Of a DNA stretch of 60,415 nucleotides, positions 1 through 60,415 are shown piece by piece; within the stretch, counting starts at the first letter, position 1; every line of letters starts with the position of its first letter. Made by a program: the position numbers and the translations under genes. The stretch is from Rhodococcus ruber NBRC 15591 (GTDB taxonomy: Bacteria; Actinomycetota; Actinomycetes; Mycobacteriales; Mycobacteriaceae): NCBI RefSeq assembly GCF_001894945.1, contig NZ_BCXE01000011.1, forward strand, positions 1 through 60,415, given 5' to 3'. The notes beneath the pieces were generated by a model. It was not told the origin of the DNA. It ran no database searches and worked only from the letters and a program-made list of their open reading frames with translations.

Positions 1-2
1 TC

Positions 3-569
3 GCGCACTTCCACTACGTGCTCTTCGGCACCATCGTGTTCGCCACCTACGCCGGCATCTACTTCTGGTTCCCGAAGATGACCGGGCGCATGCTCGACGA
101 GCGCCTCGCCAAGTGGCACTTCTGGCTGACCTTCCTCGGCTTCCACACCACGTTCCTGGTGCAGCACTGGCTGGGCAACGAGGGCATGCCGCGCCGCTAC
201 GCCGACTACCTGCCCTCGGACGGGTTCACCACCTTGAACATCGTCTCGACCATCGGTGCCTTCGTCCTCGGCGCCTCGACCCTGCCGTTCCTGTGGAACG
301 TGTTCAAGAGCTACCGGTACGGGCAGGTCGTCACGGTCGACGACCCGTGGGGCTACGGCAACTCCCTCGAGTGGGCGACCACCTGCCCGCCGCCGCGGCA
401 CAACTTCTACGAGCTGCCGCGCATCCGCTCCGAGCGCCCCGCGTTCGAGCTGCACTACCCGCACATGGTGGACCGCATGCGTGCCGAGGCCCATGTCGGC
501 CCGGGCAGCAACAAGCACAACCATGTGGCGCTGAGCGAGGGTGCCGAAAGGACCCCCGCCGACCGCTGA
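3..569 (+). CDS. ctaD: Cytochrome c oxidase subunit I, C-terminal part (cut by window edge)
   Basis: This is the last 188 residues of the catalytic subunit of the aa3-type terminal oxidase, a membrane protein that reduces oxygen to water and pumps protons. The reading frame is open at the left edge. Visible segments include [17 protein letters not shown] (end of the core helix bundle), [21 protein letters not shown], and the actinobacterial tail with [25 protein letters not shown]. The heme and CuB histidines lie upstream of the window. The hydrophilic tail ends in a His/Asn-rich stretch. A strong hairpin follows, so transcription probably ends before serB. The identification is firm because this tail is highly conserved in mycolata. 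Confidence 0.96.
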
Positions 570-594
570 TCCGTACCCCGGATCGACGCCTCCC

Positions 595-627
595 GAGGCC
601 CCGCCCGTCCCCGACGGGCGGGGCCTC
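595..627 (+). terminator. Intrinsic-type terminator after ctaD
   Basis: A perfect 15-bp inverted repeat (595-609 with 613-627) closes on a 3-nt CCC loop, 25 nt after the ctaD stop. There is no T-run, as is common for actinobacterial terminators. Confidence 0.85.
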
Positions 628-725
628 GCGCGTTCTGCCGAGGGGACCCCTGCTCACTCGGCACCCCGTTCACCTGCCACAATGAGTGGGCAAGTGCCGC
701 GACTGACGAAGGATCGGAGACGTAG

Positions 726-2734
<2,009 letters not shown>

Positions 2735-2736
<2 letters not shown>

Positions 2737-2749
2737 TCACTTCGTGATC
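2735..2749. terminator. Short hairpin between convergent stop codons
   Basis: A 6-bp perfect stem with a TTC loop (GATCAC/GTGATC) spans the stop of the PTH2-like gene and is adjacent to the stop of glgX. The two genes abut with no spacer. The stem is weak, so a terminator role is uncertain. Confidence 0.35.
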
Positions 2750-4905
2750 CGGAACACGAGCAGGGTCGGCCCCGTCAGGGGCAGCGTCGTGCCGGCGGGC
2801 AGCGGTGTGAGCTCCGCCGGTTCGCCGTCGACGGAGCTCGAGTCGAAGACACACACCATGTCGCCGCGATACCACTCGGCCCGGCCGAGTGTGACGGCGG
2901 CGGGTCCGCCCGCGTGGAGCACGAGCAGACCGCTGCTGTCCGCCAGCGGAACGCCCGCGCGGGTGACCGTGCCCAGCTGCGAGCCGTCCACCCACGCCTG
3001 CAGCGTCCGCCGGTCTTCGTCGAGCCAGTCCGCGTCCTGCAGTTCTCGCCCGTCCGCGCCGAACCACACCAGATCGGGGTAACCGACCTGACGGGCCCGA
3101 CCGTCGAAGAAGCGGCCCTGCCGCAGCACCGGGACCACCTTGCGCAGACGCAGCGCCTGCCGCACGAACTCCACCAGGTCCCGGTCCGCGTGCTCCCAGT
3201 CGAGGGGCCAGGCGTCGCGGACCGGGACGTCGGCAGGCACACAGTAGGCATTGTTGTTGCCACCCTGGGAGTGCCCGAACTCGTCCCCGGCGAGCAGCAT
3301 CGGGGTACCGGTCGACAGCAGCAGAGTCGCGAGGAGCGCACGCACGTGCCGGGCGCGAGCAGCCACGACGAGGGGGTCGTCCGTGGGTCCTTCGACGCCG
3401 TGGTCGACGGATTCGTTGTTGTCACTCCCGTCACGGCCCTGCTCGCCGTTGGCCTCGTTGTGCTTGCGGCGATAGCTGACGAGGTCGGACATCGTGAAGC
3501 CGTCGTGCGCCGTGACGAAGTTGATCGACATCCACGGTCGGCGGGTGTGCCGGCCGTAGAGGTCCTCCGAGCCCGCGAGCCGGGAGGCGACCTCCCGAAT
3601 TCCCGCCCCGCGTGCCCAGAAGCGCCGTACCGAGTCGCGGTAGCGGTCGTTCCACTCCGACCACTGGGGACCGATGTTGCCGAGCTGGTAGCCGGGCAGG
3701 GTCGCGTCCCAGGGTTCGGCGATCAGCTTGAGCCGGGTGAGGACAGGGTCGGTGGTGATCGCGGTGAACACTGCCGCGCGCGCGTCGAAGTCGCCGCCCC
3801 GAGGGCGGGCCAGTGCACTGGCGAGGTCGAACCGGAAGCCGTCCACGCCCATTTCCGTCGCCCAGTACCGCAGGCTGTCGCAGATCATCCGCACCGCCAC
3901 CGGGGAACTGCCGTCGACGGTGTTGCCGCAGCCCGTCAGATCGATGTCGTGGCCGGTGGCATCGAGGAGGTAGTAGCCGGGTGCGTCGAAGCCCCGCCAG
4001 GACACGTGCGGGCCGTCCACCGACCATTCGCAGGTGTGGTTGTAGACCACGTCGAGGATCACTTCCAGTCCCGCCTCGTGCAGCGTGTCGACCATCGTCC
4101 GGAACTCCGCGATCTCGTTGCCGGGAGTGGTCGCGTAGCCGGGGTGCGGTGCGAAGTACGACGCGGTGGAGTAACCCCAGTGGTTGCGCATGCCGCGGAC
4201 CCGTACTGGTGGCTCGGTGAGGAAGGCGTGCACGGGCAGCAGTTCGACGGCGGTGACACCGAGGCCGACCAGGTGGTCGAGGACGGCGGGCGCCGTCAGC
4301 CCCAGATAGGTGCCACGCCACTGTTCGGGGACGTCGGGATGGCGGGCGGTGTAGGAGCCGACGTGCAGTTCGTAGATCACCGTCTGCTCCCACGGCGTGC
4401 CCGGCCGGTGGTGCCGGGACCCGGCGGGGGTGTCGGTCACCACCGACAGCGGTGTGTGGCCCAGCGAGTCCACGGTCGACGCCTCACCGAACGGGGTGCG
4501 TTCGTAGCCGAGGAGGCGGCTCATGTCGCCGATGTCGCCGGTCAGCTGCCGACCCCACGGGTCGAGCAGCAGCTTGTGCGGGTTGGCGCGGAGCCCGGTC
4601 CGGGGCTGCCACGCGCCGTGCACGCGGTATCCGTAGCGCTGGCCCGGGCGGACTCCCGGCACCTCACCGTGCCAGACGCCGTACGTCTTGTCCGGCAGGT
4701 CGATGCGGTCCTCGCGACCCGTGTCGTCGATCAGGCAGAGCTGGACGCGGCTGCCGTGGGGTGCGTGCACCGCGAACCGGGTCCCGTCGTCGCCGGGGAA
4801 GGCGCCCAGAGGAAAAGGACCGGCGCCGGACCGGGCGACGGCAGGACCCGCCGGCGGCTCGCCGGGTACCGGTGAAGGGTGCGGAGGGGGCGAGGGGTAC
4901 GACAC
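2737..4905 (-). CDS. glgX: Glycogen debranching enzyme (isoamylase type, GH13)
   Basis: It hydrolyses alpha-1,6 branch points of glycogen or limit dextrin in the cytoplasm. The 722-residue protein begins with a Pro-rich stretch, then a carbohydrate-binding N-terminal domain (FPLGAFPGDDGTRFAVHAP). The GH13 barrel follows with region I DVVYNHT, region II DGFRFDLAS (nucleophile Asp), region III LIAEPWD (acid Glu) and region IV NFVTAHDG. The length fits GlgX/TreX. The GTG start at 4905 has an AGG about 9 nt upstream. The frame stays open further upstream, but only as antisense to the next genes. It is divergent from the ABC ATPase and convergent with the PTH2-like gene. As I recall, this gene is not at this position in M. 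tuberculosis, so it looks like a local insertion. Confidence 0.93.
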   Translation of the reverse strand: MSYPSPPPHPSPVPGEPPAGPAVARSGAGPFPLGAFPGDDGTRFAVHAPHGSRVQLCLIDDTGREDRIDLPDKTYGVWHGEVPGVRPGQRYGYRVHGAWQPRTGLRANPHKLLLDPWGRQLTGDIGDMSRLLGYERTPFGEASTVDSLGHTPLSVVTDTPAGSRHHRPGTPWEQTVIYELHVGSYTARHPDVPEQWRGTYLGLTAPAVLDHLVGLGVTAVELLPVHAFLTEPPVRVRGMRNHWGYSTASYFAPHPGYATTPGNEIAEFRTMVDTLHEAGLEVILDVVYNHTCEWSVDGPHVSWRGFDAPGYYLLDATGHDIDLTGCGNTVDGSSPVAVRMICDSLRYWATEMGVDGFRFDLASALARPRGGDFDARAAVFTAITTDPVLTRLKLIAEPWDATLPGYQLGNIGPQWSEWNDRYRDSVRRFWARGAGIREVASRLAGSEDLYGRHTRRPWMSINFVTAHDGFTMSDLVSYRRKHNEANGEQGRDGSDNNESVDHGVEGPTDDPLVVAARARHVRALLATLLLSTGTPMLLAGDEFGHSQGGNNNAYCVPADVPVRDAWPLDWEHADRDLVEFVRQALRLRKVVPVLRQGRFFDGRARQVGYPDLVWFGADGRELQDADWLDEDRRTLQAWVDGSQLGTVTRAGVPLADSSGLLVLHAGGPAAVTLGRAEWYRGDMVCVFDSSSVDGEPAELTPLPAGTTLPLTGPTLLVFRITK

Positions 4906-4956
4906 GGAAGTGATCCTGCCGTGAACCGGGCTCGCGCGTACGCAAAGATGGTCGGC

Positions 4957-5781
4957 GTGGCCAAACCTGATCCCGATCTGCTCATCGAATTCGACGACGT
5001 GCTCGTACGGCGGGGCGGCAACGTCCTCGTCGGTCCCGTGTCCTGGAAGGTGGAACTCGACGAACGTTGGGTGATCCTCGGGCCGAACGGAGCGGGCAAG
5101 ACGTCGCTGCTGAGGATCGCTGCGGCTGAGACGTTCCCCACATCGGGGACGGCGCACGTGCTGGCGGAGACGTTCGGGAAGACCGACCTGTCCGAGCTGC
5201 GACCGCGGATCGGGATGTCGTCGTCGGCGCTGGCGAACCGTGTCCCGTCCGACGAGAAGGTCGTGGACCTGGTGATCTCCGCGGGGTACGGCGTGCTCGG
5301 GCGCTGGCGCGAGCGGTACGACGAGGTGGACAGTGCGCGTGCCGTGGAGATGCTCGAGAGCCTCGGCGCCGAGCATCTGGCCGACCGCACCTACGGCACC
5401 CTCTCCGAGGGGGAGCGCAAGCGTGTCCTCATTGCCCGCGCGTTGATGACAGACCCGGAACTGCTGTTGCTCGACGAGCCTGCGGCCGGCCTGGATCTCG
5501 GGGGGCGTGAGGAACTCGTGGCTCGGCTCGGAGTACTGGCGGCCGATCCGGACGCTCCGGCCATTGTGCTGATCACCCATCACGTGGAGGAGATCCCGCC
5601 GGGCTTCACCCACGCGATGCTCCTCAAGGAGGGGCAGGTGGTCGCGCAGGGCCTTCTCGACGACGTGATCACGGGCGAGAACCTCAGCGAGGCGTTCAGT
5701 CAGGCGATCGCCCTGGACAAGGTGGACGGCCGGTTCTTCGCCCGCCGCAGGTACCAGCCCGGGCGGCACCGCCGCGCGTAG
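4957..5781 (+). CDS. ABC transporter ATP-binding protein (Rv3041c-like)
   Basis: A single nucleotide-binding domain of about 274 residues has Walker A GPNGAGKTS (42-50), signature LSEGERKR, Walker B LLLLDEPAAGLD and the H-loop histidine in ITHHVEE. No permease gene is adjacent, so the substrate and partner are unknown. Alternative starts are GTG 4921 and ATG 4948. GTG 4957 is preferred because an AAAGAT -10-like box sits exactly 7 nt before it, the spacing of leaderless transcripts in this window. The last codons and the stop lie inside the first unit of a tandem repeat, so the C-terminal RHRRA is repeat-derived. The neighbours (serB upstream, NUDIX and enoyl-CoA hydratase downstream) match the mycobacterial order. 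Confidence 0.88.
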   Translation: MAKPDPDLLIEFDDVLVRRGGNVLVGPVSWKVELDERWVILGPNGAGKTSLLRIAAAETFPTSGTAHVLAETFGKTDLSELRPRIGMSSSALANRVPSDEKVVDLVISAGYGVLGRWRERYDEVDSARAVEMLESLGAEHLADRTYGTLSEGERKRVLIARALMTDPELLLLDEPAAGLDLGGREELVARLGVLAADPDAPAIVLITHHVEEIPPGFTHAMLLKEGQVVAQGLLDDVITGENLSEAFSQAIALDKVDGRFFARRRYQPGRHRRA

Positions 5782-5878
5782 CGGAGCGGAGCCGTGGCCA
5801 GGCGGCACAGCCGCGCGTAGCGGGGCGGAGCCGTGGCCAGGCGGCACAGCCGCGCGTAGCGGGGCGGAGCCGCGGCCG
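5762..5878. repeat. Three tandem 39-nt repeats at the end of the ABC gene
   Basis: Units at 5762-5800, 5801-5839 and 5840-5878 are nearly identical, with a degraded fourth copy up to about 5910. Each unit contains the core GCCGCGCGTAGCGG. Unit 1 provides the ABC gene's stop codon. On the minus strand the units read as a repeated PRYARLCRLAT-like peptide with no sign of being a real gene. Confidence 0.9.
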
Positions 5879-5943
5879 AAAGCACGGCCGCGCGTCGTGG
5901 GGTGGCGCCGGCAGGTGGATGAGTCGTGGGTCACGTCATGCCG

Positions 5944-5949
5944 TAACTT
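5944..5949 (+). promoter_or_regulatory. -10 box (TAACTT) of a leaderless NUDIX transcript
   Basis: TAACTT ends 6 nt before the ATG at 5956, so the transcript would start at or next to the start codon. No Shine-Dalgarno is present in between. No clear -35 is visible. Confidence 0.55.
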
Positions 5950-5955
5950 GTGCGT

Positions 5956-6783
5956 ATGGCTATCGAACGTTCGGGAGAACTCGCGGCGGCGGTGCCGCTC
6001 AAGGATGCCTCGACGGTGATCCTCGTCCGGGACGGCGACCGTGGCGTCGAGGTGTTCCTGCTGCAGCGCGTGCGCGGCATGGCGTTCGCGGGCGGGATGA
6101 CGGTGTTCCCCGGAGGCGGCGTCGATCCGTCGGACAGCGCTGCAGCGGTGGCGTGGGCCGGCCCGCCCGTGCAGTGGTGGTCGGAGCGGTTCGGCACATC
6201 CGAGAACCTGGCGCAGGCGCTCGTTCTCGCGGCGGTGCGCGAGACGTTCGAGGAGTGCGGTGTCCTTCTCGCCGGGCCGACGCCGGACACCGTGGTGGCG
6301 GACACGACCGCGTTCGCTCCGGCACGCAGGCAGCTCGAGGCCCGGGAGTTCACCTTCGGTGAGTTCCTCGAGCGCGAGGGTCTGGTGCTGCGGGCGGACC
6401 TGCTGCGGCCGTGGTCGAACTGGATCACGCCGGTCGGGGAGGGCCGTCGTTACGACACCAGGTTCTTCGTGGCGGCGGCCCCGGAGGGGCAGATTGCCGA
6501 CGGTGACACGAGCGAGGCCGACGCGGTGCGGTGGCAGACTCCACAGGAGGCGATCGCGCACTGGCAGGAGGGTGGAAGTGTGCTGCTGCCCCCGACCTGG
6601 AGCCAGTTGACGGCATTGTCGCGGTTCGGTTCGGTCGCGGAGATCCTCGCTGCGGAGCCGCAGATCACGCCGATTCTGCCGACCCTGATCACGGGAGACG
6701 AGGAGCTTCGGGTGGAGTTCCCCGAGCAGGACGGCTACTACGAGGCGGGGCCGCATCCGTGGGCCGCCCGGGGTGCCAACTAG
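5956..6783 (+). CDS. NUDIX hydrolase with long insertion in the NUDIX box
   Basis: The 275-residue protein is probably a cytoplasmic hydrolase of a nucleoside diphosphate-X substrate, with the substrate unknown. The glycine part of the NUDIX box (FPGGGVDPSD, 51-60) is separated from the catalytic helix RETFEECG (95-102) by about 20 more residues than the standard 23-residue box allows. Such insertions occur in the NUDT19/CoA-diphosphatase-like group. The neighbouring enoyl-CoA hydratase would suit a CoA-type substrate, but that is inference. ATG 5956 is chosen over GTG 5950 because of the -10 spacing. Confidence 0.85.
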   Translation: MAIERSGELAAAVPLKDASTVILVRDGDRGVEVFLLQRVRGMAFAGGMTVFPGGGVDPSDSAAAVAWAGPPVQWWSERFGTSENLAQALVLAAVRETFEECGVLLAGPTPDTVVADTTAFAPARRQLEAREFTFGEFLEREGLVLRADLLRPWSNWITPVGEGRRYDTRFFVAAAPEGQIADGDTSEADAVRWQTPQEAIAHWQEGGSVLLPPTWSQLTALSRFGSVAEILAAEPQITPILPTLITGDEELRVEFPEQDGYYEAGPHPWAARGAN

Positions 6784-6786
6784 CCT
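6781..6786 (+). promoter_or_regulatory. -10 box (TAGCCT) of a leaderless enoyl-CoA hydratase transcript
   Basis: TAGCCT begins on the NUDIX stop codon and ends 7 nt before the ATG at 6794. There is no ribosome binding site in the gap, so a leaderless start is likely. Confidence 0.55.
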
Positions 6787-6793
6787 GTGCCTC

Positions 6794-7573
6794 ATGGCTG
6801 AATTCGTGACGCTCGAGGTCTCCGACGGTATCGGCACCATCCGGCTCGACCGGCCGCCGATGAACGCACTCAACCGGCAGGTTCAGGAGGAGATCCGGGC
6901 CGCTGCTCGCGAGGCGACCGTGAACTCCGACGTCAAGGCCGTGATCGTCTACGGCGGGGAGAAGGTGTTCGCTGCCGGCGCGGACATCAAGGAGATGGCG
7001 GAGCTGAGCTACGTGCAGATGAGCGAGATCATCGCGGACCTGCAGTCGGCGCTCGGGTCGGTGGCGGACATACCGAAGCCCACGGTCGCTGCGATCACCG
7101 GCTATGCGCTGGGCGGCGGTCTCGAGCTCGCGCTGGGTGCGGATCGGCGGATCGCCGGCGACAACGCGAAGGTCGGAGTGCCGGAGATCCTGCTCGGCAT
7201 CATCCCGGGCGGCGGCGGAACCCAGCGCCTGGCTCGCCTGATCGGCCCGTCGAAGGCCAAGGATCTCGTGTTCACGGGCCGTTTCGTCGCGGCAGACGAG
7301 GCTCTGCAGATGGGGCTGGTCGACGAGGTCGTCGCCCCGGACGAGGTATATGCCGCGGCGCGCACGTGGGCATCGCAGTTCACCCGGGGCGCCACCCGCG
7401 CGCTGGCGGCGGCGAAGGCAGCGATCGATCAGGGGCTCGATACCGACCTGGACACGGGCCTGAAGATCGAGCAGCACGTCTTCGCGGGCCTGTTCGCCAC
7501 GAAGGACCGCACGATCGGCATGGAGTCGTTCGTGGCCAACGGTCCGGGAAAGGCGGAGTTCGTGGGGGAGTAG
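6794..7573 (+). CDS. Enoyl-CoA hydratase/isomerase (crotonase family)
   Basis: It hydrates trans-2-enoyl-CoA to 3-hydroxyacyl-CoA in fatty-acid beta-oxidation. The 259-residue length is typical. The oxyanion-hole segment GADIKEM (62-68) and the GYALGGGLELALGAD stretch are present. Both catalytic glutamates are retained: Glu111 in GGGLELA and Glu131 in GVPEILLGIIPGGGGTQRL. It should therefore be an active hydratase rather than an isomerase-only crotonase. In M. tuberculosis the gene at this place is echA17. The chain-length preference cannot be read from the sequence. Confidence 0.93.
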   Translation: MAEFVTLEVSDGIGTIRLDRPPMNALNRQVQEEIRAAAREATVNSDVKAVIVYGGEKVFAAGADIKEMAELSYVQMSEIIADLQSALGSVADIPKPTVAAITGYALGGGLELALGADRRIAGDNAKVGVPEILLGIIPGGGGTQRLARLIGPSKAKDLVFTGRFVAADEALQMGLVDEVVAPDEVYAAARTWASQFTRGATRALAAAKAAIDQGLDTDLDTGLKIEQHVFAGLFATKDRTIGMESFVANGPGKAEFVGE

Positions 7574-7591
7574 GCACCCCGGAACTGGAAC

Positions 7592-7619
7592 TTGTTCACA
7601 GCTTACCGATGGGTAGGAT
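7592..7619 (+). promoter_or_regulatory. Promoter of the 7627 methyltransferase gene
   Basis: A -35-like TTGTTC (7592-7597) and a -10 TAGGAT (7614-7619) are spaced by 16 nt. The -10 ends 7 nt before ATG 7627, again predicting a leaderless mRNA. Confidence 0.6.
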
Positions 7620-7626
7620 GCCCTTC

Positions 7627-8598
7627 ATGACTGCAAGCAGGACCGACGGGGTCGACCCCGCGCCGAACCCGCACGCCACTGCCGAGGAGGTTGCGGCCGC
7701 CCTTCAGGACACCAAGCTCGCGCAGGTGCTCTACCACGACTGGGAGGCCGAGACCTACGACGAGAAGTGGTCGATCTCCTACGACGAGCGCTGCATCGAC
7801 TACGCGAAGGGCCGTTTCGATGCGGCCGCGGGCGAGCAGCCCCTCCCGTACGGGCGGGCCCTCGAACTCGGTTGCGGCACCGGTTTCTTCCTGCTGAACC
7901 TCATGCAGGCCGGAGTCGCGCGGACCGGCTCGGTCACCGACCTGTCGCCCGGCATGGTCAAGGTGGCGCTGCGCAACGCCGAACATCTCGGTCTCGAGGT
8001 GGACGGCCGGGTGGCCGACGCCGAGACGATCCCGTACGACGACGACACCTTCGACCTCGTCGTCGGGCACGCGGTGCTGCACCACATCCCGGACGTCGAG
8101 CAGTCGTTGCGCGAAGTGCTGCGGGTGCTGAAGCCGGGTGGCCGGTTCGTGTTCGCCGGTGAGCCCAGCACGGTCGGAAACTTCTACGCGCGCTGGCTCG
8201 GCCGGCTCACGTGGGAGGCCACCACCACCGTCACCAAGCTGCCGTTCCTGCGGGACTGGCGGCGGCCGCAGGCCGAACTCGACGAATCCTCGCGCGCCGC
8301 GGCGCTCGAGGCAGTCGTCGATCTGCACACCTTCGACCCGTCGGACCTGGAACGGATGGCGGCCTCGGCCGGCGCGGTGCAGGTGAAGGCCAGCAGCGAG
8401 GAGTTCGCGGCCGCGCTGCTGGGCTGGCCGGTCCGCACCTTCGAGGCCGCGGTGCCCGCGGAGAAGCTGGGCTGGGGCTGGGCGCGCTTCGCGTTCGGTG
8501 GGTGGCGGACGCTCAGCTGGGTGGACGAGAAGGTCCTCCGGCACGTCGTCCCGCGCAGCTTCTTCTACAACGTCATGATCACCGGCGTGAAGCCGTAG
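7627..8598 (+). CDS. Class I SAM-dependent methyltransferase (Rv3038c-like)
   Basis: The 323-residue protein has a complete class I methyltransferase core: motif I LELGCGTGFFLL (about 80-91), the acidic loop SVTDLSPGM, post-I VADAETIPYDDDTFDLVVGHAVLHHIPD, and LKPGGRFVFAGEPS. These features resemble small-molecule methyltransferases of the Methyltransf_11 type. A C-terminal extension of about 130 residues is rich in Trp and hydrophobic residues. The substrate is unknown. The next gene starts one nucleotide after its stop, so the two are almost certainly co-transcribed. ATG 7627 is preferred over 7609 and 7618 because of the -10 spacing. Confidence 0.87.
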   Translation: MTASRTDGVDPAPNPHATAEEVAAALQDTKLAQVLYHDWEAETYDEKWSISYDERCIDYAKGRFDAAAGEQPLPYGRALELGCGTGFFLLNLMQAGVARTGSVTDLSPGMVKVALRNAEHLGLEVDGRVADAETIPYDDDTFDLVVGHAVLHHIPDVEQSLREVLRVLKPGGRFVFAGEPSTVGNFYARWLGRLTWEATTTVTKLPFLRDWRRPQAELDESSRAAALEAVVDLHTFDPSDLERMAASAGAVQVKASSEEFAAALLGWPVRTFEAAVPAEKLGWGWARFAFGGWRTLSWVDEKVLRHVVPRSFFYNVMITGVKP

Positions 8599-8599
8599 G

Positions 8600-9757
8600 G
8601 TGGGTTACGCGTTCACCCTCGCCGACGTCGCGTACCTGCGTTCGGCGCAGGGGGCGGCCGATCTCGCGGAGGTGGCCGCCCGGGAGCTGTCCACGCGCAC
8701 GCGCCTGGTCGACATCGGCTGGGCGCGTACGCGTTTCGGCGACCGGGCCGCTCCGCTGATCGAGACGGTGCTGGTGCGCCGCAAGGCGGTCGCGAAGCTG
8801 CCCGCCGCGGGCGGTTGGCTGTCGACCGACGACGCTCTGCAACAGGCGACGCCGGCGCCCGTCGCCGCGCACCGGGCACGCCGGCTCTCCGGTCGGCGGG
8901 TCCACGACGTGACGTGCTCGATCGGGGCGGAACTCGCGGCCCTGACCGGGGTCGCCGAGATGGTGGTCGGCAGCGACCTCGACCCGGTTCGTCTCGCGAT
9001 GGCCGAGCACAACGTTCCCGGAGTGGCGCTGGTCCGTGCCGACGCGCTGCGGCCGGTCACCCGTGGTACCACCGTGATCGCCGATCCGGCCCGTCGTTCC
9101 GAGGGCCGGCGCACCCACGATCCGGCAGCACTGATGCCGCCACTGCCCGACCTGCTCGACGCCTATGCCGGGCGCGACCTGGCCGTCAAGTGTGCCCCGG
9201 GGCTGGATTTCGATGCGCTGGACTGGCCGGGGGAGGTCGAGGTCGTCTCGCTCGACGGGGGTGTCCGTGAGGCGTGCCTGTACTCCCCGGGTCTCGCGGC
9301 GCCGGGTGTGCGGCGACGGGCGAGCGTGTTGCGTTCGGACGGTGCCGGGTTCGAGATCACCGACGCGCAGCCGGACGAGCTGCCCGAGCGGGAACCGGGG
9401 AAGTGGATCGTCGATCCGGACGGGGCGATCGTGCGTGCGGGACTGGTGCGGCACTACGCGGCGGCACACGGTCTGTGGCAACTCGATCCGCGCATCGCGT
9501 ATCTCACCGGCGACGCACTCCCCGCGGGACTGCGTGGATTTCGCATCCTCGACCGGTTGAAGTACTCGGAAAAGTCTCTGCGGCAAACTCTTTCGTCGAT
9601 GGACTGCGGGGCGGCGGAGATCCTCGTGCGGGGGGTCGACGTCGATCCGGCGGTGCTCCGGCCGCGGCTCAAGCTCCGCGGTTCGCGGTCGCTGAGCGTC
9701 GTGCTGACGCGGATCGGCCGCACCCCGACGGCATTCGTCTGCGAGCCCAGTCGCTGA
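8600..9757 (+). CDS. SAM methyltransferase-like protein with THUMP-like C-terminus (Rv3037c-like)
   Basis: The 385-residue protein starts with GTG at 8600, one base after the previous stop. A degenerate methyltransferase core is visible: HDVTCSIGAELAAL, then SDLDPVRLAMAEHN, then VIADPARR in place of a DPPY-type motif. The C-terminal third (WQLDPRIAYLTGD to VLTRIGRTP) resembles the THUMP-like domain found behind such cores in actinobacteria. In M. tuberculosis the homologous position (Rv3037c) is usually counted with the methylglucose lipopolysaccharide cluster. The THUMP-like end would instead suit RNA modification. Function is therefore open. Confidence 0.75.
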   Translation: MGYAFTLADVAYLRSAQGAADLAEVAARELSTRTRLVDIGWARTRFGDRAAPLIETVLVRRKAVAKLPAAGGWLSTDDALQQATPAPVAAHRARRLSGRRVHDVTCSIGAELAALTGVAEMVVGSDLDPVRLAMAEHNVPGVALVRADALRPVTRGTTVIADPARRSEGRRTHDPAALMPPLPDLLDAYAGRDLAVKCAPGLDFDALDWPGEVEVVSLDGGVREACLYSPGLAAPGVRRRASVLRSDGAGFEITDAQPDELPEREPGKWIVDPDGAIVRAGLVRHYAAAHGLWQLDPRIAYLTGDALPAGLRGFRILDRLKYSEKSLRQTLSSMDCGAAEILVRGVDVDPAVLRPRLKLRGSRSLSVVLTRIGRTPTAFVCEPSR

Positions 9758-9788
9758 GCGTGCCGGGCCCGATCCCGTGCGACCATTG

Positions 9789-9812
9789 ATATGCAAGCAA
9801 ACACTTGCGTAT
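9789..9812. promoter_or_regulatory. ArsR-type operator (inverted repeat)
   Basis: An inverted repeat, ATATGCAAG (9789-9797) and CTTGCGTAT (9804-9812) with a 6-nt spacer and one mismatch, ends one base before the ArsR start codon. The ATA...CAA...TTG...TAT pattern is typical of ArsR/SmtB operators and implies autorepression. Confidence 0.7.
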
Positions 9813-9813
9813 C

Positions 9814-10106
9814 ATGGGTGGTGTGGTCGACGTCTTCAAAGCGCTGGCGGATCCGACCCGCCGGGCCATCCTCGACGAGCTCGTCGAGCGGGACGGCCAG
9901 ACGCTGTTCGAGCTGTGCACCCGGCTGATCTCGCGGCACGGCCTGGGTTCGTCCCGGCAGGCGATCTCGCAGCACCTGGCAATCCTCGAGGAGGCCGGTC
10001 TGGTCCGGACCCGCCGCGAGGGGCGGTCGAAGTTCCACCACGTGGACGTTGCACCACTGCACGGCCTCGCCGACCGATGGACGGTCGCGCAGCGAAAGGA
10101 GTCGCA

Positions 10107-10110
<4 letters not shown>
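9814..10110 (+). CDS. ArsR-family winged-helix repressor
   Basis: The 98-residue protein has the compact ArsR fold: FKALADPTRRAILDELVERDGQTLFEL, the recognition helix SSRQAISQHLAILEEAGLV, and the wing TRREGRSKFHHVD. No CxC metal-binding motif is present, so it is a non-metal member (SdpR/YdfF-like). It is probably released by an organic ligand or controlled by abundance. It overlaps the downstream VOC gene by 4 nt (GTGA) and has an operator-like palindrome at its start. It therefore most likely represses itself and the VOC gene. ATG 9814 and GTG 9823 are both possible starts. Confidence 0.88.
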
Positions 10111-10483
<373 letters not shown>

Positions 10484-10487
<4 letters not shown>

Positions 10488-10519
10488 CCCGAATCGCCGC
10501 GCGCGGCGATTCGGGTCAG
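10484..10519. terminator. Bidirectional terminator, 36-nt perfect palindrome
   Basis: Arms 10484-10500 and 10503-10519 pair over 17 bp. The stop codons of both convergent genes (10485-10487 on + and 10516-10518 on -) lie inside the arms. Confidence 0.85.
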
Positions 10520-11817
10520 CGGAGCACGTACACCTCGCCCGGCAGGGTCGTCGTGACGAACTCACCGGACGGCCCGACCGCGGTGCCGACCGAGAAGCCG
10601 GCCGCGCCGGGCAGGGTTTCCGCGTCGAGCGTCTCCCCGCTCGCGGCGTCGAACACGAGCGCGGCCAACCCGTCGTCGGCGCGGGCCACCGTGTACCCGA
10701 GGCCGTCGGCGGTCAGGGCCGGCACCCCCAACTGGCGCACGTCGTCGCGGCGCCACACGATTTCGGCGGCCTCGCCGGTGTCGCGCAGCGCGACCAGGTC
10801 CCCGGTCCGGCCCCCCGGCGCGAGGACCAGCAGTCCCTCGGCGGACACCGCGGGGCCGGCGGAGGCCACGTACCCGAGGCCGTGACTCCACCGGGGTGCC
10901 CCGGTCCCGGCGTCGAGTGCCCACAGGGCCCCCTCGCCGTCGTGCACGTACACCGTTGCGCCGTCCGCGGACAGCACGGGACTGGTGGCCGCGCCGCCCG
11001 GCAGTTCCGTCTGCGACCATTCCTCGACCACGCGCGCATCGTCGCCGCCGGTGTAGCGCATCGACACGACGGCGGCCCGATCGGCGCCGGGCCGCCACAG
11101 GGTCACCAGAATCCGGCCGGTACCGAGATCGACCGCCGGGGTGGTGGCCACCGGGCAGTCCTCCGATCCGCCGAAGCAGGCGACCAGACCGTGGTCGTTC
11201 GGCAATCGAGGCACGTTCGTCCCGTCCGTCGCCGCGGGCGTGGGCACGAGGTCGAAGATCGGCGCCGCGTGCTTGCCGGTCTGTGGGTCGAGAACGTTGA
11301 CCTGCCCGAAATGTGTGACGAACAACAGGTTTCCGTCACCGGTGAACTGTGCGGTTCCCGGCGTGCCGCTCACCGGAATGCGCCAGCGCCGCTGGCCGTG
11401 CTCGTTGAACGACACCATCGCGCCCTCTTCGCCGACGTAGATGTTGGCCATACCGTCGACGGCGGGAGTCACCCCGGCGACCCCCGGCGCAAGGCGGGTG
11501 CACCACCGCTTGCGGCCGGTGTCGATCTGGAACGAGACGAGGTTGCAGCCCACGGTGGTCGCGCCCGTGACGAAGATCTGCCCGTTGGCGGCGACGCTCG
11601 CAGGGGAGGTGACGGCGCCGCCGAGCGGGCGCGACCACGCGGGCGCGACGTCGCGCAGCCCGTCGGCCTGCGCGGTGCTGCTGTTGCGGGCGTCGGCGTA
11701 CCGCCCCGGCCACGCCCCGGCGGCGAAGACGTCGACCGGGCCGCTGCTGCTGCCGCATCCGGTCAGCACCAATGCCGCCGAGGTCGTCAGCATCACCGTC
11801 CGCAGGGCAGCCCGCAT
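10516..11817 (-). CDS. PQQ-type beta-propeller lipoprotein (Rv3035-like)
   Basis: A secreted lipoprotein of 433 residues. The signal peptide ends in the lipobox LVLTGC with lipidated Cys21. The mature part is a repeated propeller: blades such as AGVTPAVDGMANIYVGEEGAMVSFNEHGQRRWRIP and SPVLSADGATVYVHDGEGALWALDAGTGAPRWSHG have the Trp-docking look of PQQ-like repeats. No PQQ-binding dehydrogenase motif is visible, so it is likely a scaffold or sugar-binding protein rather than an enzyme. ATG 11817 is chosen because GAGGAG lies about 7 nt upstream; a GTG sits just before it. It borders the MGLP-like genes as in mycobacteria. Confidence 0.86.
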   Translation of the reverse strand: MRAALRTVMLTTSAALVLTGCGSSSGPVDVFAAGAWPGRYADARNSSTAQADGLRDVAPAWSRPLGGAVTSPASVAANGQIFVTGATTVGCNLVSFQIDTGRKRWCTRLAPGVAGVTPAVDGMANIYVGEEGAMVSFNEHGQRRWRIPVSGTPGTAQFTGDGNLLFVTHFGQVNVLDPQTGKHAAPIFDLVPTPAATDGTNVPRLPNDHGLVACFGGSEDCPVATTPAVDLGTGRILVTLWRPGADRAAVVSMRYTGGDDARVVEEWSQTELPGGAATSPVLSADGATVYVHDGEGALWALDAGTGAPRWSHGLGYVASAGPAVSAEGLLVLAPGGRTGDLVALRDTGEAAEIVWRRDDVRQLGVPALTADGLGYTVARADDGLAALVFDAASGETLDAETLPGAAGFSVGTAVGPSGEFVTTTLPGEVYVLR

Positions 11818-11901
11818 CACTCATCTCCTCGCCGTGGCTCGAATGACCCGATGTGCCACACTATCGGGCCGGGTGGCGCACTCCGCGCACGAGGCGGACC
11901 G

Positions 11902-11907
11902 TACGCT
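11902..11907 (+). promoter_or_regulatory. -10 box (TACGCT) before the hexapeptide acyltransferase
   Basis: TACGCT ends 7 nt before ATG 11915 and there is no Shine-Dalgarno, so a leaderless transcript is predicted. Confidence 0.5.
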
Positions 11908-11914
11908 GGCAACC

Positions 11915-12676
11915 ATGACGAGCATGTGGGGCGCACCGTTGCGCACGAGGTGGCGCGGTTCCCGGCGGCGGGACCCGGACCAGGCCCGATTCCTCACCGT
12001 CGCCTCGCTGCGATGGGTGCTGGCGCACAAGGCGTACACGCCGTGGTACCTGGTGCGATACTACCGTCTGGCCAAGTTCAGGCTCGCGAACCCGCACGTC
12101 GTCCTGCGGGGCATGGTGTTCCTCGGCAAGAACGTCGAGATCCACTCCACCCCGGAGCTGTCCAGGCTCGAGATCGGGCGGTGGGTGCACATCGGCGACG
12201 GCAACGCCATCCGCTGCCACGAGGGGTCGCTCCGCATCGGAGACAAGGTGGTCTTCGGCAAGGACAACGTCGTCAACACCTACCTCGACATCGAGATCGG
12301 CGCCTCGACGCTCGTCGCCGACTGGTGTTACATCTGCGACTTCGACCATCGCACCGAGGACATCACCTATCCGATCAAGGACCAGGGGATCGTCAAGGGC
12401 CCGGTGCGGATCGGACCCGACACCTGGATCGCGACGAAGGTCACGGTACTGCGCGGCACCCGCACCGGACGCGGCTGCGTCCTCGGTGCGCACGCGGTGG
12501 TCAAGGGCGACATCCCGGACTACAGCATCGCGGTCGGAGCGCCGGCCAAGGTGGTCAGGAACCGTCGCACGGACTGGGAGTCCGGGGCCGCCGACCGCGC
12601 CGCCTACGTCGCCGCGCTCGAGGACATCGCGCGCAAGAAGGCCGGCCGCGAACCGGCAGCGGAACCCGGATCCTGA
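11915..12676 (+). CDS. Left-handed beta-helix acyltransferase (Rv3034c-like)
   Basis: The 253-residue protein shows successive hexapeptide turns: IGRWVHIGDGN, IGDKVVFGKDN, IGASTLVADW, IGPDTWIATKV and a final VLGAHAVVKGDIPDYSIAVGAPAKVV. This is the fold of O-acetyl and succinyl transferases using acyl-CoA. DFDHRTEDI provides the histidine typical of such active sites. In M. tuberculosis the equivalent gene is grouped with methylglucose lipopolysaccharide synthesis, where short acyl groups decorate the sugar chain. It lies divergent from the PQQ lipoprotein, and the amidase follows 14 nt downstream. The acyl donor and acceptor are inferred, not shown. Confidence 0.86.
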   Translation: MTSMWGAPLRTRWRGSRRRDPDQARFLTVASLRWVLAHKAYTPWYLVRYYRLAKFRLANPHVVLRGMVFLGKNVEIHSTPELSRLEIGRWVHIGDGNAIRCHEGSLRIGDKVVFGKDNVVNTYLDIEIGASTLVADWCYICDFDHRTEDITYPIKDQGIVKGPVRIGPDTWIATKVTVLRGTRTGRGCVLGAHAVVKGDIPDYSIAVGAPAKVVRNRRTDWESGAADRAAYVAALEDIARKKAGREPAAEPGS

Positions 12677-12690
12677 TCAGGGGTCCTGCG

Positions 12691-14181
12691 ATGGACTACG
12701 CCGACTACCGCCACTACGACGCCGTGGGGCTCGCCGAGCTCGTCGCCGGTCGTGAGGTCACGCCACGCGAACTGCTCGACGCGGCCCTCGCCCGCCTCGA
12801 GGCAGTGGAACCGACGCTGAACACCGTCGTACGCCGGCTCGACGAGCAGGCGCGCCGCCGGGCCGACGAGCCGCTCGAGGGCCCGTTCGCGGGTGTTCCG
12901 TTCCTGGTCAAGGATCTGCTCCAGGACATCGCCGGGTTACCGACCGGCAGTGGGAGCCGGTCCCTGGCGACCCTGCCCGCCGCGCGCAACGCGGTGGTGG
13001 TCGATCGTTGGCTGAGTGCGGGACTCGTCGTGTTCGGTAAGACGAACACCCCGGAGTTCGGGACGAAGGGGGTCACCGAGCCCGTGGCGAACGGCCCGAC
13101 CCGTAATCCGTGGAATCCCGCGCACACCCCGGGTGGGTCCTCCGGCGGATCGGCGGCGGCAGTCGCCGCCGGCGTGGTCCCGGCGGCCGGCGCGAACGAC
13201 GGTGGCGGCTCGATCCGCATCCCTGCTGCCTGTTGCGGTCTGGTCGGCCTGAAGCCGGGCCGGGGCCTGGTGCCGAGCGGTCCCGCGGTGGACGAGGACC
13301 GGCACGGGGCGGTCAGCAACGGAGTCGTCACCCGGACGGTGCGCGACGCGGCGGTCATGCTCGACGTGCTGGCCGGCGCCGACCCGAACGGACCCTATCT
13401 CCCGGCGGTATCGCCGGAGTCGTATGCCTCCGCGGCGAGCGTCCCCCCGCGGGCGCTGCGCATCGGATTCGCGACGGAGTCCCCGATCGGCACGGGGGTC
13501 GATCCGGAGGCCGTCGCGGCGGTCGAAGACGCCGCGACGCTGCTCGACGAGCTGGGCCACGTCGTCGAGCCCGCCGCGACGGGAATCGACGAGCGACGGC
13601 TGTCCACCGACTGGCTGACGATGTGGTTCGCCTGGCTCGCCGCCGACGTCCGGCAGGCGCGCCGGAGCACCGGGTGTGGGCCCGAGGCGTTCGAGCCGGA
13701 CACGCGGTTCCTCGCCGCGCTCGGCGACTCCGTCCGGCCGTCGGACTATCTTGCGTCGCTGCGCCGGTGGAACGGGTACACGCAGCAGCTCGGCGCGTTC
13801 CACGAGCGGTACGACCTGCTGCTCACTCCGACCCTGGCGTATCCGCCGGCGCGCGTGGGGGAACTGGCCACACCGCCCGCGCTGCAGCGCGCCGCGCGCC
13901 TGATCGTGACGGCTCGGCTCGGCCGTGCGGCGCGGTGGGCGGGGTTGATGGACCGCATCGTCGACGAGAACCTGGCCCGGACGCCGTACACCCAGCTCGC
14001 GAACATCACCGGGCGCCCGGCGATTTCGGTGCCACTGCACTGGACCGCGGCGGGATTGCCGCTGGGCGTGCAGTTTCTCGGGCCCTTGGGCTCGGAGGGA
14101 CTGCTGCTCTCGCTCGCGGGTCAGCTCGAACAGGCCCGCCCCTGGGCGCACCGCGAACCCCCGCTGCTGCCGGCCCGGTGA
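12691..14181 (+). CDS. Amidase-signature family hydrolase
   Basis: The 496-residue protein belongs to the Ser-Ser-Lys amidases. The triad is complete: Lys74 (FLVKD), cis-Ser150 in GGSSGGS, and nucleophile Ser174 in [10 protein letters not shown]. The 24-residue spacing between the two serines is canonical. It is not GatA, which is encoded separately at 29019, and it lacks GatB/GatC partners here. Substrate amides could be aliphatic, aryl or peptide-like. The gene begins 14 nt after the acyltransferase and is probably in the same transcript. It ends convergent to the GT4 gene. Confidence 0.9.
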
Positions 14182-14190
14182 GACGGGCCG
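14171..14190. terminator. Hairpin between amidase and GT4 genes
   Basis: A 7-bp perfect GC stem (CGGCCCG/CGGGCCG) has the amidase stop codon in its 6-nt loop region. It is a compact candidate for a shared terminator of two convergent genes. Confidence 0.5.
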
Positions 14191-14193
14191 GCG

Positions 14194-15438
14194 CTACCGG
14201 TCGGGGAGGGGGCGCTGGGGAATCGTCGGCCGTGAAAGCGGTTGGCGCACACGTCGTTTCGCTTCCGCGTACACCTGGGCGGTCTCGGCGGCCACCAACC
14301 GCCAGTCGAAGTCCTCCGTGAGACGCTCGCGCGCCGCCCGCGCCCGCATCTGGGCGGCCGCGGGATCGTCGAGGGTCCGCCGGACCGCCGATGCCAGCCC
14401 GGCGACGTCACCGGGGGCGAACGCGAGTCCGGTCTCGCCGTCGACCACCGCCTCCCCGAGGCCGCCCGCGGTCGATGCGACGAGCGGTGTCCCGGCGGCC
14501 GCGGCCTCGAGCGCGATGATCCCGAACGGCTCGTAGCGACTCGGCAGCACGATCGCGTCGGCGCGGTGCAGCCGGCCGAGCAACTCGGTGCGGTCGAGGT
14601 TGCCGACGAACGTCACCGACCGCGCGACGCGGTGCACACGCGCCTGCTCGCGCAGCCACTCGAACTGGGTGCCCTCCCCGGCGACGACGAGCGTGGTTCC
14701 GGGGTGCGTGCGCCGGATCCGGGGCAGGGCGGCGATCGCATCCTGCACCCCCTTCTCGTACTCGAGCCGGCCGACGAACAGCAGTTGCGGCGGCCCGGAG
14801 CGCGGCGCCCGCTCCCGGTAGGACCAGGCGGTGACGTCGATTCCGTTGCGGATCACCGTCGCCGGCGGCAGCTCCGGTCCGTAGAGCGCGACGACCTCCT
14901 CGTTCATCGAGGCCGAACACGTGATGAGCCGATCGGACTCGTTGGCGAGCCACCATTCGATCGAGTGCACCTGCCGGTTCATGCGGCTCGACAGCCAGCC
15001 GCTGTGCCGGCCCGCTTCGCTCGCATGCAGGGTGGACACGAGCGGCACGTCGAAGTACTCGGCGAGCGCCACGGCCGGGTGTGCGACGAGCCAGTCGTGC
15101 GCGTGCACCACATCCGGGTACCAGCCGTCGCCGATTCCGCCCTTGGTCAGATTCAGGCCCGCCCGCACCATGGCATGGCCCATCGCGAGCGTCCAGGGCA
15201 GCATGTCCTCGCCGAACTCGAAGTGCGGCGGATCCTCGGCGACGGCCACGACGAGCACCCCCTCGGCGATGTGGCCGATCGTGGGATGGGTACCGGCATC
15301 CGTGCCGGACGGCCGGCGCGAGAGCACGACCACCTCGTGCCCGGCGGCGGCGAGTTCGGTGGCGAGGTGGTGCACGTGCCGGCCCAGGCCGCCCACGACG
15401 ACCGGCGGGTACTCCCAGGAGACGATCAGTACCTTCAC
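14194..15438 (-). CDS. GT4 alpha-1,4-glucosyltransferase of MGLP/glycogen type (Rv3032-like)
   Basis: A retaining GT-B glycosyltransferase of 414 residues. The N-terminus is MKVLIVSWEYPPVVVGGLGRHV, as in glycogen-synthase-like GT4 enzymes. The nucleotide-sugar site follows, with LLFVGRLEYEKGVQ and the E-x7-E motif in SRYEPFGIIALEAAAAGTP. The Rv3032 family elongates the alpha-1,4-glucan of methylglucose lipopolysaccharide and also contributes to glycogen. The GTG start overlaps the GH57 stop by 4 nt, placing it last in a three-gene operon. This operon context makes MGLP-type glucan synthesis the best call. Confidence 0.9.
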   Translation of the reverse strand: MKVLIVSWEYPPVVVGGLGRHVHHLATELAAAGHEVVVLSRRPSGTDAGTHPTIGHIAEGVLVVAVAEDPPHFEFGEDMLPWTLAMGHAMVRAGLNLTKGGIGDGWYPDVVHAHDWLVAHPAVALAEYFDVPLVSTLHASEAGRHSGWLSSRMNRQVHSIEWWLANESDRLITCSASMNEEVVALYGPELPPATVIRNGIDVTAWSYRERAPRSGPPQLLFVGRLEYEKGVQDAIAALPRIRRTHPGTTLVVAGEGTQFEWLREQARVHRVARSVTFVGNLDRTELLGRLHRADAIVLPSRYEPFGIIALEAAAAGTPLVASTAGGLGEAVVDGETGLAFAPGDVAGLASAVRRTLDDPAAAQMRARAARERLTEDFDWRLVAAETAQVYAEAKRRVRQPLSRPTIPQRPLPDR

Positions 15439-16985
15439 GACGGGGCTCCCATCCGATCGGGCAGGCGGCGGGCATCGAGCCCGGGAAACAGATTGTCCGC
15501 TCGGTTCCAGCCGGCGGCCAGCCGCGCCGCCGTCTCGTCGCGGCCGGCGGCGACCGCCGCGGCGATCTCCCGCAACGCGTGGGCATGCTTGTGGGCCCGG
15601 TCCCGCGCGTAGCCGGCGGCGGTGTCCTTGCTGACCATGAACGCCCAGTCGCTCGACACCGTCAGCAGCGCCTCGCGCAGCATCTGGTCGTGGACCCGGT
15701 TGCGCAGCGCGAGGCCCCGGGACCCGGCGCGGACCTTGTCGAGGGTGTCGAGGGTGGTGCGCACGACCTCCTCGTCGAGCTGGACGAGATCGCGTACCTG
15801 CTCGCCGGCCCACACCCGCCAGTCCTTCCCGGATCCCCAGGAGCTGTCGGGCAGTTCGACGGGGGCGCCCACGTACCCGCGGTCGCGTGCGTCGGCCAGG
15901 GTGCCCACCTCGATGCCCGCCGCCGGCAGTGCCCGCAGCAGTCGTTCCAGGAACAGGGGGCCCTCGTGCCACCAGTGGCCGAACAGTTCGGTGTCGAACG
16001 CGGCAACCACCAGGGCGTCGCGCCCGAGGCGCTCGGACTCGCGGCGCAGTCGCCGGCGGATCGTGTCGACGAAGTCGGCCACGTGCCGGTCGACGGCCGC
16101 GGACGCCAGGTCGGGGTCGTAGGGTGCCTTGTCCTGGGGGGCGACGGTCCGCCCGGTGACCCGGGCGGGCTTGAGCCCGGTGTCGTGGCAGTAGGTGTGG
16201 AAGTCGCGGTAGGCGGCATGGCCCGGATAACCGGACTTCGGCGACCACACCCGGTAGGACACCTGCAGGTCCCGGCCGAAGGCGACGACGTCGGAGTCCC
16301 ACACGGTCCGCCCGAGAGACGTGTCACCGCGCAGCGCGGGACCGTCCACCATGAAGTGCCCGACCCCGGCGGCGGCGTATCCGGTCTCCATGCCGGGGGT
16401 GAAGGCGCACTCGGGAGCCCAGATTCCCGGCGGCGTGTGCGCCCAGCGTGCGTGCGCGTCGGCCAGGCCCTCGACGAGGGAGAATGCCCGCAGCCGAGGG
16501 TCGAGCAGCGGCTGGAACGGGTGGGCCAGAGGCCCGCCGAGCAACTCGACCGCGTCGGCGTCGAGGAGTTCGCGGAACACCGGCGATCCGCCGTGGCGCC
16601 AACGGGTTTCGAACTGTTCGAGGGCGGCGGTCGCCTGCCGGTGCTCACGGGCCCCGAGCGCGCGGTAGGACGGCTCCCGCATGCCCGCGGCCTCGTGGGC
16701 CCGCAACTGCCAGTTGCCCAGCCAGTGGTGCATGCCGGTCAGGCAGTGTGGATCGTCGAGCTGCGCGGCCAGCACGGGTGTCACCCCGAGGGTGACCAGG
16801 TGTGTGCGGCCCTCGGCGGCGAGCCGGCGCAGAACATCGGTCACCGGGAGATACGTTGCGGCCCAAGACTGGTAGAGCCATTCCTCGCCGACCGGCCAGC
16901 GACCGTGGTGGGCGAGCCACGGCAGGTGCGAGTGCAGCACGAGCGCGAACAGTCCCGGTTCCCGCCGGGGGGCGGGAGTGGTCAC
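15435..16985 (-). CDS. GH57 1,4-alpha-glucan branching enzyme (Rv3031-like)
   Basis: It introduces alpha-1,6 branches into alpha-1,4-glucans. The 516-residue protein starts with LFALVLHSHLPWLAHHG, the first conserved GH57 region. The nucleophile Glu lies in GIWAPECAF and the acid/base Asp in AAFDTELFGHWWHEG. The C-terminal domain contains the Trp-rich stretch SWGSGKDWRVWAG typical of GH57 branching enzymes. The GTG start overlaps the methyltransferase stop, and the stop overlaps the GT4 start, each by 4 nt. The enzyme would work on the same growing glucan as the GT4. Confidence 0.92.
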   Translation of the reverse strand: MTTPAPRREPGLFALVLHSHLPWLAHHGRWPVGEEWLYQSWAATYLPVTDVLRRLAAEGRTHLVTLGVTPVLAAQLDDPHCLTGMHHWLGNWQLRAHEAAGMREPSYRALGAREHRQATAALEQFETRWRHGGSPVFRELLDADAVELLGGPLAHPFQPLLDPRLRAFSLVEGLADAHARWAHTPPGIWAPECAFTPGMETGYAAAGVGHFMVDGPALRGDTSLGRTVWDSDVVAFGRDLQVSYRVWSPKSGYPGHAAYRDFHTYCHDTGLKPARVTGRTVAPQDKAPYDPDLASAAVDRHVADFVDTIRRRLRRESERLGRDALVVAAFDTELFGHWWHEGPLFLERLLRALPAAGIEVGTLADARDRGYVGAPVELPDSSWGSGKDWRVWAGEQVRDLVQLDEEVVRTTLDTLDKVRAGSRGLALRNRVHDQMLREALLTVSSDWAFMVSKDTAAGYARDRAHKHAHALREIAAAVAAGRDETAARLAAGWNRADNLFPGLDARRLPDRMGAPS

Positions 16986-17815
16986 CGCGCCGGATCCTTC
17001 ACCGCGATCGCGACGAGATCGAGACTGGCGTCGATGTTCTCGGGCGCGAGAAGGAAGTCGTCGACTGTCACCGCGGCGACGTCCGCGGTCAGGTCCGCGG
17101 GCCAGGGCTCGCCGGCGAGAGCGCGCTCGATCTGGGCGTCGATGAAGGAGCCGCCGTGCTTGGCGTCGAGGGCGCGCAGCACGGGCCCGTGGTGCACCCC
17201 GGTGGTGAGCGCGACGCGGAAGCCGGCTCCCTCGAGGAGTTCGTTGAGTTCGGCGGCGTTCAGTTCCCGGGTGTGGAACGGGTTGAGCGGGGTGTCGCGG
17301 CCGGGGGAGAACGTGATGCGGTTGGGGGTGCTGATGAGCAGTTCGCCGCCGTCCCGGAGCACCCGGTGGCATTCGCGCAGGAACCCGGACTGGTCCCACA
17401 GGTGCTCGATGACCTGGAAGTTGACCACGACGTCCACGGACGCGTCGGCGAGCGGCAGCTCGACGAGGTTGGCGTGCCGCATGTCCACGCGCGGGTACCG
17501 GGCACGCACGTGCGCGACGGCACTCTCGTCGTAGTCGAGCCCGACGACGGCGGTCGCGACATCCGCGATCATGTCGGCGCCGTAGCCCTCGCCGGCGCCC
17601 GCCTCGAGCACGGTGCGGCCCGCACACCGGGGGAGCAGGTCGCGGTAGACCACCTCGTGGCGGCGGAACCAGTAGTTCTCCTCCGCGATGCCGGGAACGG
17701 TGCGTTCACCGGTGAGGGGCAGTCGAGGGGCGTCGCCGGCGGGGACGGTGGATTCGCTCACCGCCCAGACATTAGCCCCACCTTTGTCGACCTCGTCGTC
17801 GGTGGTCCAGATCAC
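16982..17815 (-). CDS. Class I SAM methyltransferase of the MGLP operon (Rv3030-like)
   Basis: First gene of the overlapping methyltransferase-GH57-GT4 operon. The protein of up to 277 residues has motif I VLEAGAGEGYGADMI, post-I VVGLDYDESAVAHVRARYP, and VVVNFQVIEHLWDQSGF. The segments LTGERT, ENYWFRRHEVVYRDLLPRC and NRITFSPGRDTPLNPFHTRELNA agree closely with Rv3030 as I remember it. That gene is proposed to 6-O-methylate glucose in methylglucose lipopolysaccharide. ATG 17815 gives the longest form; GTG 17770 and 17761 are alternatives because conservation starts only at LTGERT. A 20-bp palindrome lies 49 nt upstream of the ATG. Confidence 0.88.
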   Translation of the reverse strand: MIWTTDDEVDKGGANVWAVSESTVPAGDAPRLPLTGERTVPGIAEENYWFRRHEVVYRDLLPRCAGRTVLEAGAGEGYGADMIADVATAVVGLDYDESAVAHVRARYPRVDMRHANLVELPLADASVDVVVNFQVIEHLWDQSGFLRECHRVLRDGGELLISTPNRITFSPGRDTPLNPFHTRELNAAELNELLEGAGFRVALTTGVHHGPVLRALDAKHGGSFIDAQIERALAGEPWPADLTADVAAVTVDDFLLAPENIDASLDLVAIAVKDPAR

Positions 17816-17863
17816 AGCCGTGCGGCTCCCTTCGTGTGGTTATGGTGAACGAGGTTCCCATCC

Positions 17864-17898
17864 AAGTTACCAGCGGGTAACTTAGCGTAAGGTAATCT
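17864..17898. promoter_or_regulatory. 20-bp palindromic operator and -10 box ahead of etfB
   Basis: AAGTTACC-AGCG-GGTAACTT (17864-17883) is a perfect inverted repeat. The -10-like TAATCT (17893-17898) lies just downstream, so the palindrome covers the -35 region of the etfBA promoter. TetR-type repressors of fatty-acid metabolism bind sites of this size. The regulator itself is not in the window. Confidence 0.7.
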
Positions 17899-17991
17899 AT
17901 CGCACACCCCCGTGCGAAGCACGAGAGCTCGGTCAAGGCGTTGCGCCTCGCCGATCCAAGGAAGTCATACACAGGAGGTCGACGTAGACCC

Positions 17992-18777
17992 ATGACGAAC
18001 ATCGTCGTTTTGATCAAGCAGGTCCCCGACACGTGGTCCGAGCGCAAGCTCAGCGACGGCGACTTCACGCTCGATCGCGAGGCCGCCGACGCGGTGCTCG
18101 ACGAGATCAACGAGCGCGCCGTCGAGGAAGCCCTGCTCATCAAGGAGCGCGACGGCGGGGAGGTCACCGTGCTCACCGCCGGTCCGGACCGCGCCACCGA
18201 CGCGATCCGCAAGGCGCTGTCCATGGGTGCCGACAAGGCAATCCACCTCAACGACCCGGCCATCCACGGCTCGGACTCGATCCAGACCGCGTACGCGCTC
18301 GCGGCGGCTCTCGGCCAGATCGAGGGCGTCGACCTGGTCATCGCCGGCAACGAGGCCACCGACGGCCGGATGGGTGCCGTGCCGGCGATCATCGCCGAGT
18401 ACCTCGGCCTGCCGCAGCTGACCCACATGCGCAAGCTCAACGTCGCCGACGGCAAGGTCAGCGGCGAGCGCGAGACCGACGAGGGTGTCTTCACCCTCGA
18501 GGCCACGCTCCCGGCCATCGTCTCGGTCACCGAGAAGATCAACGAGCCCCGCTTCCCGTCCTTCAAGGGCATCATGGCTGCGAAGAAGAAGGAAGTTCAG
18601 GCCCTCACTCTCGCCGACATCGGGCTCGATCCCGAGATCTTCGGCGTGTCCAACGCCGGCAGCACCGTCACCGGTGTCAGCCCGAAGCCCCCGCGTACCG
18701 CTGGTGAGCGCGTCGCGGACGAGGGTGACGGCGGCAGCAAGATCGCCGCGTACCTCGTCGGCCAGAAGATCATCTGA
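17992..18777 (+). CDS. etfB: Electron transfer flavoprotein beta subunit
   Basis: The small subunit of ETF (261 residues) binds AMP and, with EtfA, carries electrons from acyl-CoA dehydrogenases to the respiratory chain. The N-terminus MTNIVVLIKQVPDTWSE and the block IAGNEATDGRMGAVPAIIAEYLGLPQLTHMRKL are family hallmarks, as is the loop TLEATLPAIVSVTEKINEPRFPSFKGI. AGGAGG at 17973-17978 precedes the ATG by 13 nt. The gene is also called fixA in mycobacteria. It is followed 46 nt later by etfA in one operon, and the palindrome upstream suggests substrate-responsive control. Confidence 0.96.
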   Translation: MTNIVVLIKQVPDTWSERKLSDGDFTLDREAADAVLDEINERAVEEALLIKERDGGEVTVLTAGPDRATDAIRKALSMGADKAIHLNDPAIHGSDSIQTAYALAAALGQIEGVDLVIAGNEATDGRMGAVPAIIAEYLGLPQLTHMRKLNVADGKVSGERETDEGVFTLEATLPAIVSVTEKINEPRFPSFKGIMAAKKKEVQALTLADIGLDPEIFGVSNAGSTVTGVSPKPPRTAGERVADEGDGGSKIAAYLVGQKII

Positions 18778-18823
18778 TCGCACCCACGCGACACAGCAGA
18801 CATACCAAGGGAGAGAAAGAGCA

Positions 18824-19780
18824 ATGGCAGAAGTACTCGTGCTCGTCGAGCACGCCGAGGGTGCGCTGAAGAAGGTCAGCACCGAGCTGATCACCGCCGC
18901 CCGTGCACTGGGTGAGCCCGCCGCGGTCGTGACCGGCCCGGCCGGCACCGCCGACAAGCTGCAGGACGCGCTCGCTGCCGCCGGCGCCGCCAAGGTCTAC
19001 GCCGCCGAGTCCGACGACATCGACGGCTACCTGGTGACCCCGAAGGTCGACGTGCTGGCCTCGCTCGTGGAGTCCGCCAGCCCCGCCGCGGTGATCACCG
19101 CCGCCAGCGTCGAGGGCAAGGAGGTGTCGGGCCGCCTCGCCGCACGCATCGGTTCCGGCCTGCTCTGCGACGTCATCGACGTCAAGTCCGACGGTTCGGC
19201 CGTGCACTCGATCTTCGGTGGCGCGTACACCGTCGACGCCAAGGCCAACGGTGAGGTGCCGGTCGTCTCCGTGCGCCCCGGTGCCGTCGAGGCCCAGCCG
19301 CAGGCCGGTGCCGCCGAGCGGGTGGACGTCGAGGTTCCGGCGCAGGAGGAGAACGCGGTCAAGGTCACCGCGCGCAACCCGATCGTGGGTGGCGACCGTC
19401 CGGAGCTGACCGAGGCGTCGATCGTCGTCTCCGGCGGCCGCGGCGTCGGCAGCGCCGACAAGTTCACCGTCGTCGAGGAGCTTGCCGACTCGCTCGGTGC
19501 GGCCGTCGGTGCCTCCCGCGCCGCCGTCGACTCCGGCTACTACCCGGGCCAGTTCCAGGTCGGTCAGACCGGCAAGACCGTCTCGCCGCAGCTGTACGTG
19601 GCGCTGGGCATCTCCGGCGCCATCCAGCACCGGGCCGGCATGCAGACGTCGAAGACGATCGTCGCGGTCAACAAGGACGAAGAGGCCCCGATCTTCGAGA
19701 TCGCGGACTACGGCGTCGTGGGCGATCTGTTCAACGTCGCTCCGCAGCTGACCGAGGAGATCAAGAAGCACAAGGGCTGA
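18824..19780 (+). CDS. etfA: Electron transfer flavoprotein alpha subunit
   Basis: The large ETF subunit (318 residues) holds the FAD. The C-terminal FAD domain is complete: [26 protein letters not shown] and the closing blocks [19 protein letters not shown] and GAIQHRAGM. The N-terminal half ([10 protein letters not shown]) is the usual Rossmann-like domain. A GGGAGAGAAAG-type ribosome binding site lies just before the ATG at 18824. It pairs with EtfB, and the complex acts in the cytoplasm at the membrane-bound ETF dehydrogenase. It ends before a strong terminator. Confidence 0.97.
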
Positions 19781-19797
19781 TTCCCGAGGTCCTGCCA

Positions 19798-19827
19798 CGG
19801 CCCCGCACCCGTCCGGGTGCGGGGCCG
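19798..19827 (+). terminator. Terminator after etfA
   Basis: A perfect 14-bp stem (19798-19811 with 19814-19827) begins 17 nt after the etfA stop. It separates the operon from the acyltransferase genes. Confidence 0.85.
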
Positions 19828-19917
19828 CGTGCGTGCCGGGGCATGTTCACCGGACGTGCACGGAGGCGACACCGTGCCGCCCCTGCCGCGACGTACCGGC
19901 TCGATACACATTGCGCC

Positions 19918-20757
19918 ATGACCACTTTGCTGGCGCCGGCCCGGGACCCGCGGCCGGAGGCGATGCTGTCGGGGCCGCGCTATTCCCTTCTCGTGTCCGC
20001 CGACCGGGAACACCGCGAGGCCGCCCAGCGGCTGCGTTACCGGGTCTTCGCCGCAGAACCCGGGTTCCGTCTTCCCGCAGGCATGGCGCCGGGCATCGAC
20101 GCCGACCGTTTCGACGAGTACTGCGACCACCTGCTGGTGCGCGAGAACCACACCGGCGCGGTGGTGGGCTGCTACCGGATGCTGCCGCCGGACGCCGCCC
20201 GCGCCGCCGGGGGCTACTACACCGCCACCGAATTCGATCTCACCGCCCTCGATCCCGACGGTCTGCGGGCGGTGGAGATGGGACGCGCCTGCGTCGACCC
20301 CGCCCACCGTTCCGGCTCGGTCCTGTCGCTGATGTGGGCCGGGATCCTGCGCTACCTGCAACTCACCGGGCACAACTGGGTGATGGGGTGCGTGTCGGTG
20401 CCGATACGCACCCACCCCGCCGACGTGCCCGGCGCCAACGTACGGGCGGTGCGCGACGTGCTGCTGGCCCGGCACGCGGTCGAAGCGGACCGGCGGGTGC
20501 TCCCCCGGAAACCCGTCGTCGTCGACGGCCGCGCCCTCGAGGACATCCCCCCGCCCGCCCGGCCGGTGCTGCCGCCGCTGCTGCGCGGATATCTGCGGCT
20601 CGGTGCCCGCATCTGTGGCGAGCCCGCCCACGACCCCGACTTCGGCGTGGCCGACTTCGTGGCGCTGCAGAGCCTCGCCGGTGCCGACGCGCGCTACCTC
20701 GACCGGCTGCGGACCGCCGCCGAGAACGCCGAGGCGGCCGCGGGAGCACGGGCGTGA
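19918..20757 (+). CDS. GNAT-type N-acyltransferase (OlsB-like, Rv3027c-like)
   Basis: The 279-residue protein carries the Acetyltransf_5 pattern seen in ornithine N-acyltransferases and acyl-homoserine-lactone-like synthases. Key stretches are AAQRLRYRVFAAEPGF, DEYCDHLLVRE, VGCYRMLPPDAA, and VEMGRACVDPAHRSGSVLSLMWAGI. Such enzymes usually move a 3-hydroxyacyl chain from acyl-ACP onto an amine. The next gene encodes a PlsC-type O-acyltransferase 19 nt downstream, the pairing used for ornithine-type aminolipids. Whether ornithine is the acceptor is not shown. ATG 19918 is used; an earlier in-frame ATG (19843) lacks support. Confidence 0.8.
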   Translation: MTTLLAPARDPRPEAMLSGPRYSLLVSADREHREAAQRLRYRVFAAEPGFRLPAGMAPGIDADRFDEYCDHLLVRENHTGAVVGCYRMLPPDAARAAGGYYTATEFDLTALDPDGLRAVEMGRACVDPAHRSGSVLSLMWAGILRYLQLTGHNWVMGCVSVPIRTHPADVPGANVRAVRDVLLARHAVEADRRVLPRKPVVVDGRALEDIPPPARPVLPPLLRGYLRLGARICGEPAHDPDFGVADFVALQSLAGADARYLDRLRTAAENAEAAAGARA

Positions 20758-20776
20758 ACGCCGCCGGAGGGCGGCC

Positions 20777-21655
20777 GTGAACACGCGCGCCCACGCCTGG
20801 ATGCCGGCCAGTCCCTGCGGCGCGGGCTGCCTCCCGGCCGATGCGGGACGCGTGAATTTCGTCACGGCCGCGGGCCGGTGGATGCTCGTCGTGGCGGTGC
20901 TGACGACCGCCCCGTTCCTGACGGCCGGCCGGCTCCTGCCCCGCTCCGGGCGCCTCGCCGCCCAGCGGGCGTTCGCCCACGTGCTGCTGCGGTGTGCCGG
21001 GCTGCGGCTGACGGTGACCGACCTGCGGGGCCGGGACGAGGAGGGCGGGGGCGTGCTCGTCGTCGCCCCGCACGTGTCCTGGACCGACGTGCTCGTCCTC
21101 ACCGCCGTCGCGCCCGCGGGGTTCGTCGCCCGCAGCGACCTGCTGGAGTGGGGACTGCTCGGCGCGCTGGCCCGGCGGATGCGGGTCATTCCCATCGCGC
21201 GCGAACGCCTGCGCGAGCTACCCGTCGTGGTCGCACGAATCCGCGACCGACTCGCGGCGGGGGAGACGGTCGCGGCGTTCCCGGAGGGCACCACGTGGTG
21301 CGGCAGGGCGTACGGCGGATTCCGTCCGGCGCTGTTCCAGGCCGCGATCGACGCCCAGCGCCCGGTGCAACCGGTCGGGCTCCGGTACGCCGACGCCGCC
21401 GGGACGATCGCCACCAGCCCGGCGTTCGTCGGCGACGAGACGATCGGCGCCTCGTTGCGGCGGCTGCTGCGGCACCGGGGCGTCGTGGTGGAAGTGGTGC
21501 TCGCCCCGCTCGAGCGGCCCGGCTCCGATCGCCGCGACCTCGCCGCGCGGTGCGAACGGTCCGTGCGGCGGAACGACGACGGAGCCGAACTCGCCAGGCT
21601 CGGCCGCGCCGTCCACGACACCGCCGGCCGGGAGGAACTCCGGGCCGGACGGTGA
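20777..21655 (+). CDS. 1-acyl-glycerol-3-phosphate acyltransferase family protein (OlsA/PlsC-like)
   Basis: The 292-residue protein has an N-terminal hydrophobic anchor (WMLVVAVLTTAPFLTAG) and the PlsC signature. The catalytic H-x4-D box is in APHVSWTD and the phosphate-binding block in AAFPEGTTW. It O-acylates a lipid precursor at the membrane, either lysophosphatidic acid or, by analogy with OlsA, an N-acylated amino acid. The GTG start lies 19 nt behind the N-acyltransferase stop, so both are co-transcribed. Linkage to the GNAT-type enzyme favours an aminolipid role, but general phospholipid synthesis cannot be excluded. Confidence 0.83.
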   Translation: MNTRAHAWMPASPCGAGCLPADAGRVNFVTAAGRWMLVVAVLTTAPFLTAGRLLPRSGRLAAQRAFAHVLLRCAGLRLTVTDLRGRDEEGGGVLVVAPHVSWTDVLVLTAVAPAGFVARSDLLEWGLLGALARRMRVIPIARERLRELPVVVARIRDRLAAGETVAAFPEGTTWCGRAYGGFRPALFQAAIDAQRPVQPVGLRYADAAGTIATSPAFVGDETIGASLRRLLRHRGVVVEVVLAPLERPGSDRRDLAARCERSVRRNDDGAELARLGRAVHDTAGREELRAGR

Positions 21656-21697
21656 GGGCGGCGGGCGCGGAGCCCGACCCGCTATCCTGGTCCGGTC

Positions 21698-22924
21698 ATG
21701 ACCTCGAACCCCGCCGGAGCCTCCGGCACCTCGAAGACCGTCTACCTCGATCACGCCGCGACCACGCCGATGCTGCCCGCGGCCGTGTCGGCGATGACGG
21801 AGGTCTTCGCGACGGTCGGCAACGCGTCCTCCCTGCACGGGTCGGGACGCGCGGCGCGCCGCCGCGTCGAGGAGGCCCGGGAGTCCGTCGCCGCGGACCT
21901 CGGCGCCCGTCCCTCGGAGGTCGTCTTCACCTCGGGGGGCACGGAGGGCGACAACCTCGCGGTCAAGGGCATCTACTGGGCGCGCCGCGACGCCGATCCG
22001 CGCCGTCGCCGGGTGATCGCGAGCGCCGTCGAGCATCACGCGGTGCTCGATGCCGTCGAATGGCTCGTCGCCCACGAGGATGCCGAGGTCACCTGGCTGC
22101 CCGTCGAGGCCGACGGGCGGGTCGAGCCGGATGCGCTGCGCCGGGCCCTGGCCGAGCACTCCGACGAGACGGCCCTCGTGTCGGTGATGTGGGCCAACAA
22201 CGAGGTGGGCACCGTGATGCCCGTCGCCGAACTCGCCGCCGTCGCCGCCGAGTACGGGGTGCCGATGCACAGCGACGCCGTGCAGGCGGTGGGTCATCTG
22301 CCGGTGGACTTCGCCGCGAGCGGGCTCGCCGCCATGACGATCGCCGCGCACAAGTTCGGTGGTCCCCAAGGGGTCGGTGCCCTGCTGCTGGGCCGCCAGG
22401 TGCCGTGCGTGCCGCTGACGCACGGCGGAGGGCACGAGCGCGACGTCCGGTCGGGAACGCACGACACGGCCGGGATCGCCGGCATGGCCGCGGCGCTGCG
22501 CGAGGCGACGGCCCAACTCGGCGAACGCGCCGCCGTCCTCACGGCGCTGCGTGACGAGCTGATCGCCGGCGTGACGGGCGTGGTACCGGACGCGATCCTC
22601 AACGGCCCGCGCGGTGCGGACCGCCTGCCCGGCAACGCACACTTCACCTTCCCCGGCTGCGAGGGCGATTCGCTGCTCATGCTGCTGGATGCGGCCGGGA
22701 TCGAGTGCTCGACCGGTTCGGCCTGCACCGCCGGCGTGGCCAGGCCCAGCCACGTGCTCGTCGCGATGGGTGCGGACCCCCGCACGGCCCGTGGGTCGTT
22801 GCGATTCTCCTTGGGCCACACGTCGGCTCGCGCCGACGTGGAGGCCGTCGTGGCGGCGCTGCCGCAGGTGGTGGGACGGGCGCGGGCCGCCGGACTGGCC
22901 GGCGCCGGTAGTCGAGAGAGGTGA
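21698..22924 (+). CDS. iscS: Cysteine desulfurase (IscS/NifS family)
   Basis: A PLP enzyme of 408 residues that removes sulfur from cysteine and passes it to thiolation or Fe-S pathways. The pyridoxal lysine is Lys219 in [10 protein letters not shown], and the persulfide cysteine is Cys343 in [18 protein letters not shown] and [10 protein letters not shown] are standard. It belongs to the IscS-like class with an extended active-site loop. mnmA follows immediately (6 nt), so sulfur for tRNA 2-thiouridine is its most direct use here. No iscU or other Fe-S scaffold is adjacent. A TATCCT box lies 9 nt before the ATG. Confidence 0.94.
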
Positions 22925-22929
22925 CATCG

Positions 22930-24017
22930 ATGAGGGTGCTCGCGGCAATGAGCGGTGGCGTGGACTCGGCGGTGGCCGCGGCCCGCGCGGTCGATGCCGG
23001 CCACGACGTCGTCGGCGTGCACCTGGCGCTGTCCACGGCGCCGGGGACTCTGCGGACCGGGTCGCGGGGCTGCTGCTCGAAGGAGGATGCGGGCGATGCC
23101 CGCCGGGCCGCCGACGTGCTCGGAATCCCGTTCTACGTCTGGGATTTCGCCGACCGGTTCAAGGAAGAGGTCATCGACGACTTCGTCGAGTCCTACGCCG
23201 CCGGCCACACCCCGAATCCGTGCCTGCGCTGCAACGAGAAGATCAAGTTCGCGGCCCTCGCCGACCGGGCCGTGGCCCTCGGCTTCGACGCGGTCGCCAC
23301 CGGCCACTATGCCCGGCTCGAGGACGGCGTCCTGCGACGCGCGGTCGACGCCGGCAAGGACCAGTCGTACGTGCTCGGCGTGCTGACGGCGGATCAGCTC
23401 GCGCGTGCGATGTTCCCCGTCGGGAACACCCCCAAGGAACGGATCCGCGCCGAAGCGGCCGAGCGGGGTCTCGCGGTGGCGGACAAGCCCGACAGCCACG
23501 ACATCTGCTTCATCCCCTCCGGTGACACCCGCGCCTTCCTCGGCGCCCGCATCGGGGTCCGTCCCGGCCGGGTCGTCGACGCACGGTCCGGCGCCGTGCT
23601 CGCCGAACACGAAGGGGTGCACGGTTTCACGGTCGGGCAGCGCAAGGGGCTGGGCATCGCCGGCCCGGGCGCGGACGGCCGCCCCCGCTACGTCACCGCG
23701 ATCGAGCCGGACACCGGCACCGTGAAGGTGGGCTCCGCGGAGGATCTGAAGGTGTGGACGATCCGCGCCGAGCGCGCGGTGTGGTCCAGTGGCACCGCGC
23801 CGGCCGGACCGCTCGAGTGCGTCGTGCAGGTGCGCGCCCACGGCGGTGTCGCGGCGGCCGTCGCCGAGACCGTCGGCACCGGTCTCGAGGTGACCCTGCG
23901 CGAACCCCTCACCGGCGTGGCCACCGGACAGGCCGTGGTGCTGTACCGGCCGGACGCGGCCGGCGACGTCGTCCTCGGCAGCGGCACCATCGCCGGCACC
24001 GGTACGGCGACGACCCG

Positions 24018-24021
<4 letters not shown>
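22930..24021 (+). CDS. mnmA: tRNA-specific 2-thiouridylase
   Basis: It thiolates U34 of the Lys, Glu and Gln tRNAs, using ATP and persulfide sulfur. The 363-residue protein has the PP-loop AAMSGGVDS at its N-terminus. The two catalytic cysteines are present: Cys101 in [12 protein letters not shown] and Cys193 in HDICFIP. ATG 22930 is preferred to GTG 22921 because AGAGAGG ends 9 nt upstream of the ATG. The iscS gene next to it supplies sulfur. The stop overlaps the next start by 4 nt. Confidence 0.95.
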
Positions 24022-27204
<3,183 letters not shown>

Positions 27205-27283
27205 CCGGCGGCCGGTGCCGGTGTGACGAGGATCGCGCGGGAACCGTTTGGGCGGAGGGGGTGGGCACTGCGATAGTCCTCGA

Positions 27284-27772
27284 GTGATCGAGATCAGACG
27301 CGTGAGCCCGGACGAGTACGACGCCGTCGGCGCCCTCACCGTCGACGTGTACGTCGGCGGCGGATTCGTCGAGCCCGACGACCCGTACGCCGAGCGTCTG
27401 CGCGACACCGCCACCCGCGACGAACACGCCGAGGTGGTGATCGCACTGGCCGACGGCGAGATCGTCGGGTCGGTGACGCTGGCCGAACCGGCATCACGCT
27501 TCGCGAACATCGCCGAGAAGGGCGAACTCGAGTTCCGGATGCTGGCCGTCGCGGCGTCGGCACGCGGGCGCGGGGTCGGGTCGGCGCTGGTGCGGCACGT
27601 CCTCGACACCGCGTACGACCGCGGTGATCGCGCGGTGGTGCTGTCCACCCAGCCGGACATGGTCGAGGCGCGCCGCATCTACGACCGCAACGGATTCGTC
27701 CCGGTCACCGAGCGGGACTGGGCGCCGGTCCCCGGCGTGGAGCTGACCACCCTGGTGCGCGAACTGGTCTGA
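27284..27772 (+). CDS. GNAT-family acetyltransferase
   Basis: A 162-residue single-domain N-acetyltransferase. The acetyl-CoA binding motif A is clear: FRMLAVAASARGRGVGSALVRHVL. The rest follows the fold: VVLSTQPDMVEARRIYDRNGF, and an N-terminal EIRRVSPDEYDAVGAL. The target is unknown. GTG 27284 is chosen because a GATAGT -10-like box ends 6 nt upstream. It is convergent with the ACT protein gene, and the two stop codons share a short stem. Confidence 0.85.
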   Translation: MIEIRRVSPDEYDAVGALTVDVYVGGGFVEPDDPYAERLRDTATRDEHAEVVIALADGEIVGSVTLAEPASRFANIAEKGELEFRMLAVAASARGRGVGSALVRHVLDTAYDRGDRAVVLSTQPDMVEARRIYDRNGFVPVTERDWAPVPGVELTTLVRELV

Positions 27773-27785
27773 GCCGTCCGCTCAG
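27769..27785. terminator. Short stem containing both convergent stop codons
   Basis: CTGAGC and GCTCAG form a 6-bp stem with a 5-nt loop. The stops of the GNAT gene (27770-27772) and of the ACT gene (27782-27784) lie in its two arms. Confidence 0.4.
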
Positions 27786-28432
27786 CCGAGGACGGTGCCG
27801 ATGATGCCGGCCAGGTAGCCGAGCCGGGCCACCTCGGACGGGCGGAACTCCGGGCCGCCGGGCCGGCCGAGCATCAGTACCCGCCCGTGGGTGCCCAGCG
27901 GCGCCGCCGCCAGGGTCGTGTTCATCGTCCGCCACAGGTCGGGCACCCACTCGCCCTCGTGGTCGAGCAGCATCGGCTTCTCGAGCGGCATCCACGGCAC
28001 GTCCGCCGGCCGGGTCTCGGGGGCACCGGAACTGCCCACCACCCGGTACGCGCCGTGCGGGCCGGTGTCCACGACGGTCGCCCAGCCGACGCGCAGCACC
28101 CGGGGTGCACCGTCGACGAGCACCTGCAACCGGTCGTGGCGGGCGGTGGCGACCTGGTCGATCAGCTCGAGTTCGCGGTGGGTGTCGAGGATTCCCGCAT
28201 AGGGCCGGATCGAGTCCACCGTGACGCCCTCGAGGCGTTCGGCGGCCGTGATGAGCGTGTCCGGCAGCGAACCGGCATCGACGTCGACGACGAGATCGTC
28301 GATCGCGAAGCCGGCACCGCGCTCGACGACGTCGAGCGAGAGGATGTCCGCACCGACCGACCCGAGCGCAACGGCGAGTGAGCCGAGGCTGCCGGGACGA
28401 TCGGGAAGCTGGACGCGTAACAGGTACGACAC
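27782..28432 (-). CDS. ACT-domain protein (Rv3013-like)
   Basis: A 216-residue protein with an N-terminal ACT domain ([36 protein letters not shown]) and no enzyme domain. The C-terminal half contains [22 protein letters not shown], a PAS/GAF-like sensing stretch at best. ACT domains bind amino acids, so this is probably a stand-alone regulator. Its conserved location between ligA and gatC suggests a link to amino-acid or tRNA-charging status, which is inference. GTG 28432 is the start. It is divergent from gatC, with 290 bp between. Confidence 0.8.
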
Positions 28433-28655
28433 GAGCGTCCTTTCCCGGTTCCGAAGTCACGGCCGAGGCGGGCGGCCGGCGACGGACACCATCTTTTCAC
28501 TCCCGCACCCCCGCCGGACGCCGGTCCCGCACGGCGGCACCGAGGCGAGCCGGGAAACCGCCGGTCACGCGCGCGTTGTCACACGAACGACACAGGTGTT
28601 TCTCCGAACTGCAACACGGCGGGCGGCCGGCGACGGTCCGGGGAACCGGCGAAAC

Positions 28656-28680
28656 CGTGCCGTTCGGCACGCACTACCCT
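28656..28680 (+). promoter_or_regulatory. gatC promoter region with 16-bp palindrome
   Basis: CGTGCCG-TT-CGGCACG (28656-28671) is a perfect palindrome, followed 3 nt later by the -10 TACCCT (28675-28680). It covers the -35 and spacer, so it could be a repressor site. The remaining intergenic DNA (28433-28655) holds one 19-nt GC-rich direct repeat (28467-28485 and 28618-28636) and nothing else recognised. Confidence 0.5.
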
Positions 28681-28722
28681 GGACGGCACGTTCGTTTCTT
28701 CATCGGAAAGGGGTCACCGAAG

Positions 28723-29022
28723 GTGCCTGCCATCTCCCGTGACGAGGTCGCGCACCTCGCCCGGTTGTCCCGGCTCGCGCTGACCGACGCCGAACTCGAC
28801 GAGTTCGCCGGCCAGCTGGATACGATCCTCAGCCACGTCAAGGCTGTGTCGGAGGTGGCCGCGGACGATGTGGCGCCGATGGCCAACCCGAACGCGGTGA
28901 CCAACGTGACCCGCCCCGACGAGGTGCACCCGGGTCTGACTCCGGAACAGGCGCTCGCCGCCGCCCCGCTGGTCGAGGACGGCCGCTTCTCCGTCCCGCA
29001 GATCCTGGGGGAGGGCGAATGA
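28723..29022 (+). CDS. gatC: Asp/Glu-tRNA amidotransferase subunit C
   Basis: The 99-residue small subunit stabilises GatA and bridges it to GatB. The family pattern [29 protein letters not shown] is at the N-terminus. [20 protein letters not shown] and the final [12 protein letters not shown] are also typical. The GTG at 28723 has AAAGGGG about 13 nt upstream. The stop overlaps the gatA start (ATGA), as usual for this operon. Confidence 0.95.
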
Positions 29023-30494
29023 GCACCGATCTCACCCGGCTGTCCGCGGCCGATCTCGCCGAACGCATCCACTCCGGCGACCTGTCGTCGGTCGAGGTGA
29101 CTCGTGCGCACCTCGACCGCATCGCCGAGGTCGACGGCGAGTACCACGCGTTCCTGCACGTGGCGAGCGACCAGGCGCTGGCCGCGGCGGCCGAGGTGGA
29201 CCGCGCGGTCGCGGCGGGGGAGAGCCCGGCCTCGCCGCTCGCCGGTGTCCCGATCGCCCTCAAGGACGTGTTCACCACGACCGACATGCCCACCACGTGT
29301 GCCTCGAAGATCCTCGAGGGCTGGATGTCGCCGTACGACGCGACCCTGACGACGAAGCTGCGGCAGGCGGGCATCCCGATCCTGGGCAAGACCAACATGG
29401 ACGAGTTCGCCATGGGCTCGTCCACCGAGAACTCGGCGTACGGACCCACCCGCAACCCGTGGGACACCACCCGTATCCCCGGTGGGTCCGGTGGCGGTTC
29501 GGCAGCCGCGCTGGCCTCCTATCAGGCACCGCTGGCCATCGGCACCGACACCGGCGGGTCGATCCGCCAGCCTGCCGCCGTCACCGCCACGGTCGGCACC
29601 AAGCCCACCTACGGCACGGTCTCCCGGTTCGGTCTCGTCGCCTGCGCCTCGTCGCTCGACCAGGGCGGCCCGTGCGGCCGCACCGTGCTCGACACGGCGT
29701 TGCTGCACGAGGTGATCGCCGGACACGACCCGCGCGACTCCACGTCGGTGGACGCACCCGTCCGGCCCGTCGTCGAGGCCGCCCGCCAGGGCGCGCAGGG
29801 CGACCTGAAGGGTCTGCGCATCGGGGTCGTCAAGGAACTGCACTCGGACAGCTACCAGCCGGGCGTGCTGGCGTCGTTCGACGCGGCCGTGGCCGAACTC
29901 ACCGCGCTCGGCGCCGAGGTCGTCGAGGTCTCCTGCCCGCACTTCGAATACGCGCTCGCCTCGTACTACCTGATCCTGCCGTCCGAGGTCTCGTCCAATC
30001 TGGCCCGCTTCGACGCCATGCGCTACGGCCTGCGCGTCGACGACGGCACGATGAGCGCCGAGCAGGTCATGGCCGCCACCCGGGCCGCCGGGTTCGGCAA
30101 GGAGGTCAAGCGCCGCATCATGATCGGCACCTACGCGTTGTCCTCCGGCTACTACGAGGCCTACTACGGGCAGGCGCTCAAGGTCCGCACCCTCATCGCG
30201 CGGGACTTCGAGAAGGCGTACGAGCAGGTCGACGTCCTCGTCTCGCCGACCAGCCCGTTCACCCCGTGGAAGATCGGCGAGAAGGTCGACGACCCGCTGG
30301 CGATGTACCTGTCGGATCTGTGCACGCTCCCGACCAACCTCGCCGGACACTGCGCGATGTCCGTTCCGTCCGGGCTGTCCGCCGACGACGGGCTGCCCGT
30401 CGGTCTGCAGATCATGGCCCCGGCGCTCGCCGACGAACGGCTCTACCGCGTCGGCGCCGCGTTCGAGGCCGCCCGCGGCCCGATCGTCGCCTGA
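29019..30494 (+). CDS. gatA: Asp/Glu-tRNA amidotransferase subunit A
   Basis: The glutaminase subunit of GatCAB supplies ammonia to amidate Glu-tRNA(Gln) or Asp-tRNA(Asn). The 491-residue protein has the amidase triad Lys82 (ALKDVF), Ser157 (GGSGGGS) and nucleophile Ser181 ([12 protein letters not shown]), with canonical 24-residue spacing. The block [21 protein letters not shown] is GatA-specific. gatB lies 5 kb away at 35591, separated by a lipase pair, a two-component system and pfkA. Confidence 0.97.
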
Positions 30495-30503
30495 GCCCGG
30501 GTC

Positions 30504-30542
30504 CCCGGTGCGACTGCCGCCGTCAGGGGCGGTCGCACCGGG
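30504..30542. terminator. Bidirectional terminator between gatA and the hydrolase gene
   Basis: A 15-bp stem (30504-30518 with 30528-30542, one G-T pair) has a 9-nt loop. The loop contains the stop codon of the minus-strand gene. Confidence 0.8.
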
Positions 30543-31836
30543 CCTGGTCCGGGCCGTAGCGGTGCCCGTGACCCGGGGGCGCGTCCAGCGCCACCGGCAG
30601 ATCCAGCGTCGCCTGCACGAAGCTGACCACCGGCAGCCACCGCGGCACGGGCGCGTCGCGTCGCGCACGGGACAGATCGGGCGGTGACCACAGCAGCGAG
30701 GGTCGCCACCACACCACCGGATCCGACGTGTTCGCGGTGACGGCCGCCCCGTCCGTGCGCACCGCGCCCGCCGGTGGGCCGGCCCAGATCGCCGCGCACG
30801 GACCCGTCGCCGTCGACGCCAGGGCGGCGCTGCCCCCGACCGCGCCGAGGCTCTGCCCGTACACGTGCACCTGCGGACGCCGGACCGGGTCCAGGGCATC
30901 GATGCGGGAACGCACCGACGTGAGCAGGGCGCGGGCCGACTCCGCGGCCGCGTCCCGGTCGAACAGGAACGTCACCCAGCTGGGTGCGGACGAGTACTGC
31001 TGCGCGACGAGCGCGACGTCGCCGCCGAACAGCGCGGCGAACCCCCGCACCGCGCCGGGGTCGACCCACCCCGAACCGGTGGGCACCACCACTACGACGT
31101 GGGCGCGTGCGAACCCGCCCGCGCGCTCGAGCTCGCGGACGGCCAGCGCTGCGCGCGACCGGACGTCCGGGGCGGATCCGAGCCCCACGTACGTGCGGAT
31201 CGCTCGAGCGTCGGCGCTCACGAAACGGCGGCCCTCGTCGCCCAGTGACTGCCATGCCACCAGCGACGACGGGCTCCCGGCCGCGGTGGCGGCGACGGGC
31301 GCCGTGTCCGGGTACGCCGGCCCGGCCCCGACGGGAGCAACCGCGACGACCGCTCCCAGCGTCACCGCGGCGGCCGTGGCGACGCCCGCGCGGACGTCCG
31401 CCCGCCGCCGCCACGCCTCCGGAACCCGGCCGAGCACCCGTGTCGCGCCGAGTATGCACGAGGAGCACACGCACACGACGATCCAGTGCCCCGTCCCCGT
31501 CGGGGGCCGCCCCATCGCGGCCCGCAACCCGTCCTGCCACTGCGCCGCCGCGAGAACCGTCCACCCCAGCGCGACGGCCGCGGCGAGCAGCGCCACCGCC
31601 CGCGCCACCGGGCGCGCGGATCCCGCGTTCCGCCGGCGGCACAGGCCGGCGGCTCCCGCCGCGGCTGCGGCGGCGCATCCCGAGACCGCGGCCTGCGCCA
31701 GGGCCGGACGGGGCAGCAGCGACGGCGCGAGCGAGACCCACACCGCCACCGTCACCGCCACGGTCGCCGCCACCCGCGGGCAGCGCCGTGCGAGGACGTC
31801 GAACCCCGCGCCGGGGGACGTCGCGCGCCCGCTCAT
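30523..31836 (-). CDS. Membrane-anchored alpha/beta hydrolase (Abhydrolase_9 type)
   Basis: The 437-residue protein has about four to five N-terminal transmembrane segments between residues 20 and 170, then a soluble hydrolase domain. The nucleophile elbow is YGQSLGA with Ser329, and VVVVPTGSGWVDPGAVRGFAALFGGDVALVAQQYSS is a conserved block of this family. The arrangement matches the actinobacterial alpha/beta-hydrolase family with a membrane N-terminal domain, whose substrate is unknown. Its ATG overlaps the phospholipase stop (ATGA), so the two are translated together. A role in lipid or ester turnover at the envelope is inferred. A longer form from ATG 31848 is possible. Confidence 0.8.
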   Translation of the reverse strand: MSGRATSPGAGFDVLARRCPRVAATVAVTVAVWVSLAPSLLPRPALAQAAVSGCAAAAAAGAAGLCRRRNAGSARPVARAVALLAAAVALGWTVLAAAQWQDGLRAAMGRPPTGTGHWIVVCVCSSCILGATRVLGRVPEAWRRRADVRAGVATAAAVTLGAVVAVAPVGAGPAYPDTAPVAATAAGSPSSLVAWQSLGDEGRRFVSADARAIRTYVGLGSAPDVRSRAALAVRELERAGGFARAHVVVVVPTGSGWVDPGAVRGFAALFGGDVALVAQQYSSAPSWVTFLFDRDAAAESARALLTSVRSRIDALDPVRRPQVHVYGQSLGAVGGSAALASTATGPCAAIWAGPPAGAVRTDGAAVTANTSDPVVWWRPSLLWSPPDLSRARRDAPVPRWLPVVSFVQATLDLPVALDAPPGHGHRYGPDQARCDRP

Positions 31837-32411
31837 CGGGGCGTCCATCGCGCCGCCGCAACCAGCGCCCACACCGCGGCCGCGTACGGAAGCGGTGACT
31901 CGGGGACCGGGGCCCCGTCGCCTTGCCGCCACGAATTCACCCGCACTGCAAACGAAGCCACAGTCGCAGTGACGCCGCACCAGTCGTCGCCGGGCGCCGT
32001 CGCGCGGCACGCCTCGTGCAGCTGCCGGCTCAGCCGGGCGTCCAGGCCGCGCCGCGCCTGCGGACCCGGTTCGTGTCCCGACGACCGCGCGTACCGCAAC
32101 AGGTCGTATCCGAGATCGTGCTCCCGGCAGGGCGTTTCGAAGAAGTCCGGCAGGGGGACGGGGGAGGAGCAGCCGCCGAGCGGGTCCACCAGGATCCCGT
32201 CCTCGGTGACCGGTCGATAGTGCATCGCCGGCTCGAAGCCGTCCGGGAAGGCGTCGAGCGCCGCCCCGGTGTCGCCCTCGGACAGTGCCGCCACTGTCGC
32301 AATCACGGCGCCCGGATCCGGCTGCGCGGGCGGAGCGGGCTGTGCCCACGCGGTTCCCAGACACAGCGCTGCGGCCGTGCCCAGAAGTGCTGTCATCGGT
32401 GGTCTGCGCAT
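31833..32411 (-). CDS. Secreted prokaryotic phospholipase A2-like protein
   Basis: The 192-residue protein has a Sec signal peptide (about 1-23, TALLGTAAALCLGTAWAQ). The catalytic helix is TPCREHDLGYDLLRY with His98-Asp99. Four cysteines (81, 95, 135, 145) could form the two disulfides of the bacterial PLA2 fold. Secreted bacterial PLA2 hydrolyses the sn-2 ester of phospholipids with calcium. There is an extra N-terminal region and a hydrophobic Ala-rich tail (LPYAAAVWALVAAARW). Its stop overlaps the membrane hydrolase start. GTG 32420 upstream is a less likely start. Confidence 0.82.
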   Translation of the reverse strand: MRRPPMTALLGTAAALCLGTAWAQPAPPAQPDPGAVIATVAALSEGDTGAALDAFPDGFEPAMHYRPVTEDGILVDPLGGCSSPVPLPDFFETPCREHDLGYDLLRYARSSGHEPGPQARRGLDARLSRQLHEACRATAPGDDWCGVTATVASFAVRVNSWRQGDGAPVPESPLPYAAAVWALVAAARWTPR

Positions 32412-32515
32412 GTGGCGGACGTTAGGGACGGCGGGGACTGCCGGAGATCCCGCGACGGAGCGGTCCGGCCACGAGCGTCTACCGCCACGGGGCCAGGCGG
32501 CTCTCACTCCCCGGT

Positions 32516-33730
32516 ATGACGACAGTGCCCACGCCCCGGACCTACCGTGGTGCCGTGCGCTGGACGAGAGAACACGGCCGCGGCCGTCGGTGGACGATCG
32601 CGATCGTGGCGGTGACCCTGATCCTGTATGCGGTCGCGTGGCCCACCCTGCACCTCACCCACGAGGTGCCCGTCGCGCTGATGCCCGTCGTCGCGGCGCT
32701 CGCGGCCTGGCCGTTCGTGGCGATCCGGACCGATCCCGCCCTCGGCTGGGCGGTTTCGGCCGGGGCCGCGCTGGCGATCCCCCGCGCCTTCGACCTCGCC
32801 CCCGGCTACGACTACCCCTGGCAGGTGGTGCACATCCTCGTGCTGTGCGCGCTTCTCGTCGCGGTGAGCATGCGCGCTCCCCTGCAGGTCGCCGGGCTCG
32901 TGTGGGCGGCCACCGTGGTGCTGTTCTTCACCCACGTGCCGGGGCAGAACGGCTGGGGGTGGGCACTCGGCCTGAGCGCGATGGCGGTGTTCGGCCTGCT
33001 CGTGCGGTGGCTCGTGCTGTCCCGCCGCCAGCTTGCCCGGCAGGAGGAGCTCAGCGAACTCGAACGGGCCCGCCGGGCGATCCTCGAGGAGAAGGCCCGC
33101 ATCGCCCGAGACCTGCACGACATCGTCGCGCACCACATGTCCCTCCTCGTGGTCCAGGCGCAGAGCGCCCCGTACCGTCTGCCGGACGTTTCCGAGCCGG
33201 TGCGCGCCGAATTCGACTCCATCGGGGCGACCGCGCGCGAGGCGCTGAACGAGGTGCGCGGCATGCTCGGGGTGCTCCGGAGCGAGAACCTCCCCGACGA
33301 CAGGGCCGCCGGCGACGAACGGGCGCAGGACCCGCAGCCCGGCCTGGACCGGCTCGGGGACCTGTTCGAGGGGGCGCGCCGCGCCGGCATGGTCCTGTCC
33401 ACCGCGGAGAACGGTGACCCGTCCGGCGTCTCGGACGCCACGGCCCTGACGGTGTACCGCATCCTGCAGGAATCGCTCGCCAATGCCGCCCGCCACGCCT
33501 CCGGTGCGCCGGTGCGGGTCCGCGTGGGCTACGGGCCGGACGAGGTGAGCGTGACCGTGTGCAACGGCCCCGGGCGGGCGGGGCCCGGGTCGGGGGACCG
33601 CAGCGGCGGGAACGGCATCCGCGGCATGGTCGACCGGGCCCTGGCGGTCGGAGGCCACCTCGTCGCCCATCCCGCCCCGGGCGGTGGTTTCGAGGTGCGC
33701 GCGCAGCTGCCGCGCGTCCAGGCCGCCTAG
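32516..33730 (+). CDS. Sensor histidine kinase (HisKA_3 type)
   Basis: A 404-residue membrane sensor with five or so transmembrane segments between residues 26 and 167 and almost no extracellular domain. The sensor is therefore of the intramembrane type. The dimerisation helix carries the phospho-accepting His201 in ARIARDLHDIVAHHMSLL. The ATPase domain shows the N-box LQESLANAARHASG and the G-box GGNGIRGMVDRALAVGG. The response regulator gene follows by 9 nt. It is divergent (104 bp) from the phospholipase gene, making lipases the first candidates for its regulon. The signal is unknown. Confidence 0.93.
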   Translation: MTTVPTPRTYRGAVRWTREHGRGRRWTIAIVAVTLILYAVAWPTLHLTHEVPVALMPVVAALAAWPFVAIRTDPALGWAVSAGAALAIPRAFDLAPGYDYPWQVVHILVLCALLVAVSMRAPLQVAGLVWAATVVLFFTHVPGQNGWGWALGLSAMAVFGLLVRWLVLSRRQLARQEELSELERARRAILEEKARIARDLHDIVAHHMSLLVVQAQSAPYRLPDVSEPVRAEFDSIGATAREALNEVRGMLGVLRSENLPDDRAAGDERAQDPQPGLDRLGDLFEGARRAGMVLSTAENGDPSGVSDATALTVYRILQESLANAARHASGAPVRVRVGYGPDEVSVTVCNGPGRAGPGSGDRSGGNGIRGMVDRALAVGGHLVAHPAPGGGFEVRAQLPRVQAA

Positions 33731-33733
33731 GCT
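33728..33733 (+). promoter_or_regulatory. -10 box (TAGGCT) before the response regulator
   Basis: TAGGCT starts on the kinase stop codon and ends 6 nt before the GTG at 33740. It could give a separate leaderless transcript of the regulator. Confidence 0.4.
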
Positions 33734-33739
33734 GAGGCC

Positions 33740-34414
33740 GTGACGGACCCGACCCCCATCACCGTGTTGATCGCCGACGACCAGGCCATGGTTCGGCAGG
33801 GCTTCGGCGCGCTGCTCGCTGCCCAACCCGACATCAGCGTGGTCGGCGACGCTCCGGACGGCCGGCGGGCCGTCGCAGAGGCGGCCCGCCTGCGACCCGA
33901 CGTGGTCCTGATGGACGTCCGGATGCCGGAGATGAACGGACTCGACGCGGCCCGGCACATCCTCGCCGGGCGGATCGATCCGCCGACGCGGGTCCTGATG
34001 CTCACCACGTTCGACATCGACGACTACGTCTACGAGGCACTGAGCCTCGGCGCCAGCGGGTTCCTGCTCAAGGACGCGCCCGCCGAGGAACTGATCCGGG
34101 CGGTCCGCGTCGTCGCCGACGGCCAGGCGCTACTCGCCCCGACCGTCACCCGCCGCCTCATCGCGGACGTCACCCGCCGGCGATCGCCGCGCCGCGGCCG
34201 CGAGCGGGCACTCGACGCGCTCACCCCGCGCGAACGTGAGGTGCTCGAGCTGATCGCGCGTGGACTGTCGAACCAGGAGATCGCCGCTCACCTGTTCGTC
34301 GCCGAGCAGACGGTCAAGACGCACGTGGGGAAGGTGTTCGGGAAGTTGCACCTGCGGGACCGGGCACAGGCGGTGGTGCTGGCATACGAGTCCGGACTGG
34401 TCGTGCCCGGGTGA
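33740..34414 (+). CDS. NarL/LuxR-family response regulator
   Basis: The 224-residue partner of the kinase. The receiver domain has acidic Asp13-Asp14 (IADDQ), phospho-acceptor Asp59 in VVLMDVRMPEMNG, and the conserved Lys in FLLKDAP. The DNA-binding domain is LuxR-type: LTPREREVLELIARGLSNQEIAAHLFVAEQTVKTHVGKVF. Such regulators act as dimers on short inverted repeats. It is translated from GTG 33740. Confidence 0.94.
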   Translation: MTDPTPITVLIADDQAMVRQGFGALLAAQPDISVVGDAPDGRRAVAEAARLRPDVVLMDVRMPEMNGLDAARHILAGRIDPPTRVLMLTTFDIDDYVYEALSLGASGFLLKDAPAEELIRAVRVVADGQALLAPTVTRRLIADVTRRRSPRRGRERALDALTPREREVLELIARGLSNQEIAAHLFVAEQTVKTHVGKVFGKLHLRDRAQAVVLAYESGLVVPG

Positions 34415-34499
34415 GCGACGCCCGCGATCGGGATGCCGCGGGCGCCGGGCCGGGGCAGTATTGCCGGGAGGACCACCGACAACCTGCACGGAGGAACGA

Positions 34500-35531
34500 A
34501 TGACGCGCATCGGCATTCTCACCAGCGGCGGGGACTGCCCCGGCCTGAACGCGGTGATCCGCGGAGCGGTCCTCAAGGGGAGGACCGTCTACGACCAGGA
34601 GTTCGTCGGGTTCCTCGACGGCTGGCGCGGATTGGTGGAAGGCGATGCGATCCCCTTGGACCGCAGCAAGGTCCGCGGATTGTCGCATCAGGGTGGCACC
34701 ATCCTGGGCACCAGCCGGTTCGGCCCCTACCAGGGGCCGGACGGCGGCGCCGAGAACATCGCCCGCACACTCGAGCGCATGGGCGTCGACGCCGTGATCG
34801 CCATCGGCGGCGAGGGCACGGCCGCCGCCTCCAAGCGGTTGTTCGAGGAGGGCATCCGGATCGTCGGGGTGCCCAAGACGATCGACAACGATCTCGGCCA
34901 GACGGACTACACCTTCGGCTTCGACACCGCCGTCGAGATCGCCACCGAGGCGATCGACCGGCTGCGCACCACCGGCAACTCGCACAAGCGCTGCATGGTC
35001 CTCGAGGTGATGGGCCGGGAGGCAGGATGGATCGCGCTGCACTCCGGCACGGCCGGGGGCGCCCACGCCATCCTCATCCCCGAACAACCCGAGAGCATCG
35101 AGCAGATCTGCGAGTGGGTCACCAGCGTCCGGGACCGCGGCCGCGCCCCGATGGTGGTGGTCGCGGAGGGATTCACCCTGCCGGACATGGCCGAGGCGTA
35201 CTCCGACAAGGGACGCGACGAGTTCGACCGGCCGCGGCTCGGCGGCATCGCCGACGTCCTCGCCCCGATGATCGAGGAACGGACAGGCATCCAGACCCGT
35301 GCCACGATCCTCGGCTACATCCAGCGGGGCGGCGTGCCCACGGCCTTCGATCGGGTACTCGCCACCCGCCTGGGTATGGCGGTCACCGATCTCGTCGCCG
35401 ACGAGGAGTGGGGCCACATGGTGGCGCTGCACGGAACCGACATCGTCCGGGTCGGTTTCGACGAGGCGCTCGCCAACCACAAGCGGGTGCCGAAGGACCG
35501 CTACGAGGAGATGCGCATCATCTTCGGGTGA
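34500..35531 (+). CDS. pfkA: 6-phosphofructokinase
   Basis: It phosphorylates fructose-6-phosphate in glycolysis. The 343-residue protein begins TRIGILTSGGDCPGLNAVIRG. The nucleotide site reads GGEGT, with glycine where PPi-dependent enzymes have aspartate, so ATP is the expected donor. The catalytic loop is PKTIDNDL, with lysine where E. coli PfkA has glycine, a mixed signature typical of actinobacteria. The substrate block EVMGREAGWIALHSG is present. GGAGG ends about 6 nt before the ATG. In mycobacteria it also lies between gatA and gatB. Confidence 0.95.
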   Translation: MTRIGILTSGGDCPGLNAVIRGAVLKGRTVYDQEFVGFLDGWRGLVEGDAIPLDRSKVRGLSHQGGTILGTSRFGPYQGPDGGAENIARTLERMGVDAVIAIGGEGTAAASKRLFEEGIRIVGVPKTIDNDLGQTDYTFGFDTAVEIATEAIDRLRTTGNSHKRCMVLEVMGREAGWIALHSGTAGGAHAILIPEQPESIEQICEWVTSVRDRGRAPMVVVAEGFTLPDMAEAYSDKGRDEFDRPRLGGIADVLAPMIEERTGIQTRATILGYIQRGGVPTAFDRVLATRLGMAVTDLVADEEWGHMVALHGTDIVRVGFDEALANHKRVPKDRYEEMRIIFG

Positions 35532-35550
35532 GCTCACGCCGGGCGTGAGC
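35532..35550 (+). terminator. Palindrome after pfkA
   Basis: GCTCACGCC-G-GGCGTGAGC, a 9-bp stem with almost no loop, lies directly after the pfkA stop. It may terminate pfkA before the gatB promoter. Confidence 0.5.
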
Positions 35551-35577
35551 GCCGGATCGCCGGATGTCGGCACCGTC

Positions 35578-35583
35578 TAAAAT
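35578..35583 (+). promoter_or_regulatory. -10 box (TAAAAT) of a leaderless gatB transcript
   Basis: TAAAAT is the most AT-rich -10 in the window and ends 7 nt before the gatB ATG. It indicates that gatB is transcribed on its own, separately from gatCA. Confidence 0.7.
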
Positions 35584-35590
35584 CGAGCCC

Positions 35591-37102
35591 ATGACTGCCG
35601 CCATGTCCGATGATCTGCTCGCCTACGACGAGGTGCTCGCGAAGTTCGAGCCCGTGATGGGCATGGAGGTGCACGTCGAGCTGCACACCGCCACCAAGAT
35701 GTTCTGCCCGTGCCCGACCACGTTCGGAGCCGAACCGAACACCCAGGTGTGCCCGGTGTGCCTCGGTCTGCCCGGTTCGCTGCCCGTGGTCAACCAGGCG
35801 GCGGTGGAGTCGGCGATCCGCATCGGGCTGGCGCTGAACTGCTCGATCACGCCGTGGGGCCGGTTCGCGCGGAAGAACTACTTCTACCCGGACCAGCCGA
35901 AGAACTACCAGATCTCGCAGTACGACGAGCCGATCGCCACGGACGGCCACCTGGACGTGGTCCTCGACGACGGCACCACGTGGCGCGTGGACATCGAGCG
36001 CGCGCACATGGAGGAGGACACCGGCAAGTCGCTGCACGTGGGTGGCGCCACGGGCCGCATCCACGGGGCGAGCCACTCGCTGCTCGACTACAACCGGGCC
36101 GGGGTGCCGCTCATCGAGATCGTCACCAAGCCGATCGTCGGTGCCGGCGAGCGCGCCCCCGAGGTCGCCCGCGCCTACGTCACCGCGCTGCGGGACCTGC
36201 TGAAGGCCCTCGACGTGTCCGACGTGCGCATGGACCAGGGCTCGATGCGGTGCGATGCCAACGTCTCGCTCAATCCGATCGGAGCGGCGGAGTTCGGCAC
36301 GCGGACCGAGACGAAGAACGTCAACTCCCTGAAGTCGGTCGAGGTCGCCGTGCGGTACGAGATGCGCCGCCAGGCCGCGGTTCTGACCGCGGGCGGCACC
36401 GTGGTGCAGGAGACCCGGCACTTCCAGGAGGCGGACGGCACCACCTCCCCGGGCCGGCGCAAGGAGACGGCGGAGGACTACCGCTACTTCCCGGAACCGG
36501 ACCTCGAACCGATCGCTCCGAGCACGGAGTGGGTCGAGGAACTGCGCGCCACCCTGCCCGAGCTGCCGTGGCTGCGGCGCGCCCGGATCCAGGCCGAGTG
36601 GGGCATCTCCGACGAGGAGATGCGTGACCTCGTCAACGCCGGCGCCCTGGACCTGATCATCGCCACCACCGAGGCCGGTGCCCCGGCCTCGGAGTCGCGG
36701 TCCTGGTGGGTCGCCTACCTTGCGCAGCAGGCCAACAGCCGCGGCGTCGAACTCGTCGAGCTGCCCATCACCCCGGTGCAGGTCGCAGAGGTGATCGCCC
36801 TCGTCGCCGACGGCACGCTCACCAACAAGCTCGCCCGCAAGGTCGTCGACTACGTGCTCGCCGGAGAGGGCGACCCGAAGCAGATCCTCGCTGCCCACCC
36901 CGAGTTGGTGGTCGTGCGCGACGACTCGCTGATCAAGTCGGAGGTGGAGAAGGCGCTGGCCGCCAACCCCGACATCGCCGACAAGATCCGCAGTGGCAAG
37001 GTCCAGGCGGCCGGCAAGATCGTCGGCGACGTGATGAAGGCTACCCGTGGTCAGGCCGACCCGGCCCTGGTCAAGGAGCTCGTGCTCGCCGCCTGCAGCT
37101 GA
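35591..37102 (+). CDS. gatB: Asp/Glu-tRNA amidotransferase subunit B
   Basis: The tRNA-binding and kinase subunit of GatCAB. The 503-residue protein opens with [21 protein letters not shown]. The zinc-type cysteines CPCPTTFG and [12 protein letters not shown] are present, as are the blocks [20 protein letters not shown] and RCDANVS. The C-terminal YqeY-like tail domain is complete. ATG 35591 fits the -10 box exactly; an in-frame ATG lies five codons downstream. Confidence 0.97.
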
Positions 37103-37124
37103 GTTCTTTCAGGACATGTTCTTC

Positions 37125-37171
37125 CACGAGAGAGGATGGCCCGCCGGGACGGCAGGCCACCCTCTCTCGTG
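37125..37171. terminator. Terminator after gatB
   Basis: A 17-bp stem with one mismatch (37125-37141 with 37155-37171) has a 13-nt loop. It ends 3 nt before the stop of the convergent VOC gene, so it can serve both. Confidence 0.85.
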
Positions 37172-37174
37172 TGT

Positions 37175-37591
37175 CTACTGCGATTCGCCGGCGATGTTCA
37201 CCATCCACTGGATGCCGAACCTGTCGGTGCACATGCCGAACTGGTCGCCCCACGGTGCTCGCTCGAGCGGCATGGCAACGGTTCCGCCGTCGCTCAGCTT
37301 GTCCCAGTAGCCACGCAGCTCGGCCTCGTCGTCGCCGCTGAGCGAGATCGAGATGTTGTCTCCCGGGTTGTGGCTCATCTGGTTGGGGGTGTCCGCCGCC
37401 ATCAGGACGAGACCGTTCGGGCTCGCCAGCATCGAATGCATGATCTTGTCCTGTTCGGACGGGTCGTCGCTCGCGTGCATCTCCGCGAACGTGCTCAGGT
37501 CCAGTTCTCCGCCGAACACGGATCGGTAGAACTCCATGGCCTGGCGGGCATTGTCGCGAAAGCTGATGTACGGATTCAGGCGTGTGGTCAT
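37175..37591 (-). CDS. PhnB-type VOC protein
   Basis: A 138-residue protein of the PhnB/3-demethylubiquinone-methyltransferase-like VOC group: LNPYISFRDNARQAMEFYRSVFGGELDLSTFAEM, SPNGLVLMAADTP and APWGDQFGMCTDRFGIQWMVNI. These are widespread small proteins of mostly unknown biochemical role. It is the second VOC protein in the window and not closely related to the one at 10107. About 260 bp upstream, up to the amide hydrolase gene, contain nothing I can assign. Confidence 0.88.
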   Translation of the reverse strand: MTTRLNPYISFRDNARQAMEFYRSVFGGELDLSTFAEMHASDDPSEQDKIMHSMLASPNGLVLMAADTPNQMSHNPGDNISISLSGDDEAELRGYWDKLSDGGTVAMPLERAPWGDQFGMCTDRFGIQWMVNIAGESQ

Positions 37592-37853
37592 GCGGGCCCC
37601 TCCCTCGGGCGTGCCACTGCTTCGGACCGATCGGCGACATTGTTGCACCGTCGCGGGCTGAGCGGGGAAGTGTGACGGAAGCAGTTGCCACACAGTGGAA
37701 GTCGAGTGATTCGGATCGTCGGGGGTGCGGGTCCTCCGCGAAAGTGCTGAGATTCGACCGAAACGTCCGTATCGTCACTGTCGTCGCGGGGAGCGGGTCG
37801 ACGCTCGCGGCGCACGGGCGGCCGGATTTCCCGTCGGACATCGTGGAGGATCA

Positions 37854-38819
37854 ATGTGCACTCGGGCAATGTGGACCGGAAGCGGGCACGGCGTTCTCGT
37901 CGGCCGGAACATGGACTGGCGCGAGGAGATGGACACGAACCTGTGGTCGCTGCCGCGCGGGGCCGACCGGATCGGGCACGACCGTGATCCCGACCCCATG
38001 GCCTGGACGGCCCGCTACGGCAGCCTGGTGGCCACCGTCTGGGACAACGCCACGAGCGACGGGATCAACGAGGCCGGTCTGGCCGCCCACGTGCTGTGGC
38101 TCGCGGAAGCCGATTTCGGGGAACGGAACCCGGATGTTCCCGCGCTCGCGGTGTCCCTGTGGCCGCAGATCTTCCTGGACCTGTGCGGGACCGTCGACGA
38201 GTGTCTCGCGCTGATGGCCGACCGGCCCTTCCAGGTCCGTCCGCTGATCGAACCGCGGTCCCAGCGTCCCGCAACCGTGCATCTCGCCCTCGAGGACGCG
38301 AACGGCGACTCCCTGATCCTCGAGCACATCGGGGGAACGCTGCGGGTACACCACGACCGCGCACACACCGTGATGACGAACTCGCCGCCGTACGACGAGC
38401 AGATCGAACTCCGGAAGAACTTCACCGGCTTCGGGGGATCCGAGCCGCTGCCGGGTACGACGGAAGCGTCCGACCGCTTCGTCCGGGCAAGCTACTATCT
38501 CGGCCGGCTGCCCGCCGTGGCGACGCCGACCCGTGCGTATGCGGCGCTGCTGAGCGTCATGCGCAACGTCGCGCAACCGTTCGGCGAGCCCGATCCGCAA
38601 CGGCCGAACATCTCGATGACGATCTGGCGCACGCTGACGGACCTGACCGAGGGACTGTACATGTTCGAGTCGTCGTTCAGCCCGAACATCGTGTGGACCC
38701 GGTCGGCCGACCTGGACTTCTCGACCTGCCGCAGGCTCGACCTGTCGAAACCGGGTCTGCTGGGCAACGTGAGCGGCGCGTTCACCGACGCGGCCGAGCC
38801 GCCCTTCACGCTGTCGTGA
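37854..38819 (+). CDS. Linear amide C-N hydrolase (choloylglycine hydrolase/penicillin V acylase family)
   Basis: An N-terminal nucleophile hydrolase of 321 residues. Cys2 (MCTRAMW) would become the N-terminal nucleophile after removal of Met1. The following GRNMDWREEMDTNLW has the RNMDW of this family. The TSDGINEAGLAAHVLWL block and the Asn in TVMTNSPPYDEQ fit the bile-salt hydrolase/penicillin V acylase fold. Substrates could be bile-acid conjugates, penicillin V, N-acyl amino acids or acyl-homoserine lactones. No signal peptide is present, so it is cytoplasmic. GGAGGA directly precedes the ATG at 37854 and supports this start, which places Cys at position 2. Confidence 0.9.
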   Translation: MCTRAMWTGSGHGVLVGRNMDWREEMDTNLWSLPRGADRIGHDRDPDPMAWTARYGSLVATVWDNATSDGINEAGLAAHVLWLAEADFGERNPDVPALAVSLWPQIFLDLCGTVDECLALMADRPFQVRPLIEPRSQRPATVHLALEDANGDSLILEHIGGTLRVHHDRAHTVMTNSPPYDEQIELRKNFTGFGGSEPLPGTTEASDRFVRASYYLGRLPAVATPTRAYAALLSVMRNVAQPFGEPDPQRPNISMTIWRTLTDLTEGLYMFESSFSPNIVWTRSADLDFSTCRRLDLSKPGLLGNVSGAFTDAAEPPFTLS

Positions 38820-38843
38820 AGGACCCGTGCCGAACGGTTCCGG

Positions 38844-39992
38844 CTAGTCGAAGCCGCCGCCCCCCGCGGGGAACTGGATCAGCACGACCCGATCGTCGTT
38901 CGGGCCCGGTTCGCCGCCGGACTTGTTGACGGTGGACACCCACAGCTGCCCGTCGCCACCCACCGCCGCGCCGCCGAGCCGGCCGTAGCGGTCCTGCACG
39001 GCCGTCACGGGCGCGGCCGTCACCGCCCCGGTTCCCGGGTCGACGGCAACGACCGCCACCGCCTTGCCGTCCGTCAGCGACACCGCGACGGCGTCCGCGC
39101 CGGCCGCGCATCCGGCCACGCCCGGACGCTCGGGCCACGTCCACGCCGGGGATGCACTCACCGCGCCGTCCACGTCGACACGCTGCAGCCGGTCCTCGAG
39201 GACGGTGCGGTCGGTGATCCACAGGTTTCCGGCGGGGTCCCGGCACACGTCACCCGCCGTCCCGATCCCGGACAGCACGACCGACGGCGTGGCAGCCGTA
39301 CCCGGCGCCGGCACGGGCATGCGCAGCAGCTTCCCGGCGAGCGACCCCGGATCGGCCGCCGCGGCCGCATCTCCGGCGTTGCCGGTCAGCACCACCAGGT
39401 CGGTGGGGGAGGTGAACTCGAGCGCGCCCGCGTTCCCGCTCGCCCCCCGCGGGATCCCGGTGAACACGGGCTTGGGGACGTCGCCCGCGGCGAGCCGCAC
39501 GACGCGGTTGTCGGTCGGGGTGGTGATGTAGGCGTAGAGCAGCCGATCCTCGTCGTAGGTCGGCGACAGCGCGAGATCGAGCAGCCCGCCGTCGCCGGAT
39601 CCGTCGACCGGCACGGTCGCCACCTCCACCGGCTCCGTCTGCGGCGCCACCCGCAGGATCCGGCCCGTGCGCCGCTCCGCGACGAGAGCGGAACCGCCGT
39701 CGGGCAGGGTGACCAGTCCGCCGGTGGTATCGAGACAGGTGGCGACCACCGCGGGATCGGGGTCCTGACACGGGCCCGGCGGTGTGGGCGGTGCGCCCGT
39801 CGTCGTGGTTGCCGTCGGGGGTTCGAGCGGTTCGAGTTCGGCGCCCGCGTCGAAACTCGGTTCCGGGGTGAACGGCGTGGTGGTTGCGTCGTCGAACCGG
39901 GCGCACGACGTGGTGAGGGCGAGCAGACCCACGATCGACGCGACCGTCGTTCGCATCCGTCGCGACCCACCGACTCTCGCGCGCCTCGTCAT
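38844..39992 (-). CDS. lppZ: LppZ-like propeller lipoprotein (glucose/sorbosone dehydrogenase fold)
   Basis: A 382-residue secreted lipoprotein. The signal peptide ends in LLALTTSC with Cys30 as lipid site, followed by a Thr/Pro-rich linker and a six-bladed-type propeller. Recognisable turns are GGLVTLPDGGSALVAERRTGRILRV, GGLLDLALSPTYDEDRLLYAYIT, and CRDPAGNLWITDRTV. ATG 39992 is preferred over 39998 because the -10-like TAACGT (40005-40000) ends 7 nt before it. Synteny with Rv3006 supports the name. Catalytic function is not evident. Confidence 0.87.
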   Translation of the reverse strand: MTRRARVGGSRRMRTTVASIVGLLALTTSCARFDDATTTPFTPEPSFDAGAELEPLEPPTATTTTGAPPTPPGPCQDPDPAVVATCLDTTGGLVTLPDGGSALVAERRTGRILRVAPQTEPVEVATVPVDGSGDGGLLDLALSPTYDEDRLLYAYITTPTDNRVVRLAAGDVPKPVFTGIPRGASGNAGALEFTSPTDLVVLTGNAGDAAAAADPGSLAGKLLRMPVPAPGTAATPSVVLSGIGTAGDVCRDPAGNLWITDRTVLEDRLQRVDVDGAVSASPAWTWPERPGVAGCAAGADAVAVSLTDGKAVAVVAVDPGTGAVTAAPVTAVQDRYGRLGGAAVGGDGQLWVSTVNKSGGEPGPNDDRVVLIQFPAGGGGFD

Positions 39993-40056
39993 GTCCATGA
40001 CGTTACCGGGGCGGCGCGCCCCGCCTCGGTTCCCGGGTCGGCCCACCCGGTCGACC

Positions 40057-40062
40057 TACCCT
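40057..40062 (+). promoter_or_regulatory. -10 box (TACCCT) before the DoxX gene
   Basis: TACCCT ends 6 nt before GTG 40069. The promoter faces the lppZ promoter in a 76-bp divergent region. Confidence 0.5.
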
Positions 40063-40068
40063 GGTTCG

Positions 40069-40860
40069 GTGACCGACAAGGCGAAAGACCACATCCCGGA
40101 GCCGACGCCGCAGGATGCCGCGGAGCCGGTGTCGAGTCCCTACGACGAACCCACGCTGGAGTTGCGGCGCCCTCGTTCGTCGATGCTCGAATCCGACGAC
40201 GACCTCGACCTCGACAACTCCGCCTTCGACCGGCCGGCGCAGTACGGCTACGAGGACTCCGGCGTCGCGCCGACCGAGCAGCTGTACCGGTACGAGCCCG
40301 GCGGCGCGACCGCGGCCGCCGTCGACGCGGAGGCGGGGGTGTCGACCGGTCCGGCCGAGGCGCGGCGCGGCACCCTGGACCTGGGGCTGCTCGTGCTGCG
40401 GCTCGTCGTCGGCGGCACGATGGTGGTGCACGGGCTGCAGAAGCTGACCGGTTTGTGGGGCGGTCCCGGCATGGACGGGTTCGAGGCGATGCTCGCCGAC
40501 GCCGGCTACCAGCGTCCGGCCCTGCTCGCGGTGCTCGGCGCGGTGGGGGAGGTCGCGGCCGGAGCGCTGCTGATCCTCGGGCTGCTCACCCCGCTGGCCG
40601 CCGCCGCAGTGCTGGCGATCATGATCAACGCGTGGCTGTTCCGGCAGTCCGCCGAGCCGGGACTGCAGTACTTCGCGCCCGCCGGGGTCGAGTACGAGAC
40701 CCTGCTCGCGGCCACTGCGGCCGTGATCGTCCTGACCGGTCCGGGCCGCATCGCGATCGACGGCACCCGCGGCTGGGCGACCCGGCCGTTCATCGGCTCC
40801 TTCGTCGCACTGCTGCTCGGCGTCGCCGCCGGGGTCTGCCTCTGGCTGTTCGGCCGCTGA
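40069..40860 (+). CDS. DoxX-family membrane protein with long acidic N-terminus (Rv3005c-like)
   Basis: The 263-residue protein has a roughly 100-residue hydrophilic, Asp/Glu-rich N-terminal part (LESDDDLDLDNSAFDRP) and then four membrane helices of the DoxX fold: LGLLVLRLVVGGTMVVHGLQK, LLAVLGAVGEVAAGALLILGLLT, LAAAAVLAIMINAWLF, and a final VALLLGVAAGVCLWLF. In M. tuberculosis the homologue, with SseA and SodA, is proposed to be part of a membrane oxidoreductase complex. Those partners are not here. The extended N-terminus is probably cytoplasmic. Confidence 0.86.
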   Translation: MTDKAKDHIPEPTPQDAAEPVSSPYDEPTLELRRPRSSMLESDDDLDLDNSAFDRPAQYGYEDSGVAPTEQLYRYEPGGATAAAVDAEAGVSTGPAEARRGTLDLGLLVLRLVVGGTMVVHGLQKLTGLWGGPGMDGFEAMLADAGYQRPALLAVLGAVGEVAAGALLILGLLTPLAAAAVLAIMINAWLFRQSAEPGLQYFAPAGVEYETLLAATAAVIVLTGPGRIAIDGTRGWATRPFIGSFVALLLGVAAGVCLWLFGR

Positions 40861-40865
40861 CGCGG

Positions 40866-40911
40866 CCGGTGTGTCCTTCGGGCGGCCAGGGCAGCCCGAA
40901 GGACACACCGG
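40866..40911. terminator. Bidirectional terminator between doxX and ilvD
   Basis: A perfect 18-bp stem (40866-40883 with 40894-40911) and a 10-nt loop occupy nearly the whole gap between two convergent genes. Confidence 0.92.
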
Positions 40912-40914
40912 TGC

Positions 40915-42756
40915 CTACGGCACCTTCCGGACGGCCCCCTTGTCGGCCGAGGTGGCCAACGCGGCGTAGGCGCGCAGGGCGGTGGTGACCGTGCGCTGCC
41001 GGTCGACCGGCTGCCACGGCCGCTCCGACGCCTCCATCTTGGCGCGCCGCTCGGCGAGAACGGCGTCGTCGACGAGGACCTCGAGGGTGCGCGAGGGAAC
41101 GTCGATCCGGATCCGGTCGCCGTTCTCGAGCAGACCGATGACCCCACCGGACGCAGCTTCGGGCGAGATGTGCCCGATCGACAGCCCGGAGGTGCCACCG
41201 GAGAAGCGGCCGTCGGTGATCAGGGCGCACTGCTTGCCCAGGCCCGCGCCCTTGAGGAACGCGGTGGGGTGCAGCATCTCCTGCATGCCGGGGCCGCCCG
41301 CGGGTCCCTCGTAGCGGACCACCACCACGTCACCGGGCTGCACCTTCTTGCCGAGGATCATCGAGACGGCCTCCTCCTGCGACTCGACGACGAGCGCCGG
41401 GCCCTCGAAGGTGAACAGATCCTCGTCGATGCCGGCGGTCTTGAGGATCGCACCGTCCGGGGCGAGGTTGCCGCGCAGGACGACGAGTCCGCCCTCGACG
41501 GTGTAGGCGTGCTCGACGTCCCGGATGCAGCCGCCTGCGGCGTCGGTGTCCAGCGACGACCAGCGGTTGTCGGTGGAGAAGGGCTCGGTGGTGCGGACGC
41601 CGCCGGGAGCCGCGTGGAACAGCTCGACGGCCTCGTCGGAGGCCTTGCCGGAACGGATGTCCCACGTGTCGAGCCACTCGTCGAAGCTCGCGGTGTGGAC
41701 GGTGGTCACGTCCGTCTCGAGCAGGCCGCCCCGGCGCAGCTCACCGAGGATCGCCGGGATGCCGCCGGCCCGGTGGACGTCCTCCATGTGGTAGTCCGAG
41801 TTGGGGGAGACCTTCGACAGGCACGGCACCTTGCGGCTGATCGCGTCGATCGTGGTGAGGTCGAAGTCGACCTCGCCCTCCTGCGCGGCGGCGAGCGTGT
41901 GCAGCACGGTGTTGGTCGAGCCGCCCATCGCGACGTCGAGCGCCATGGCGTTCCGGAACGCGGCGGGGGAGGCGATGTTGCGCGGCAGGACCGACTCGTC
42001 CTCGTCCCGGTACCAGCGCAGCGCCGCCTCGACGACCGTGGTCCCGGCCCGCTCGAACAGCGCGCGGCGTGCGGAGTGCGTGGCCAGCGTCGAGCCGTTG
42101 CCGGGCAGTGCCAGTCCGAGCGCCTCGGTCAGGCAGTTCATCGAGTTCGCGGTGAACATGCCCGAGCACGACCCGCACGTCGGGCAGGCGCTGCGCTCGA
42201 CCTCGTCGAGGCCCTCGTCGGTGACGGCGTCGTTGGCCGACGCCGAGATCGCCGTGATCAGGTCGGTGGGGGCCTGTGCGACACCGCCGACGACCACCGC
42301 CTTGCCCGCCTCCATCGGACCGCCCGAGACGAACACCGTCGGGATGTTCAGGCGCATCGCAGCGTTGAGCATGCCCGGGGTGATCTTGTCGCAGTTGGAG
42401 ATGCACACCAGCGCGTCGGCGGTGTGCGCGTTGACCATGTATTCCACCGAATCGGCGATGATCTCGCGGCTGGGCAGGGAGTACAGCATGCCGCCGTGAC
42501 CCATGGCGATGCCGTCGTCGACGGCGATGGTGTGGAACTCTCGCGGTACACCGCCCGCGGCCCGGACCGCCTCGGCGACGATGTCGCCGACGTCCTTGAG
42601 GTGGACATGGCCGGGCACGAACTGCGTGTAGGAGTTCGCAATCGCGACGATCGGTTTGCCGAAGTCGGAGTCGGTCATGCCGGTGGCGCGCCACAGGGCG
42701 CGGGCCCCGGCGGCATTGCGTCCGGCGGTGGTGGTGCGTGACCTCAACGGGGGCAT
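40915..42756 (-). CDS. ilvD: Dihydroxy-acid dehydratase (E. coli-type)
   Basis: It dehydrates the dihydroxy acids to 2-keto acids, the step after IlvC in valine/isoleucine synthesis. The 613-residue protein has the cluster cysteines in [11 protein letters not shown] and [21 protein letters not shown]. The overall sequence follows the longer E. coli-like type, usually assigned a [4Fe-4S] cluster, rather than the shorter [2Fe-2S] type. The gene stands on the opposite strand near ilvBNC, as in Corynebacterium glutamicum as I recall. M. tuberculosis keeps its shorter ilvD elsewhere. Active-site blocks [21 protein letters not shown] and [10 protein letters not shown] are intact. Confidence 0.97.
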
Positions 42757-42877
42757 CGGATTCCTCGGGGGCTAGGGCTCTTCGGGCTGCATGCTGCGCG
42801 GGCGCGGCGACACCGGGGGCCGGGCTCCCCCGGGCGGGGCGGGAGCGGGCCTGGGCGACGTCGAATCTACCCGTGTG

Positions 42878-43372
42878 CTATTTCGACTCGACGTCCGCGT
42901 CCGGCTCGGTGTCCGCGGCCTGTTCCCGTGCCTGCGCGTCGTGCGCGGCGGCGTACGGGTCGGTGATGCGCCCGCCGCTGCCCGCGGCGAGCTGGGGGAG
43001 GCGGCCGAACGTGACGACCGGGAGGGGTACCTCGGTGCCGTCGGTGCGGCGCGCGCGTGCCCAGCCCCGCTTGGGGAACCGCAGCCCGTCGAGCTCGTCC
43101 CACGCGAGCGTCCGGGTGGAGAACGCGGATCGGGCCGTGATGCCCTCGGGGCCGACGACGGTGCGCACCCGCAGCACCCACGCGGCGACGAGGAACGGGA
43201 TCACCACCATCCAGCCGAACGCGGCGGGCCAGGCCAGCGCCGGAGAGGCCACTCCGAGCAGCACGAACCCGCACGCGAGCAGGGCGAGCCGGGAAATCTG
43301 GATGACCTGCGGCTGCTGTTCCGCCGTATGGGATGATGGGCGTGGTGGCACGGGCTGCTGTGGAGATGACAC
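42878..43372 (-). CDS. PH-domain membrane protein (Rv3004/CFP6-like)
   Basis: About 164 residues: a Pro/Gln-rich N-terminus, two hydrophobic helices (LALLACGFVLLGVASPALAWP and AFGWMVVIPFLVAAWVL) and a small bacterial PH-like domain (VVGPEGITARSAFSTRTLAWDELDGLRFPKRGWARARRTDGTEVPLPVV). The tail is acidic. Function is unknown. GTG 43372 is chosen because GGGAAG lies about 10 nt upstream. ATG 43399 and GTG 43432 are other in-frame starts. It is divergent from the ilvB leader, with only about 60-100 bp for both promoters. Confidence 0.8.
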   Translation of the reverse strand: MSSPQQPVPPRPSSHTAEQQPQVIQISRLALLACGFVLLGVASPALAWPAAFGWMVVIPFLVAAWVLRVRTVVGPEGITARSAFSTRTLAWDELDGLRFPKRGWARARRTDGTEVPLPVVTFGRLPQLAAGSGGRITDPYAAAHDAQAREQAADTEPDADVESK

Positions 43373-43433
43373 CTCACCATCTTCCCATTGCAGCCGAGGC
43401 ATCTCACATTCTGGGACAGGTGACCGAACCAAG

Positions 43434-43463
43434 TTGACTGTCGGACGTTCGCGCGCCTACCGT
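43434..43463 (+). promoter_or_regulatory. ilvB operon promoter
   Basis: -35 TTGACT (43434-43439) and -10 TACCGT (43458-43463) with an 18-nt spacer. The -10 ends 7 nt before the GTG of the leader peptide, so the mRNA probably begins at that GTG. Confidence 0.8.
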
Positions 43464-43470
43464 CGAGCGC

Positions 43471-43518
43471 GTGAATCAGAATGGGTTGCTCGTAATCGGC
43501 CGGCGCGTCGTCGCCTGA
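43471..43518 (+). CDS. ilvB leader peptide (15 residues)
   Basis: The short frame reads VNQNGLLVIGRRVVA with stop TGA at 43516. It holds seven branched-chain codons in fifteen, as Leu-Leu-Val-Ile and Val-Val plus the GTG start. That is the composition expected of a transcription-attenuation leader. It starts at the predicted transcription start and therefore needs no ribosome binding site. The codons from 43502 to 43511 also form segment 1 of an RNA pairing with 43540-43549. Comparable leaders precede ilvBNC in Corynebacterium. Ribosome stalling here when branched-chain aminoacyl-tRNAs are scarce should allow read-through into ilvB. Confidence 0.85.
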   Translation: MNQNGLLVIGRRVVA

Positions 43519-43586
43519 GCCGCTTCTCGCAACTCGCCCACGACGCGCCACCCTCGTACAGCAGATGCTGCTGACGGGGGTTTTTT
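43502..43586 (+). promoter_or_regulatory. Transcription attenuator of ilvBNC
   Basis: Segment 43502-43511 pairs perfectly over 10 bp with 43540-43549 (1:2 stem). The terminator follows: inner stem 43559-43564 with 43568-43573, outer stem 43551-43557 with 43574-43580 (one G-T pair and one bulged A), then six T at 43581-43586. This is the only T-run terminator in the window. The antiterminator (2:3) pairing is not obvious by eye. Confidence 0.8.
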
Positions 43587-43617
43587 GTTGCCCGGAGCCA
43601 GAACCAGAGGAATCGCA

Positions 43618-45564
43618 GTGAGCGCACCAACCGCAAGGCCTCAACCGTCGCCGCGTAAGCCCGGGGCCGCGGCCCCGTCGCCCGCGGCCGCGGCCGCCCA
43701 GCCCGGTACCCGACGCCAGGTCGCCCCCGAGCGGGTCACCGGCGCCCAGTCGGTGGTCCGAGCCCTCGAGGAGCTCGACGTCGACACGGTCTTCGGCATT
43801 CCGGGCGGTGCGATCCTTCCCGTCTACGATCCGCTGTTCGACTCGCAGAAGGTCCGGCACGTGCTGGTCCGCCACGAGCAGGGCGCGGGCCACGCCGCGA
43901 CCGGATACGCCCAGGCCTCCGGCAAGGTCGGCGTGTGCATGGCCACCTCCGGCCCCGGCGCCACGAACCTCGTCACCCCGCTCGCCGACGCGCAGATGGA
44001 CTCCGTTCCCGTCGTGGCGATCACGGGTCAGGTCGGCCGCGGTCTGATCGGCACCGACGCCTTCCAGGAGGCCGACATCTCGGGCATCACCATGCCCGTC
44101 ACCAAGCACAACTTCCTCGTGACCGACGGAGCCGAGATCCCCCGCGTCCTCGCCGAGGCGTTCTACCTCGCCGCATCCGGCCGTCCGGGGGCCGTCCTGG
44201 TGGACATCCCGAAGGACATCCTGCAGGCCCAGACCACCTTCAGCTGGCCGCCGGAGATGCACCTGCCCGGCTACCGTCCCGTCACCAAGCCGCACGGCAA
44301 GCAGGTCCGTGAGGCCGCACGCCTGATCGCCGAGGCGAAGTCGCCCGTGCTGTACATCGGCGGCGGCGTGATCAAGGCGGAGGCCTCTCCGGAGCTGCTC
44401 GAGCTGGCCGAGCTCACCGGTATCCCGGTCGTCACGACTCTCATGGCCCGCGGCGCCTTCCCCGACACCCATCAGCTCAACTGCGGCATGCCCGGCATGC
44501 ACGGCACCGTCGCGGCGGTCGCCGCCCTCCAGAAGTCCGATCTGCTGATCACGCTCGGTGCACGGTTCGACGACCGCGTCACCGGTCAGCTCGACTCGTT
44601 CGCGCCCGACGCGAAGGTCATCCACGCGGACATCGACCCGGCCGAGATCGGCAAGAACCGGCACGCCGACGTGCCGATCGTGGGTGACTGCAAGGAGGTG
44701 ATCGTCGAGCTGATCGAGGCGATCCGGGCGGATCTCGCGACGGGTACCACGCTCGACTACGCCCAGTGGTGGGAGTACCTCGACGGGATCCGGCGCACCT
44801 ACCCGCTCAGCTACGACCGGCCGGCCGACGGCATGCTCTCGCCGGAGTACGTGATCCAGATGGTCGGCAAGCTCGCCGGACCGGACGCGATCTACTGCGC
44901 CGGCGTCGGGCAGCACCAGATGTGGGCTGCGCAGTTCATCGACTACGAGAAGCCGCGCACCTGGCTCAACTCCGGTGGGCTGGGCACCATGGGCTACGCC
45001 GTGCCGGCGGCCATGGGCGCCAAGATGGGTGTGCCCGACGCCGAGGTGTGGGCCATCGACGGTGACGGCTGCTTCCAGATGACGAACCAGGAGCTGGCGA
45101 CCTGCGCGGTCGAGGGTGTGCCGATCAAGGTCGCACTCATCAACAACGGCAACCTCGGCATGGTCCGGCAGTGGCAGACGCTGTTCTACGAGGAGCGGTA
45201 CTCGAACACCGATCTGTCCACCCACACCCTGCGCATCCCCGACTTCGTCAAGCTGGCCGAGGCTCTCGGCTGTGTCGGCATCCGGGTCGAGCGCGAGGAG
45301 GACGTCGAGGAGGCGATCCGCCGGGCGCAGTCCATCGACGACCGTCCGGTCGTCATCGACTTCATCGTCGGTCAGGACGCCCAGGTGTGGCCGATGGTCG
45401 CCGCCGGCACCAGCAACGACGAGATCATGGCGGCGCGGGGCATCCGTCCGCTCTTCGACGAGGACGAGGCGGCCGCGGAGCCGGCCGTCATCCACGAGGC
45501 ACTCGAGCACGAGCGGCACCCGGAACAGCGCGGTGCCGCAGCACCAGGAGAGGATCGTCAGTGA
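43618..45564 (+). CDS. ilvB: Acetolactate synthase large (catalytic) subunit
   Basis: It condenses pyruvate with pyruvate or 2-ketobutyrate, the first common step of branched-chain synthesis, using ThDP, FAD and Mg. The 648-residue protein has a variable Pro/Ala-rich N-terminus of about 40 residues. The catalytic Glu87 is in [14 protein letters not shown], and the ThDP motif is [14 protein letters not shown] to NNGNLGM. The blocks [16 protein letters not shown] and ARFDDRVTG are typical. The GTG start at 43618 is preceded by AGAGG at 7 nt. It is controlled by the attenuator upstream and is translationally coupled to ilvN. Confidence 0.97.
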
Positions 45565-46064
45565 GCACCAGTCACACCCTCAGCGTTCTCGTCGAGGACA
45601 AGCCGGGCGTGCTGGCCCGCGTGGCGAGCCTGTTCTCCCGCCGCGGGTTCAACATCGAGTCCCTCGCGGTGGGCGGCACCGAGATCCCGGAGATCTCCCG
45701 GATGACGATCGTCGTGACCGTCGACGAGTTTCCGCTCGAGCAGGTGACCAAGCAGCTCAACAAGCTCGTCAACGTCATCAAGATCGTCGAGCAGGAAGAG
45801 GATGCCTCGGTCGCCCGCGAGCTGCTGCTGATCAAGGTGCGGGCGGACGCGAGCGTGCGCACTCAGGTCATCGAGACGGTGAATCTGTTCCGCGCCAAGG
45901 TGATCGACGTCTCGCCCGAATCGCTCACCATCGAGGCCACCGGTACCCGCTCCAAGCTCGACGCCCTGCTGCGGATGCTCGAGCCCTACGGCATCCGCGA
46001 GATCGTGCAGTCCGGGGTCGTCGCGGTCGGACGCGGTCCGAAGTCGATCACGGCCACCCGTTAG
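45561..46064 (+). CDS. ilvN: Acetolactate synthase small (regulatory) subunit
   Basis: The 167-residue subunit activates IlvB and confers valine feedback inhibition. The ACT domain is at the N-terminus: [34 protein letters not shown]. The C-terminal domain contains [17 protein letters not shown] and [19 protein letters not shown]. The GTG start overlaps the ilvB stop (GTGA), giving equal synthesis of both subunits. Confidence 0.97.
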
Positions 46065-46069
46065 CCTGA

Positions 46070-47116
<1,047 letters not shown>

Positions 47117-47132
47117 TCGGATCCCGCCGCTT

Positions 47133-47167
47133 CGACGGCCCGGCACCGCTGTGGTGCCGGGCCGTCG
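47133..47167 (+). terminator. Terminator of the ilvBNC operon
   Basis: A perfect 15-bp stem (47133-47147 with 47153-47167) with a 5-nt GCTGT loop starts 16 nt after the ilvC stop. Confidence 0.9.
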
Positions 47168-47180
47168 GCGTTCCCGGGTG

Positions 47181-47186
47181 GATAAT
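47181..47186 (+). promoter_or_regulatory. -10 box (GATAAT) of the SulP gene
   Basis: GATAAT differs from TATAAT at one base and ends 6 nt before ATG 47193, so a leaderless mRNA is predicted. Confidence 0.6.
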
Positions 47187-47192
47187 GCCCTG

Positions 47193-48971
47193 ATGTCCTG
47201 GGGTCTGGGAAAGCTGCCGGGGGTCGCCGTTGCCCGCACCTACCGGCGGGAGTGGCTGCGCCCCGACCTCACCGCCGGTCTGGCGCTCACCGCGCTGCTC
47301 GTCCCCGCGGGCATGGGCTACGCGACGGCGGCCGGCCTGCCCGCCTACGCCGGGTTGTACGCCACGATCGTCCCGCTGCTGGTGTATGCCCTGCTGGGGC
47401 CGTCGAAAGTGCTTGTGCTCGGTCCCGATTCGGCCCTCGCGCCGCTCATCGCCGCGGCGGTGCTCCCGCTCGCCGCGACCGGCGATCCACAGGAGGCCCT
47501 GGCCCTCGCGGGAGTCCTGGCCCTGCTCGTGGGTGTGATCCTCGTCGCCGCCGGTTTCCTGCGGCTCGGCTTCGTCACCGAACTGCTGTCCAAACCGATC
47601 AGGCTCGGCTACCTCAACGGCATCGCGCTGGTCGTCGTGGTGGGGCAGCTGCCGACACTGTTCGGCTTCGCGATCGACGAACCGGGTCTGCCCCAGGACC
47701 TCGCCGCGATCGTCCGCGCGGTCGCCGCGGGTGACGTCGACCCCGTCGCCACCGCCGTCGGGGTGACGTCCCTGGTGGTGATCGTGGCGTTCCGCCTCCT
47801 GCGGGCGCGCATCCCGGGTGTCCTGGTCGCCGTGGCCGGAGCGTGTGGGGTGTCCGCGCTGCTGGGCCTGACGGAGCGGATCGCCATGGTCGGGGCGCTG
47901 CCCTCCGGGTTGCCGGCACCGTCCGTGGCCGCGGTGAGCTGGGCCGACGTGCTCGCGCTGCTCGGCCCGGCAGCCGGCATCGCGCTCATCGCGTTCGCGG
48001 ACACGGGGGTGCTCTCGCGGACCTTCGCGGCCCGCCGCGGCGACGACGTGGACGGCAGTACCGAGATGAAGGCCATCGGCGCCGCCAATGTCGCGACCGG
48101 TCTGTTCGGGGGATTCCCCATCTCGGCCAGCTCGTCCCGCACGCCCGTCGCCGAGCAGAACGGCGCCCGCACCCAGCTCGTCGGGGTGGTCGGCGCCGTC
48201 GCTGTCCTGCTGTTCGTGCTGCTCGCCCCCGGCGTGACCGCCTATCTGCCCGAGGCGACGCTCGCAGCGGTCGTCCTGGTCGCGGCCTCGGCGCTCATCG
48301 ACGTGCGCGGGGTGGTCCGCATGTGGCGGATGAGCCGGATCGAGGCCGGCCTCGCGGCGGCGGCCTTCCTCGGGGTGGCGCTCGTCGGAGTTCTGGAGGG
48401 GATCCTCGTCGCCATCGGCCTCTCGTTCGTCGCCGTCGTGGGGCACGCATGGTCGCCGTACCGCACCGAGCTCGTCGAGCTCACCCGTGTCGCGGGCTTC
48501 CACGACATCAACCGTCACCCCGAAGGGCATCGCATCCCCGGTCTGCTGCTGGTGCGGTTCGACGCCCCCCTGTTCTTCGCCAACGGTTCGATCTTCGACG
48601 ACTACGTCCGCTCGCTGGTCGCGCAGTCGCCCGAGCCGGTCGAATGGGTCGTGATCGCTGCCGAACCGATCACCGGTCTCGACACCACCGCCGTCGACGA
48701 ACTCGTCGACCTGGACCGATACCTCGCAGGCAGGAAGATCCGCCTGGCCTTCGCCGCCATGAAGGGGCCCATCAAGGACCGGCTCGTACAGTTCGAGGTG
48801 GGGGACCGGTTCACCCCCGACCGCTTCTATCCCACTGTGCGGACAGCGGTCGTCGCGTTCCGGCACCGCGCGGCGTCGTCGTCCCCGGAACCCGCGCCGC
48901 GCGGTAACCCCGATCACACCGCGGGTCGCGTGCCGAAGTCGCTGCCGCGCAAGAGAAATCGTCGGCGCTGA
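47193..48971 (+). CDS. SulP-family anion permease with STAS domain
   Basis: A 592-residue inner-membrane transporter. The N-terminal part matches the SulP core: DLTAGLALTALLVPAGMGYATAAGLPAYAGLYATIVP, and FGGFPISASSSRTPVAEQNGARTQLVGV. About ten to twelve transmembrane segments fill residues 25-430. The C-terminal STAS domain (about 440-570) includes LLLVRFDAPLFFANGSIFDDYV and ITGLDTTAVDELVDL. Sulfate is the usual guess; bicarbonate or dicarboxylates are also transported by this family. A basic tail (KSLPRKRNRRR) ends the protein. Confidence 0.93.
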   Translation: MSWGLGKLPGVAVARTYRREWLRPDLTAGLALTALLVPAGMGYATAAGLPAYAGLYATIVPLLVYALLGPSKVLVLGPDSALAPLIAAAVLPLAATGDPQEALALAGVLALLVGVILVAAGFLRLGFVTELLSKPIRLGYLNGIALVVVVGQLPTLFGFAIDEPGLPQDLAAIVRAVAAGDVDPVATAVGVTSLVVIVAFRLLRARIPGVLVAVAGACGVSALLGLTERIAMVGALPSGLPAPSVAAVSWADVLALLGPAAGIALIAFADTGVLSRTFAARRGDDVDGSTEMKAIGAANVATGLFGGFPISASSSRTPVAEQNGARTQLVGVVGAVAVLLFVLLAPGVTAYLPEATLAAVVLVAASALIDVRGVVRMWRMSRIEAGLAAAAFLGVALVGVLEGILVAIGLSFVAVVGHAWSPYRTELVELTRVAGFHDINRHPEGHRIPGLLLVRFDAPLFFANGSIFDDYVRSLVAQSPEPVEWVVIAAEPITGLDTTAVDELVDLDRYLAGRKIRLAFAAMKGPIKDRLVQFEVGDRFTPDRFYPTVRTAVVAFRHRAASSSPEPAPRGNPDHTAGRVPKSLPRKRNRRR

Positions 48972-49092
48972 GCTCCCGCACCCGGTACCGGCCGGCGCGT
49001 GCCGCCGACCGGGCGCTGCCCCGGCCGGCACGCCCGTCGCGAAATCCACTGCGCCCTCGCAGGGTGGCGGTCCGGAAGAGACACGTACGCAC

Positions 49093-49136
49093 TAAACTGA
49101 GCCGGGTCACGGCTGCTTCGCGCACCTCGGGGTGCG
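49093..49136 (+). promoter_or_regulatory. serA promoter -10 and leader hairpin
   Basis: TAAACT (49093-49098) is the best -10 in the 213-bp gap before serA. It gives a leader of about 80 nt. The leader contains a 6-bp hairpin, CGCACC-TCGG-GGTGCG (49121-49136). A looser 8-bp repeat near 48997-49033 may end the SulP transcript. Confidence 0.5.
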
Positions 49137-49184
49137 GCGCCGTCGACGACCCGTCAGACAAACCAACCACAGGGGAGTTCGCAC

Positions 49185-50777
49185 GTGAGCCAGAATGGCC
49201 GTCCCGTTGTCCTGATCGCCGACAAGCTGGCGCAGTCGACCGTCGATGCGCTCGGTGACGGCGTCGAGGTGCGCTGGGTCGACGGCCCGGACCGTCCCGC
49301 GCTGCTCGCGGCGGTGCCCGAGGCGGACGCCCTGCTGGTCCGTTCGGCGACCACGGTCGACGCCGAGGTCCTCGCCGCCGCCACGAAGCTGAAGATCGTC
49401 GGTCGCGCCGGCGTCGGCCTCGACAACGTCGACATCCCGGCCGCCACCGAACGCGGTGTGATGGTCGTCAACGCTCCGACGTCCAACATCCATTCGGCCG
49501 CCGAGCACGCCGTGGCGCTGTTGATGGCCACGGCCCGGCAGATCCCCGCCGCCGACCGCACGCTGCGTGAGCGCACCTGGAAGCGGTCGAGCTTCAACGG
49601 CACCGAGATCCTGGGCAAGACCGTCGGCGTGGTCGGCCTGGGCCGGATCGGACAGCTGTTCGCCCAGCGCCTCGCCGCCTTCGAGACCCACGTCATCGCC
49701 TACGACCCCTACCTGCCGCCGGCCCGTGCCGCCCAGCTGGGGATCGAACTGGTCGACATCGACGAGCTGATCGAGCGCGCCGACTTCATCTCCGTGCACC
49801 TGCCCAAGACCAAGGAGACGGCGGGGCTGATCAACGCCGAGCGGCTCGCGCGGGCCAAGGACGGCGTCATCATCGTCAACGCCGCCCGCGGTGGTCTCAT
49901 CGACGAGGACGCCCTCCACGACGCCCTCGTCTCCGGCAAGGTTCGGGCCGCCGGCCTCGACGTCTTCCACTCCGAACCCTGCACGGACTCGAAGCTGTTC
50001 GACCTCGACAACACCGTCGTCACCCCGCACCTGGGCGCCTCCACGACCGAGGCCCAGGACCGCGCCGGCACCGACGTCGCCAAGAGCGTGCTGCTGGCTC
50101 TGGCCGGCGAGTTCGTCCCGGACGCCGTGAACGTCTCCGGCGGTCCGGTCGGCGAGGAGGTCGCACCGTGGCTCGAGCTCGTGCGCAAGCTCGGTCTCAT
50201 CGCCGGCACGCTGTCGCCGGAGGCGGTGCAGAACGTGCAGGTCGTCGCCAGCGGTGAGCTGTCCGCGGAGAATGTCGAGATCCTGGGCCTCGCGGCACTG
50301 CGCGGTCTGTTCTCCGCCAGCAGCGACGAGCCGGTCACCTTCGTCAACGCCCCGGCCCTCGCCGAGCAGCGCGGCGTCAGTGTGGAGGTCGACAAGCACA
50401 GCGAGGCCTCCACGCACCGCAGCGCGGTGGAGGTCCGCGCCGTGGCCGCCGACGGACTCGTCACCACAGTCACCGGCGCGCTGACCGGCCTGCAGCAGAT
50501 CGAGAAGATCGTCAACATCAACGGCCGCAGCTTCGATCTGCGCGCCGAGGGCCACAACCTCGTCGTCCACTACGAGGACCGGCCGGGCGTGCTCGGGGTC
50601 CTCGGCACGGTCCTCGGCAACGCCGGGATCGACATCCAGGCGGCGGCGCTGAGCCAGGACGTCGAAGGACCCGGCGCCACGGTGATCCTGCGGGTCGACC
50701 GGGTCGTCGGCGACGCCGAGGTCGCCCAGATCGTGGAGCAGCTCGACGCCCGCGTCGCGCAGGTCGACCTGTCCTGA
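49185..50777 (+). CDS. serA: D-3-phosphoglycerate dehydrogenase
   Basis: It oxidises 3-phosphoglycerate with NAD, the first step to serine; serB at the other end of the window does the last. The 530-residue long form has the NAD motif VGVVGLGRIGQLFAQRL, catalytic NAARGGLIDEDAL and PHLGAST, then the intervening ASB domain (about 320-450) and a C-terminal ACT domain (VHYEDRPGVLGVLGTVLGNAGIDI). This is the serine-inhibited actinobacterial type. The GTG start has GGGGAG about 9 nt upstream. Confidence 0.97.
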   Translation: MSQNGRPVVLIADKLAQSTVDALGDGVEVRWVDGPDRPALLAAVPEADALLVRSATTVDAEVLAAATKLKIVGRAGVGLDNVDIPAATERGVMVVNAPTSNIHSAAEHAVALLMATARQIPAADRTLRERTWKRSSFNGTEILGKTVGVVGLGRIGQLFAQRLAAFETHVIAYDPYLPPARAAQLGIELVDIDELIERADFISVHLPKTKETAGLINAERLARAKDGVIIVNAARGGLIDEDALHDALVSGKVRAAGLDVFHSEPCTDSKLFDLDNTVVTPHLGASTTEAQDRAGTDVAKSVLLALAGEFVPDAVNVSGGPVGEEVAPWLELVRKLGLIAGTLSPEAVQNVQVVASGELSAENVEILGLAALRGLFSASSDEPVTFVNAPALAEQRGVSVEVDKHSEASTHRSAVEVRAVAADGLVTTVTGALTGLQQIEKIVNINGRSFDLRAEGHNLVVHYEDRPGVLGVLGTVLGNAGIDIQAAALSQDVEGPGATVILRVDRVVGDAEVAQIVEQLDARVAQVDLS

Positions 50778-50855
50778 ACCACCCCGCTGTACCCGATGGC
50801 CGCGATCGTCGAACACGGTCGCGGCCGTCGTCGCGAAGAGGAAGAGAGTGTGTCC

Positions 50856-51866
50856 ATGAAGCTAGCGGTCATTCCCGGTGACGGCATCGGTGTCGAGGTC
50901 ACGGCAGAGGCCCTCAAGGTGCTCGGGACGCTCGTCCCCGACCTCGAGACCACCGAGTACGACCTCGGCGCCCGGCGGTACAACGCCACCGGGGAACTGC
51001 TCCCGGACGCCGACCTGGCGGCGATCCGCGCGCACGATGCGATCCTGCTCGGCGCGATCGGCGACCCCTCCGTCACCCCGGGCGTGCTCGAGCGGGGTCT
51101 GCTGCTGAACATGCGGTTCGCGCTCGATCACCATGTCAATCTGCGGCCGTCGCGGTTGTACCCCGGGGCGAGGTCCCCGCTCGCGGCCCAGCCGGAGATC
51201 GACTTCGTCGTGGTGCGGGAGGGCACCGAGGGCCCCTACACCGGCAACGGCGGTGCCATCCGCGTCGGAACCCCCCACGAGATCGCCACCGAGGTCTCGA
51301 TCAACACCTGGTTCGGAGCCGAACGCGTCGTGCGGTACGCCTTCGAGCTCGCGCAGAGCCGCCGCAAGCACCTCACCCTGATCCACAAGACCAACGTGCT
51401 CTCCAACGCCGGTGCCATCTGGACGCGTGCGGTCGAGACGGTGGGCGCGCAGTACCCGGACGTCGAGACGGCCTACTGCCACATCGACGCCGCCACCATC
51501 TACATGGTCGACGACCCGGGCCGGTTCGACGTGATCGTGACCGACAACCTGTTCGGCGACATCGTCACCGATCTCGCCGGTGCGGTCACCGGGGGCATCG
51601 GCCTGGCAGCCAGCGGCAACATCGATGCCTCCGGCACCAACCCGTCGATGTTCGAGCCGGTCCACGGCAGCGCCCCGGACATCGCGGGCAAGGGTATCGC
51701 CGACCCGACCGCGGCGATCCTGTCGGTCGCCCTGCTGCTACGCCACCTCGGCCGGCCGGACGAGGCGGCCCGGGTCGAGCGTGCGGTCGAGGCGGACCTC
51801 GCCGCCCGCGGCGCGGGTCCGATCGTGACCACGGAGGTCGGCGACCGCATCGCGGCCGCCCTCTGA
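50856..51866 (+). CDS. leuB: 3-isopropylmalate dehydrogenase
   Basis: It oxidatively decarboxylates 3-isopropylmalate in leucine synthesis, using NAD and Mg/Mn. The 336-residue protein shows [67 protein letters not shown] and [22 protein letters not shown] purine-rich AAGAGGAAGAGAG precedes the start; ATG 50856 and GTG 50850 are both reachable. leuC and leuD lie 6 kb downstream near their IclR regulator, so the leucine genes are split. Confidence 0.97.
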
Positions 51867-51873
51867 CCCCGTC

Positions 51874-51910
51874 CCGGTGCGGCCTCCCGGCGTCCGGGAG
51901 GCCGCACCGG
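51874..51910. terminator. Bidirectional terminator between leuB and the MFS gene
   Basis: A perfect 17-bp stem (51874-51890 with 51894-51910) with a CGT loop fills the 45-bp gap between convergent genes. Confidence 0.93.
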
Positions 51911-51911
51911 C

Positions 51912-53084
51912 TCATTTGCGGGGGACCAGGGGCACCGCGGCGGCCGGGATCAGCGCGGCGAGCGCGAACGCCGCGGGAAAGCCGGCCAGTGCGATGAGCC
52001 CGCCGAACGCGGGACCCACGCACGCCGCGGCGACGAACTGGCCGGTGTTCTGGATGCCCAGCGCGCGGCCACCCCAGAACGGTCCCGCGATCTCGGCGAC
52101 CGCGGTGAAGGCCAGGCCGTTCGGGGCCACCGTCGTCACCGAGGCCACGATCAGGAGCGCGACGGCGACGGCCGAGTCGGTGAGCGCGGCGGCCGCGAGC
52201 GCGGCCATGGACAGCACCACCGAGAGCGCCACGAGCCGCAGCGGCCGCAGGCGGCTGCCGACCCGGTCGGACCACCCGCCGGCGGCGACGCGACCCAGCG
52301 CACCGAGGAACTGCGCGGCGGTGATGACCAGGCCCGCGGCGGACTCGGTCCAGCCGCGCTCGGAGATCAGCCACACCAGCGCATAGGTCCACACCACGTA
52401 CTGCGGCACCACCAGCAGGACCGACGCCGCGTGGATCCGTTGCAGCGACCGCCCGGCGCGGTAGGGGTTGTCGAGCAGGCCGAGTTCGGCGGCCCGGGCG
52501 CGTTCCGGCCGCGGTGGATCGACGATGCCGATCGCGCACGCTACCGCGGCGACGGCACACACCGCGGCGGCGAAGGCCAGGGCCGAGCCGATTCCGTGGT
52601 CGCGCGCGAGCGGAGGAATGGTCAGTGCGGCGACGGCGACGCCGAGCGGCAGCGACATCTGCCGGATCCCCATGGCGAGACCGCGCTGATGCGGTGGGAA
52701 CCAGCCGACGACGACGCGGCCGCTCGCGGCGTTGGCGCTCGCCGCGGCGGCGCCGCCGAGGGCCAGCATGAGCGCGAGCATCGGCGCTGTCCCGCTGGCG
52801 GCGGCCGCGGCCGCGGCCGCCGCGGCCAGTGCGAGTCCGACGGCCAGGACCCGCCGCTCGCCGTACCGATCGGCCAGGGCACCCCATGCGACGAGACTGA
52901 AGACGACTCCGAATAACGGTGCGGCGGAAAGTGTTCCGGCCTGTGCAAGCGTGAGGCCCCAGTCCTCGTGCAGCGTGGGGATGAGGAAGGCGGCGCCGTT
53001 GACGAGGACTGCCTGAGCCGCCTGCGCGAACACGCCGAGCGCCAGGATGACCCAGCGCCGCGCGCCGATGTCCCGAACCGTCAT
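51912..53084 (-). CDS. MFS transporter (Rv2994-like)
   Basis: A 390-residue permease with about twelve predicted membrane helices. The family loop between helices 2 and 3 reads GALADRYGERRVLAVG, and the second half repeats it as GGWSDRVGSRLRPLRL. The substrate is unknown; drug or metabolite efflux is typical. A run of eleven alanines coded by a GCGGCC-type simple repeat (about 52790-52830) lies at the start of a helix. The gene conserves its mycobacterial position between leuB and the FAH-family gene. Confidence 0.88.
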   Translation of the reverse strand: MTVRDIGARRWVILALGVFAQAAQAVLVNGAAFLIPTLHEDWGLTLAQAGTLSAAPLFGVVFSLVAWGALADRYGERRVLAVGLALAAAAAAAAAASGTAPMLALMLALGGAAAASANAASGRVVVGWFPPHQRGLAMGIRQMSLPLGVAVAALTIPPLARDHGIGSALAFAAAVCAVAAVACAIGIVDPPRPERARAAELGLLDNPYRAGRSLQRIHAASVLLVVPQYVVWTYALVWLISERGWTESAAGLVITAAQFLGALGRVAAGGWSDRVGSRLRPLRLVALSVVLSMAALAAAALTDSAVAVALLIVASVTTVAPNGLAFTAVAEIAGPFWGGRALGIQNTGQFVAAACVGPAFGGLIALAGFPAAFALAALIPAAAVPLVPRK

Positions 53085-53185
53085 GTCATCTCACTATCTG
53101 AAACAAGAATCCCGTAGAGTGAACTTCTGTGTGGGAGCCTATACCTGGGCGACGTGGTCCGCAGGGCTGCGGGCGGCGGCACGGA

Positions 53186-53191
53186 TAGACT
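53186..53191 (+). promoter_or_regulatory. -10 box (TAGACT) before the FAH-family gene
   Basis: TAGACT ends 7 nt before ATG 53199; the mRNA is predicted to be leaderless. Confidence 0.55.
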
Positions 53192-53198
53192 CCCCGGC

Positions 53199-53975
53199 AT
53201 GCGCCTTGGTCGAATTGCCAGCCCGGACGGTGTCGCCTTCGTCAGCATCGAGGGGGAGGGGGACGCCGCGATCGCGAAGGAGATCGCCGAACATCCTTTC
53301 GGCACCCCGACCTTCACCGGCCGCAGCTGGCCGCTCGCCGACGTCAGGCTCCTGGCGCCGATCCTGGCGAGCAAGGTGGTCTGCGTCGGCCGCAACTACG
53401 CTGCCCACGCGGCCGAGTCCGGCAACGAGGTCCCCGACGAGCCGGTGATCTTCCTCAAGCCGAACACCTCCATCGTCGGCCCGGGGGCGCCGATCGTGCT
53501 CCCGCCGAGCAGCAACCTCGTCCACCACGAGGCCGAACTCGCCGTCGTCATCGGCCGCCCCTGCAAGGACGTTCCGGCCGCGAAGGCGCTCGACGTCGTC
53601 CTCGGCTACACGGTGGCCAACGACGTCTCGGCGCGTGACCATCAGCAGCAGGACGGACAGTGGACGCGGGCCAAGGGGCACGACACGTTCTGCCCCCTCG
53701 GGCCCTGGATCGAGACGAACATCGATCCCACGGATCTCGAGATCACCGCGCAGGTCGACGGACAGACGCGTCAGCGGAGCCGAACGTCGTTGATGGTGCA
53801 CGACATTCCGAAGCTGATCGAGTGGGTCTCGGCGGTGATGACCCTGTTGCCGGGCGATGTGATCCTCACCGGCACCCCGGAGGGCGTCGGACCGCTCGTC
53901 GACGGCGACACCGTCTCGATCACCGTCGAGGGCATCGGCACGCTGACCAACCCGGTGACCGCCAAGCGCAGGTAG
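53199..53975 (+). CDS. Fumarylacetoacetate hydrolase-family enzyme (Rv2993c-like)
   Basis: The 258-residue protein has the C-terminal FAH fold: KVVCVGRNYAAHAAESGNEVPDEPVIFLKPNTSIVGPGAPI, then the metal ligands HHEAELAVVIGR, and GYTVANDVSARDHQ. FLKP and GTPEGVG close the site. Family members are hydratases, decarboxylases or isomerases of 2-hydroxyhepta-dienedioate type, or oxaloacetate decarboxylases. An oxaloacetate or acylpyruvate activity is possible for this stand-alone form. It precedes gltX, as in mycobacteria, without an evident link in function. Confidence 0.9.
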   Translation: MRLGRIASPDGVAFVSIEGEGDAAIAKEIAEHPFGTPTFTGRSWPLADVRLLAPILASKVVCVGRNYAAHAAESGNEVPDEPVIFLKPNTSIVGPGAPIVLPPSSNLVHHEAELAVVIGRPCKDVPAAKALDVVLGYTVANDVSARDHQQQDGQWTRAKGHDTFCPLGPWIETNIDPTDLEITAQVDGQTRQRSRTSLMVHDIPKLIEWVSAVMTLLPGDVILTGTPEGVGPLVDGDTVSITVEGIGTLTNPVTAKRR

Positions 53976-54043
53976 GCCGCGGCTTCGCGATCGGCCGGGA
54001 CTAGCCTGGAGGGGTCTTTTCGATCCCTCGACCCGAGTGAGCC

Positions 54044-55516
54044 ATGACCAACAGCGAAGTACGCGTTCGTTTCTGTCCGTCCCCGACCGGAACCCCGCAC
54101 GTGGGCCTCGTGCGCACCGCCCTGTTCAACTGGGCTTTCGCCCGTCACCACGGCGGCACCTTCGTGTTCCGCATCGAGGACACCGACGCCGCCCGCGACA
54201 CCGAGGAGTCGTACCGGGCCATCCTCGACGCGCTCCGGTGGCTCGGGCTCGACTGGGACGAGGGCCCCGAGGTGGGCGGCCCGTACGAGCCGTACCGGCA
54301 GTCGCAGCGGCGAGACCTGCACCTCGACGTCGTCGCCCGGCTGCTCGACGCGGGCGAGGCGTACGAGTCGTTCTCCACGCCGGAAGAGGTCGAGGCGCGC
54401 CACCGCGCTGCCGGCCGCGACCCGAAGCTCGGCTACGACAACTACGACCGCGATCTGACCGCCGAGCAGCGGCAGGCGTACCGCGAGGAGGGGCGCAAGC
54501 CCGTCGTGCGCCTGCGCATGCCCGATCACGACCTGACCTGGAACGATCTGGTCCGCGGTGAGACCACGTTCAAGGCCGGCACCGTGCCCGATTTCGCACT
54601 GACCCGCGGCAACGGCATCCCGCTCTACACCCTGGTCAACCCCGTGGACGATGCCCTCATGCGGATCACCCACGTGCTGCGGGGCGAAGACCTGCTCTCG
54701 TCGACGCCGCGCCAGCTCGCTCTCTACGAGGCGCTGCAGCGCATCGGCGTGACCGATTTCACGCCCGAGTTCGGTCACCTGCCGTTCGTGATGGGTCAGG
54801 GCAACAAGAAGCTCTCCAAGCGCGACCCCGAGTCCAACCTGTTCATCCACCGCGACCGCGGCTTCATCGCCGAGGGCCTGCTCAACTACCTCGCGCTCCT
54901 CGGCTGGGGGCTGGCCGACGACCGTGACGTCTTCTCGCTCGACGAGATGGTGGCCGCGTTCGACATCGCCAAGGTGAACTCGAATCCGGCGCGGTTCGAC
55001 CAGAAGAAGGCCGACGCCATCAACGCCGAGCACATCCGCCTGCTCGAGCCGGGCGACTTCACGGCACGGCTGAAGTCGTTCCTCGTGGAGCACGGCCGTA
55101 TCACCGCGGACGTCGACGACGCCCGGTTCGCGGAGGCGGCCGAGCTGGTCCAGACCCGCATCGTGGTGCTGTCGGACGCGTGGGACCTGCTGAAGTTCCT
55201 CTACGTCGACGAGGCCGACTTCGTCCTCGACGAGGCGGCCGCAGCCAAGAACCTCGGTCCCGACGCCGCGCCCGTGCTCGATGCGACGATCGCTGCGGCC
55301 GGTGGCGTGGCCGAGTGGAAGGCGGCGTCCCTCGAGGAGGCCCTCAAGGCCGCGCTGATCGACGAGCTCGGCCTCAAGCCTCGCAAGGCCTTCGCGCCGG
55401 TGCGCGTGGCCCTCACGGGCTCGCACATCAGTCCGCCGCTGTACGAGTCCATGGAACTGCTCGGCCGGGACGTCTCGCTGGCGCGTCTGCGTGCCGCCCG
55501 CGCCCGCATCGCCTGA
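54044..55516 (+). CDS. gltX: Glutamyl-tRNA synthetase
   Basis: It charges tRNA-Glu and, in organisms with GatCAB, also tRNA-Gln. The 490-residue class I synthetase has the HIGH-type motif in [20 protein letters not shown] and the KMSKS-type motif [11 protein letters not shown]. The C-terminal anticodon-binding domain is complete. A TAGCCT -10 at 54002-54007 gives a leader of about 30 nt with a small hairpin (54009-54029). Two tRNA-Glu genes and a tRNA-Gln lie directly downstream, placing enzyme and substrates together. Confidence 0.97.
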
Positions 55517-55678
55517 GCCGGTCCGGGCCCGGCGGCGGGATCGCCCGTGGCCGGGCCGGGCCGGATTTACCCGGCCTGACCAGGCGATTTGTAATTGGGG
55601 GCACCGATGGTGCTAACCTTCTTCTCGGTTCGGAACGGAGGCCGCACCGCCGCGAGGCGGGTCTCCGGAACAAGCCAT

Positions 55679-55750
55679 TGGGGTATGGTGTAATTGGCAA
55701 CACAGCTGATTCTGGTTCAGCCATTCTAGGTTCGAGTCCTGGTACCCCAG
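55679..55750 (+). tRNA. tRNA-Gln (CTG anticodon)
   Basis: The 72-nt cloverleaf has acceptor TGGGGTA/TACCCCA, D-arm with GTGTAATTGGCAACAC, anticodon arm GCTGA-TTCTGGT-TCAGC (anticodon CTG), and T-arm with TTCGAGT. Discriminator is G55750. CCA is not encoded. A possible promoter lies upstream: -35 TTGTAA at 55589 and -10 TAACCT at 55614. Confidence 0.97.
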
Positions 55751-55842
55751 CGTCTGCCCGGTGATTTTGTCACCGAGCCTCGGCCGGTTAAGCTGGCTGA
55801 GCCTCCGCCGCAAGGTGGGGGAGTACCGGAGAAGAAGTTCCT

Positions 55843-55915
55843 GGCCCCGTCGTCTAGCGGCCTAGGACGCCGCCCTCTCAAGGCGGTAGCGCGGGTTCAA
55901 ATCCCGTCGGGGCTA
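55843..55915 (+). tRNA. tRNA-Glu (CTC anticodon), copy 1
   Basis: A 73-nt tRNA with acceptor GGCCCCG/CGGGGCT (one G-T pair), anticodon loop CTCTCAA giving anticodon CTC, and T-loop TTCAAAT. Discriminator A55915 is followed by an encoded CCA (55916-55918), unlike the tRNA-Gln next to it. Confidence 0.98.
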
Positions 55916-55925
55916 CCACGGAAGG

Positions 55926-55949
55926 CCCTTCGATCGCGAGTTCGAAGGG
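55926..55949 (+). terminator. Hairpin between the tRNA-Glu copies
   Basis: An 8-bp perfect stem, CCCTTCGA (55926-55933) with TCGAAGGG (55942-55949), and an 8-nt loop. It could terminate or process the first tRNA-Glu transcript. Confidence 0.55.
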
Positions 55950-55977
55950 TGTTCTTCTCCGAGCAGTGAAAGTTCCT

Positions 55978-56050
55978 GGCCCCGTCGTCTAGCGGCCTAG
56001 GACGCCGCCCTCTCAAGGCGGTAGCGCGGGTTCAAATCCCGTCGGGGCTA
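55978..56050 (+). tRNA. tRNA-Glu (CTC anticodon), copy 2
   Basis: Identical in all 73 nt to the copy at 55843, again with an encoded CCA (56051-56053). It ends 4 nt before a very strong hairpin. Confidence 0.98.
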
Positions 56051-56054
56051 CCAA

Positions 56055-56096
56055 ACGAAGGTCCCTGCCGATCCACGGATCGGCAGGGACCTTCGT
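56055..56096. terminator. 20-bp perfect hairpin after the tRNA cluster
   Basis: 56055-56074 pairs perfectly with 56077-56096. It ends 13 nt before the stop of the minus-strand small protein gene, so it can end both transcripts. Confidence 0.88.
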
Positions 56097-56109
56097 CGTT
56101 CTGCGCTCG

Positions 56110-56277
56110 TCAACCACTCTTGCGCCGGAAATTGCGGCGGTGGTCGGCGCTGCCGTGCGGCGCCTGCGCCTTGGCCCTCCCGTCGAGATGGTCCGTGCCG
56201 CGGCGGGCGTGCTGATTCTTGCGTTCGAGGGCTGCGCGGAACTGCTCCGCGATCCGCTCCTCGTTCGGCTCGTGCAT
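56110..56277 (-). CDS. Small DUF5302-like protein (55 residues)
   Basis: The sequence MHEPNEERIAEQFRAALERK is followed by a His/Arg-rich tail ending NFRRKSG, a pattern I recognise from the small actinobacterial DUF5302 proteins. They are strongly charged, lack membrane segments, and have no known function. The start at ATG 56277 leaves a GGGAAGGGAGACAG-like ribosome binding region upstream. A longer in-frame extension is open, but it runs into the next gene and is not supported. Confidence 0.72.
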   Translation of the reverse strand: MHEPNEERIAEQFRAALERKNQHARRGTDHLDGRAKAQAPHGSADHRRNFRRKSG

Positions 56278-56323
56278 CGCTGTCTCCCTTCCCCACCCGG
56301 TACTCGGCCGGGCCATCGGGAAT

Positions 56324-56866
56324 CTAACCCGGCAGCCCTGCGTCTGTCGCGCGGTTTTCCAGCGATTCGAACAGGTACGGCGCGGTGCTGCCGCCGATCG
56401 GCATGGCCGCCAGTCCCAGCTTGCGGTGATCCCAGGACCGGGTTCGTTCCGCGACGACGCGCACCGCGACACGCTTGTGCATCATCTGCTCGATCGCGGG
56501 ACGCACGTCCTCGGTGTACGGGCCCGTGTAGCGCTCCCACACGCTCCGGCACACGCGGAACAGCACGTCCCGGTCCTCGACCACCTCGGCATGCCCCTCC
56601 AGGGAGACTCCGCGCAGCGTGTCGTACGTGTGGCCGTCCTCGACGAGCGCGCTGATCCGGTTGTCGCGCCGCAGATTGACCGCCTTCTGCGACTTCAGCT
56701 TCGTCTCGAACCACATCTCGCCGTCGAGCACGGCGTACCACATCGCGACGAGGTGGGGGAGGCCGCCGGGGCCGACGGTGGCCATCGTCGCGACGCGGCT
56801 GCGGCCGAGGAAGTCGCCGATCTCGGCGTCGGACATCGTGATCTGTGCGCGCTGGTGGGTTCCCAT
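56324..56866 (-). CDS. PNPOx-fold flavin/F420-type protein (Rv2991-like)
   Basis: A 180-residue split-barrel protein of the pyridoxamine-5-phosphate-oxidase superfamily: VATMATVGPGGLPHLVAMWYAVLDGEMWFETKLKSQKAVNLRRDNRISALVEDG. Members bind FMN or F420; the actinobacterial set is mostly F420-dependent. The C-terminus continues with YTGPYTEDVRPAIEQMMHKRVAVRV. The substrate is unknown. It stands 41 nt downstream of the IclR gene on the same strand and may share its transcript. Confidence 0.85.
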   Translation of the reverse strand: MGTHQRAQITMSDAEIGDFLGRSRVATMATVGPGGLPHLVAMWYAVLDGEMWFETKLKSQKAVNLRRDNRISALVEDGHTYDTLRGVSLEGHAEVVEDRDVLFRVCRSVWERYTGPYTEDVRPAIEQMMHKRVAVRVVAERTRSWDHRKLGLAAMPIGGSTAPYLFESLENRATDAGLPG

Positions 56867-56907
56867 CCGTGCACTGTGGCACAGGAGCCGGCGGATGCGA
56901 CAGCCTT

Positions 56908-57609
56908 CTAGAGCCGCTTGTGCAGGGCGTCGGCGGCCGCGAGCAGGTCCGCGGCCCACCGCGCTCCGGGCCGGCGGCCCATCCGGTCGACGGGTCCCGA
57001 GACGGAGATGGCGGCGACGACCGAACCGGAGGCATCGCGCACCGGTGCGGCCACCGAGGCGACGCCGGGTTCGCGTTCGGCGACGCTCTGCGCCCAGCCC
57101 CGGCGACGCACCTCGGCGAGCACCCGCTCGCCGAATGCGGCCTCCGGCAGGATCGCCCGCTGCGTCGCGGCGTCGGCCCAGGCGAGCAGGACCCGCGCGC
57201 CGGACCCGGCAGTCATCGGCAGTCTCGCACCCACGAGGACGGTGTCGCGCAGACCTGTCGGTGGTTCGAGTGCGGCGACGCATACCCGGTGCGTGCCCTC
57301 CCGCCGGTACAACTGCACGCTCTCCCCGGTGATCTCGCGCAGCCGCGGGAGAACGAGCGAGGCCGCATCGACGAGCGGGTCACCCGCGCCCGCGGACAGT
57401 TCGGCCAGGCCGGGGCCCGGTCGCCACTGGCCGTCGCCGTCGCGCGCGAGCAGCCGGTGCACTTCGAGCCCGACCGCGAGGCGGTGGGCAGTGGCGCGGG
57501 GTAGTCCGGTGCGAGCGCACAGTTCGGTGAGGTTGCACGGTTGCCGAGCCACCGCGTGGAGGACCGCCATGGCTTTGTCCAGCACTCCGATCCCGCTATG
57601 CTGTCTCAT
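56908..57609 (-). CDS. IclR-family regulator divergent from leuCD (LtbR-like)
   Basis: The 233-residue protein has an N-terminal winged helix ([51 protein letters not shown]) and a C-terminal IclR ligand domain ([29 protein letters not shown]-type stretch, and [21 protein letters not shown]). In Corynebacterium the divergent IclR regulator LtbR represses leuB, leuCD and tryptophan genes. The conserved position makes the same role likely here. GGAGG precedes ATG 57609 by 9 nt. The intergenic region holds candidate operator repeats. Confidence 0.9.
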
Positions 57610-57646
57610 AGGTCGATACCTCCGTCTCGCATAATGGGAAGCATAG
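57596..57646. promoter_or_regulatory. Candidate operators between the IclR gene and leuC
   Basis: GTCTCATA (57603-57610) and GTCTCGCATA (57624-57633) repeat with a 21-nt period, two helical turns. An outer inverted pair CTATGCT (57596-57602) and AGCATAG (57640-57646) frames them. CATAAT (57630-57635) is a possible leuC -10. The repeats overlap the IclR start codon. Confidence 0.5.
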
Positions 57647-57738
57647 CCCACGCGGAAACCGGCGGGGACGACAGTATTCGCGGCCCGGGACAGCCCGAGA
57701 ACGGGAACCGCGTTCGTCACGTACGACAGGTGGAGAAG

Positions 57739-59157
57739 ATGGCTGGAAAGACTCTGGCGGAGAAGGTGTGGGACCAGCACGTGGTCGTGCGCGGTACGGG
57801 AGAGGGGGCGGCACGGCAGCCGGACCTGATCTACATCGATCTGCATCTCGTGCACGAGGTCACGAGCCCGCAGGCGTTCGACGGACTGCGGCTGGCGAAT
57901 CGGCCCGTGCGGCGCCCGGACCTGACCATCGCGACCGAGGACCACAACGTGCCCACGGTCGACATCGACAAGCCCATCGCCGACCCCGTCTCGCGCACCC
58001 AGGTCGAGACGTTGCGCCGCAACTGTGAGGAGTTCGGCATCCGGCTGCATCCGATGGGGGACGTGGAGCAGGGCATCGTCCACGTCGTCGGACCACAGCT
58101 CGGACTGACGCAGCCGGGCACGACGGTGGTGTGCGGCGACAGTCATACCTCCACCCACGGCGCCTTCGGTGCCCTGGCGATGGGTATCGGCACCAGCGAG
58201 GTCGAGCATGTGCTGGCGACCCAGACGCTTTCGCTGCGCCCGTTCAAGACGATGGCGATCACCGTCGACGGCGAACTGCCCCCCGGCGTCTCGAGCAAGG
58301 ACCTGATCCTCGCCGTCATCGCCGAGATCGGCACCGGCGGCGGCCAGGGCTACGTGCTCGAGTACCGCGGCGAGGCCATCCGGAAGCTGTCGATGGAAGC
58401 GCGGATGACCATCTGCAACATGTCCATCGAGGCGGGCGCCCGGGCCGGGATGATCGCACCGGACGAGATCACCTACGAGTTCCTGAAGGGCCGCCCGCAC
58501 GCCCCGCAGGGCGCGGACTGGGACGCCGCGGTGGCGGCGTGGGAGCAGTTGAAGACCGACGAGGATGCGGTTTTCGACGCCGAGGTCCGCATCGACGGGT
58601 CGGCTCTGACGCCCTTCGTCACGTGGGGCACCAACCCGGGGCAGGGCGCGCCCCTCGGTGCGTCGGTGCCCGATCCGGCGGCGATGGCGGACGAGAGCGA
58701 GCGCCTCGCGGCCGAGAAGGCACTGCGGTACATGGGACTCGAACCCGGGACGCCGCTGCGGGAGGTGCCCGTCGACACCGTCTTCGTCGGGTCGTGCACC
58801 AACGGCCGGATCGAGGATCTGCGGGCCGTCGCCGACGTCCTGCAGGGCCGCACGGTCGCCGACGGTGTCCGCATGCTCGTCGTGCCCGGATCGATGCGCG
58901 TTCGTGCCCAAGCCGAAGCCGAAGGTCTCGGTGAGATATTCACGGCCGCAGGGGCGGAATGGCGTCAGGCCGGCTGCTCGATGTGCCTGGGCATGAATCC
59001 GGACCAGTTGGCACCGGGTGAGCGCTGCGCTTCGACCTCGAACCGGAACTTCGAAGGCCGCCAAGGCAAGGGCGGACGCACCCACCTTGTCTCGCCTCAG
59101 GTCGCGGCGGCGACTGCGGTGCGCGGCACTCTCTCCGCTCCGGCGGATCTGGACTAG
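57739..59157 (+). CDS. leuC: 3-isopropylmalate dehydratase large subunit
   Basis: It isomerises 2- to 3-isopropylmalate with LeuD and a [4Fe-4S] cluster. The 472-residue protein contains [30 protein letters not shown] and the cluster cysteines in [12 protein letters not shown] and GCSMCLGMN. The blocks [19 protein letters not shown] and [21 protein letters not shown] are typical of the aconitase family. GGTGGAG precedes ATG 57739 by about 5 nt. It is in an operon with leuD (26 nt gap). Confidence 0.97.
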
Positions 59158-59183
59158 GTCACGGAACCGAAGGAGAATTTTCG

Positions 59184-59780
59184 ATGGAAGCCTTCACCAC
59201 TCACAAGGGAATCGGCGTCCCGCTGCGCCGGTCGAACGTCGACACCGATCAGATCATCCCTGCGGTGTACCTGAAGCGAGTCACTCGAACCGGATTCGAG
59301 GACGGGCTGTTCGCCGCGTGGCGCACGGATCCGTCCTTCGTGCTGAACACCCCGCCGTTCGACCGGGGCAGCGTCCTGGTGGCCGGCCCGGACTTCGGCA
59401 CCGGGTCCTCGCGCGAGCACGCCGTGTGGGCGCTGTCCGACTACGGTTTCCGCGTCGTCATCTCGTCCCGCTTCGCCGACATCTTCCGGGGCAACGCCGG
59501 CAAGGCCGGATTGCTGGCCGCGCAGGTCGAACAACCGGACGTCGAATTGCTCTGGAAGCTCATCGAACAGCAGCCGGGGCTGGAGCTCGAGGTCGATCTC
59601 GGCGCTCGTACCGTGACCGCCGGAACCACCGTGGTGCCGTTCAGCATTGACGACTACACCCGGTGGCGGCTGTTGGAGGGTCTCGACGACATCGGACTCA
59701 CGTTGCGCCAGGTAGAGGCGATTTCCGAGTACGAAAACGCAAGGCCTTCTTGGAAACCACGAACCCTTCCGGCGCCCTGA
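59184..59780 (+). CDS. leuD: 3-isopropylmalate dehydratase small subunit
   Basis: The 198-residue swivel subunit closes the LeuC active site. Hallmarks are [32 protein letters not shown] and [42 protein letters not shown] lies about 8 nt before ATG 59184. It ends before a strong hairpin that separates it from hupB. Confidence 0.97.
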
Positions 59781-59801
59781 TCGAGCCCTCGAATCGAGCC
59801 T

Positions 59802-59843
59802 CGGCGGGCCGGATCCGACTGCACGTCCGGATCCGGCCCGCCG
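59802..59843 (+). terminator. Terminator after leuD
   Basis: A perfect 16-bp stem (59802-59817 with 59828-59843) and 10-nt loop, 22 nt after the leuD stop. Confidence 0.9.
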
Positions 59844-59848
59844 GCAAT

Positions 59849-59878
59849 TTGCATGAGAATTGGCGTGGCACATAGACT
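59849..59878 (+). promoter_or_regulatory. hupB promoter
   Basis: -35 TTGCAT (59849-59854) and -10 TAGACT (59873-59878), 18-nt spacer. It gives a leader of about 65 nt. The leader contains CCCG-TTTG-CGGG, the palindrome GACTCGAGTC and a GGAGG ribosome binding site. A second -10-like TACCGT lies near 59897. Confidence 0.6.
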
Positions 59879-59949
59879 CTTGCCCGTTTGCGGGTCTACC
59901 GTGGACTCGAGTCGGTCTGACGGTGGACCGTAATGTGCGGAGGAATGCA

Positions 59950-60415
59950 ATGAACAAGGCAGAGCTGATCGATGTTCTGACCGAGAAACTCGGTTCGGAC
60001 AGGCGCACAGCAACGGCGGCCGTGGAGCACATGGTCGACGCGATCGTGCGTGCAGTGCACTCGGGCAAGAGCGTCACCATCACCGGATTCGGTGTCTTCG
60101 AGCAGCGCCGCCGCGCAGCCCGGGTCGCGCGCAACCCGCGTACGGGTGAGACCGTGAAGGTCAAGCCGACGTCGGTGCCGGCGTTCCGCCCCGGCGCTCA
60201 GTTCAAGGCGGTCATCGCCGGTTCGCAGAAGCTCCCCGCGACTGGTCCGGCCGTCAAGCGCGGCGCGGCTGCGGCGGCCAAGAAGACCGCGGCGGCGAAG
60301 AAGACCGCCGCCAAGAAGACCGCGGCGGCGAAGAAGACCGCCGCCAAGGCCGCTCCGGCGAAGAAGACCACGGCGGCCAAGGCTCCGGCCAAGACCACCG
60401 CGGCGAAGAAGACCA
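59950..60415 (+). CDS. hupB: HU-type nucleoid protein with lysine-rich tail (cut by window edge)
   Basis: The N-terminal 90 residues are a complete HU domain: [46 protein letters not shown] and the DNA-minor-groove arm up to [14 protein letters not shown]. From about residue 105 a histone-H1-like tail begins, with repeated [11 protein letters not shown] and APAKKT units; it runs off the right edge. Actinobacterial HupB/Hlp uses this tail to compact DNA and bind RNA. GGAGG lies 7-11 nt before ATG 59950. The 155 residues seen are shorter than the usual 210 or so. Confidence 0.96.

Follow-up and report, generated by a model that had tools for sequence, protein, structure and literature searches.

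A probable leader-peptide attenuator ahead of ilvBNC in Rhodococcus ruber, with a leader peptide predicted to be translated from the 5' end of the mRNA

Sequence analysis of a 60,415-base stretch of DNA from Rhodococcus ruber NBRC 15591 (the window, positions 1 to 60,415 of contig NZ_BCXE01000011.1) indicated that ilvBNC is preceded by a leader-peptide transcription attenuator, the peptide of which would be translated from the 5' end of the mRNA or from a point at most one nucleotide away; the probability of this reading is put at roughly 0.8. That transcription is attenuated ahead of ilvBNC, as the first-pass annotation of this DNA had claimed, is very probable from the gene context, the conserved codons for branched-chain amino acids (BCAA), the covarying helices P1 and T and the published genetics of related bacteria. 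The features concerned are as follows.

43434..43439, plus strand: -35 hexamer TTGACT, read from the sequence; the combined promoter-start pattern is unique in the window
43458..43463, plus strand: -10 hexamer TACCGT, separated from the -35 by an 18-nt spacer, read from the sequence; pattern unique in the window
43471..43518, plus strand: leader peptide frame GTG...TGA, MNQNGLLVIGRRVVA, read from the sequence and kept in orthologues; the +1 is predicted on the G of the GTG or beside it
43486..43497, plus strand: regulatory codons TTG CTC GTA ATC (Leu-Leu-Val-Ile), with GTA at 43492-43494; the GTA is kept in leaders
43495..43524, plus strand: P0, a possible, weakly supported local hairpin (43495-43507 with 43512-43524), exclusive with P1, from folding and alignment
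43502..43511, plus strand: 5' arm of P1, GGCGCGTCGT, inside the codons for RRVV, from folding and covariation
43540..43549, plus strand: 3' arm of P1, ACGACGCGCC, directly against the terminator, from folding and covariation
43550..43586, plus strand: intrinsic terminator T, stem 43550-43581 with first GC pair 43551/43580, 3-nt loop and T-run 43581-43586, from folding and covariation
43618..45564, plus strand: ilvB, acetolactate synthase large subunit, frame from GTG 43618 (Pfam TPP_enzyme N, M, C)
45558..46064, plus strand: ilvN, small subunit (Pfam ALS_ss_C, ACT); coordinates are those of the stretch searched
46109..47116, plus strand: ilvC, ketol-acid reductoisomerase (Pfam KARI_N, KARI_C); coordinates are those of the stretch searched

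The promoter, the 15-codon frame, the 10-bp pairing and the T-tailed stem of the first-pass annotation were all found as claimed, and it is their conservation, described below, that lifts the element above chance. Seven nucleotides (CGAGCGC) separate the -10 hexamer TACCGT from the GTG at 43471, and the pattern TTGAC-N16-20-TANNNT-N6-8-RTG gave one match on both strands of the 60,415-base window against 0.04 expected. Simple promoter and terminator scans over 42700-45600 detected nothing and thus missed the terminator of the element too. In Rfam searches, no family reached its gathering score in the leader of the window, and at E<=1 one weak minus-strand match was noted (Proteo-phage-1, 18.7 bits against a gathering score of 42).

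Among the named IlvB proteins fetched, the closest to that of the window was from Rhodococcus zopfii (91%). Pfam matches identified a bacterial PH-domain protein (bPH_6, 42878-43432, minus strand) and ilvD (40915-42756, minus strand), both running in the opposite direction to ilvB; a possible TTG start of the PH-domain frame at 43432 adjoins the -35 hexamer of ilvB, so that the two promoter regions would overlap. On the other side of ilvC, a frame at 47151-48971, which we take from its sequence to be a SulP-like transporter, precedes a frame at 49185-50777 that is presumably serA-like. Genes for tRNA-Gln and two tRNA-Glu stand in tandem at 55679-56053.

A DNA match to 43431-43620 was present in 261 of 301 family genomes, the genome of the window included. 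A second match in this genome (G000:C16, 28 bases) was judged to be due to chance. Eighteen of the 40 family genomes that gave no DNA match were examined and a BCAA leader was noted in 15, the loci L176, L177 and L181 being without one by the criteria used. A covariance model gave a single match at E<=0.1 in the genome of the window, the next having E 0.19, and, under stricter filters, matched 16 of the 296 genomes that thinly sampled the phylum; because nine of the 16 belong to the family (the genome of the window among them), the model mostly sees near relatives. Similar leaders were readable in Streptomyces, Pseudonocardiales and Micromonosporales.

Leaders for comparison were drawn from 148 upstream regions, 24 of which had no leader at first. 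A pattern that required TANNNT recovered 17 of these, giving 141 leaders, from which L032, L038, L043 and L062 were excluded as wrong calls to leave 137 (125 distinct). Distances and folds were taken from 135 (123 distinct) after exclusion of L034 and L067, for which the P1 call failed. L015, found by eye, stands outside the 137; L036, L059, L063, L066, L078 and L079 remained without a leader, and L017 and L030 lacked upstream sequence. For the alignment (A1), 46 of 87 Mycobacteriales leaders were kept that were less than 93% alike.

Helix P1 consists of 10 bp between GGCGCGTCGT (43502-43511) and ACGACGCGCC (43540-43549), and T folded alone gave -20.4 kcal/mol. A stem followed by a run of T exists as had been annotated for 43551-43586, but its coordinates required correction in that the stem closes at 43550/43581 and the T-run occupies 43581-43586. 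The checks proposed in the first-pass annotation included a fold of 43471-43600 and an alignment of leaders from relatives for covariation. The former was modestly better than shuffled sequences, with a z of only -1.76 and 9 of 200 shuffles as good. The latter gave a clearer answer: P1 and T covary. Thus, in the 46 distinct Mycobacteriales leaders, 92.2% of cells at P1 and T positions were paired as compared with 36-52% (maximum 51.9%) when the structure was slid by 1-3 columns, a comparison that favours the unslid version since one of the aligned sequences supplied the structure. Changes on both sides were noted in 9 of 24 pairs (5/10 in P1, 4/14 in T), and one of five covariation measures, the number of pair types, did not exceed its shuffles (155/500). 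The element is therefore judged to stand above chance because of its conservation, the lone fold being only moderate.

For P0, 82.0% of cells paired in the alignment against at most 43.0% in slid versions. A role for P0 as a universal anti-antiterminator was considered and rejected, as the P0 region of the window was no better than shuffles (z -0.1). A z below -1 for this region was found in 31/76 Mycobacteriales, 5/8 Pseudonocardiales, 4/25 Streptomyces and 0/5 Micromonosporales/Glycomyces leaders.

The leader frame, MNQNGLLVIGRRVVA, has 15 codons from the GTG, 7 nt past the -10, to the TGA at 43516-43518, and within these 15 codons ahead of ilvBNC it encodes LLVI and VV; the BCAA codons are conserved in relatives. 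An in-frame GTA was present in 137/137 leaders analysed (125 distinct), a count that, like the others given here, does not represent independent events, many of the leaders being from close relatives. In six genes of the window, GTA accounts for 2 of 311 Val codons and TTG for 5 of 279 Leu codons. The distance from the first base of the last GTA to the GCGC core of P1 was 11 nt in 128/135 leaders (116/123 distinct), with a range of 10-14, while in the same 135 leaders the stop codon fell anywhere from -3 to +34 nt relative to the core and the start codon 26 to 74 nt upstream of it. The codons and P1 are kept together by shared descent, not by selection alone.

A constant spacing from GTA to P1 throughout the Actinobacteria was rejected, since in genus g3, which is probably Corynebacterium, the 10 leaders with GTA had distances of 7 to 19 nt to the first GGCG or GCGC; another g3 leader, L186, has no GTA. 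In three Micromonosporales leaders (L027, L033 and L037), the frame closes with the BCAA codons, directly followed by the stop, and the start of P1 falls within the stop codon or beside it; the stop has shifted while GTA remained close to P1.

The effect of ribosome position on P1 was modeled by masking the positions under the ribosome in RNA that extended to 43561. With L6, L7 or V8 in the A site the mean P1 pair probability was 0.49-1.00, and with V13 or the stop codon in the A site it was 0.00, for leading edges P+8 to P+16; with the ribosome at I9 it ranged from 1.00 to 0.01 as set by the leading edge chosen. Survival of P1 while the ribosome waits at L6 to V8 and its loss at V13 or the stop is the behaviour expected of an antiterminator, and the antiterminator is probably P1 itself. 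In M. tuberculosis, replacement of LVVI by AAAA is reported to have abolished induction, and a short transcript of about 120 nt to be abundant (PMC13236596); the modeled dependence of P1 on ribosome position agrees with the former result.

How P1 would antagonize T is a separate question. In unconstrained folds, P1 and T coexisted in 115/135 leaders (104/123 distinct), that of the window included, which indicates that P1 does not exclude T by means of shared bases. The gap between the last pair of P1 and the first GC pair of T was 0-2 nt in 117/125 distinct leaders when P1 was allowed to overlap T (72/76 Mycobacteriales, 25/25 Streptomyces, 8/8 Pseudonocardiales, 4/6 Micromonosporales/Glycomyces and 8/10 others); the remaining junctions comprised overlaps of 1-3 nt in seven leaders and a gap of 5 in one (L034, with the failed P1 call). 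When P1 was forced to end before T, and T was counted with its closing A-U and G-U pairs, the gap was 0-2 nt in 135/137, the P1 loop in these 137 leaders varying from 3 to 49 nt. In the window, P1 ends 1 nt before the first GC pair of T. With this gap, the overlap model published for C. glutamicum (PMC11857589), as it is described there, does not transfer directly. In three mycobacterial leaders (L008, L012 and L018), P1 is lengthened to 17 bp and includes three C from the base of the terminator, so that the two overlap naturally.

Presumably, then, either a small extension of P1 by G43498-C43553 and G43499-C43552 works or P1 acts by abutting T. This 2-bp extension could take terminator bases, at realistic edges for Leu stalls only; a ribosome at GTA would cover G43498 and G43499 at edges of P+9 or more, though not at P+8. 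The CC of the terminator is invariant in the aligned set and so gives no covariation signal for the GG:CC extension. As a universal device the extension was rejected, being predicted in Mycobacteriales and Streptomyces and hardly in Pseudonocardiales. A pairing of the leader CTCGT with the 3' arm of T, seen by eye, was dropped because the waiting ribosome would cover CTCGT.

Taken together, the predicted course of events is as follows. RNA polymerase would begin on G43471 or on its neighbour, and the ribosome would be loaded at the 5' GUG with no Shine-Dalgarno site involved. If Leu, Val and Ile are ample, the ribosome would reach the UGA at 43516 and cover the 5' arm of P1, T would form and the transcript would end near 43586. 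If charged tRNA for Leu or Val runs low, the ribosome would wait at TTG-CTC-GTA with its leading edge at about the start of P1; P1 (43502-43511:43540-43549) would then form against the base of T and weaken it, and ilvBNC would be transcribed. During a Val stall at GTA, the Gs of the extension would be covered unless the edge is only at P+8, so that P1 would act by abutting T.

A broader proposal, which is speculative and rather doubtful, is that P1, in the majority of the actinobacterial ilvB attenuators analysed, abuts T with no shared bases and, as a rigid helix, would not fit into the RNA exit channel, which would keep the lower stem of T from closing at the U-run, the rare GUA being set 11 nt before the P1 core such that a waiting ribosome just uncovers P1. 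If true, this would be an attenuator in which contact, and not competition between base pairs, does the switching and which a ribosome loaded at the 5' end would feed, and it would add a way to block termination that needs no shared bases. The codon-to-helix spacing and the helix-to-terminator junction are in any case now testable quantities.

The principal alternative is a classical attenuator of the trp type, in which P1 would be the 1:2 pause or protector helix and another pairing would sequester an arm of the terminator. This is possible though on balance unlikely. Evidence on such a pairing came from the predicted pairing of the first 6 nt of the T 5' arm with upstream RNA before the 3' arm of T is made. 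In 76 distinct Mycobacteriales leaders the values were 0.44 with no ribosome, 0.34 with the ribosome at the codon before GTA, 0.03 at GTA and 0.29 at the stop, the corresponding values for 25 Streptomyces leaders being 0.67, 0.32, 0.00 and 0.21. The control, E. coli trp (first 8 nt of the arm), gave 0.05 with no ribosome, 0.62 at either Trp codon and 0.03 at the stop. Thus, a 2:3 helix of the trp type that takes the T 5' arm during a stall at GTA was absent in folding (0.03 as opposed to 0.62), and the modeled values for no ribosome, GTA and stop are in the wrong order for a simple switch. Likewise, the T 5' arm of Pseudonocardiales leaders was paired at 0.05-0.08, either without a ribosome or at a Leu or Val stall, which speaks against sequestration through the GG:CC extension in that group. 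The earlier remark that a 2:3 antiterminator is not evident therefore holds insofar as the trp-type signature is missing at GTA; what it passed over is that the 10-bp helix it had listed, P1, is itself the likely antiterminator.

Some findings nevertheless favour a trp-type switch. For the C. glutamicum leader, both its Val codons and its start codon are reported to matter, and loss of the start codon resulted in 80% lower expression (PMC11857589); this runs against the model preferred here, as P1 could then form freely, and is expected if an untranslated leader terminates. In the model published in the same source, P1 and T overlap, and for Corynebacterium the terminator's right shoulder has been suggested to pair with the P1 loop (PMC10272879), which would make a pseudoknot when P1 is present. 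Of the 15 leaders from family genomes that gave no DNA match (four genera), 13 were analysed, with poor calls for L182, L187 and L188, and P1 overlapped T by 1-7 nt in 10.

The attenuator model outlined above includes a leaderless start of the peptide, which the first-pass annotation had also put forward. For the window this is likely by analogy, from promoter geometry and from the transcription starts mapped in relatives. In all 18 Mycobacteriales loci selected through their IlvB protein, a TANNNT hexamer was found 6-8 nt upstream of an in-frame RTG, a scan detecting it in 17 and inspection by eye in the other (L015). In the larger set, TANNNT lay 6-8 nt before the start in 76/76 distinct Mycobacteriales leaders, a figure to which the choice of start contributed by favouring that geometry, as did the 17 loci that had been found through a pattern requiring TANNNT before the start. 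No Shine-Dalgarno-like core was found between -16 and -4 in any of these 76 leaders, whereas, once 13 ambiguous locus names were excluded, 41 other leaders included 27 with such a core, 25 of the 27 being from Streptomyces. Both the promoter geometry, for all its bias in the 76, and the lack of a Shine-Dalgarno-like core weigh against a leadered transcript, with a +1 upstream of 43471 and a peptide started from a normal or internal site, and this alternative is accordingly very unlikely.

In Streptomyces, the Shine-Dalgarno-like core falls within or adjoins the hexamer taken for the -10, which in most loci is GAGGGT. At Streptomyces loci among L039-L077, GAGGGT, situated 7 nt upstream of the leader ATG, fits as a -10 but also resembles a Shine-Dalgarno core, a likeness that could mislead annotation.

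Published data for relatives point in the same direction as the promoter geometry. The ilvB leader of C. diphtheriae is reported to have its transcription start at the leader start and to be leaderless (PMC5784534), IlvL of S. lividans was called leaderless by mapping of transcription starts (PMC8079986), and for C. glutamicum a +1 one nucleotide from the start codon of the leader is cited (PMC11857589); in mycobacteria, a 5' ATG or GTG was described as necessary and sufficient for leaderless translation (PMC4633059). With leaderless ilvB leaders thus already in print, the arrangement is not new, and the description of it as unusual could not be upheld. A probably leaderless leader peptide before ilvB is instead the usual arrangement in the Mycobacteriales loci examined and not the curiosity of one genome.

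Control linked to translation or Rho was also considered, in which Rho or the delivery of ribosomes, and not a hairpin switch, would set ilvB expression and the leader peptide would keep ribosomes on the RNA. Codon changes in the ilvB leader of S. coelicolor, cited as having had no effect (PMC1262725), would suit such control and count against the attenuator model preferred here. It is nonetheless highly improbable, given the strong intrinsic terminator with its U-run kept in the 46 aligned leaders and the M. tuberculosis short transcript, which is reported to end inside the leader with a U-tract end marked +126 (PMC13236596). Least probable of all is an untranslated GTG frame in a structured RNA that senses something else, the codons being a by-product of the stem, for although the RRV codons lie within P1 and no Rfam family reached its gathering score here, the start and stop stay in frame as distances vary, the rare GTA is retained and relatives have lacZ or ribosome-footprint evidence of translation (PMC13236596, PMC11857589).

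Among open-licence publications searched by title and the start of the abstract, no paper on an ilvB leader in Rhodococcus and none on an abutting-helix antiterminator was noted. Among the closest known systems is the ilvBNC attenuator of C. glutamicum with its IlvL (the ilvB-II motif of the genus), which is likewise described as having a 15-residue BCAA peptide, a P1-like helix across the coding region, a terminator and ilvBNC, its start codon being placed at the +1 or beside it, as is predicted for the window. The differences are that its antiterminator and terminator are said to have bases in common whereas P1 of the window ends 1 nt before the first GC pair, and that the peptide and its spacing to P1 differ. 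The Corynebacterium ilvB-II motif, compared here with the text of PMC10272879 and not with its model, has two stems, P1 and P2 (the terminator), with an upstream reading frame across P1; in the window, likewise, P1 spans the end of the frame and is followed by T. The ilvB1NC attenuator of M. tuberculosis, as presented in PMC13236596, shares LVVI codons with GUA and a terminator before ilvB1 and has a response to starvation such as is predicted here, and other Mycobacterium leaders align with that of the window while having longer or shifted peptides.

S. lividans IlvL, MRTRILVLGKRVG, has a reported leaderless start (PMC8079986) like that predicted for the window. Streptomyces loci fetched for comparison encode the same peptide, use the codons CTC-GTA-CTT and have a GCGCGTC helix lying against the terminator; these loci differ from the window in having GAGGGT at the place of the -10 in most cases read and in the shorter peptide. 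Candidate actinobacterial ilvB leader peptides were predicted together with a terminator in 2005 (PMC1262725), in the available text of which promoter position, P1/T junction and codon-to-helix spacing do not figure. With the E. coli trp attenuator the element has in common the position of a ribosome over a coding helix and an intrinsic terminator, the difference being that the trp helix takes the 5' arm of the terminator (0.62) whereas leaders of the type found in the window have no such pairing at GTA. Leader-peptide switches of ilvB are thus already known from related bacteria, and the element of the window very probably joins them.
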